Of a DNA stretch of 33,689 bases, positions 1-33,689 are shown piece by piece (position 1 is the first letter of the stretch; each line of letters opens with the position of its first letter). The position numbers and the translations under genes were made by a program. Below the pieces are notes generated by a model. It saw only the letters and a list, made by a program, of their open reading frames with translations, searched no databases and was not told the DNA's origin. Source of the stretch: Actinophytocola xinjiangensis (GTDB lineage: Bacteria > Actinomycetota > Actinomycetes > Mycobacteriales > Pseudonocardiaceae); NCBI RefSeq assembly GCF_001921215.1, contig NZ_MSIF01000047.1, forward strand, positions 1-33,689, read 5' to 3'.

Positions 1-330
1 CGTACGATCCAGAAGGAACGAGAAGTAGTACTCCTCGGCAATATCCGACGCCGGGGTCACCAACACCCGACGGACGACGTGCCCCTTGATGTCCAGCCCG
101 AGGATCGTGCCGGCCTTGTCCGCGGCGTCGGCCGGGTCGCGGGCGAGCTTCACGCCGCCCGCCTTGCCGCGCCCGCCGACCTTCACCTGGGCCTTGACCA
201 CGACCGGCGTACCGAGGCGCGTCGCGGCCTCGCCGGCGGCGGCCGCGTCCTCGACGACTTCCTGACCAGGACCGATCGGCACGCCGTGCTGTGCGAACAG
301 GTCTTTTGCTTGGTACTCGTACAGGTCCAC
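1..330 (-). CDS. sucC: Succinate-CoA ligase (ADP-forming) subunit beta, N-terminal part (cut by window edge)
   Basis: The minus strand gives 110 codons of the N-terminal ATP-grasp region of SucC. It opens [18 protein letters not shown] and contains the strongly conserved [20 protein letters not shown] nucleotide-binding stretch, followed by [14 protein letters not shown]. The gene continues past base 1, so the C-terminal half and any sucD partner are not visible. The GTG start at 330 is preceded by a GGAGGGG ribosome site at good spacing. SucC with SucD interconverts succinyl-CoA and succinate with ATP formation. It is divergent from the oxalate-type MFS gene and shares a 100-bp intergenic region carrying a candidate GntR operator. 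It may therefore be a second, catabolic sucC rather than the TCA-cycle copy. The sequence alone does not decide that. Confidence 0.93.
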
Positions 331-380
331 GCGCCCGACCCCTCCAATTCAGGTCTGTGACCGGGGCCACCATGTGTTGT

Positions 381-396
381 AGACTGTATGCAGTAT
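381..396. promoter_or_regulatory. Candidate GntR operator, site 1 (before the MFS gene)
   Basis: AGACTGTATGCAGTAT matches the reverse complement of the consensus ATACNGNATNCNGTAT with one mismatch. It shares the 12-mer GTATGCAGTATG with site 3 in the same orientation relative to the downstream gene. A weak promoter can be drawn as GTGACC (357-362), 17 bases, TAGACT (380-385). The operator would then cover the -10 and start region, which fits repression. The promoter is an inference. Confidence 0.6.
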
Positions 397-430
397 GGAA
401 CAACTTGTCCAGGGAACCTGGAGGCCAGTG

Positions 431-1762
431 ATGAGGACCTCAGCCGAACCCGCGCCAGGTGAGACACTCGACTTCCTCGGCCGCCGCTACGTCGTCGGCC
501 CCTCCCCCGAAGCCCTTCTCGGCCGCGACCGCACCTGGATGCTGTGGCTGCCCTGGGCCGCGATGGCCGCGATCGGCATCCTCCAGTACGGCTTCGGCTC
601 GCTCGTCCCCGCGCTCACCGAGCGCGGCTGGGCCGCCGTGGACGTGTTCTGGCTACTGGCACTGTGGACGGTCTTCCAGGCCGGCGCCGGATTCCCCGTC
701 GCGTTCCTGCGGGAACGCGGCCGGATCGGCCCGCGCAGCGCCATGATCGCCGGCGCGGTCCTGCTCGCCGCCGGCCCACTCTCGCTGGCCCACGGGTCAC
801 CACTCGTTGCCCTGATCGGGTATTCGGTCCTCAGCGGCACCGGCGCCGGCCTGGTCTACGCGACCTGCTCGTCGACCGTGGCCAAGTGGTACCCCGAACG
901 CACGGCCGCCAAGGTCAGCCTGGCCACCGGCGCGTTCGCCTACGGCTCGGTCCCGTTCGCCGTCGCGTTCCTGTTCACCGCCAACGGCGGCCCGCTGACG
1001 GCGATGCTGAACGTCACCGCCGCGGTCGTGTTCCTGGTCGTCCTGGGCGCCGGCCTCATCCTGCGTGACCCGCCGGCGCACTGGTGGCCGCCGACCGTCG
1101 ACCCGCGCGAGTGGGCGCTGGACGGCCGGCGCAGCCCGGTCAACGCCGTGCGGCAGTTCTCCCCCCGCGAGGCGATGCGCACCGGCGTGGCGCCACTGAT
1201 GTACCTGATCCTGTTCTGTGCCAGCGCCGTGTCGCTGTTCGACATCACGTTCCTGGCCACCCTGGGCGCGTCGCTTGACCTCACGGTCCTGGTGGTGGCC
1301 ATCGGCACCGGCGTGCTGCTGGGCACCAACGGCGCCGGCCGGGCACTGGCGATCCGGGTGTCCGAACGCGCCGGCAGGACCAGGACACTGGGCTGGGTCC
1401 TGGCCGTTCTCGGTGTGGGACAACTGTTCCTGGCCGGCGCGGCGGCCTCCGGCTCGGGCGCGATGCTCGTCGCGGCGACGCTGCTGGCCGGCATCGGCGG
1501 CGGCGCGTTCTACCCGCTGTTCGCGAGCCTGGCCCGGGAGTTCTTCGGCGACCAGAGCGCCGGCGCCCGCCAGACCCACGCGGCGGTCTACAGCGCCAAG
1601 GCCTTCGGCGGCGTGCTCGGCGTTGGCCTGGCGGCCGTGGCGCTGCCGGAGTGGGGCTACCCGACGGTGTTCCTGCTGGCCACGGTGCTGGCGGTCGGAT
1701 CAGGCGCGCTGTGCCTCAAGCTGCGCCAGCCGGGGCACCTGGTGTCGGCCCTGCCCGCCTGA
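431..1762 (+). CDS. OFA-family MFS transporter (oxalate:formate antiporter-like)
   Basis: A 443-aa polytopic membrane protein with about 12 hydrophobic segments. It belongs to the oxalate/formate antiporter (OFA) branch of the major facilitator superfamily. Typical features are the short N-terminal tail before WMLWLPWAAMAAIGILQYGFG, the GRIGPRSAMIAGAVL loop after TM2, and GAGLVYATCSSTVAKWYPER in TM4. Start choice: an in-frame ATG at 395 lies inside the candidate operator and has no ribosome site. ATG at 431 follows GGAGG (420-424) with 6-base spacing, so I use 431. Its neighbours frc, the ThDP enzyme and the GntR regulator suggest oxalate uptake in exchange for formate. The substrate is inferred from family and context. 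A strong hairpin follows the stop. Confidence 0.88.
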   Translation: MRTSAEPAPGETLDFLGRRYVVGPSPEALLGRDRTWMLWLPWAAMAAIGILQYGFGSLVPALTERGWAAVDVFWLLALWTVFQAGAGFPVAFLRERGRIGPRSAMIAGAVLLAAGPLSLAHGSPLVALIGYSVLSGTGAGLVYATCSSTVAKWYPERTAAKVSLATGAFAYGSVPFAVAFLFTANGGPLTAMLNVTAAVVFLVVLGAGLILRDPPAHWWPPTVDPREWALDGRRSPVNAVRQFSPREAMRTGVAPLMYLILFCASAVSLFDITFLATLGASLDLTVLVVAIGTGVLLGTNGAGRALAIRVSERAGRTRTLGWVLAVLGVGQLFLAGAAASGSGAMLVAATLLAGIGGGAFYPLFASLAREFFGDQSAGARQTHAAVYSAKAFGGVLGVGLAAVALPEWGYPTVFLLATVLAVGSGALCLKLRQPGHLVSALPA

Positions 1763-1777
1763 CCGGGGCAGATGAAA

Positions 1778-1810
1778 GGGACTGGACCGTACGGACCACG
1801 GTCCAGTCCC
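1778..1810. terminator. Bidirectional hairpin terminator
   Basis: A perfect 13-bp stem (GGGACTGGACCGT / ACGGTCCAGTCCC) with a 7-base loop lies between the convergent MFS gene (stop 1762) and the 54-aa ORF (stop 1823). It can serve both strands. There is no U-tract, as is common in actinomycetes. Confidence 0.8.
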
Positions 1811-1822
1811 CGAAGGCCCCGG

Positions 1823-1987
1823 TCAGACCGAGGACCTGTCGCGCGTGGGCGCGGGCGCGGTACGCAGGTAGTCCTCCACCTCGCGCGCGGCCAGCTCACG
1901 CTGCTTGTTCATCGCGGCCGCGAGGCCGATCCCCAGCGGGCGGCCGTCGGCGTTGAAGGAGCCGAGCTTCTTCAGCCAGTTGCGCAT
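1823..1987 (-). CDS. Unknown 54-aa protein
   Basis: A short ORF starting MRNWLKKLGSFNADGRPLG and ending in a basic, proline-containing tail (APTRDRSSV). It is preceded by AGGAGGTGA, a near-perfect match to the 16S anti-Shine-Dalgarno, 8-10 bases before the ATG at 1987. That is the best ribosome site in this part of the window and the main reason to call the gene. The protein is mostly predicted alpha-helical (MNKQRELAAREVEDYLR) and not membrane-spanning. It lies 113 bases downstream of gntR on the same strand, ahead of the shared terminator, so it may be co-transcribed with the regulator. I do not recognise a family and assign no function. Confidence 0.7.
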   Translation of the reverse strand: MRNWLKKLGSFNADGRPLGIGLAAAMNKQRELAAREVEDYLRTAPAPTRDRSSV

Positions 1988-2100
1988 CGTTCGATTCACC
2001 TCCTCATGGGCATCACGGGTAACCCTCGTTCGCGTCAGCGCGAACAGGGCGTGCTTGTACTCGGTCGGTCGCCCGCCTGGGGCGACGCGGAGAGGGAGCG

Positions 2101-2841
2101 TCAGGCCTTGGAGGCCCGTCGGCGCCGTCGGGCCGGCAGCGCGATCAGCTGCTGGTCGCCTTCGGCCACCCGCTGTTCGAGGTAGGACTTCCGTGTCCGC
2201 TCGGTGTGTTCCTTCATGATCGCGGCGGCACCGTCGGCGTCCCGGTTCTCGATCGCGTCGATCAGTTTGGCGTGCTCACGCCAGGACTGCTCCCCACGCT
2301 GCCGCGCGATCGGCGTGTAGTACCACCGAACCCGACGGTCCACCTGGGTGGCGAAGTCCAGCAACACCTTGTTGCCGGACAGTTCCGTGACACACCGGTG
2401 CACGGCCGCGTTCAACGCGACGGCGGTGTCCACGTCGTCTGACTCCAGAGCCTCACTGCCCTGTCGGTTCAGGTCGCGCAGGCGCGCGATGCCCTCGGCG
2501 TCGGCGTGCAGCGCGGCCAGCCGCGCTGATTCGCTCTCCAGCAGCGAACGGACCGCCAGCAGCTGGTCGGCCTCCTCCTCGGTGGGGGCATGGACGAACG
2601 CGCCGTAGCCCGGCCGCAGGTCCACCCAGCCCTCGTTGTTCAGCCACTGCAACGCCTCGCGTACCGGCTGACGCGACACTCCCAGCATCTGGGCCAGCTC
2701 GCTCTCGACCAGGTGTTGACCGGGTGCGAGACGCCGCGAGATGATCAGCTCCTGCATCGCCTGGTAGACGTGCTCGCGCAGGGGAACCGGCCGGTCGATC
2801 CGGCGAGCCGCCAGTTCCTTCGGCAACTCGTTCGACTGCAT
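2101..2841 (-). CDS. GntR-family transcriptional regulator, FadR (FCD) subfamily
   Basis: 246 aa. An N-terminal winged helix (about residues 19-83) contains LAQMLGVSRQPVREALQWL followed by the wing GWVDLRPGYGAFV. An all-helical FCD ligand domain (about 90-215) follows, with histidines in AVHRCVTEL, EHAKLIDAI and KEHTER placed as in metal-binding FCD domains that sense small organic acids. The tail is very basic (ARRRRRASKA). The ATG at 2841 is preceded by GGAG. A candidate operator lies about 50 bases upstream (2892-2907), and three similar sites lie before the MFS gene, the lyase operon and the panE-like gene. It is therefore the likely local regulator of this catabolic island. Ligand (oxalate, oxalyl-CoA, formyl-CoA or another) is unknown. 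Confidence 0.92.
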   Translation of the reverse strand: MQSNELPKELAARRIDRPVPLREHVYQAMQELIISRRLAPGQHLVESELAQMLGVSRQPVREALQWLNNEGWVDLRPGYGAFVHAPTEEEADQLLAVRSLLESESARLAALHADAEGIARLRDLNRQGSEALESDDVDTAVALNAAVHRCVTELSGNKVLLDFATQVDRRVRWYYTPIARQRGEQSWREHAKLIDAIENRDADGAAAIMKEHTERTRKSYLEQRVAEGDQQLIALPARRRRRASKA

Positions 2842-3145
2842 CGTGGCTCCATCGGGTAGAAGCTGAACTCCCAGACACCGCTGTTCGTTGTCTACAGCAT
2901 ACAGCGACTCCGCCGCCGATTACTTCTTCTCGTGAGCGCCTTCACAAAGAGTGACCGGAGCCACTCCCCCGACCGGGTCTTTTGCCCGTCGAGCTGGGAA
3001 TCGGAACCTCACCGTCAGTCGCGCTGACAACATTGATCATTTGGATGATTTGGGAACCCCACCTAGGCTCCCCACGTCCCATGGACGATCGCTTACCAGA
3101 CTGTCTTCGCTGCTCACGAACGTCGATGCGAAAAGGGGAAGATCT
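2842..3145. other. Divergent intergenic region, gntR / 568-aa protein
   Basis: A 304-base gap with lower GC than its surroundings. It contains candidate GntR operator site 2 near gntR. An AT-rich stretch around 3025-3055, with a short inverted repeat ATCAT-TTGG-ATGAT, probably holds promoter elements for the plus-strand gene. The plus-strand frame stays open through most of this gap but has AT-rich, non-coding-like composition, so I do not treat it as coding. Confidence 0.6.
2892..2907. promoter_or_regulatory. Candidate GntR operator, site 2 (autoregulation)
   Basis: CTACAGCATACAGCGA matches the core TACNGNATNCNG perfectly but the outer right arm of the consensus poorly. It sits 51 bases upstream of the gntR ATG, which would allow autoregulation. 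It is the weakest of the four sites. Confidence 0.5.
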
Positions 3146-4852
3146 TTGTCCGGCGACTACATCACGGGAACCGCGCACGCCGCCACGCTCTCGTCCGCGA
3201 TGAACGACTTCCACGAGGCGCTCACGTTCCGTTGGCGCGAACTCGTCGTGCAGCGCATCCAGGCGGTCGAAGATTTCCCCACCCGGGTTCGACGCTCCGT
3301 CTCCGCCGCCAACCACGTCCCGCTCTGGGACCACCTGTCCGCCCCCGCCGTCCACCACCTGCGCGGCGCCGGCGGCGGCTGCGCCTACGTCGCCTGGGTC
3401 GAGGGCGGCCAGGAAGGCTCGCTGGGCGGGGTGACCTGCGACGGGAAGACCGGCGTCACCGACGAGGAGGGCGTCGAGGTGATGGGCCCCAACGGCCGGA
3501 TGGAGACCGTGCCGCCGTTCATCGAGTGCGGCATGGGCCAGATCCTGGGTGAGGTGGAGAACTGGGCCTGGGGCGAGCGCGAGTACACCTACTACGAGCT
3601 CCCCCTGTTCGACACCCAGGACATGGGCGCCATCAACGACGCCTACGACACGTTCATCGCCGTCGGCGGCCAGCTGGGCCTGGAGGCCGGCTCCGGCTCC
3701 GGCTCCGACGTTGGCTCGTTCACCCCGGTCAGCGAGCGTGAGCTGGTCGGCAAGGCCGAGGACCTGTCCGGCGCCCGCGCCCAGGGCCAGGACTGGTGGG
3801 CCGGCTGGACGGGGCTCGCCGCCTCCCGCGCCAAGGCCGGCTTCTTCGACTCCGTGACCCCCACCACCAACAACCAGTCGGGCATGGTCGGCTGCCTGGC
3901 CAACCTCTACGCCGCCCGCGGCGCGATCATCGAGAAGGGCCGCAACGACTCCCTGTACTGGATCCAGTGGGCCACCAAGTCGCTCAAGGAGACCCAGGCC
4001 ATCAGCACCGACCTGGTCGCCGGCTGGAAGGTCATGCAGGGCATCGGCAGCGCCATCGCCATCAGCGGCGGCTGGACCGTCGCCGGCGGGGCCATCGGCG
4101 CGTCGATCGCCCTGGTCGGGTTCTGCGGGGAGAACCTGCTGCCCTCGGTGAAGACCGAGGGCTACGCCCACGACCTGGTCGCGGTCGTGGAGAAGCTCAA
4201 CACCAAGGTCACCGAGCTGAACACCGAGCTGGACACCATGGAGACCGAGTACACCGGCGAGGTCAACAACCTCCAGTCGACCGTGTTCGGCATCCACAGC
4301 TTCAACCTGGAGCTCTACGACCTCACCCAGAACAACCCCGGCGGGGACGACCACGGCGCCGACGACTACACCGCCAACGTCGAGAACATCCTCAAGATCG
4401 GTCAGACCTGCTACGAGGCCGGCGAGTTCTACGACGGCCTGTGGCCCAGGATCGCCCAGACCTCCGACGCCGACGCCCACCTGACCGACAAGGACGGCGC
4501 GGCCACCGCCGGGGACACCGCGCTGCTCGAACTGCGGACGATGTTCGAGGGCTTCGTCAAGACCGCCTGCGGGCGCTACCTGGTGGCCGGCGACCAGACC
4601 GTGGCCGCCGCCGAGGACTACGCCCAGGTCGAGTCCGACCAGCAGGGCGCCTACGAACGGATCATGGACGACTGGGAGGAGGCCGGCGTCGGCGACCACG
4701 ACAGCTCGCTGAACCCCGGGCAGGAGGCCGACGCCACCGACCGGGGCGACTACGACCCCTACGCCGACCACCCGGCCCTCGGCGGGGCCGACCCGGGCGC
4801 GGCGACGGGCGACGGCGAGGACTACGAGACCGACGCCGACACCCCGAACTGA
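3146..4852 (+). CDS. Unknown 568-aa protein, possible WXG/ESX-type exported protein
   Basis: I start at TTG 3146 because AAAAGGGGAAG lies just upstream and coding-like composition begins there; the frame is open further upstream but AT-rich. No family is recognised. Visible features: helical N-terminus (about 1-50); tryptophan- and tyrosine-rich middle including DWWAGWTGLAASRAKAGFF; one long hydrophobic, glycine-rich segment at about 297-330 (IGSAIAISGGWTVAGGAIGA); a coiled coil at about 345-376 (VEKLNTKVTELNTELDTMET); and a strongly acidic, Asp/Gly-rich tail over the last 60 residues. WxG-like motifs, a central hydrophobic hairpin and a coiled coil recall large actinobacterial type VII secretion substrates, but this is only a resemblance. 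It stands alone between divergent gntR and convergent terC. Confidence 0.8.
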   Translation: MSGDYITGTAHAATLSSAMNDFHEALTFRWRELVVQRIQAVEDFPTRVRRSVSAANHVPLWDHLSAPAVHHLRGAGGGCAYVAWVEGGQEGSLGGVTCDGKTGVTDEEGVEVMGPNGRMETVPPFIECGMGQILGEVENWAWGEREYTYYELPLFDTQDMGAINDAYDTFIAVGGQLGLEAGSGSGSDVGSFTPVSERELVGKAEDLSGARAQGQDWWAGWTGLAASRAKAGFFDSVTPTTNNQSGMVGCLANLYAARGAIIEKGRNDSLYWIQWATKSLKETQAISTDLVAGWKVMQGIGSAIAISGGWTVAGGAIGASIALVGFCGENLLPSVKTEGYAHDLVAVVEKLNTKVTELNTELDTMETEYTGEVNNLQSTVFGIHSFNLELYDLTQNNPGGDDHGADDYTANVENILKIGQTCYEAGEFYDGLWPRIAQTSDADAHLTDKDGAATAGDTALLELRTMFEGFVKTACGRYLVAGDQTVAAAEDYAQVESDQQGAYERIMDDWEEAGVGDHDSSLNPGQEADATDRGDYDPYADHPALGGADPGAATGDGEDYETDADTPN

Positions 4853-4877
4853 CGGGCTGACGGGGCTGAGCCGGGGG

Positions 4878-4920
4878 TTCGGTGGGCCGGGCCACGGTCC
4901 GTGTGGCCCGGCCCACCGAA
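4878..4920. terminator. Bidirectional hairpin terminator
   Basis: A perfect 18-bp stem (4878-4895 with 4903-4920) and a 7-base loop lie between the convergent 568-aa gene (stop 4852) and terC (stop 4934). Confidence 0.85.
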
Positions 4921-4933
4921 GTTCACTCCACCG

Positions 4934-5935
4934 TCACTCCACCTCGGCCGGACGCTCGTCGGTGGTCGTCGCCACCTCGGCGATCTCCCGGTCGCGGTCA
5001 CGGCGGACCTTGAGCAGGCTGGCGACCGTGGTCACCGCCAGGGTGCCGATGATGATCGCCAGCGACACCAGGATCGGGATCTCCGGCGCCCAGGACACAC
5101 CGTCGTGGTGCAGGGCCTCCATCACCAGCTTCAGCCCGATGAAGCCGAGCACCACCGACAGGCCGATGCTCAGGTACACCAGCTTGTCCAGCAGCCCGCC
5201 GATGAGGAAGAACAGCTGGCGCAGGCCCATCAGCGCGAACGCGTTGGCCGTGAAGACCAGGTAGGGCTCCTTGGTCAGCCCGAAGATGGCCGGGATCGAG
5301 TCCAGCGCGAACAGCAGGTCGGTGGTGCCGATGGCGACCATCACGATCAGCATCGGGGTGACCATGCGCTTGCCGGCGACCTTCGTGGTGATCCGGGCGC
5401 CCTCGTACTGGTCGGTGGCCGGCAGGAACTTCTTCGCCACGCGCAGCATGGCGTTCTCCTTGAACTCCTCGTCATCGTCGTCGCCGTGGGTCATCAGCTT
5501 CCACGCCGTGTAGATGAGGAAGGCACCGAAGACGTAGAACAGCCAGTCGAAGCGGGTGATCGCCTCGTAGCCGACCATGATGAACACGCCGCGCATCACC
5601 AGCGCGATGACGATCCCGATCGACAACACCTTCTGCCGGTACTCTCGCGGCACGGCGAAGGAAGACATGATGATCACGAAGACGAACAGGTTGTCGACCG
5701 ACAGTGAGTACTCGGTGATCCAGCCGGCGAAGAACTCACCGCCGAACTGCGGGCCCTCGAAGGCCAGGATGCCCAGGCCGAACAGCACCGCGAGCCCCAC
5801 GTAGCAGCAGATCCACAGGGTGCACTCGCGCAGCGAGGGGTCACGCGGGTTGCGCGAGATGAGATAGAAGTCGAGACAGATGACGGCGGTCAGGCCGATC
5901 ACGGTGACCAGCCACAACCACAGGGGGACGTTCAT
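4934..5935 (-). CDS. TerC-family integral membrane protein (Alx/TerC type)
   Basis: 333 aa with about nine membrane helices. It carries the two signature acidic membrane motifs of the TerC family, TEYSLSVDNLFVFVII (about residues 75-90) and TTDLLFALDSIPAIFG (about 195-210). A charged cytoplasmic loop (GDDDDEEFKENAML) separates the two halves. TerC/Alx proteins are linked to tellurite resistance, and several export Mn(II) or load metals onto exported proteins. ATG 5935 is preceded by AAAGG. No conserved yybP-ykoY-type leader could be recognised; the 100-base leader instead holds a simple 15-bp hairpin. It is the last gene of a minus-strand row but probably separately expressed. Confidence 0.92.
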   Translation of the reverse strand: MNVPLWLWLVTVIGLTAVICLDFYLISRNPRDPSLRECTLWICCYVGLAVLFGLGILAFEGPQFGGEFFAGWITEYSLSVDNLFVFVIIMSSFAVPREYRQKVLSIGIVIALVMRGVFIMVGYEAITRFDWLFYVFGAFLIYTAWKLMTHGDDDDEEFKENAMLRVAKKFLPATDQYEGARITTKVAGKRMVTPMLIVMVAIGTTDLLFALDSIPAIFGLTKEPYLVFTANAFALMGLRQLFFLIGGLLDKLVYLSIGLSVVLGFIGLKLVMEALHHDGVSWAPEIPILVSLAIIIGTLAVTTVASLLKVRRDRDREIAEVATTTDERPAEVE

Positions 5936-5963
5936 CGGCTACCTTTCGCCCGCGCGAGTACGA

Positions 5964-6003
5964 CTCGTCGACGCGCCGCCGCCATCAACGGCGCGTCGAC
6001 GAG
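5964..6003 (-). terminator. Hairpin between the membrane-protein gene and terC
   Basis: A perfect 15-bp inverted repeat (CTCGTCGACGCGCCG / CGGCGCGTCGACGAG) with a 10-base loop. It begins 33 bases after the stop of the upstream minus-strand gene and ends 28 bases before terC. It most likely terminates the NRAMP-like operon. Being in the terC leader, it could also act on terC expression. Confidence 0.7.
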
Positions 6004-6035
6004 TTCTCCCGGGGACTTGTTCTACTCGAGCGTAG

Positions 6036-6683
6036 TCAACGCGTCGTGGAGGTCGCCTTCCTGCCTTCCGGCTTGGCGACGTTCTTCCCGGGACGCGCCG
6101 GCGGCCGGTCGGCGGTGGGCGACGGGGTGCCCGCCGGCCGTCCGCCGCGGCGGGCCGCCCTGACCTGGCCGCGCATCGCCTTGCGGCGCTCCTTGGCCTC
6201 GAAGATGATCCGCGCGTGCTCGGCGTACCGCACGTAGACCTTGGCGGCGGCCGGGTTGTGCTCGGAGATCCGCTGCCAGTAACGGGGGGCGACCCGTTCG
6301 TGCATCCAGAGGAACCCGATCGAGAAGCCCGCGCTCACGATCCCCTGGTAGGCGAGGAACCCGAACACGTCCTCGGGCAGTCTCGGCGTTCCGCCGATGA
6401 CCGCCGAGGTGGTCACCTCGTGCAGCAGACGGGCCGCCGGGTAGGCGATCAGCCAGTAGAGGGCGGCCGGGGCGAACCCGCCCAGGCGCACCTTGTTCTG
6501 CACGAGCAGCATCGTGTAGCCGGCGCCGAGCAGCGCCAGCGGGATGCCAAGGGCCAGGCCCGTCACCAGCGCCCAGCCGATGGGCTGGCCGACGAATCCG
6601 GCCAGCCCACCGGCCACGAGGCCGGCGATGAACCCGACGAAGAGCCCCGGTAGGAGCAGTTCGGCCAAACGGTAGAGGCGCAT
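6036..6683 (-). CDS. Small membrane protein of unknown function, partner of the NRAMP-like transporter
   Basis: 215 aa. About four hydrophobic segments lie in residues 5-140 (for example LLLPGLFVGFIAGLVAGG and LVTGLALGIPLALLGAGYTM). A soluble, very basic C-terminal tail rich in Arg, Lys and Pro follows (from about residue 150). Two ATGs are possible. I choose 6683 because the GGGG at the end of the NRAMP-like gene is then 9 bases away, whereas ATG 6692 touches it. The gene follows the NRAMP-like gene within a few bases, so the two are almost certainly co-translated and may form one transporter complex. I do not recognise the family. Confidence 0.8.
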   Translation of the reverse strand: MRLYRLAELLLPGLFVGFIAGLVAGGLAGFVGQPIGWALVTGLALGIPLALLGAGYTMLLVQNKVRLGGFAPAALYWLIAYPAARLLHEVTTSAVIGGTPRLPEDVFGFLAYQGIVSAGFSIGFLWMHERVAPRYWQRISEHNPAAAKVYVRYAEHARIIFEAKERRKAMRGQVRAARRGGRPAGTPSPTADRPPARPGKNVAKPEGRKATSTTR

Positions 6684-6695
6684 CGCGGTCATCCC

Positions 6696-8195
6696 CTAGT
6701 CCAGTACAACGCCGTACCTGAACAAGCTGTAGAACAGCATGCCGAGGTAGAACACCGCACCGAAGCCGATGATCGCGTTCGACCACCACTTCGGCCGGAT
6801 CGGTTTGGGCAGCATCCTGTTGTTGACCAGCAACAACGTCACACAGTAGGCACCCATGGCGAACGAGGACAAGAACGCCAGCATGTCCAGGATCCCCGCC
6901 GGTCCGTCGGCCGGGCCGAACAACAGGATCATGATGCCGAAGGTGATGACGCCCCACAGGAACCCGGCGTAGAGGTGCGAGAGCCGGAACCGTCGCGCGC
7001 CGGGAACGTGGAAGTAGGTCATGTCCGCCTGCCCCCGGGAGAACGAGTCGAACAGACCCAGGGTCGCGTTCAACCCGATCAGCGCGATGAAGGCGAAGAA
7101 CAACGTGCCGAGCACCGGGCTGCCGGCCGCGGCGAACGCGTCGGACATCGCCGAGAGCGCCGCGTCCCGGTCGCCACCCTCGATCAGCTCCTTGACGTTC
7201 GGGTTCTCCCTGGCCGCCGACCTGGCGAGCACGGTGAACGAGATCGTCACGAGCATCGTGATGCCCCAGAACAGGAGTAACGCGTCGAAGGTGACCCACT
7301 TGCGCCACCCGCGCCACTTCTCCATCTCCTGCGGGTTGTCCGTGTCGAACATGAACCCGCGGGCCGGCATCTCCTCTTCCTCCTTGGCCGACCGCAGGCC
7401 GCGGATCTTGGGCACGTGCGCGCCCATGCCGGCACCGGAGTCACGCAGGTGCAGCGTGTACCACATCTGCTGCATGCCCGACGGGCCGGCGAACGCGATC
7501 GAGCCGACGACCACCGGGAACCACGCCTCGGTGAACATGTCGTCTGGCAGGTACCCGAAGGCGAACATGCCGGCCAGCGTGCTGCCCAGGTCGTCCCAGC
7601 TGCCGACGATGGAGGCGATGACCGCCGTGCCGACCACCAGCGTGCCGATGAGGATCGCGAGCACGTTCTCCAGCAGGTCGTAGATGACACTGGCCAGGCT
7701 GAACAGGATCCCGACCAGGATCAGGGCGACGCAGGCGGTCACGACCCACGGGATGCCCGTTATCTCCTCGAACGCCGCCGCGCCCGCGGAGAGGTGACCC
7801 GGCCAGATGTAGACCAGGATCGCCGTGACGAAGAAGAACCACATCAGGGGTTTGAACACCCGTGCGGCGCCGGAGAAGATGCTCTCCCCCGTCGCCATCG
7901 CGTAACGCGCCATCTCGAGCATCACCACGGCCTGGAGGGTGACGCCGATCAGGAAGAGCCATCGGATCTCGGGTCCGAAGACCAGGACCAGTCGCGGCCA
8001 CATGTACGACTCGCCCATACCGACACCGAGCGCGACCAGGAACACGGTCGGGCCCAGCAGGTGGATGGACGGTGGTGCGTCTGGTAGCGGGCGAATCGGC
8101 ATGGGTTCGAGCCCCCCGGCTCGCCATACCCGTTCCTCCCCGTCGACAGTGGCCTCACCACTGCCGGCGACAGGAGGGTTGTGAGAATCCACCAT
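6696..8195 (-). CDS. NRAMP-like transporter lacking the canonical metal-binding motifs
   Basis: 499 aa, about 11-12 membrane helices (LeuT-like fold of the APC superfamily by resemblance). The first helix reads LGPTVFLVALGVGMGESYMW where true NRAMP proteins have DPGN. The sixth-helix region reads FAGPSGMQQMW instead of the MPH-containing segment. An acidic cytoplasmic loop (AKEEEEMPARGFMF) is present. The substrate is therefore unlikely to be simply Mn(II)/Fe(II). Beside an oxalate/acyl-CoA operon, an organic acid or metal-organic acid complex is conceivable, but that is inference. GGAGG lies 4 bases before ATG 8195. A TTA leucine codon lies at codon 306 (7278-7280). The downstream membrane-protein gene is immediately adjacent. 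Confidence 0.82.
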   Translation of the reverse strand: MVDSHNPPVAGSGEATVDGEERVWRAGGLEPMPIRPLPDAPPSIHLLGPTVFLVALGVGMGESYMWPRLVLVFGPEIRWLFLIGVTLQAVVMLEMARYAMATGESIFSGAARVFKPLMWFFFVTAILVYIWPGHLSAGAAAFEEITGIPWVVTACVALILVGILFSLASVIYDLLENVLAILIGTLVVGTAVIASIVGSWDDLGSTLAGMFAFGYLPDDMFTEAWFPVVVGSIAFAGPSGMQQMWYTLHLRDSGAGMGAHVPKIRGLRSAKEEEEMPARGFMFDTDNPQEMEKWRGWRKWVTFDALLLFWGITMLVTISFTVLARSAARENPNVKELIEGGDRDAALSAMSDAFAAAGSPVLGTLFFAFIALIGLNATLGLFDSFSRGQADMTYFHVPGARRFRLSHLYAGFLWGVITFGIMILLFGPADGPAGILDMLAFLSSFAMGAYCVTLLLVNNRMLPKPIRPKWWSNAIIGFGAVFYLGMLFYSLFRYGVVLD

Positions 8196-8245
8196 TGGAC
8201 CTCCAGTGTTCGGTTACTACCGCCTGCCTGCCTGTCGACCCCTGC

Positions 8246-8279
8246 GGGTGGCCGCCGTTTTCCGTCCCGGCGGCCACCC
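8246..8279 (-). terminator. Hairpin after the acyl-CoA ligase gene
   Basis: A perfect 12-bp stem (GGGTGGCCGCCG / CGGCGGCCACCC) with a 10-base loop lies 27 bases past the ligase stop and before the NRAMP-like gene. It probably ends or attenuates the lyase-frc-ligase transcript. Confidence 0.7.
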
Positions 8280-8305
8280 CGTGAAAACGCGAAATGGTCG
8301 GCCAG

Positions 8306-10444
8306 TTAGCCGATCAGGCCGGCGGCCCTCGCCCACCGGTACTTGGCACCGAGGACCGCCACTGGCCGCTCGGTGGTGTAGGGATACGCGATCACCCGGT
8401 GCTCGAAGAGGTAGTCGCAGGCCTGCTCGACCTCGGTGTCGCCGGCCAGCGACGCCACCACCGGCTTGTCGATCCCCTTGGCGCGCGCCTCGGCGAGCAC
8501 CTTGGCGGTCAACTCGGCGAACACCATCGGCGGGGTGACGATCGTGTGCCAGTAGCCGAGGATCAGCGCGTGGATGCGCGGGTCCTCCAGGCCAAGGCGG
8601 ATCGTCGCCTCGTAGGTCGATGGCGGCTCGCCGCCGGTGATGTCGATCGGGTTGCCCGCCGCGCCGAACGGCGGGATGAACGCACGGAACGACTCGTCCA
8701 GGTCCGGCGGAATGTCCATCAGGGACAGTCCTTCGGCGACACAGGCGTCCGACAGCAGCACTCCACTGCCGCCGGCACCGGTGATGATGACGACGTTCTC
8801 GCCCTGGGGGGTCGGCAACAGGGGCAGACCCCGCGCGTACTCGAGCATCTCGTTCAGCCCGGGCGCCCGAACCACGCCCGCCTGGCGGAGGATGTCGTCG
8901 TACACCTTGTCGTCGCCGGCGAGCGCACCGGTGTGCGAGCTGGCTGCCCGCGCACCCATGTCGGTACGGCCCGCCTTGAGCACGACGACCGGCTTCTTCT
9001 TGGTCATGCGCTTCGCGGCCTCCACGAACGCACGGCCGTCCTTCAGGTCCTCCAGGTGCATGGCGACACACTGGGTGTTGTCGTCGTGCTCGAAGAAGGT
9101 CAGCAGATCATCCTCGTCCACATCGGACTTGTTGCCCAGCCCGACGATCGCCGAGACACCCATCTTCGTGGTGCGGGCGAAGCCCAGGATGGCCATGCCG
9201 ATGCCGCCGGACTGGGACGTCAGTGCCACGCCGCCGCGCACGTCGTAGGGCGTGCAGAACGTCGCGCACAGGCTCTCCGGCGTGTAGTAGTAGCCGTAGA
9301 TGTTCGGCCCGAGCATCCGGACCTTGTACCGGGTGGCGATCTCGACGATCTCGTCCTGCAGCTCCTGGTTGCCGGTCTCGGCGAACCCGGACGGGATCAT
9401 CACCACCGCGGTGACACCCTTCTCGCCGCACTCGGTGAGCGCGGCCGGCACGAACTTCGCCGGCACCGCGAACACCGCGACGTCCACGTCACCCGGCACG
9501 TCACCGACCGACTTGTACGCCTTGCGGCCCATGATCTCGTCGGCCTTGGGGTTGATCGGGTGGATCTCGCCCGCGAACCCGCCGTTGATCAGGTTCTTCA
9601 TCACCGAGTTGCCGATCTTGCCGGCCTGGTCCGACGCGCCGATGACGGCCACCGAGCGCGGCTTCATCATCGTGTTCATCGCCTGGAGGATCTCCTCCTG
9701 GCTGTAGCGCACCGGCTCGGAACGCTCCTGGGTCTCCAGCAGGATCCGCACGTCGGCCGCCACCGCGCCGCTCGCCGAGGCGAACACCGGGTTCAGGTCG
9801 AACTCGCTGATCTGCGGGAAGTCGGTGACCAGTTGGGAGACCTTCTGGATCACGTCGGACAGCGCGTCCAGGTCGACCGGGTCGGCACCCCGGGCGCCCT
9901 GGAGCACCTCGGCCGCCTGGATCCCGGTGACCATCGACCGCGCCTCGGCGGCGTCCAGCGGCGCCAGCCGGAAGGTCACGTCCTTGAGCACCTCGACCAG
10001 CACGCCGCCCAGACCGAACGCCACGATCTTGCCGAACGTGCCGTCGGTGGTGGCGCCGACGATGACCTCGGTGCCGCCGGCACCGACCATCTGCTGGATC
10101 TGCACGCCGGTGATCGACGCGTCCGCCTTGTACGCCTTGGCGTTGGCGATGATCGTGTCGAACGCCGCCCGCGCCTCGTCGGCACCGGAGACGCCGACGA
10201 TGACGCCGCCGGCCTCGGTCTTGTGCAGGATGTCCGGCGACACGATCTTGGCCGCCACCGGTTGACCGATCTCCTCGGCGAGCTTCGCCGCCTCGTCCGC
10301 CGTCGTGGCGAGACCCTCTCGTGGGGTCGGGATACCGTACGCGTCGCAGACCCGCTTGCCCTCGGGGGCGGTGAGCGAGTCCCGACCCTCGGCCCGGACC
10401 GTGTCCAGGACCTCGCGGACGGCCGCCTTGTCTACTTCGGACAT
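8306..10444 (-). CDS. ADP-forming acyl-CoA ligase (acetate-CoA ligase family), fused beta-alpha
   Basis: 712 aa. The ATP-grasp (beta) domain is N-terminal (about 10-235; GIPTPREGLATTADEAA, KIVSPDILHKTEAGGVIVGV). The CoA-binding Rossmann domain follows (about 255-380; SVAVIGASDQAGKIGNSVMK), then the ligase domain. The phosphohistidine is in SSHTGALAGDDKVYDD, at about residue 504. These nucleoside-diphosphate-forming ligases interconvert acyl-CoA + ADP + Pi with acid + ATP + CoA. Here the enzyme could recover ATP from, or make, the CoA thioester used by frc. The acyl group cannot be read from sequence. Its start lies 4 bases after the frc stop, so the two genes are tightly coupled. It is the last gene of the three-gene operon. 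Confidence 0.9.
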   Translation of the reverse strand: MSEVDKAAVREVLDTVRAEGRDSLTAPEGKRVCDAYGIPTPREGLATTADEAAKLAEEIGQPVAAKIVSPDILHKTEAGGVIVGVSGADEARAAFDTIIANAKAYKADASITGVQIQQMVGAGGTEVIVGATTDGTFGKIVAFGLGGVLVEVLKDVTFRLAPLDAAEARSMVTGIQAAEVLQGARGADPVDLDALSDVIQKVSQLVTDFPQISEFDLNPVFASASGAVAADVRILLETQERSEPVRYSQEEILQAMNTMMKPRSVAVIGASDQAGKIGNSVMKNLINGGFAGEIHPINPKADEIMGRKAYKSVGDVPGDVDVAVFAVPAKFVPAALTECGEKGVTAVVMIPSGFAETGNQELQDEIVEIATRYKVRMLGPNIYGYYYTPESLCATFCTPYDVRGGVALTSQSGGIGMAILGFARTTKMGVSAIVGLGNKSDVDEDDLLTFFEHDDNTQCVAMHLEDLKDGRAFVEAAKRMTKKKPVVVLKAGRTDMGARAASSHTGALAGDDKVYDDILRQAGVVRAPGLNEMLEYARGLPLLPTPQGENVVIITGAGGSGVLLSDACVAEGLSLMDIPPDLDESFRAFIPPFGAAGNPIDITGGEPPSTYEATIRLGLEDPRIHALILGYWHTIVTPPMVFAELTAKVLAEARAKGIDKPVVASLAGDTEVEQACDYLFEHRVIAYPYTTERPVAVLGAKYRWARAAGLIG

Positions 10445-10448
10445 TGGC

Positions 10449-11678
10449 TCAGATCACTCCATTCGCCTTGAGCTCGGCGAGCTCCTGCTCGGACACGCCC
10501 AGCTCACTGCCGTAGATTTCGTTGTTGTGCTCGCCGAGCAGCGGAGAGCGCCTGACCTCCGCCGGCGAGTCGGACAGCTTGATCGGCATGCCGACCGTGG
10601 TGAACTCGCCGCGCTCCGGGTGGTCGACCTTGACGACGATCTCGTTGTCGGCCAACGAGGCGTCCTCGATGATCTCCTTGGTCGACAGGATCGGCCCGCA
10701 GGGGATGTTGTGCTCGTTGAGCATCGCGAGCACGTCCCACTTGCCGTGGTTGACCGACCAGTCCTCGATCAGCTGGAACATCTTGTCCAGCTTGTTGAGC
10801 CGCGCCTCCGGCGTCGACCACTCCGGGTCGTCGATCAGCTCCGGGCGGCCGATCAGCTTGGCGATCGGCTCCCAGCCCACCGGCTGCACGATGACGTAGA
10901 TGTAGTCGTTCGGGCCGCCCGGCGCGCAGCGCACCGCCCAGCCCGGCTGCCCGCCGCCCGAGGCGTTGCCCGAGCGGGGCACCTCATCGCCGAACTCCTC
11001 GTTCGGGTACTCGTTGAGCGGGCCGTGCGCCAGCCGCTGCTGGTCGCGCAGCTTGACCCGGCACAGGTTGAGCACGGCGTGCTGCATGGCGACGGTGACC
11101 CGCTGCCCACGGCCGGTGTGCTCGCGCTGGTAGAGGGCGGCCAGGATGCCGGCGACGGTGTGCATGCCGGTGCCGGAGTCACCGATCTGCGAGCCGGTCG
11201 CCAGCGGCGGGCCGTCCTCGAAGCCGGTGGTCGCCATCGAGCCGCCCATGGCCTGGGCGACGACCTCGTAGGCCTTGAAGTGGGTGTAGGGGCCGTCGCC
11301 GAAGCCCTTGATGGAGGCGTAGATCAGCCGGGGGTTGATCTCCTGGAGCTTCTCCCAGGAGAAGCCCATCCGGTCGATCGCGCCGGGGCCGAAGTTCTCC
11401 GCCAGGATGTCGAAGTCCTTCACCATCTCGGTGAACAGTTCCTTGCCCCGCGCGGACTTCATGTTCAGCGTGATGCTGCGCTTGTTGCAGTTCAGCATCG
11501 TGAAATAGAGACTGTCCACATCGGGCAGGTCCCGCAGCTGCTTGCGCGTGATGTCACCGCTCGGGGCCTCGATCTTGACCACGTCGGCGCCCAGCCACGC
11601 CAGGATCTGCGTACAGGACGGTCCACTTTGGACGTGGGTCATGTCGAGGACCCGGACACCCTCGAGTGCTTTGCGCAT
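10449..11678 (-). CDS. frc: Formyl-CoA:oxalate CoA-transferase (class III, CaiB/BaiF)
   Basis: 409 aa, close in length to Escherichia coli YfdW and Oxalobacter Frc, with strong shared blocks recalled from those proteins: [64 protein letters not shown] and the C-terminal PLLGEH. The catalytic aspartate that forms the acyl anhydride is Asp167 ([10 protein letters not shown]). The mobile glycine loop is GGGQ at 241-244. The enzyme moves CoA from formyl-CoA to oxalate, giving oxalyl-CoA and formate. It lies between the ThDP enzyme (11-base gap) and the ADP-forming ligase (4-base gap). AAGGGGA precedes the ATG. This is the best evidence that the island handles oxalate. Confidence 0.94.
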
Positions 11679-11689
11679 GCCGAGTCCCC

Positions 11690-13405
11690 TTACTTGTACA
11701 TGGTCTGGTTCATCGTCCCCGGCGCGTAGACCTCGGGGTCGACCCAGACGTTGATCAGCGACGGCAGACCGCTGTCCCGCGCGCGCTCCAGGGCGGGACG
11801 GATGTCCTTGGGGTCGCGGACCTCCTCGCCGTAGCCGCCGAGCAGCCGGGCGAACTCGTCGTAGCGGACGTCACCCAGGGTGTTGCCCACCCGGCCCCGG
11901 TCGGCGCCATACTTCTGGATCTGGCCGTAGCGGATCTGGTTCATCGACGAGTTGTTGCCGACGATGCCGACGAAGGGCAGGTTGAACCGCACCAGGGTCT
12001 CGAAGTCGAAGCCGGTGAGGCTGAACGCGCCGTCGCCGAACAGCGCGACGACCTCCTTGTCCGGCCTGGCGTACTTGGCGGCCATCACGAACGGCACGCC
12101 GACGCCGAGGGTCCCCAGTGGACCGGGGTCCATCCAGTGGCCGGGCGACTTGGGCTGCACGACCTGACCGGAGAAGGTGACGATGTCGCCGCCGTCGCCG
12201 ATGTAGATGGAGTCCTCGGTGAGGAACTCGTTGATCTCGTGCACCAGCCGGTACGGGTCGATCGGCGCGGCGTCGGACAGCTGGCGGGGCAGGCGCTTCT
12301 CGAAGGCCTGGGTCTCCACCGCGCGCAGCTCCTCCAGCCACGACTTGCGCCCGGTGGCACCGTTGTCGACCCGGCCGGAGGTGGCCTGGGTGACCGCGGC
12401 GAGCACCGCGCCGGCGTCGCCGACGATGCCGAGGTCGATGTCGCGGTTCTTGCCGACCGTGCGGTAGTCCAGGTCGATCTGCACCACGGTGGCCTGCTGC
12501 GAGAGGCGCTTGCCGTAGCCCATCCGGAAGTCGAACGGGGTGCCGACGATGATGATCAGGTCGGCGTTCTGGAAGGCGTAGCGGCGGGCCAGTTGCAGGT
12601 GGTGCGGGTCGCCGGGCGGCAGGGTGCCGCGGCCGGAGCCGTTCATGAACGCCGGCACGTTGAGCGCGCGGACGAACTCGGTGGCCGCGTCGGTGCCCCT
12701 GGTCGTCCAGACCTGGCTGCCGAGCAGCACGCAGGGCTTCTCGGCGTTGACGACCAGGTCGGCCAGGCGCTCGATGGCCGCCGGGTCACCGGCGGTCCTC
12801 GTCGAGGCGCGGTAGGCGCCCGCCTTCGGGATGCGGGCCTTGTCCAGCGGGACCTTGGCGTCCAGCACGTCACGCGGGATCTCCAGGAAGGAGGGTCCCG
12901 GCGCGCCGTGGAAGCACTCGCGGAAGGCCATCGACACCAGGTCGGCCGCGCGCTCGGTGCTGGGCACCGTGGCGGCGAACTTGGTGATCGGGGTCATCAT
13001 GTCGACGTGCGGCAGGTCCTGCAGCGAGCCCATCTTGTGCTGGGTGAGCGCGCCCTGGCCGCCGATGAGCAGCATCGGGCTCTCCGCGCGCAGCGCGTTG
13101 GCCACGCCGGTCACCGCGTCGGTGGTGCCCGGGCCGGCGGTGACGACCGCGCAGCCGGGCTTGCCGGTGATCCGTGCGTAGCCGTCGGCCGCGTGCGCGG
13201 CGACCTGCTCGTGGCGTACGTCGATGACGTCGATGCCCTCGTCGACGCAGCCGTCGTAGATGTCGATGATGTGCCCGCCGCAGAGCGTGAAGATCACGTC
13301 CACGCCTTCGGCCTTGAGCGCTTTGGCCACCAGATGACCGCCGGAGATCATCTCCGGGTTCTCCTGACCGTCGCCGCCCGGCGTCTCCCGGACCGTTGAA
13401 GCCAT
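11690..13405 (-). CDS. ThDP-dependent oxalyl-CoA decarboxylase / 2-hydroxyacyl-CoA lyase-like enzyme
   Basis: 571 aa from ATG 13405; ATG 13417 is also open but GAGGAG abuts it, while it is 12 bases from 13405. Three-domain ThDP fold: catalytic Glu66 in [18 protein letters not shown]; the pyrophosphate motif GDGAFSLTG...GNN begins near residue 455. The position that in Oxalobacter oxalyl-CoA decarboxylase reads DYEEMDQ is here [11 protein letters not shown], resembling 2-hydroxyacyl-CoA lyases and IlvG-type proteins. The C-terminal lid ends [12 protein letters not shown]. Next to frc the simplest role is oxalyl-CoA to formyl-CoA + CO2. Cleavage of a 2-hydroxyacyl-CoA to formyl-CoA and an aldehyde or ketone is a serious alternative. 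First gene of the operon, with candidate operator site 3 upstream. Confidence 0.87.
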
Positions 13406-13449
13406 GTGACTCGTCATCTCCTCATGTCATCGTGTGGGGGAGGTGGCGC

Positions 13450-13465
13450 ATACTGCATACCGTAT
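13450..13465. promoter_or_regulatory. Candidate GntR operator, site 3 (lyase-frc-ligase operon)
   Basis: ATACTGCATACCGTAT fits ATACNGNATNCNGTAT without mismatch and is the most symmetric of the four sites. It lies 45 bases upstream of the lyase start. Confidence 0.65.
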
Positions 13466-13631
13466 GACTCTAATGACGGCCAGCGTCCCGGTCTACGTTT
13501 TGTCATCCGCGCCTGTCGATGCTGTTGTCTGATCCCGTCCACGCCGGCCCCGAGCGGGCGGTCGCAAGACCCCCGCATGCCCGTTGACCAGCACTTCCGT
13601 GTTCATCTCTTCTCGTTTCGCGCAACATCTC

Positions 13632-13647
13632 ATACTGTATGCTGCAT
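13632..13647. promoter_or_regulatory. Candidate GntR operator, site 4 (panE-like gene)
   Basis: ATACTGTATGCTGCAT fits the consensus with one mismatch and overlaps a perfect odd-centred palindrome GTATGC-T-GCATAC. It lies 32 bases before the GTG start of the panE-like gene, in the divergent region shared with the lyase operon. Confidence 0.62.
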
Positions 13648-13678
13648 ACCAAATGAACACAAGAACGGAGCTTACGCG

Positions 13679-14680
13679 GTGAAAGTTGCTGTTCTTGGGG
13701 CCGGAGCCATCGGCGCTTACGTCGGTGCGGCGCTGCACCGGGCAGGAGCCGAGGTGCACCTCATAGCCAGAGGCCCCCATCTGAAGGAGATCCGACAATC
13801 GGGCGTGCGGGTGCTCAGCCCGCGCGGCGACTTCACGAGCCGTCCACACGCGACCGACGACCCGACCGAGGTAGGACCGGTCGACCACATCTTCCTTGGC
13901 CTGAAAGCGAACCGGTACGCCGAGGCGGGCCCGATGATCAAGCCGTTGTTGCACGACGGCACCACGATCATCGCCGCCCAGAACGGCATCCCCTGGTGGT
14001 ACTTCCACGGCGTGCCAGGACAGTACGCCGGGCACCGGATCGACAGCGTCGACCCCGACGGCGCGGTCTCCGCCGCGCTCCCGGTCGAACGCGCGATCGG
14101 CTGCGTGGTCTACGCGGCCACCGAGATCGAGTCCCCCGGAGTCATCCGGCACCTGGAGGGCACCCGGTTCTCCATCGGCGAGCCCACCGGCGAGATCTCC
14201 GCCAGATGCACCGAGTTCGCCGAGGCGATGGTCGCCGGCGGTCTCAAGTGTCCGGTCGAGGCGGACCTGCGCAAGGACATCTGGCTCAAGCTCATGGGCA
14301 ACATCGCCTTCAACCCGATCAGCGCGCTGACCAGGGCGACGATGGCCGGCATCTGCCGGCACCTGAGCACCCGCGAGCTGGTCGTCGAGATGATGCGCGA
14401 AACCCTCGACGTGGCCGCCAGACTCGGGTCCCACCCCGAGATCTCCATCGAACGGCGACTGGCCGGCGCCGAACGCGCCGGCGAGCACAAGACCTCCACC
14501 CTGCAGGACCTGGAGAAGGGCAAGCCGCTCGAACTCGACGTCATCCTCAAGGCCGTGGTCGAGCTGGCCGACCTGACCGGCGCCGCGGCGCCGACCGTGC
14601 GCGTGGTCAGCGCCCTGGCCGACCTGCTCAACGAGCAGGTCGCGGTCAACCCCCAGCTCAACCCGCAGTTGACCCGCTGA
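13679..14680 (+). CDS. Ketopantoate reductase family protein (ApbA/PanE-like)
   Basis: 333 aa. The N-terminal Rossmann motif VKVAVLGAGAIGAYVGAALH binds NADP(H). The central conserved lysine region is DLRKDIWLKLMGNIAFNPIS, and the C-terminal ApbA_C helices include HKTSTLQDLEKGKPLELD, a PanE hallmark. GTG 13679 is chosen because the Rossmann motif starts there and GGAG is 8 bases upstream; the longer open frame upstream is non-coding-like and includes the operator. True PanE makes pantoate for CoA synthesis. The location under a shared operator with acyl-CoA genes suggests instead a reductase for a 2-oxo acid of this pathway, or a CoA-supply role. Neither can be settled here. Confidence 0.88.
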   Translation: MKVAVLGAGAIGAYVGAALHRAGAEVHLIARGPHLKEIRQSGVRVLSPRGDFTSRPHATDDPTEVGPVDHIFLGLKANRYAEAGPMIKPLLHDGTTIIAAQNGIPWWYFHGVPGQYAGHRIDSVDPDGAVSAALPVERAIGCVVYAATEIESPGVIRHLEGTRFSIGEPTGEISARCTEFAEAMVAGGLKCPVEADLRKDIWLKLMGNIAFNPISALTRATMAGICRHLSTRELVVEMMRETLDVAARLGSHPEISIERRLAGAERAGEHKTSTLQDLEKGKPLELDVILKAVVELADLTGAAAPTVRVVSALADLLNEQVAVNPQLNPQLTR

Positions 14681-14700
14681 TCCGGGCAGTTCCACGACGC

Positions 14701-14739
14701 GGCGCGTGCCCCCGGCGAGACCCGCCGGGGGCACGCGCC
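14701..14739 (+). terminator. Hairpin terminator after the panE-like gene
   Basis: A perfect 17-bp stem (14701-14717 with 14723-14739) with a 5-base loop lies 20 bases past the stop. It ends before the MOSC gene, which must have its own promoter or be read through. Confidence 0.85.
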
Positions 14740-14759
14740 GGCCGGGGGACAATGGACCT

Positions 14760-15305
14760 ATGGCGGACGACCCGGTGGTACTGGCCGTGCACGCGGCCAC
14801 CGAACACACCTTCAGCAAGGAGAACAGGTCGTCGATCACCCTGCACGAGGGACTCGGCGTCCACGGCGACGCGCACTACGGCGCCACCGTCCAGCACCGG
14901 TCACGGGTCGCGGCCGACCCGTCACAGCCCAACCTGCGCCAGGTGCACCTGATCCCCGTCGAACTGTTCGACCTGGTCGCCGGCGCCGGGTACACCGTGC
15001 GCGCCGGCCAGCTCGGCGAGAACATCACCACCCGCCACCTCGACCTGATGGGCCTACCCGTCGGCACCCGGCTGACCATCGGTGACGCGGTGATCACCGT
15101 GACCGGCCTGCGCAACCCGTGCGGACAGATCAACGGCCTCCAGCAGGGCCTGCTCAAACAGGTCCTGCGCACCACCGAGTCCGGCGAGGTCCAGCGACTG
15201 GCCGGGGTGATGGGCATCGTCTCCCGCTCGGGCCAGGTCCGCCCTGGCGACCGGGTCGAGGTGGCGCTGCCGCCCCGACCGCACTTCCCGCTGGCGCGGG
15301 TCTGA
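14760..15305 (+). CDS. MOSC domain-containing protein
   Basis: 181 aa. The whole protein is a MOSC (molybdenum cofactor sulfurase C-terminal) domain: GLGVHGDAHYGATVQHRS near the N-terminus, QVHLIPVELFDLV, RAGQLGENITTR, and GLRNPCGQINGL with the conserved cysteine. MOSC domains bind a Moco or transfer sulfur; stand-alone short forms such as YiiM reduce N-hydroxylated compounds. Start ATG 14760 is used because the region before it is the preceding terminator. A GGGGGA lies somewhat far upstream (about 9-12 bases). It ends convergently with the ABC permease gene, with a hairpin between. Confidence 0.9.
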   Translation: MADDPVVLAVHAATEHTFSKENRSSITLHEGLGVHGDAHYGATVQHRSRVAADPSQPNLRQVHLIPVELFDLVAGAGYTVRAGQLGENITTRHLDLMGLPVGTRLTIGDAVITVTGLRNPCGQINGLQQGLLKQVLRTTESGEVQRLAGVMGIVSRSGQVRPGDRVEVALPPRPHFPLARV

Positions 15306-15333
15306 CGGCGGGGCCCCTCGCGAAGCCCCGCCG
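15306..15333. terminator. Short shared hairpin terminator
   Basis: A 9-bp stem (CGGCGGGGC / GCCCCGCCG) with a 10-base loop fills the 35-base gap between the convergent MOSC gene and the ABC permease gene. Confidence 0.65.
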
Positions 15334-15340
15334 CCCGTCC

Positions 15341-16201
15341 TCACTTCCTGTTGTACAGCCGCATGGTCAGCGTGCCGAACACCGCGATGATCACGCCGGC
15401 CGCGACCAGCACCCAGACGATCTCGCCGCCGTCCGGGCTGCCCGCCATCAGCCCGCGCACCGCGGCGACCAGGTGGGTGATCGGGTTGACCTCGGTGAAC
15501 ACCCGCAGCCACGCCGGCATCGTCTCCGGCTCGACGAACACGTTGGACAGGAACGTCAGCGGGAACAACACCATCATGCTGACGCCCATCACCGACTTCT
15601 CCGAGCGCAGCAGCAACCCGAACATCGTCCAGATCCACGAGAACGCGAACGAGAACCCGACCAGCAGCACGATCCCCAGCAGCACGCCGAGCACTCCCCC
15701 GTCGGGCCGGAACCCGAGGATGAGGCCGACCACCAGGATCACCACGGCGGCGGTGACGTAGCGGAACACGTCCCCGAACAGCGCGCCGACCAGGGCCGCC
15801 GGCCGCCACACCGGCAGCGTGCGGAAGCGGTCGAACACGCCCTTCTCGATGTCGATGTTCACGCCCATGCCGGTGTACATCGTGATCATGATGACGCTGG
15901 TGACCATGATGCCCGGCAGCAGGAACTGCAGGTACTCGGTCACCGAGCCCGCCAGCGCCCCACCGAACAGGTAGGTGAACATCAGCACCATCATGATCGG
16001 GAACGCGGTGACGTCGAACATCTGCTCCGGCACGTGCTTGATCTTGAGCATCGTGCGCCAGCCGAAGGTCAGCGACGCCGACCAGGCCGACGGTCTCGGC
16101 GGCTGTTCCCGCGAGGCGAGGACGGCACCGAGCCTGTCCGCCGCCGGGGCGTAGGCGGTACTGGCGGTGGTCGTCGGTTCGGTGGTGGTGGCGGTGCTCA
16201 T
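15341..16201 (-). CDS. ABC-2 type permease, DrrB-like
   Basis: 286 aa with six membrane segments typical of the DrrB/ABC-2 family. There is an N-terminal cytoplasmic stretch, then [20 protein letters not shown], the loop [20 protein letters not shown] (the conserved amphipathic loop of DrrB proteins), and the C-terminal [14 protein letters not shown]. The ATG at 16201 overlaps the stop of the ATPase gene by 4 bases (ATGA), so the two subunits are translationally coupled. Together they form a drug or metabolite exporter of the daunorubicin-resistance type. The substrate is unknown. Confidence 0.92.
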
Positions 16202-17175
16202 GCCGCGGCCTCCTCGGTGGCTGGGTGGTCGGTGAGGGCCAGGAACACCTCGTCGAGGGTCGGCTGCCCGAGGGCGAAGTTGTCGACGACGACACCGGCG
16301 GCGGCCAACGCGGCCAGCGCCCGCGACGCCTGCTCGGCGGCCTCCCGGTCCGAGTCCTCCCCGGACAGTTGCGCGGTCAGCGCCACCGGGTCGGCCTCGG
16401 GGCGCACGGCCTCACCGAGAACCGAGCTCAGCACCCGCAGCGCCTCCTCACGCTGCGCGGCGTCGCGCAGCCGGACCTGGATCGAACCGGCGCCGACCGA
16501 GGCCTTCAGCTCCCCGGGGGTGCCCTCGGCGATGACCCGGCCGTGGTCGATGACCGCGATCCGCGACGCCAGGTGGTCGGCCTCGTCCAGGTACTGCGTG
16601 GTCAACATGACCGTCGTGCCCTGCGCGACGATGATCCGCACGATGTCCCAGACCTGGTTGCGGCTGCGCGGGTCCAGCCCGGTCGTCGGCTCGTCCAGGA
16701 ACAGCAGTTCCGGCGTGCGCAGGATGGACGCGGCGATGTCGATGCGCCGCCGCATGCCGCCCGAGTAGTTCTTCACCTGCCGGTCGGCGGCATCGGTCAG
16801 GCCGAAGGCCTCCAGCAGCGCGGCCGACCGGTCACGGGCGGCCGGCTTGCGGTGGCCCAGCAACCGGGCGATCAGCACCAGGTTCTCGGTCCCGGACAGG
16901 TCCTCGTCGACCGAGGCGTACTGGCCGGTCAGGCTCACCAGCGACCGGACCGTGTCCGCCTCGCGGACCACGTCGTGGCCGAAGACCGTGGCCTGCCCGC
17001 CGTCCGGGCGCAGCAGGGTCGCCAGCATCTTGACCGCGGTGGTCTTGCCGGCGCCGTTCGGGCCGAGCACGCCGTAGACGCTGCCCGCCGGGACGGCCAG
17101 GTCCACGCCGTCGACCGCTCTGGTCTTCCCGAAGATCTTGACCAGACCCGAGGTCTCGATAGCGAGCTCGGTCAT
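16198..17175 (-). CDS. ABC transporter ATPase, DrrA-like
   Basis: 325 aa. It carries Walker [15 protein letters not shown] (about residue 37), a Q-loop in [10 protein letters not shown], signature [13 protein letters not shown], Walker [17 protein letters not shown] and [12 protein letters not shown] with the switch region. A C-terminal DrrA-type domain follows. Start: the ATG at 17175 ([16 protein letters not shown]) is preceded by GAGGAACGAG; the frame is open further upstream but overlaps the FMN reductase gene. It powers the permease encoded just downstream. It starts 10 bases after the FMN reductase stop, so the three genes form an operon, and the exported compound may be a redox-active or flavin-reducible molecule. 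Confidence 0.94.
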
Positions 17176-17185
17176 CTCGTTCCTC

Positions 17186-17743
17186 TCATTCCGTGTACGG
17201 GTGCCTGGCTCGCGCGTCGCGCAACGCGACTCCCCACCAGGCGAGTTGGTCCAACATGGTGCGCACGGCGATCTCGGCCTCGTCGCCGGGAACACCGTCC
17301 CCGCGCAACGCGAGCAGGTCGATCGCCACCTCGTCGCGCACGGTCATGACGTGCAGTTCGGTGAACACGTCCCGCAACGCCTCGACGGCGTAGTGCCCCC
17401 GGTTGCGGCAGCCGTAGGAGACGAACCCCGCCGGCTTGGCGTGCCACTCGTCGTAGGCGAAGTCGATCGCCTGCTTGAGCGAGGCAGGGAAGCTGCGGTT
17501 GTACTCGGGGGTGACCACGACGAAGCCGTCCGCCCGCCCGATCGCCGAGCAGAACCTGCGCATGTCGTCGCTCACCCCCTCCGGGTACCGCTCGGGAAAC
17601 ACGAAGTCCCGCAGGTCGACGACGTCGAGTTCGACGTCGTCGCGGCGCTGCGCGACCGTGACGAACCAGGTGCCGATCGACTCGCCGACCCGGCCGTCCC
17701 GCGTGCTTCCGATGATCACCGCGACCCGCAGCCGTGTGTCCAT
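17186..17743 (-). CDS. NADPH-dependent FMN reductase family protein
   Basis: 185 aa flavodoxin-like protein. It has [19 protein letters not shown] at the N-terminus (FMN phosphate loop) and the conserved [20 protein letters not shown], then [22 protein letters not shown] 17743 is supported by GTAGGAGGG a few bases upstream. Such enzymes reduce flavins, quinones, azo compounds or chromate. As first gene of the operon with a DrrAB-type exporter, it may modify or detoxify the same compound that the pump removes. This is an inference from gene order. Confidence 0.92.
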
Positions 17744-17911
17744 CAGCCCTCCTACGTCCTTCACCCTGAAGGCGCGAGACGGCCGCCAGATCCGATCTGG
17801 CACCCCGCTGGTTTCCCCGCGAGATCCCGCGGAACACCCGGTGCGTCTGTTCTGTCTGATTCACCCACGGTCATCTCGACCTCGGGTTGGTCCTGACTAC
17901 AGGCGGCGGGT

Positions 17912-18127
17912 TCAGACAGGTGGGACGAAACCGGGGATCCAGCCGGGATCCTCGCCCTCGCCGCACAGCGGACACGACTCCTCGACCATCCCGCCGGGCG
18001 AACGGTCGACCCAGACCGTGCCGGACCCGGCGATGATCATCGGCCGGACGGCGCCCTCCTGGTCCCGGAACTGGGTCACCTGGCGGCAGCCGTGACACGC
18101 GGTCCGGATCGTCTCACTCACAGCCAT
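17912..18127 (-). CDS. Small zinc-ribbon protein, unknown function
   Basis: 71 aa with two CxxC pairs, CHGC (about residue 12) and CPLC (about residue 54), as in a zinc ribbon. The middle reads MIIAGSGTVWVDRSPGGM, and the end is GWIPGFVPPV. ATG 18127 follows AGGAGGTCGAC, an ideal ribosome site. The frame is open upstream but that sequence is the reverse of the neighbouring gene. It starts 37 bases after the stop of the large ATPase gene on the same strand and may be co-transcribed with it. No specific family name can be given. Confidence 0.82.
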   Translation of the reverse strand: MAVSETIRTACHGCRQVTQFRDQEGAVRPMIIAGSGTVWVDRSPGGMVEESCPLCGEGEDPGWIPGFVPPV

Positions 18128-18164
18128 GTCGACCTCCTCCGTCCGCCGGGTCAGCTTAGAGGAC

Positions 18165-21100
18165 CTACAGGCGCCAGTCCGTCGGGCGGGGCGGGTGGTA
18201 ACCGCAGGTGGTGCCGGTGGACACGGCCTCGCGCAGGTGCCCGGCGAGCTCCGGGTGCGCGTCGGCGAGTTTGCGCAGGGTGTCGCGGATGCGGGCGGTG
18301 ACGGTCTTGCGGGCGCGTTCGGTCTCGTCACCCAGGCGCCGGGCGCGGCCCCCGAGGCCGACGGCCGCGCGCAGCTCGGTGAGCAGCGCGGCGCGCTCCT
18401 CGTCGAACCGGGCGGCGCGCTGGTCGTCGCCGGCGAGCGTGGCCTCGTCGATCAGGTCGTCGAGGGTGGCCAGGCGCTGCTGGTAGGCGGCGCGGGCGGT
18501 GTCGTCGAGCAGGTCGTCGCCGCCCAGGCGGGACGCGGCGACCACCTCCTCGCCCCCGGCCGGGTCCAGCAGGCGCACCGCCGGGATCTCGGTGCCCGGC
18601 GAGGCCAGCAGCACGTGCAGGTCACGCAGGCCCTTGGCGTCCGGGACCGACACCGTCCGGCCGGCCATCGACAGCGTCCACACCGACCCCGCCCGGCGGA
18701 ACTCGTTGGGAGTGGGCGCCGGGGCCGGCGGCGGCGGTCCGGCCGGGGCGCGGTGGCGCAGACCGAGTTCGGCGGCCTCGCGGGCCGCCTCGCCGGCCAG
18801 GGCCCGCGCACGCTCCCCGTCCGGGGGCGAGCCGCGCCCGCGCAGCGCCGCCGCCAGGCCGACCTTCGCCTCCACCACCCACGGGCGCGCGCCCAGCAGC
18901 TCGGCCGAACGCAGCGCCTCGGTGTAGCCCTCGACCGCCGCCGGCCAGCGGCGCTGCGCGGCGTCCAGCCCGGCCAGCCACAACGCCACCGGGCCGCTGA
19001 CGTCACAGCCGAACATCGCCACCAGCCAGGTGCTGGCCAGCGGGGTCAGCTCCTCGCGGGACCGCTCACACAGCCGGGGATCGCCGGTCAGCGCGGCGGT
19101 CTGGGCACGCAGCCGCAGCAGCAGCGGCAGGTAGGTCGGGCCGGCCGGCTCGGCCCGCGCGTCGGCCACCGCCAGACAGTGGGTGGCCGTGGCCGCGTCG
19201 CCGCGCTGCGCGGCGGCGATACCGGCGGTCAGCTCGGCGTGCGGCAGCCGCGTCCGTTCGGCCTCACGCTCTGCCACGGCGAGTCGGGGCTGGTCGCCGC
19301 GCAGCGCGGCCAGCGCCCACTCCAGGTGGTGGGCCAGGAACCGGTAGAGCGCGTGGTCGGTGTGCTCGACCAGCGGGGTGACCCTGGCCAGCGCGGCGAA
19401 CGCCTCGTCGAACCGGCCACGCATCCCGCCGATGACCGTCTGGTCGATGTCGGCGCCGGTGGCCAACGACGGGTCGGGGTGCTGTTCGCTGAGCCGGATG
19501 AAGGCGTTGAACAGGTCCAGGTAGGCGACGCTGCCCAGCTCCAGCGCGGCCACCCAGCCCAGCGAGTTGGCGTACTTCTCCATCTCGACGTCCCCGGAGC
19601 GGCGGGCGATGGCCCGCAGCTCGTCGGTCAGCGCCCGGCGCTGTTCGGCGTGGCCGGGCCCCCACAGCCGGTCGTGCATCGCCCACAGGCCGAAGCCCAG
19701 CTGCTCGTGGTCGTTCTCGTCGCGCGCGTTGGCGATGGACTGGCGCAACAGCTCCTGGACCAGCACGTCCAGCGACCTGTCCCCGTCACCGTCACCGCCG
19801 ACGACCCGGGCGTGCGCGGTGCGCAGCAGCCTGGCCTGCAGGTCGGCGTCGGCGACCGCGGCGTCGGCGCCGTAGATGGTCAGCGCCGCCCTGGCCAGGA
19901 TCTCCGGGTCGTCCAGCCGCAACGCCACCTCGGCCGCCTCCTGGAACGCCGACCCGATGCCCTCGAACTGGTCGATGCTGTGGCAGACGGTGCCCAGGTC
20001 GAGGTTGATCCGCACCCGCAGCGGGTCGTCGGGCCCGAGCAGGTCCAGCGCACGGCGGTAGTGTCCGAGCGACTCGACGAACGAGGCCCGCCGCCGCGCC
20101 TCCTTGGCGGCGGCGACCATCAGGTCGATCACGCGCGGGGGGTCCAGCTCGTCGCCGGCCAGGTGGGCGTGCCGGGCGAGGTCGGCCGGGAAGATCCGCT
20201 CGGCCAGCGCCGTGTTGTCCAGCGCGCGGACGACCTCGGCGTGCCGGCGGCGGCGCTGGTCGTCGTCGAGCGACTCGTAGAGCGCCTCGCGGACCAGGTC
20301 GTGGGCGAAGGTGAACCGGCCCTCGCCCTGGGGCAGCACCAGCCGCGCGGCCACGGCCTCGTCCAGCAGCCGGGCGACCTGGGGCACCGGCGCGGCGACG
20401 GTGGCCGCCAGCACCCGGCGGTCGAACTCCCGGCCGAGCACAGCGGCCCCGGTGAGCAGCGCCGACACCACCGGTGCCAGCAGCGACAGCCGGCGGCGGA
20501 CCGCGTCCCGCACGCCCGGCGCGACGACGGTCGGCAGCACGGTCGGCGCGTTGCCACCGTGCCACAGGCGCACGGTCTGCTCGACGAAGAACGGGTTGCC
20601 GCCGGTGCGCTGGTGCACCTCGGCGACCAGGTCGGCCGGCGCCTGGCTGCCGGCGGTGCGGGCGATCAGCGCGCCGACCTCGGCCTCGTCCAGCCCGGTC
20701 AGGGTGACCGTGGTCGCCTTGGCCTGCACCGGCGCGAGCAGCGGGGCCAGCGGGTGGTCGGGCGCCTCGACCTCCACGTCCCGGTAGGTGCCGATCAGCA
20801 GCAGCCGCTCGAACCAGGTGTGCTGGGCGACGAACTCCAGCAGCCGCACCGACTCCGGGTCGGCCCAGTGCAGGTCGTCGAGGACCACCACCACCGGGCG
20901 CGACTGGGCGAGCGCGACCAGCGCGCTGGTGACCGCGTCGTAGAGCTGGAAGCCGGTGACCGGCTCGGCCGGGCCGGTACCGCCCAGCAGCAGGTCCAGC
21001 GAGGCGCCGGCGCTGTCCTGGGCGGCGGCCTCGGCGGCGGCCCACTCCGCCTCGCCGGCCTGCCGGCGCAGCGCCCGCACCGCCTGGGTCCACGGCCAGT

Positions 21101-21317
21101 AGCCGGGCGCGGCGGCCGAGTCCCAGCAGGTGCCCGACAGCACCAGCGCGCCGGCCCGCCGGGCGTCGTCCACGGCGGCCGTGACCAGGGTCGTCTTGCC
21201 GATCCCGGCCTCGCCGGTGACCAGCACCAGGCCGCCGTGGCTCTCGGCGGCCCGCGCGATCTCGGCGCGCAGCAGGGCGGAGGGATGGTCCCGCCCGATG
21301 AGCTCAGCAACAGGCAT
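18165..21317 (-). CDS. Large STAND-type regulatory ATPase (AAA/MalT-like), no visible DNA-binding domain
   Basis: 1050 aa from ATG 21317 (MPVAELIGRDHPSALLRAEI). It has Walker A GEAGIGKTTLV at 35-45 and Walker B VVVVLDDLHWAD at 142-153. A winged-helix/sensor region follows with GGNPFFVEQTVRLW and LLDEAVAARLVLPQGEGRFT. A long helical TPR-like middle follows (about 330-800). The C-terminal 250 residues contain RDLHVLLASPGTEIPAVRLL, a charged helical segment (RFDEERAALLTELRAAVGLG), and ERARKTVTARIRDTLRKLAD. The front resembles LuxR/AfsR-type regulators, but I see no LuxR or SARP helix-turn-helix. The C-terminal module is shared, from memory, with other actinobacterial sensor ATPases. Role: signal-responsive regulator or scaffold; partner unknown. 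Confidence 0.88.
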   Translation of the reverse strand: MPVAELIGRDHPSALLRAEIARAAESHGGLVLVTGEAGIGKTTLVTAAVDDARRAGALVLSGTCWDSAAAPGYWPWTQAVRALRRQAGEAEWAAAEAAAQDSAGASLDLLLGGTGPAEPVTGFQLYDAVTSALVALAQSRPVVVVLDDLHWADPESVRLLEFVAQHTWFERLLLIGTYRDVEVEAPDHPLAPLLAPVQAKATTVTLTGLDEAEVGALIARTAGSQAPADLVAEVHQRTGGNPFFVEQTVRLWHGGNAPTVLPTVVAPGVRDAVRRRLSLLAPVVSALLTGAAVLGREFDRRVLAATVAAPVPQVARLLDEAVAARLVLPQGEGRFTFAHDLVREALYESLDDDQRRRRHAEVVRALDNTALAERIFPADLARHAHLAGDELDPPRVIDLMVAAAKEARRRASFVESLGHYRRALDLLGPDDPLRVRINLDLGTVCHSIDQFEGIGSAFQEAAEVALRLDDPEILARAALTIYGADAAVADADLQARLLRTAHARVVGGDGDGDRSLDVLVQELLRQSIANARDENDHEQLGFGLWAMHDRLWGPGHAEQRRALTDELRAIARRSGDVEMEKYANSLGWVAALELGSVAYLDLFNAFIRLSEQHPDPSLATGADIDQTVIGGMRGRFDEAFAALARVTPLVEHTDHALYRFLAHHLEWALAALRGDQPRLAVAEREAERTRLPHAELTAGIAAAQRGDAATATHCLAVADARAEPAGPTYLPLLLRLRAQTAALTGDPRLCERSREELTPLASTWLVAMFGCDVSGPVALWLAGLDAAQRRWPAAVEGYTEALRSAELLGARPWVVEAKVGLAAALRGRGSPPDGERARALAGEAAREAAELGLRHRAPAGPPPPAPAPTPNEFRRAGSVWTLSMAGRTVSVPDAKGLRDLHVLLASPGTEIPAVRLLDPAGGEEVVAASRLGGDDLLDDTARAAYQQRLATLDDLIDEATLAGDDQRAARFDEERAALLTELRAAVGLGGRARRLGDETERARKTVTARIRDTLRKLADAHPELAGHLREAVSTGTTCGYHPPRPTDWRL

Positions 21318-21418
21318 GTCGGTGTGGTCGTCTCCCGCGTGGTTTGACCGGTTTGATGGGCTCGACGATAGTAGGCAAGACCACCGACACAACGCCTATG
21401 AGAAAAGGTATGCCCAGG

Positions 21419-21787
21419 TCAGGCGGGCTCTTCCGGGATGGCGTCGGAGAAGACGAACACCCGGATCGCGGTGCCGGTGGTCGGGTGGACCTGGGCCAGG
21501 TAGGCGCTGACCTGGCCGCCGACGATGTTCTCCACGGCCTCCAGGAAGTCGGCCCGGGTGGCCTCGTGCAGCGCCTCGTGGTGGCGGATGACCGCCTCCC
21601 GGTGACCGCGCTCACCGAGCACCGCGTCGGCGACGGTGAGGCTGTCGATCGACAGCACGATGAGGCTGACCGGTTCGTCGTCGCTGACCGACACCTGGAC
21701 GTTGCGCGGACCCCGGCCGTAGAACATGCGTTCCAGGCTGGTGATCTTCTCGGCCACGGCGTTGCGTTGCGCCCTGGTTATCCGCAT
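21419..21787 (-). CDS. DUF2294 domain protein
   Basis: 122 aa from ATG 21787, after GAAGGGAACGGCGCC. The pattern GRGPRNVQVSVSDDEPVSLIVL, then LTVADAVLGERGHREAVIRH, then FLEAVENIVGGQVSAYL with a final phenylalanine-rich strand (VFVFSDAI) matches DUF2294 as I know it. That family has no agreed function. It lies 101 bases upstream of the STAND ATPase on the same strand and diverges from the cysteine dioxygenase gene. The gap of 268 bases to that gene (21788-22055) holds no recognisable gene and only weak short inverted repeats. Confidence 0.82.
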   Translation of the reverse strand: MRITRAQRNAVAEKITSLERMFYGRGPRNVQVSVSDDEPVSLIVLSIDSLTVADAVLGERGHREAVIRHHEALHEATRADFLEAVENIVGGQVSAYLAQVHPTTGTAIRVFVFSDAIPEEPA

Positions 21788-22055
21788 GGCGCCGTTCCCT
21801 TCACCGGCTCTCACGACGTTGTGTCCCGAGTCCCCCGCCGGATAGGCTCCTGGCGAGCGCATCGCTCACCCCACCGGGAAACCATAGTGGCTGATCGGGC
21901 CGTGCCACAGTGTGCCCTTGCGTAGGCACGCGGTGACGCGACTCGAGCGAGATACCACTCGCGGTGGCCTCGAACGAAGGTACCGCCCAGCACGACGTGG
22001 CGCGGGGACCGGCGAGCGGGGACACCGCGGGATGCCAGGCGAAAGGGCTTGTCTC

Positions 22056-22607
22056 GTGAGTAGTTCTGTCAGTTCCGTCGTGCCGTCGTCAGCGCGTCAC
22101 CAGACGCCGAAAGAATTGTGCGCGACCGTTCAGGAAATCGCCGACGAACCCAGGAAATGGTCGAATTCGGTTCGTTTCGACCTCACTCGGCGGTTTTATT
22201 CGAGATTACATGTCGACGAGTTCGTCGAGGTGTGGCTGATTTGCTGGGACATCGGCCAGGACACCCTGTTGCACGACCACGGCGGCAGCGCCGGCGCGTT
22301 CACCGTCGCCAGGGGCTCGCTGACCGAGGACCACGGCAGCGTGCGCCGCACCGGGCTGCGCACCCGCCGGCACACGGTCGGGAAAGCCGTCGGGTTCGAC
22401 GCCGACTACCTGCACAACCTGGTGAACGTGGGCACCGAACCGACGGTGTCCGTGCACGCCTACTCCCCTCCCCTGCGGTCGATGAACTTCTACTGCTGGC
22501 TGCCGACCGGGATGCACCACCTGCGTGAGATCCCGTGCGACACCCCGGAACCGGACACCAGCGCGCTGGAGGTCGAGGCCGCCCGGCTGCGGGAGGTGCC
22601 GGCGTGA
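22056..22607 (+). CDS. Cysteine dioxygenase (type I, cupin)
   Basis: 183 aa. The three iron-binding histidines of the cupin are visible: HDH in LLHDHGGSAGAFTVARGSLTE and His in DADYLHNLVNVG. YSPPLRSMNFY near the C-terminus carries the conserved tyrosine region. The enzyme oxidises cysteine to cysteine sulfinate. The GTG at 22056 is chosen because GAAAGGG precedes it and the first cupin-family residues follow. The first about 50 codons are much richer in A/T-ending codons than the rest and include a TTA leucine codon at 22206-22208 (codon 51), a possible bldA control point. The stop overlaps the rhodanese start. Confidence 0.9.
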   Translation: MSSSVSSVVPSSARHQTPKELCATVQEIADEPRKWSNSVRFDLTRRFYSRLHVDEFVEVWLICWDIGQDTLLHDHGGSAGAFTVARGSLTEDHGSVRRTGLRTRRHTVGKAVGFDADYLHNLVNVGTEPTVSVHAYSPPLRSMNFYCWLPTGMHHLREIPCDTPEPDTSALEVEAARLREVPA

Positions 22608-23005
22608 GCGACCGGATCAGCGCGCTGCTGGACGCGGCGCGGGCACGGATCACCCGCCACGAACCGGCCGGCGCGGCCGAGGCGATGCGGGCCGGTGCGG
22701 TACTGATCGACCTGCGGCCGACCGAGTACCGCTGGCGCTTCGGCGAGGTGCCGGGGGCGATCGCGGTGTCCCGGCACGTGCTGGAGTGGCGGCTGGACGT
22801 CACCAGCGAGCACCGGCTGCGGGAACTGGCCTTCGGCGACCGCGACCGGGAGATCATCCTGATGTGCAACGAGGGCTACACCTCGAGCCTGGCCGCCCAC
22901 CAGGTGATGGACCAGCTCGGGCTGACGACGGTGTCCGACGTGATCGGCGGGTACACCGCCTGGCACGCGAGCGGCCTGCCGACGGTGTCGCGGCTGAGCC
23001 GGTAG
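22604..23005 (+). CDS. Rhodanese-like sulfurtransferase
   Basis: 133 aa single rhodanese domain. GAVLIDLRPTEYRWRFGEVP is the N-terminal signature. The active-site loop is CNEGYTSS with catalytic Cys88. DVIGGYTAWHASGLP is the C-terminal signature. The GTG at 22604 overlaps the dioxygenase TGA by 4 bases, so the two are translationally coupled. Rhodaneses move sulfane sulfur to thiophilic acceptors. Paired with cysteine dioxygenase it probably handles sulfite or persulfide arising from cysteine breakdown. A terminator hairpin follows. Confidence 0.93.
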   Translation: MSDRISALLDAARARITRHEPAGAAEAMRAGAVLIDLRPTEYRWRFGEVPGAIAVSRHVLEWRLDVTSEHRLRELAFGDRDREIILMCNEGYTSSLAAHQVMDQLGLTTVSDVIGGYTAWHASGLPTVSRLSR

Positions 23006-23033
23006 AGCGACGCCGGTGGCCGAAGGGGGTCCC

Positions 23034-23066
23034 GCTGGGGCGGTCCGCTCCCCGGACCGCCCCAGC
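23034..23066 (+). terminator. Hairpin terminator after the rhodanese gene
   Basis: A perfect 14-bp stem (GCTGGGGCGGTCCG / CGGACCGCCCCAGC) with a 5-base loop lies 28 bases past the stop. A second, looser inverted repeat (GGTACCTG ... CAGGTACC, 23068-23105) follows before the convergent gene. Confidence 0.8.
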
Positions 23067-23129
23067 CGGTACCTGACCTGTCGTACGGGCCGACCGGACA
23101 GGTACCGCCCCCCGAGGCGGCATCGTGGT

Positions 23130-23486
23130 TCAGGCGCTGACGCGCCTGCTCACGACCAGCAGGTCGGTGGCCTGGTCGCCGTGGCTGTCGGGCAGGTCGA
23201 GCATCGCGCCCAGCACCTGGTGGGCCGACCCGTACTCCTGCCACAACACCTGGCGTGGCGCCAGTACGTCCTCGGTGGCCGGCAGCCGCATGGCCACCGC
23301 GTCGTCCTCGCTGTCGAGCCGGACGACGTCCAGGACGTCGTGGTGTGCCCGCACTCCGACGACGGCGAGCACGTCGCCGTTCTCGTCCCTCGGGTCCAGG
23401 AATCTGAACCCGCGCACCACGAGCGCGCGGAGTTGGACATCGGTGCTGGCCGCCCCCTCACCGGACGGCACCGCACTGGCGGCCAT
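23130..23486 (-). CDS. Unknown 118-aa protein downstream of DUF397
   Basis: 118 aa, soluble and mildly acidic, no signal peptide or membrane segment. Predicted beta-rich: LRALVVRGFRFLDPRDENGD, VLAVVGVRAHHDVLDVVRLD, then WQEYGSAHQVLGAMLDLPDS. ATG 23486 has an excellent ribosome site, GAAGGAGG, and lies 21 bases after the DUF397 stop, so it is the second gene of that operon. I do not recognise the family. Confidence 0.78.
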   Translation of the reverse strand: MAASAVPSGEGAASTDVQLRALVVRGFRFLDPRDENGDVLAVVGVRAHHDVLDVVRLDSEDDAVAMRLPATEDVLAPRQVLWQEYGSAHQVLGAMLDLPDSHGDQATDLLVVSRRVSA

Positions 23487-23507
23487 CAGGCCTCCTTCAC
23501 AGCTCAG

Positions 23508-23726
23508 TCACGCCTGTTTGACACCGGCCAGGAAGGTCACCAGGTCCGCGCGCGGGTAGACGAGGACGGGCCCGCGCGGGTCGCGTGAGTTCCGTACCGC
23601 CACCACGTCCGAACCCGGCCAGGTCAGCTCGACACAGTTGCCGACCGCGCCGCTGCGGCTGCTCTTGCGCCAGTTGGCGCGGTCCAGCCCGTCGGCGGAC
23701 ATTCCGTTACGCACTTCACCCGACAT
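23508..23726 (-). CDS. DUF397 domain protein
   Basis: 72 aa from ATG 23726 (GTGGGG upstream); ATG 23705 is a weaker alternative. The DUF397 pattern is complete: ANWRKSSRSGAVGNCVELTW, VVAVRNSRDPRGPVLVYPR, FLAGV. In actinomycetes DUF397 proteins are usually encoded beside XRE-DUF5753 regulators and are thought to antagonise them, as in WhiJ/AbaA-like loci. Here no XRE gene is adjacent; the nearest are 3-5 kb away (26849 and 28835). Its promoter is bracketed by 14-bp inverted repeats. Confidence 0.9.
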   Translation of the reverse strand: MSGEVRNGMSADGLDRANWRKSSRSGAVGNCVELTWPGSDVVAVRNSRDPRGPVLVYPRADLVTFLAGVKQA

Positions 23727-23763
23727 CCGTCCCCACTTTCTCGACGAACCATTTTCGTGGGTG

Positions 23764-23834
23764 CATCTGCACGTGCAGCTGCATGCCGCAGACGTTAGCA
23801 CTTGCTGGTGCAGCGGTAAATGCACGTGCAGATG
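23764..23834 (-). promoter_or_regulatory. Promoter of the DUF397 operon bracketed by a 14-bp inverted repeat
   Basis: CATCTGCACGTGCA (23764-23777) and its exact reverse complement TGCACGTGCAGATG (23821-23834) flank a minus-strand promoter. The -35 is TTTACC (23820-23815), the spacer 17 bases and the -10 TAACGT (23797-23792). One arm abuts the -35 and the other lies just past the expected start point. Each arm contains the perfect palindrome TGCACGTGCA. A further GCAGCTGC lies beside the left arm. This looks like a paired operator; the regulator is likely one of the XRE proteins in the window. Confidence 0.6.
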
Positions 23835-23886
23835 ACACGGGCGCGCCAAAAGCGGTCATGACAATGACCCAATACATTGTCCCAGG

Positions 23887-23933
23887 TTGACGTCATTCAA
23901 CTACCGAGGGTAATTGGTGAAATTACTTTCGGT
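23887..23933 (+). promoter_or_regulatory. Candidate promoter and overlapping palindrome upstream of the hemopexin gene
   Basis: TTGACG (23887-23892) and TAATTG (23911-23916) form a plausible -35/-10 pair with an 18-base spacer. A hyphenated palindrome ACCGA-GG-GTAATT-GGTGA-AATTAC-TT-TCGGT (23903-23933) overlaps the -10 and start region, as a repressor site would. The transcript would have a leader of about 190 bases. Confidence 0.45.
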
Positions 23934-24110
23934 TCTGAGTGGTGTCGCGACCCGTCCGGAAGAACCGCACACGAACGGCACCCGATCGGCTCACCGGATC
24001 GAGGCCGGTCATCAGCCTCCCCAGCGATCTCCCGCCGGCCCGGGGATGCCGATGAATCTTCACGGGGAACTCCCCCGACTTTTTCTCGTTGCGTCCCAGG
24101 AGAGAGACTG

Positions 24111-24872
24111 ATGAGACTCAAGTTCAGCCGTGTGACGATGGCCGCGTTCGCCTTCGGTGTGCTGGCGGTGTCCACGATCGGCCAGGCCTCCGCAGCCCCG
24201 GCGGAGAACCCGGAAACGACCGCGACCACGCACGTCGACGCCGCCCTGGAGGCCACCCCGTTCGGGGCCGACCAGGTGTGGCTGTTCAAGGACTCCCGCT
24301 ACGTCCGCTACAACGTCGTGACCGACACCGTCGTGGTCGGCCCGCGCACCATCGCCGAGGGCTGGACCGGCCTGCCCGCGCGGTTCACCAGCGGCATCGA
24401 CGCCGCGGTGCCCTCGACGCTCGGCCCGAACCAGGCGTGGCTGTTCAAGGACGACCAGTACGTGCGCTACGACCTGGCCAACGACCAGGTCATCGTCGGC
24501 CCGCGCACGATCGCCGAGGGCTGGACCGGTCTGCCGGCCCGGTTCACCCGGGGCATCGACGCTGCGGTCACCGCGACCCCGTTCGGCGCCGACCAGGTGT
24601 GGCTGTTCAAGGACGACGAGTACGTCCGCTACAACACCCGCACCGACACCGTCGTGGTGGCGCCGCGCAAGATCTCCCAGGGCTGGGTCGACATGCCGGC
24701 CCAGTTCGACTACGCGATCGACGCCGCGGTGACCGCGCCGTCGTTCGGCACCGACCAGGCGTGGCTGTTCAACGACGCCGACTACGTGCGCTACGACACC
24801 AAGGCCGACAAGACCATCGCCGGCCCCCGGGACACCGCGCAGGGCTGGCCCGGCCTGCGCTGGACCAGCTGA
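24111..24872 (+). CDS. Secreted hemopexin-repeat protein
   Basis: 253 aa. The N-terminus is a Sec signal peptide (MRLKFSRVTMAAFAFGVLAV, cleavage probably after QASA, about residue 27). Four hemopexin-like repeats of about 49 aa follow, each with a WLFKDxxYVRYxxxxD core and an IAEGWTGLPARF-type closing turn. They end in IDAAV, which starts the next blade; the last blade ends WPGLRWTS. Together they should form one four-bladed propeller, with no protease or other domain attached. Bacterial and fungal hemopexin proteins bind varied ligands; the ligand here is unknown. AGGAG lies upstream of ATG 24111. A terminator follows. Confidence 0.92.
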   Translation: MRLKFSRVTMAAFAFGVLAVSTIGQASAAPAENPETTATTHVDAALEATPFGADQVWLFKDSRYVRYNVVTDTVVVGPRTIAEGWTGLPARFTSGIDAAVPSTLGPNQAWLFKDDQYVRYDLANDQVIVGPRTIAEGWTGLPARFTRGIDAAVTATPFGADQVWLFKDDEYVRYNTRTDTVVVAPRKISQGWVDMPAQFDYAIDAAVTAPSFGTDQAWLFNDADYVRYDTKADKTIAGPRDTAQGWPGLRWTS

Positions 24873-24895
24873 TCTGATCCACCCGTTTCGACCTC

Positions 24896-24928
24896 GGCCC
24901 GCCGGACGGTCCCCCCGTCCGGCGGGCC
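24896..24928 (+). terminator. Hairpin terminator after the hemopexin gene
   Basis: A perfect 14-bp stem (GGCCCGCCGGACGG / CCGTCCGGCGGGCC) with a 5-base loop lies 23 bases past the stop. Confidence 0.85.
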
Positions 24929-24995
24929 GTCGGTCTCTTCGTGTGTCCTCCCTACAGTGACGTCCTGGAGATCGTCGAGGCGTGAGAGGAGAGTC

Positions 24996-25295
24996 ATGGC
25001 GGGCGAGGTGGGGAAACTGGAGCGGGAGTTCACCGCGACGCTGCGGCGCAGTGACGCCAAGGGCGGCCACACGTACGTGGTGTGGCCGGAGTCGGTGGAG
25101 TTCTTCGGCACCCGGGGCCTGGTGAAGGTCCGGGGCACGATCGACGGCGAGCCGTTCCGCGGCTCGTTCATGGCACTGGGCGACGGCACGCACAAGCTGC
25201 CGGTGGCCGCCGGACTGCGCACGACCATCGGCAAACAGGCTGGTGACACGGTGACGGTCGTGCTGACCGAGCGCCTCGCCCCCGGCCAGGAGTAG
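24996..25295 (+). CDS. DUF1905 domain protein
   Basis: 99 aa. The sequence [57 protein letters not shown] and [17 protein letters not shown] follows the DUF1905 beta-barrel-like pattern throughout. ATG 24996 is preceded by GAGAGGAGAG. The family has no established function and is often encoded singly or fused to YdeI-type domains. It is followed by its own short spacer and the promoter of the next gene. Confidence 0.85.
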
Positions 25296-25309
25296 CGACG
25301 ACGCACCTC

Positions 25310-25338
25310 TTGATCGCGGCCCGGGGTGCTCCTACTAT
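25310..25338 (+). promoter_or_regulatory. Sigma-70-type promoter for a leaderless transcript
   Basis: TTGATC (25310-25315), a 17-base spacer and TACTAT (25333-25338) form a near-consensus promoter. The GTG at 25347 lies 8 bases past the -10, where transcription should begin, and there is no ribosome site. The mRNA is therefore predicted to be leaderless. Confidence 0.7.
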
Positions 25339-25346
25339 CACGCTCC

Positions 25347-26204
25347 GTGCATATTCCACACTTACTTGGCCGGGCGATCGCCGCCGTGTCGATCGTGTCC
25401 GCCGCGGTCACCACCGCCGTCGTCACCAGCCCGGCGTCCGCCTCGGGGGTCGAGGCCGCCGCGACCTCCGTCCGGGTCATGACCTGGAACATCCACGGCA
25501 GCACAGCCAACATCCCCAAGCTCGCGGCGTTCATCAAGCGCTACGACCCGGACGTCCTGCTGGTGCAGGAAATCCAGGTCACGTCCCAGCGCAACCAGGT
25601 GCGCGGTCTCGCCGCCGAACTCGGCTGGGACACCGCGGCGGAGCGCGCCGACCACGTCTACTTCGGCCGCGCCGACCATCCGGGTGCGCCGTGCGGCAGC
25701 GGTGACGACTGGGTCGGCAACGCCATCTTCACCAAGTTCCCGATCGACAAGCGGGTCCGCTTCACCCTTCCCCGGCATTCGAGCTGCCCCGGCGCGGGAT
25801 CGGTCCACCGCTCGCTGGCCGGCGCGAGCGTCATCCTGCCGGGGTCGACGAAGATCGCGGTGTGGAACACCCACCTCACGGTGGGCGCCGGCGCGGGCCG
25901 CGTGCAGCGCGAGGCCCAGGCACGGTGGATCGAGAACTACCTCGACCACACCGTTCCGCTGGTGCTCGCCGGCGACTTCAACGACGTCCAGGGCAGCACG
26001 ACCTACACCATCTACCCCCGCGCCGGCTGGACCGACGCCGGCAAGAACGCCGGCCCGACGCTCAACGGCAAGCGGATCGACTACGTCTGGTCCAAGAAGG
26101 CGACGCCGACCAAGGCCGTCTCACCGGCCCTCCCCCAGCCAGCACCGGGCGAGCCCAAACTCTCCGACCACCGCCCCGTCATCGTCGACCTGACGATCGG
26201 CTAG
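25347..26204 (+). CDS. Secreted endonuclease/exonuclease/phosphatase-family protein
   Basis: 285 aa from GTG 25347. A signal peptide (hydrophobic AIAAVSIVSAAVTTAVVTS, cleavage near ASA, about residue 33) precedes a DNase I-like EEP domain. Catalytic motifs in order: TWNIHG, LLVQEIQ, WNTHL, LAGDFNDVQG and SDHRPVIVD, which cover the usual Asn, Glu, Asp-x-Asn and Asp-His residues. A cysteine pair (PCGSGDD, SSCPG) may form a disulfide. It is probably an extracellular nuclease or phosphodiesterase. The start has no ribosome site and sits just behind a promoter. Codon 6 is TTA (25362-25364), rare in this genome, suggesting bldA-dependent translation and developmental timing. Confidence 0.9.
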   Translation: MHIPHLLGRAIAAVSIVSAAVTTAVVTSPASASGVEAAATSVRVMTWNIHGSTANIPKLAAFIKRYDPDVLLVQEIQVTSQRNQVRGLAAELGWDTAAERADHVYFGRADHPGAPCGSGDDWVGNAIFTKFPIDKRVRFTLPRHSSCPGAGSVHRSLAGASVILPGSTKIAVWNTHLTVGAGAGRVQREAQARWIENYLDHTVPLVLAGDFNDVQGSTTYTIYPRAGWTDAGKNAGPTLNGKRIDYVWSKKATPTKAVSPALPQPAPGEPKLSDHRPVIVDLTIG

Positions 26205-26214
26205 AACCGGCGCG

Positions 26215-26261
26215 CTCCGGGGTCGGGCAGTACCTCACCGGTCCCAGGCCCGGCCCCGGAG
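26215..26261. terminator. Possible shared hairpin terminator
   Basis: CTCCGGGG (26215-26222) pairs with CCCCGGAG (26254-26261), extended inward by CGGG/CCCG after one mismatch, with a long loop. It lies between the convergent EEP gene and the 81-aa gene. Confidence 0.45.
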
Positions 26262-26352
26262 ACCACGGTCCGCGCCATCGATCGCAGTGGCGGTACCGCC
26301 CCACGCCGCCGCCTCACCGAACTCGACCCGTGACGCCCCGGGCCGAGCGGCG

Positions 26353-26598
26353 TCAGACCGCCGGTGCGTGAAGTTTCGGCAGGTCGGCCCTGGGGTCGTC
26401 CGGGATCCGACACGCCAGCAACTCGGTGGCGAGCCCGACGAAACGCTCCAGTGCCGCTCGCTCGAACAGCACGTTCACCCCGTCGTCGGGTCCTCCGAAC
26501 GTGACATGAACGTCCAGGTCTCCGGTGAACTCGCCGCCCATGCGACAACTTTCGGGGATGTCGAGCCACACCGACTTCTCCGGTGGGTCAGCGACCAT
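26353..26598 (-). CDS. Unknown 81-aa protein
   Basis: 81 aa from ATG 26598, preceded by GGGAG at 8-base spacing; the frame is open up to 26736 but that part crosses an AT-rich, palindrome-bearing region. Acidic protein with MVADPPEKSVWLDIPESCRM, FTGDLDVHVTFGGPDDGVNV and a helix LFERAALERFVGLATELLA. No known domain is recognised. It lies divergently beside an XRE-DUF397 module, a place where small partner genes are common, and its start overlaps a 26-aa ORF. Confidence 0.6.
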   Translation of the reverse strand: MVADPPEKSVWLDIPESCRMGGEFTGDLDVHVTFGGPDDGVNVLFERAALERFVGLATELLACRIPDDPRADLPKLHAPAV

Positions 26599-26668
26599 GC
26601 CGCACACTCCCAACGCCGGCAGAGCCCGATCGAGCCCTCCGGCAAAGCCCGTTGATCTTGCTGCGCAT
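26588..26668 (-). CDS. Possible 26-aa leader or peptide ORF
   Basis: A short ORF, MRSKINGLCRRARSGSAGVG followed by SVRHGR, starts at ATG 26668 after GAAAGG with 7-base spacing. It stops 11 bases inside the start of the 81-aa gene in another frame. It is strongly basic, with a single cysteine. The overlap would allow translational coupling. It may equally be chance; the ribosome site and overlap are the only support. Confidence 0.3.
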   Translation of the reverse strand: MRSKINGLCRRARSGSAGVGSVRHGR

Positions 26669-26730
26669 CGGTACACCTTTCGCAGTGGTTCCACATTGGT
26701 TCTGAGCCAGAACGATGGTGGCTCGACTAG

Positions 26731-26768
26731 GAACATAACAGTTATGGAAGGCTTCCATTTTTATGTTC
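26731..26768. promoter_or_regulatory. AT-rich nested palindromes in the divergent region before the XRE gene
   Basis: GAACATAA (26731-26738) and TTATGTTC (26761-26768) form an outer inverted repeat. It encloses two odd-centred palindromes, ATAAC-A-GTTAT (26735-26745) and ATGGAAG-G-CTTCCAT (26744-26758). The region is a clear AT-rich island between the divergent 81-aa gene and the XRE gene. It is a likely promoter/operator hub. Further right, CCCCCC-A-GGGGGG (26800-26812) adds another symmetric element. Confidence 0.55.
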
Positions 26769-26848
26769 ATCCATTTGAGTGACGAGATGAACCGAGCTAC
26801 CCCCCAGGGGGGAGACTGTCAACCCCGTGATCAGGAGGTGCGCACACG

Positions 26849-27718
26849 TTGAGTGGAACTGTCAGTCCGGTTCAGAGCAGGCGTCTGGCTCGGACCTTGC
26901 GACGCTGGCGAGAGCGGGCGGGCTACTCCGTCGAGCGCGCGGCCGACGAGTTGCTCTGCGGTTCCGGCACTGTCTCACGCATGGAGACGGGCGGAAGTGC
27001 GGAGCCGCTGCGGGTCAAGGCAGCGCTGGAGTTGTACGGCGCCCCGGCCAAGATCGTGGACGAGATGGTGGAGGCAGCCAAACGCCGTCGTCGCCGGGGT
27101 GTCCTGCGGCGTCCGTACTACGACTTCGTGTCCGCCGCCTTCGCGGAGTACCTCGACCTGGAGAACGAGGCCAGCGAACTCGCCTGCTTCCAACTCGACA
27201 TCGTGCACGGCCTGCTCCAGACCGAGGACTACGCACGCGCGCTGATCGGCAGCGCGGGCGAGGTCATCGCCGCGGACGACACGGACAAGTTCCTGCGGCT
27301 TCGCATGGAACGCCAACTCCGCCTGGCCGGCGAGGATCCGCTGGCCCTGCGCGTCATCCTCGGTGAAGCCGCGCTGCACACCGAGGTCGGCGGTCCGGCG
27401 GTGTTGCGGAACCAACTCGACCACCTGGTCGAACTGGTCGAGTCCTCGGCGAACGTCGACGTGCGAGTGCTGCCCTACACGGCGGGCGGACACCCTGCCG
27501 TCGGCTGCAACTACACCGTGCTGGCCTTCGCCGGCGCCGGGGACACCGCCGAACCGGAGGTCATCTACACCGAGAACATCGTCAGCTTCGTCCTCCAGGA
27601 CGACAGTGACGAAGTTGCCCGCTTCCAGCGCATCTATGATCAGGTGTGGGGTATGACCGTTGACGCCGAGGCGTCGGTCGACAGGATGCGTCGGGCCAGG
27701 GCCCAGCTCACGGGGTGA
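26849..27718 (+). CDS. XRE-family regulator with DUF5753 domain
   Basis: 289 aa. The helix-turn-helix occupies about residues 10-60 (RRLARTLRRWRERAGYSVER, GSGTVSRMETGG). A DUF5753 sensor domain follows (about 100-280; RRPYYDFVSAAFAEYLDLEN, FQLDIVHGLLQTEDYARALI, GPAVLRNQLDHLVEL, VYTENIVSFVLQDD-like end). The TTG start at 26849 is set by a perfect AGGAGGTG 8 bases upstream. These actinobacterial regulators are usually paired with DUF397 proteins, as here 21 bases downstream. They control development or antibiotic genes in studied cases. Confidence 0.93.
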   Translation: MSGTVSPVQSRRLARTLRRWRERAGYSVERAADELLCGSGTVSRMETGGSAEPLRVKAALELYGAPAKIVDEMVEAAKRRRRRGVLRRPYYDFVSAAFAEYLDLENEASELACFQLDIVHGLLQTEDYARALIGSAGEVIAADDTDKFLRLRMERQLRLAGEDPLALRVILGEAALHTEVGGPAVLRNQLDHLVELVESSANVDVRVLPYTAGGHPAVGCNYTVLAFAGAGDTAEPEVIYTENIVSFVLQDDSDEVARFQRIYDQVWGMTVDAEASVDRMRRARAQLTG

Positions 27719-27739
27719 TGATCCGAGGAGGGTCAGGTA

Positions 27740-27946
27740 ATGACGAGCGACGACCTCTCCTGTGCCAGGTGGCGCAAGAGCAGCGCTTCCCAGCCCAACG
27801 GGTCCTGTGTCGAGTTGGCGACCGACGGTCGGACGTGGGTCGCCGCGCGGGACAGCAAGAACCCCGCTGGCGGAGTGCTGGTGGTCGACGCCGCCCCGTT
27901 CCGACGCTTTCTCGCCGGGGTCGCGGGGGTCAGATCGCCGACCTGA
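27740..27946 (+). CDS. DUF397 domain protein (partner of the XRE regulator)
   Basis: 68 aa. It has ARWRKSSASQPNGSCVELAT, TWVAARDSKNPAGGVLVVD and FLAGV, the full DUF397 pattern. GGAGGG precedes ATG 27740, and the 21-base gap indicates one operon with the XRE gene. Its last 17 bases overlap the end of the convergent second XRE gene, so the two transcripts are antisense at their 3' ends. Confidence 0.93.
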   Translation: MTSDDLSCARWRKSSASQPNGSCVELATDGRTWVAARDSKNPAGGVLVVDAAPFRRFLAGVAGVRSPT

Positions 27947-28835
27947 CCTTGGCGAGCATCTGGCGGCTGTTGTCGGGGGTTTCGGCGTCGACGGCCAAGC
28001 GGTCGATGACGCGGCCGTACAGCTCGATCTCGTTGGGGCGGTCGAGGTAGAGGGCGCCGCCGAGGTGTTCGACGTAGACGATGTCGGGCAGGGCCGGTTC
28101 GGCGAAGCGCAGCATGCTGAACGCTCCCTCGGCCGCGTAGCCGCTGCGGTCGTAGGGGACGATCTGCAGCGTGATGTTGGGCTGGCGGGTCATCTCCAGC
28201 AGGTGGTCGAGCTGGCGGCGCAGGACGGCCGGGCCGCCGATCGGGCGGTGCAGCACCGACTCGTCGACGACCGCCCACAGGCGCGGCGCGCCGGGGCGGG
28301 ACAGGACCTTCTGGCGTTGCAGGCGCAGCCGCACGCGACGTTCGGTTGGCTCGTCGAGGTGGTCGGGGTGGCCCCGGCTGGCGACGGCGCGGGTGTACTC
28401 CTCGGTCTGCAGCAGGCCGGGGACGAACTGGAGTTCGTAGTTCTGGATGAGCGACGCCGACTCCTCCAACCCGACGAAGTCCTGGAACCAGTCGGGCATG
28501 AGGTCGGTGTACCGGTGCCACCAGCCGCGCTCGTTGGACTTGCGGACCATCTCCAGGAACACTTCGCGTTCGCTGGAGTCGGTGACGCCGTACATCGTCA
28601 GCAGGTCGGCGACGTCGCGTTCCTTGAAGCCGACGCGGCCCAGTTCCATGCGGCTGATCTTCGAGTCCGAGCCACGAATCGCGTAACCCGCCTGCGCGCG
28701 GGAGATGTCGGTCGCCTCGCGCAGGCGGCGCAGCTGCGCCCCGAGCACGATCCGGCGCGCGGTCGGTGCGCCGCTGACCTCACCATTCCCCCTGGCAGAG
28801 CCCTCAGAGTCACCGCGCAGGTCGTCCGCGGTCAT
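27930..28835 (-). CDS. Second XRE-family regulator with DUF5753 domain
   Basis: 301 aa. The helix-turn-helix at about 28-85 reads GAQLRRLREATDISRAQAGY, SDSKISRMELGRVGFKERDV. The DUF5753 part includes WWHRYTDLMPDWFQDFVGLE, NYELQFVPGLLQTEEYTRAV, GPAVLRRQLDHLLEM and YVEHLGGALYLDRPNEIELY. GGAGGGCGGAG precedes ATG 28835. Unlike the first XRE gene it has no DUF397 gene in its own direction; it converges on the DUF397 of the first module. The only DUF397 gene lacking an XRE neighbour is the one at 23508-23726. Confidence 0.93.
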   Translation of the reverse strand: MTADDLRGDSEGSARGNGEVSGAPTARRIVLGAQLRRLREATDISRAQAGYAIRGSDSKISRMELGRVGFKERDVADLLTMYGVTDSSEREVFLEMVRKSNERGWWHRYTDLMPDWFQDFVGLEESASLIQNYELQFVPGLLQTEEYTRAVASRGHPDHLDEPTERRVRLRLQRQKVLSRPGAPRLWAVVDESVLHRPIGGPAVLRRQLDHLLEMTRQPNITLQIVPYDRSGYAAEGAFSMLRFAEPALPDIVYVEHLGGALYLDRPNEIELYGRVIDRLAVDAETPDNSRQMLAKVRSAI

Positions 28836-28895
28836 CTCCGCCCTCCGTGGTCGCTCGTCACCATCGACAGCTCAGGGTACGCGCTTGACGCGCGC

Positions 28896-28958
28896 ACGGG
28901 GAGTAGCACCGCCGTTCTCCGTTGCTTGTGCATGTGAGAACGGCGGTGCATTCCCCGT
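28896..28958 (-). terminator. Long hairpin terminator of the serine protease gene
   Basis: ACGGGGA (28896-28902) pairs with TCCCCGT (28952-28958). After a small internal bulge, GCACCGCCGTTCTC (28906-28919) pairs with GAGAACGGCGGTGC (28936-28949) around a 16-base loop. It begins 4 bases past the protease stop. Confidence 0.75.
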
Positions 28959-28961
28959 CGA

Positions 28962-30071
28962 TCAGGCCGTGACCAGGCTCAGCCCGTACACGCCGAGGAT
29001 CTCGTTCACCGGCTGGAACCAGGTTTGGCCACCGGAGGAACAGTTGCCCCACCCGCCGGACGTGACGCCCTGGGCCTGGTCGCCGGTGATGAACGACCCG
29101 CCGGAGTCACCGGGTTCGGCGCACACGCTGGTCTTGGTCATCTGGTGCACCGCGCCCTGCGAGTAGTTGACGGTCTCGTTCTTGGCCAGCACCTGCCCGC
29201 AGTGCCAGTGGGTGGTCGACCCCGAGCGGCAGATCGACGAGCCGACCGGCGCCTCGCCCGAACCGCGCACGAGCCGGTCGGGGATGACGCCCCAGCCCAG
29301 GACGACCGGCGCGGTCCACCAGCCGTTGCCGATCCGGACGAACGCGTAGTCGTTGCCAGGGAAGGAACTTCCGGCGAAGTTGCCCATCGCCGAGCCGTCC
29401 CAGCCGACGACCGAGGAGCCGGTGCCGCCGCAGTGCCCGGCGGTGACGAACCCGCCGTGCACCGAGAAGCCGATCGAGCAGCGGGTGTTCCCGTTGATGT
29501 AGAAGGGATCGCCGCCGACGGTGCCGGCCGCGAACGTGCTCGGCCGCGCGTCGACCTCGACGGTCTCGACGTCACCGGCCAGGCCGAGGAACGTCTGGAC
29601 GTCGGCGTCGCCGGCCGTGCCGCGCACGACCGACGCGACGACGGTGTTGGCGCGGGGGTCGACGTGCCAGCTGGCGACCGAGTCGGGCGCGTCGGCCCGG
29701 TCGAGCCTGGCCTTCGCGGCGTCCAGGGCCGCCAGGGTGTGCTCGACCCGTTCGACCCGCGCGCCGGTCGCCGCGACGTCGGCGGCGTTGGCGCCCGAGG
29801 TGAGGCCGACGACGAGTGTGCCGGTGTCGGCGTCGAACCAGGAGCCGCCGAAGTCGGCGCCGGCGGCGGCCTTCGCGGCCGGTTCGACGTCGATGGCGGT
29901 GGCCTCGGCGCGGACGCGGGCGGCGGCCTGGGTGTCGGTCAGGCCGAGGTCACGGGCCATGGCCGTGACCATTCCGTCCGAGACATCGACGGTGTCAGCG
30001 GCCGAGGGGGTCGCGGTGGCGCCCAGTGCCATCAGCGCGCCGATGGACACGAGCAGGGTTGTTTTCTTCAT
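28962..30071 (-). CDS. Secreted serine protease, streptogrisin/alpha-lytic type (S1E), with prodomain
   Basis: 369 aa preproprotein. Signal peptide 1-25 (MKKTTLLVSIGALMALGATA, cleavage near PSAA). An alpha-lytic-type prodomain follows to about residue 183. The mature protease starts near TVGGDPFYINGNTRCSIGFS. The catalytic triad is His213 (VTAGHCGG), Asp241 (FPGNDYAFVRI) and Ser323 (AEPGDSGGSFI). Three likely disulfides: Cys198-214, 281-291, 317-344. The family cleaves after hydrophobic or aromatic residues and needs the prodomain to fold. GAGGG precedes ATG 30071. A perfect LacI-type palindrome lies 61 bases upstream, and a hairpin follows the stop. Confidence 0.95.
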   Translation of the reverse strand: MKKTTLLVSIGALMALGATATPSAADTVDVSDGMVTAMARDLGLTDTQAAARVRAEATAIDVEPAAKAAAGADFGGSWFDADTGTLVVGLTSGANAADVAATGARVERVEHTLAALDAAKARLDRADAPDSVASWHVDPRANTVVASVVRGTAGDADVQTFLGLAGDVETVEVDARPSTFAAGTVGGDPFYINGNTRCSIGFSVHGGFVTAGHCGGTGSSVVGWDGSAMGNFAGSSFPGNDYAFVRIGNGWWTAPVVLGWGVIPDRLVRGSGEAPVGSSICRSGSTTHWHCGQVLAKNETVNYSQGAVHQMTKTSVCAEPGDSGGSFITGDQAQGVTSGGWGNCSSGGQTWFQPVNEILGVYGLSLVTA

Positions 30072-30131
30072 GGTGCCCTCGCTGTTTCTGTGCAGGGGGA
30101 GGCCGGGTCCCGGGCCCGGCCCCCTGAAGCC

Positions 30132-30147
30132 ATGAGAGCGCTCTCAT
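30132..30147. promoter_or_regulatory. Perfect LacI-type palindrome upstream of the protease gene
   Basis: ATGAGAGCGCTCTCAT is a 16-bp perfect palindrome with the central GAGCGCTC typical of LacI-family operators in actinomycetes; the CebR/CelR box is TGGGAGCGCTCCCA. It lies between the divergent protease and MBL-fold genes, nearer the protease. Confidence 0.65.
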
Positions 30148-30217
30148 CCATCACCGTGGTATGTCCGGCACGGTCACGTCAAGGTCTGGACCATTATTCC
30201 GGCCCTAGGCTGAGCGG

Positions 30218-31159
30218 ATGACGAGCACCGCGCACGACGTCGACACCCCCGGCCCGCCCACCGCGGTGGAGGTCAGCGACGGCGTCTTCGCCTACACCCA
30301 GCCGGACGGGACGTGGTGGATCAACAACACCGGTTTCCTGGTCGGCCGGCGCGGCGTGGTCAGCGTCGACGCGTGCGCGACCGTCCGGCGCACCCGCGCC
30401 TACCTCGACACGATCGCGCGGATCACCCCGCGCCCGGTCCGCACCCTGATCAACACCCACCACCACGGCGACCACACCTTCGGCAACTTCCTGTTCGACG
30501 GCGCGACGATCGTCGGCCACGAGGCGACCCGGGCCGGCATCCAGTCGTGGGGCAAGCCCATCGACGAACCGATCTGGAACACGGTCGACTGGGGCGAGGT
30601 CGAGCTGGAACCCCCGTTCCTCACCTACACCGACGGCGTCACCGTCTGGGTCGACGACCTGCGCTGCGAGGTCCGGCACACCGGCACCCCCGGCCACACC
30701 ACCAACGACTCGATCGTCTGGCTCGCCGACCGCAAGGTCCTGTTCTGCGGCGACCTGCTGTTCAACGGCGGAACGCCCTTTCTGCTCCAGGGCTCGGTCA
30801 GCGGCGCCCTGGAGGTGCTCACCGACGTCATCGAACCGCTCGGCGCCGAGGTCATCGTTCCCGGTCACGGGCCGGTCGCCGGCCCCGAGCTGATCGACGG
30901 GGTTCGCGGGTACCTGCGGTTCGTCGACGGCGTGGCGCGGGCGGCGCACGCGGACGGCGTGTCGGCCCTGGACGCCGCCCGCGACACCGACCTGGGCGAG
31001 TACGCCTCGCTCACCGACCCGGAGCGGATCGTCGGGAACCTGCACCGCGCCATCGCCGAACTCGACGGTGTACCGCGCGGCGGGGCCATCGACGCCGTCG
31101 CCGCCCTGCGCGACATGGTGACCTACAACGGCGGTCGTCCCCTCACCTGCCGCGCTTGA
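30218..31159 (+). CDS. MBL-fold metallo-hydrolase
   Basis: 313 aa. The metal-binding motif HHHGDH is at 81-86 (LINTHHHGDHTFGNF). Later ligands are His in GTPGHTTNDSIVWL, Asp in VLFCGDLLFNGGTPF and His in VIVPGHGPVAG. The arrangement is that of MBL hydrolases of the cyclase/SoxH-like type. There is no signal peptide, so it is cytoplasmic. ATG 30218 has little Shine-Dalgarno support. TAGGCT (30206-30211) lies 6 bases before it, so the transcript may be leaderless. Substrate unknown. Confidence 0.9.
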   Translation: MTSTAHDVDTPGPPTAVEVSDGVFAYTQPDGTWWINNTGFLVGRRGVVSVDACATVRRTRAYLDTIARITPRPVRTLINTHHHGDHTFGNFLFDGATIVGHEATRAGIQSWGKPIDEPIWNTVDWGEVELEPPFLTYTDGVTVWVDDLRCEVRHTGTPGHTTNDSIVWLADRKVLFCGDLLFNGGTPFLLQGSVSGALEVLTDVIEPLGAEVIVPGHGPVAGPELIDGVRGYLRFVDGVARAAHADGVSALDAARDTDLGEYASLTDPERIVGNLHRAIAELDGVPRGGAIDAVAALRDMVTYNGGRPLTCRA

Positions 31160-31174
31160 CGCTACCGTGGGGTG

Positions 31175-33689
31175 GTGGAGGATGCGGACCAGGCAGGACG
31201 AAGCGCCCTGGTCGGCCGTGCCGTCCGGCTCTTCGAGTTCCTCGGCCGCACCCAGCAGCTGCGCACCCAGCCGCCGCGCACCACCGACGCCTACCGCGCC
31301 GTCCACTGGCTCGGCGACCTGCCCGGCCACCCCGCGGTGTCCACCGGCGAGGACCCCGTGCTCACCATCGACCGGGTGGCGCGGGTCGAACCGCCGCCGC
31401 CGGAGGGTTTCGGCCTCGACGGCTGGGACGACCCGGCGATCACCCCCGCCCCGCCGCAGGACCCCGTCCTGCGTGACCGCTACGACGTGTGGCTGCCGGC
31501 CTGGCTCGCCTGGGCCGAGCGGGAGCTGGCCGACCGGGACGCCCGCGCCCGCTACGGCCAGCTGTTCGCCAGCTACGTCGCCGCCACCGCCAACCCGGAG
31601 GAACTGGAGCTGGTGCTCGGCGCGGGCGTCCTGGTCTGGGCGCCCGACGGCCATCCGCCGGTGCGCCGGCACCTGGTGACCGCGCCGGTGACCATCGACC
31701 TGGACGACACGACCGGGCGGCTCACGGTCAGCCGGGTGGACGCGGCGGCCGACGTCGAGCTGGACATGCTCGACCCAGGGCGGGTGCCGAACCCGGGGCA
31801 CGTCAACGAGCTGCGCGAGCACGCCGCCGCGCTCGCCGGCCTGGGGCCCGACGAGGTCGGGGAGCTGGCGCGGCGGGTGGTGCACACGCTCGACGCCGGC
31901 GGCGAGTACCGCGACCTCGCCGCGGTGCCGGCGCCCGCGCGCCACGCGGTGGCGGTGTACGCGCCGGCGGTGATCCTGCGGCGGCGCTCGCAGCAGGGCC
32001 TGGTGGAGATCTTCGAGACGATCGTCGAGCAGTTGGCCGGGTCCGGGCAGGTGCCGGCGGGGCTGGCGCCGCTGGTCGACCCGGACCACCGGCCGCCCCG
32101 GCCGGCCGCCGGACCCGTCGAGGGCGCGCTGGTGCGGGTGGACGAGGACGACTTCCTGCCGCTGCCGGTCAACGACACCCAGCTGCGGATCGTGCGGCAG
32201 GTCGACGTCGCGGCGCAGACGCTGGTGCAGGGGCCGCCGGGGACCGGCAAGACGCACACCGCCGCCGCGCTGCTCGCGCACCTGCTGGCCCAGGGCAAGC
32301 GGGTGCTGGTCACCGCGCACACCGACCGGGCGCTGCGGGAGGTCCGGGACAAGCTGCCGGCCGCGATCCGGCCGCTGTCGGTGGGGGTGGTCGGGAGCTC
32401 GCGGGAGGACATGTCCGACCTGAAGGTCGCGGTCGGGCGGATCGCGGCGGCGGCCACCGAGCACGACGACGCGGTGGCCGACGCGACCGTCGCGGACTGT
32501 CTGGCGGTGATCGAGCGTCTGCGGCTGCGGCGCCTGGAGCTGCACCGGCAGCTGGTGACGGCGCGCGCCGACGAGGTCCGCGAGCACGAGCACGCCGGCT
32601 ACCGGGGCACGTTGGCCTCGATCGCGCGCCGGCTGGCCGAGCGGGAACCCCGGCACGGGTGGCTGCGCACGCACGTCCACGTGCGGGCCGACGCGCCGCC
32701 GCCGCTGTCGGGCGAGGAGATCCTGGAGTGGCGCGGGCTGCTGGGCGACCAGGCGCTGGCCGACGACGAGTTGGAGTCCTCGGGGCGGCTGGTGGACCTC
32801 ACCACGGTCGCGCCGCCGGCGGGGTTCGCCGAGCTGGTCGCCGCCGAGGCGGCGGCGGCGCGGGCCGACCGACTGCTCGACGACCACAAGGCGCACCAGG
32901 CGTTCGAGGCGCTGCGAGCGGTGGACGCCACCGCGCGCGGCGGGTTGCGGCGGCGGCTGCGGGAGCTGGCCGACGAGGCCGGTGACCTGGCGCGCCGCCC
33001 GGAGACGTGGATGGACGGCGCGCTGGCGGACGTGCGCACCGGGCGCGGCCGGGCCTGGCACGCCCGCGCCGGGCAGCTCGACACGCTGACCGCCAGGGCC
33101 ACCGAGCTGGCCGACACACTAGGTCCACTTCGGACGGTCGAAGTGGACGGTGAACCGGCACCACTGGTTCCCCTGGCCCAACAGCTGAAGGCGCACCTGC
33201 GGGACGGGTCGCTGCGCACCGGGCCCGACGGGCTGCCCAGAATCGGCACGCTCACCCCGAAACCGGTCAAGCAGGCAGCCGCGCTGTTCGCCTCGGTCCG
33301 GGTCGACGGACTGCCGCCGGCCGACGGCCCGGCGGTGGCGGCGTTCCTGGTGTGGGCGGAACTGACCAGGGTGCTGGCCGCACTGGACCGCACCTGGCCC
33401 GACGGGGTGACCACGCCCAGCGGCACGGTCCACGAACGCGTCCAGTGGCACGGCACCGAACTCGACCAGCTGCACCGCCTGCTGGCACTGTCCGAGGCGC
33501 TCGACGCCGAGCGGCACCGCCTCGCCGACGCCGGTCTGCCCCGCCCCGACTGGACCGACCTGGACGCCGTGCGCGCCTACGCCGACCTGGTCGACGTCGC
33601 CGCCGCGGCCGACGCGCACGCGGCGGCCACCGTGCCGCTGCGCCGGATCGAGGCCACGCTCGCCCCGGTCGCCGCGCACGCCGACGCCG
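31175..33689 (+). CDS. Large SF1-type helicase/AAA ATPase, N-terminal part (cut by window edge)
   Basis: 838 codons are visible and the frame is still open at the right edge. It has an N-terminal helical region starting VEDADQAGRSALVGRAVRLF, then a domain ending near residue 300. A Q-motif-like PVNDTQLRIVRQVD precedes Walker A GPPGTGKT at 353-360, as in UPF1/Dna2-like superfamily 1 helicases. Then come VLVTAHTDRALREVRDKL (motif Ia) and a long, Arg/Glu-rich helical insertion (about 400-830). Walker B and later helicase motifs must lie outside the window. GTG 31175 is chosen (31172 is equally in frame); TACCGT 6 bases before suggests a leaderless start. Function unknown: DNA/RNA processing or defence. 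Confidence 0.85.
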   Translation, partial: MEDADQAGRSALVGRAVRLFEFLGRTQQLRTQPPRTTDAYRAVHWLGDLPGHPAVSTGEDPVLTIDRVARVEPPPPEGFGLDGWDDPAITPAPPQDPVLRDRYDVWLPAWLAWAERELADRDARARYGQLFASYVAATANPEELELVLGAGVLVWAPDGHPPVRRHLVTAPVTIDLDDTTGRLTVSRVDAAADVELDMLDPGRVPNPGHVNELREHAAALAGLGPDEVGELARRVVHTLDAGGEYRDLAAVPAPARHAVAVYAPAVILRRRSQQGLVEIFETIVEQLAGSGQVPAGLAPLVDPDHRPPRPAAGPVEGALVRVDEDDFLPLPVNDTQLRIVRQVDVAAQTLVQGPPGTGKTHTAAALLAHLLAQGKRVLVTAHTDRALREVRDKLPAAIRPLSVGVVGSSREDMSDLKVAVGRIAAAATEHDDAVADATVADCLAVIERLRLRRLELHRQLVTARADEVREHEHAGYRGTLASIARRLAEREPRHGWLRTHVHVRADAPPPLSGEEILEWRGLLGDQALADDELESSGRLVDLTTVAPPAGFAELVAAEAAAARADRLLDDHKAHQAFEALRAVDATARGGLRRRLRELADEAGDLARRPETWMDGALADVRTGRGRAWHARAGQLDTLTARATELADTLGPLRTVEVDGEPAPLVPLAQQLKAHLRDGSLRTGPDGLPRIGTLTPKPVKQAAALFASVRVDGLPPADGPAVAAFLVWAELTRVLAALDRTWPDGVTTPSGTVHERVQWHGTELDQLHRLLALSEALDAERHRLADAGLPRPDWTDLDAVRAYADLVDVAAAADAHAAATVPLRRIEATLAPVAAHADA

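Follow-up and report, generated by a model that had tools for sequence, protein, structure and literature searches.

A conserved tandem-box DNA signal and its probable GntR-family reader at a candidate oxalate-use locus of Actinophytocola xinjiangensis and other actinomycetes

Within the FadR subfamily of GntR regulators, the groups described with GT-N2-AC operators include GntR, HpxS, HypR, MdcY, PrpR and UxuR, with extra boxes lying in a range of 7 to 12 nt, and NanR is described as binding direct repeats of TGGTATAW (PMC4494728); the string 'oxal' is absent from the main text of that paper. Oxalate catabolism in C. oxalaticus is described as involving Frc/Oxc, the OxlT antiporter and formate dehydrogenase (PMC9476978), and PanE2 is described as an oxalyl-CoA reductase (PMC12686821). 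A further system, the Actinomycetospora 2-HIBA lyase-HCL cluster, contains genes for a GntR protein, the lyase, the HCL ligase and MPD/aldehyde dehydrogenases, without frc, OFA or panE, and no operator is described in the passages of that paper considered here (PMC7176365). Among the matches listed in the open literature, none reports a regulator or operator for oxalate use in actinomycetes, and of six operator strings compared with full texts, one 12-mer matched, in two papers whose titles deal with pigment cells of trout and with a gene of meningococcus.

The window analyzed here, a 33,689-nt stretch of A. xinjiangensis DNA, resembles oxalate catabolism as described in PMC9476978 and PMC12686821 in having frc together with genes for an OFA-like transporter, an Oxc-like ThDP enzyme and a PanE-type reductase, with fdhA unlinked elsewhere in the genome; it differs in that its lyase falls outside the Oxc model, a neighboring GntR gene is accompanied by candidate operators, and nramp and terC belong to the cluster. 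With the Actinomycetospora cluster (PMC7176365) it has in common a GntR gene next to one for a ThDP lyase, likewise in an actinomycete. The regulator gene (2101..2841, minus strand) encodes an FCD (FadR) subfamily protein, scoring 69.2 for PF00392 (cut-off 27) and 99.8 for PF07729 (cut-off 24.3); its nearest NCBIfam models, PhnR (TIGR03338, 107.3 bits) and NanR (NF003011, 97.3 bits), have cut-offs of 271.5 and 260, which place it far outside both. On the plus strand are an oxalate/formate-antiporter-like MFS transporter (431..1762, PF07690; start 431 preferred) and a PanE/ApbA-family reductase (13679..14680; NF005089, 436 bits over a cut-off of 223, a test at the level of the general PanE family), which by analogy to panE2 (PMC12686821) is a candidate oxalyl-CoA reductase. 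The transporter is below the oxalate/formate antiporter cut-offs (TIGR00890, 95 bits against 375; TIGR04259, 86 against 335), and its best model, the lactate transporter NF049980, also stays under its cut-off (121 bits, 320). An upstream ATG of this gene, at 395, overlaps the operator. On the minus strand lie the ThDP enzyme, which is oxalyl-CoA decarboxylase-like or 2-hydroxyacyl-CoA lyase-like (11690..13405; alternative start 13417), frc for formyl-CoA:oxalate CoA-transferase (10449..11678; TIGR03253, 680.6 bits over 504.2), an ADP-forming acyl-CoA ligase (8306..10444; PF19045, PF13549, PF13607 and PF13380), an Nramp-like transporter (6696..8195; NF037982, 467.7 over 50) and a TerC/Alx-family membrane protein (4934..5935; TIGR03718, 380 over 246). 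The last two are frequent cluster members; the Nramp-like gene has no operator of its own, nor does terC in the window.

An earlier note on this DNA had placed four copies of the palindrome ATACNGNATNCNGTAT before the transporter, gntR, lyase and panE-like genes. All four positions hold real, related sites, but these are not four copies of one string: the mismatches to ATACNGNATNCNGTAT number one at 381, four at 2892, none at 13450 and one at 13632, and a window scan allowing up to two mismatches gave three matches, against 0.03 expected, and excluded the site at 2892. A GTATRC core flanked by boxes 7 bp away describes the site better than any single fixed palindrome does. The core CKGTATGCWGYA, searched with a script that also accepted GTATAC, is fully matched at these four places of the window and nowhere else in it, and is usually flanked on either side, 7 bp away, by partial GTATGC-like boxes. 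Before the transporter gene (379..398, plus strand) the site reads GTAGAC-T-GTATGC-A-GTATGG with a 7-bp period (379-384, 386-391, 393-398), and TGTAGACTGTATGCAGTATGG also precedes the OFA gene in L073, L076, L084, L102, L168, L171 and L245, the last being the same contig as L102. Before gntR (2890..2904, minus strand) it reads GTATGC-T-GTAGAC on the minus strand, with no left box, a placement that would make for putative autoregulation; the orthologous consensus on this side is AcTGTATGCTGTAg.Cag (77 distinct sequences, chosen by score). The site before the lyase-frc-ligase genes (13449..13466, minus strand) reads CATACGGTATGCAGTATG on the minus strand; its orthologous consensus, from 60 distinct sequences chosen by score, is CATACGGTATGCAgTaTg, conserved at 80-100% in columns CATACGGTATGCA, 60-100% in the right GTATG and, more weakly, 30-69% in the flanks. 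Before the panE-like gene (13631..13649, plus strand) the site is CATACTGTATGCTGCATAC, identical in L073 and in L074/L168, which are one A. oryzae genome. The sharing of GTATGCAGTATG by the transporter and lyase sites, in the same orientation relative to the target gene, is borne out by the window sequence. Each of the four is located roughly 30-65 bp 5' of a start codon. Like the regulons of PMC4494728, this locus combines PF00392 and PF07729 in the regulator with putative operators that fit the subfamily pattern GT-N2/3-AC, 2 nt separating GT from an (A/G)C that replaces strict AC and boxes lying 7 bp off; unlike the regulons described there, the left flanking box before the lyase gene is as conserved as the core, and the target set is oxalate use.

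Conservation in orthologous promoters, which the note had left to be checked, is strong. A matrix built from the four window sites only and applied to 80 named loci gave upstream scores of at least 16 before 55 of 56 lyase genes, 37 of 38 panE genes, 33 of 44 OFA genes and 51 of 79 gntR genes, compared with 0/59 for the ligase (no operator directly 5' of this gene in the relatives' loci), 0/46 for nramp and 1/36 for terC as control genes. The panE windows frequently extend over the divergently oriented lyase promoter, so that the panE count partly reflects the lyase site, and the 80 loci include some that repeat genomes of other stretches (for example L168/L074, L245/L102 and L180/L108), with L210 and L237 also being one genome. 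In L219, the only lyase locus missed, an exact core sits within the gene as extrapolated by the script, 19 nt past its start. Eleven of the 44 OFA promoters lack a site, many Kribbella, Nocardiopsis and Amycolatopsis loci have only weak boxes upstream of gntR, and no site scoring at least 12 was found in the 6 kb around gntR in G433, an f33 genome. When ranked against random windows, no better window among 40 was found for 26/56 lyase, 16/79 gntR, 17/38 panE and 13/44 OFA promoters, ranks that err on the conservative side, since true sites had been left in the control windows. A core match that recurs within nramp was treated as coding sequence and disregarded.

Genome-wide, the loose 16-mer, at up to two mismatches, occurs at 12 places in the organism's own genome versus 10 for a backwards control, so the motif in that form is unselective. 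The lyase-type 17-mer ATACGGTATGCAGTATG tracks genomes that carry the regulator. At up to one mismatch the 16-mer has four places, three of them inside the window (the control figure being a total), and the exact 12-mer CKGTATGCWGYA occurs seven times in 9.54 Mb, four times in the window; with one mismatch allowed, the 12-mer shows no excess (58/55 versus 59/52 for the control). Since the 12-mer was derived from the window sites, and since it and the loose 16-mer are unselective when relaxed, the weight is put on the orthologous promoters, which are the independent evidence. At up to two mismatches, ATACGGTATGCAGTATG is found in this genome only on the window contig. The three copies of CKGTATGCWGYA outside the window lie immediately 5' of a formate dehydrogenase gene, within an open frame that is ABC ATPase-like by eye, and about 100 nt 5' of a frame that is serine-hydrolase-like by eye. 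Two other sites in the genome, C23:76003 and C27:11124, precede an aldehyde-dehydrogenase-like frame and a frame judged HMG-CoA-synthase-like by eye.

The regulon is probably larger than four promoters and includes the formate dehydrogenase gene elsewhere in the genome, an fdhA by family assignment (TIGR01591, 780 bits over 666). Boxes stand directly 5' of fdhA in 6 of 12 orthologous matches, and in 4 of 12 loci of our choosing a different fdhA has a ATACTGTATRCAGTAT palindrome close to its start; no box stands directly before fdhA in four matches from three genomes of the same family in which the regulator is present (G043, G053 and G060). In the A. xinjiangensis genome the fdhA site falls in a 48-nt intergenic gap after an aldehyde-ferredoxin-oxidoreductase frame and thus may be operon-internal.

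Taken together, the sites are very probably operators of the local FCD-type GntR protein controlling an oxalate-use regulon, a reading in which we infer binding, repression, the effector and the operon boundaries from sequence. The note's proposal that one local regulator ties together transport, catabolism and a reductase gains support from the conservation in orthologous promoters and from the co-occurrence of regulator, lyase and sites. Among 120 relatives, ATACGGTATGCAGTATG (up to two mismatches) is present in 29 of 36 genomes with the regulator, leaving seven without it, and in 2 of 84 genomes lacking the regulator (Fisher p 6e-19, uncorrected for phylogeny). The regulator is present in 34 of 35 lyase genomes and lies at most 9.0 kb from the lyase gene in all 32 same-contig pairs; the exception, G015, has lyase and frc without a regulator match at E 1e-40, and its 13-kb lyase locus contains no GTATRC box. 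All 23 genomes with the lyase in a class-wide sample also carry the regulator, at spacings larger than among the relatives (at most 9 kb in 6, 13-16 kb in 5, 25-28 kb in 6, different contigs in 6), and in 22 of the 32 regulator genomes of this sample the 17-mer is absent when up to one mismatch is allowed. That another of the cell's many GntR proteins reads the sites is very improbable given this association, the tight regulator-lyase linkage among the relatives and the presence of a site upstream of gntR in 51 of 79 loci, although a first-look genome search with the regulator as query gave 68 candidate stretches in G000, and a related GntR protein occurs near the same palindrome in another family, f34. 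There, eight genomes have the 17-mer (up to one mismatch) without a regulator match at E 1e-55; the four inspected carry a GntR protein 45-48% identical about 3.8 kb from the palindrome, with sugar-PTS and nagA genes in between at the annotated locus, L290. A looser cut-off might have counted these proteins as the regulator. With the palindrome shared in this way, the motif alone does not name its regulator.

If the neighboring protein is the reader, its regulon would comprise the OFA-like transporter, gntR, the lyase-frc-ligase genes (with nramp and terC perhaps as their continuation), the PanE-type reductase and the unlinked fdhA alpha-subunit gene. The operator would consist of a central GTATRC of the GT-N2-AC class and partial GTATGC-like boxes 7 bp away on one side or on both, in direct or inverted orientation, and a dimer sitting some 30-65 bp upstream of the start codons would most likely block transcription. 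TM0439-like FCD proteins hold their metal through the residues D/N-x3-H, H and H. The corresponding candidate residues of the regulator align with the D-x3-H, H, H of 3sxy/3fms and are widely kept (N144 in 36 of 37; H148, H190 and H212 in 37 of 37; all four in 19/19 and in 25/25). Oxalate, held by a metal in the N144/H148/H190/H212 pocket, would most likely release the repressor. A structure model of the regulator has a mean pLDDT of 83.5 and a pTM of 0.71. Activation, or both activation and repression depending on position, is an unlikely mode of action but deserves some weight, as the outcome of FadR binding is described as being set by exact site position (PMC6608401) and in relatives the site before the lyase gene may lie close to the extrapolated start or as far as about 190 bp upstream of it; in the window, by contrast, protein bound at the spacing noted above would probably overlap the promoter or transcript start.

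The substrate of the cluster is likely oxalate, because a canonical Oxc occupies the place of the lyase in three genomes, with a similar operator upstream: these lyase-less genomes have in the cluster an Oxc of 973-981 bits (cut-off 739) preceded by CCATACGGTATGC. The operators might instead be real and serve a cluster for a 2-hydroxy acid (2-hydroxyisobutyrate-like), in which the lyase would split a 2-hydroxyacyl-CoA into a ketone or aldehyde plus formyl-CoA, and Frc would move the CoA. In favor of this, the lyase scores higher as an actinobacterial 2-hydroxyacyl-CoA lyase (NF058623, 363 bits) than as a canonical oxalyl-CoA decarboxylase (TIGR03254, 242 bits), the solved chain that it matches best belongs to a 2-hydroxyacyl-CoA lyase (7pt3, 275 bits, versus 268 for the oxalyl-CoA decarboxylase entry 8vzk), and the published actinobacterial 2-HIBA lyase cluster also has a GntR gene (PMC7176365). 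Both family scores, however, are below their cut-offs (600 and 739), as is that of the top model, acetolactate synthase NF004516 (512 bits, 587), and Frc is above the oxalate-Frc cut-off. The oxalyl-CoA decarboxylase of O. formigenes has an active-site Tyr-Glu pair, Y120/E121; DYEEMD of the canonical Oxc in L243/L244 aligns with DLPHVD in the window lyase, with residue roles taken from this background. Part of the loci also have formate dehydrogenase and glyoxylate carboligase genes as neighbors, the latter no more than about 6 kb from the regulator in L181, L199 and L243 and adjoining the lyase in L103; the carboligase genes pass the NF008431 cut-off and stay below that of TIGR01504. Second ThDP enzymes near the cluster are about 30% identical, and the four tested are glyoxylate carboligases; since the non-Oxc second ThDP genes have low upstream scores (at most 10.5 in 29 of 30 rows, 17.0 in L247), gcl is not counted among the targets. 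Eight Kribbella genomes contain no Oxc above cut-off, yet the genus is cited as oxalate-using, in a sentence on K. albertanoniae and the cited title of Robertson and Meyers 2022 (PMC10192776). The balance makes a 2-hydroxy acid substrate improbable and favors oxalate.

With oxalate as the substrate, there is a somewhat better than even case for a single GntR-operator module for oxalate use across several Actinomycetes families, in which two distantly related ThDP enzymes are swapped behind the same tandem-box operator and together with formate dehydrogenase: the canonical Oxc in Actinoplanes, Paractinoplanes and Plantactinospora, and elsewhere a separate lyase-like clade, which would represent a second oxalyl-CoA decarboxylase, as yet undescribed. 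Oxalate use by soil bacteria is described as feeding the oxalate-carbonate pathway (PMC11045627). In this soil actinomycete, copies of one short DNA signal mark the oxalate-degradation genes. Many relatives keep the signal close to the corresponding genes, and its reader is most likely the product of the neighboring regulator gene. The Oxc family model fails to recognize the Oxc-like enzyme, so surveys that rely on this model could overlook such enzymes; the conserved operator offers a handle for finding missing steps, and points to formate dehydrogenase and to the Oxc-like enzyme.

The four putative operators lie at 381, before the OFA-like transporter gene, at 2892, before gntR, at 13450, before the lyase, frc and lig genes, and at 13632, before the panE-like gene. 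The earlier note called them four copies of one palindrome; all four sites are present where it placed them, but they are not identical, carrying 1, 4, 0 and 1 mismatches, respectively, to ATACNGNATNCNGTAT, and that palindrome covers the core together with part of each flanking box. The window holds three matches to this 16-mer at two or fewer mismatches, versus 0.03 expected from shuffles. Aligned on GTATGC, the sites read GTAGACTGTATGCAGTATGG, AGTCGCTGTATGCTGTAGAC, TCATACGGTATGCAGTATGC and TCATACTGTATGCTGCATAC, and their common part is C(T/G)GTATGC(A/T)G(T/C)A, to which these four are the only full matches in the window. The exact 12-mer core occurs at seven places in the whole genome (9.54 Mb in 72 contigs, the window being C42), four of them in the window. 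GntR operators include a GT-N2-AC class, with which the architecture of the present sites agrees, and have extra boxes at 7–12 nt, which match the present layout (PMC4494728). Elsewhere in the genome, the palindrome precedes an aldehyde-dehydrogenase-like frame with two mismatches (L142, G000:C23:76003) and another frame with one mismatch (L143, G000:C27:11124).

Conservation at orthologous loci, which the earlier note proposed as a check, is strong. We scored 80 named loci with a matrix built solely from the four window sites; the loci include Pseudonocardiaceae, Nonomuraea and relatives, Nocardiopsis, Kribbella, Saccharopolyspora and Actinoplanes, and scores of at least 16 were found upstream of lyase in 55/56, panE in 37/38, OFA in 33/44 and gntR in 51/79, as against 0/59 for lig, 0/46 for nramp and 1/36 for terC as controls. 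When the window and 38 fetched stretches were scored against the site consensus, 31 of 34 lyase-type promoters reached at least 14 of 16 (the misses being L079, L093 and L098), and the maximum upstream of lig, nramp, terC and frc is 11. Among 60 distinct lyase-side sequences, picked by a score of at least 13, the columns CATACGGTATGCA are 80–100% conserved and the right GTATG 60–100%, compared with 30–69% for the flanks, a contrast that points to selection acting on the site instead of mere relatedness. In G433 and G194, both of family f33, the lyase promoter site is weaker (score 17.6), and in G433 no site scoring 12 or more was found around gntR.

Operator and regulator were also compared for presence across genomes. 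Of 120 relatives, 36 have a regulator match (E 1e-40), 35 a lyase match (E 1e-150) and 34 both, and the two genes lie no more than 9.0 kb apart in all 32 relatives that have both on one contig. The lyase-type 17-mer ATACGGTATGCAGTATG at two or fewer mismatches occurs in 29/36 regulator genomes versus 2/84 others; read backwards as a control, it matches in 3/120. G015 is the sole lyase genome in which the regulator was not matched at E 1e-40, and its 13-kb locus contains no GTATRC box. Sampling 345 genomes across the class showed the regulator (E 1e-55) in all 23 lyase genomes, at a distance of 9 kb or less in 6, 13–16 kb in 5, 25–28 kb in 6 and on different contigs in 6. The same 17-mer at one or no mismatch occurs in 18 of the 345, comprising 10/32 regulator genomes and 8/313 others. 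These eight all belong to family f34 and carry an identical ATACTGTATGCAGTATG; in the four that were fetched, L290, L291, L292 and L293, the palindrome CCATACTGTATGCAGTATGG (L290:5605-5624) lies ~3.8 kb from a 45–48% identical GntR, and in L290 it adjoins PTS genes of the sorbose/galactosamine type and nagA. The proximity of the f34 GntR proteins to the same palindrome suggests that the operator code is probably common to a GntR clade, and our assignment of the sites to the neighboring regulator rests on neighborhood and co-occurrence.

The regulator gene (2101-2841, minus strand) encodes GntR and FCD domains. The cluster further contains an MFS transporter that resembles OFA proteins and scores below the OFA cut-offs, a Frc above the oxalate-Frc cut-off, a PanE-type reductase and an ADP-forming acyl-CoA ligase. 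A 633-aa open frame adjoining gntR (2951-4852) has no match in Pfam or NCBIfam. The Nramp-like transporter and TerC-family protein (4934-8195) and a 218-aa ORF are frequent in the oxalate cluster, each without an operator of its own, and we would guess at metal supply as their role in oxalate use. For the ThDP lyase (11690-13405), none of the best 25 of 51 NCBIfam models reaches its cut-off, with bits/cut-off of 512/587 for acetolactate synthase, 363/600 for 2-hydroxyacyl-CoA lyase and 242/739 for oxalyl-CoA decarboxylase. In Paractinoplanes deccanensis, Actinoplanes italicus and Plantactinospora mayteni, the best lyase homologue is 38–39% identical and on another contig, and a canonical Oxc (973, 979 and 981 bits, respectively) lies near the regulator instead, occupying the place of the window lyase (for example, L243:12138-13799) with CCATACGGTATGC upstream. 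A search of 27 regulator genomes revealed no other Oxc above the cut-off. The window lyase, whose place canonical Oxc takes in these three genomes, does not fit the Oxc family model and may be a second type of oxalyl-CoA decarboxylase. In all four loci tested, a glyoxylate carboligase exceeds the NF008431 cut-off, which, taken together with Frc and with canonical Oxc in place of the lyase, makes oxalate the best reading of the substrate, although not a proven one.

Formate dehydrogenase is a probable further target, judging from the sequence upstream of fdhA. In the own genome, an exact copy of the core stands 24 nt before fdhA, a formate dehydrogenase alpha gene (L141:5824-8712, contig C20) whose product passes TIGR01591; the gene has an aldehyde-ferredoxin-oxidoreductase frame on one side and moeA-like frames on the other, and the site, with tandem GTATGC boxes, falls within the 48-nt gap between the former and fdhA. 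Orthologues gave 12 hits in 11/120 genomes, with GTATG-type boxes directly upstream in six (G000, G003, G004, G005, G069 and G041). Boxes directly upstream were found neither at the two hits in G007 and G033, which lack the regulator, nor at four hits from G043, G053 (twice) and G060, which do have it. Among 12 inspected loci of our own choosing, a different fdhA close to panE carries the palindrome ATACTGTATRCAGTAT in four, 143–153 nt before the matched part; this would fall upstream of the gene provided that the -69 start is the correct one, and in L214 an earlier start would place the site inside. Three more of the 12 have a weaker GCATAC box. In Haloechinothrix alba (L108, L180), the regulator gene is ~3–4 kb from fdhA, and the fetched stretch contains neither lyase nor frc.

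The FCD pocket residues N144, H148, H190 and H212 are conserved and align with the D-x3-H, H and H of 3sxy/3fms, which bind metal in that protein. We propose that the effector would be a metal-held dicarboxylate, with oxalate the first candidate, and that the regulator would act by repression, since the window sites sit close to start codons. The conserved operator and its regulon are real, of a familiar kind and spread over several families. Specialists may find new the target set of the regulator, its connection to formate dehydrogenase and the fact that a different ThDP enzyme has replaced Oxc.
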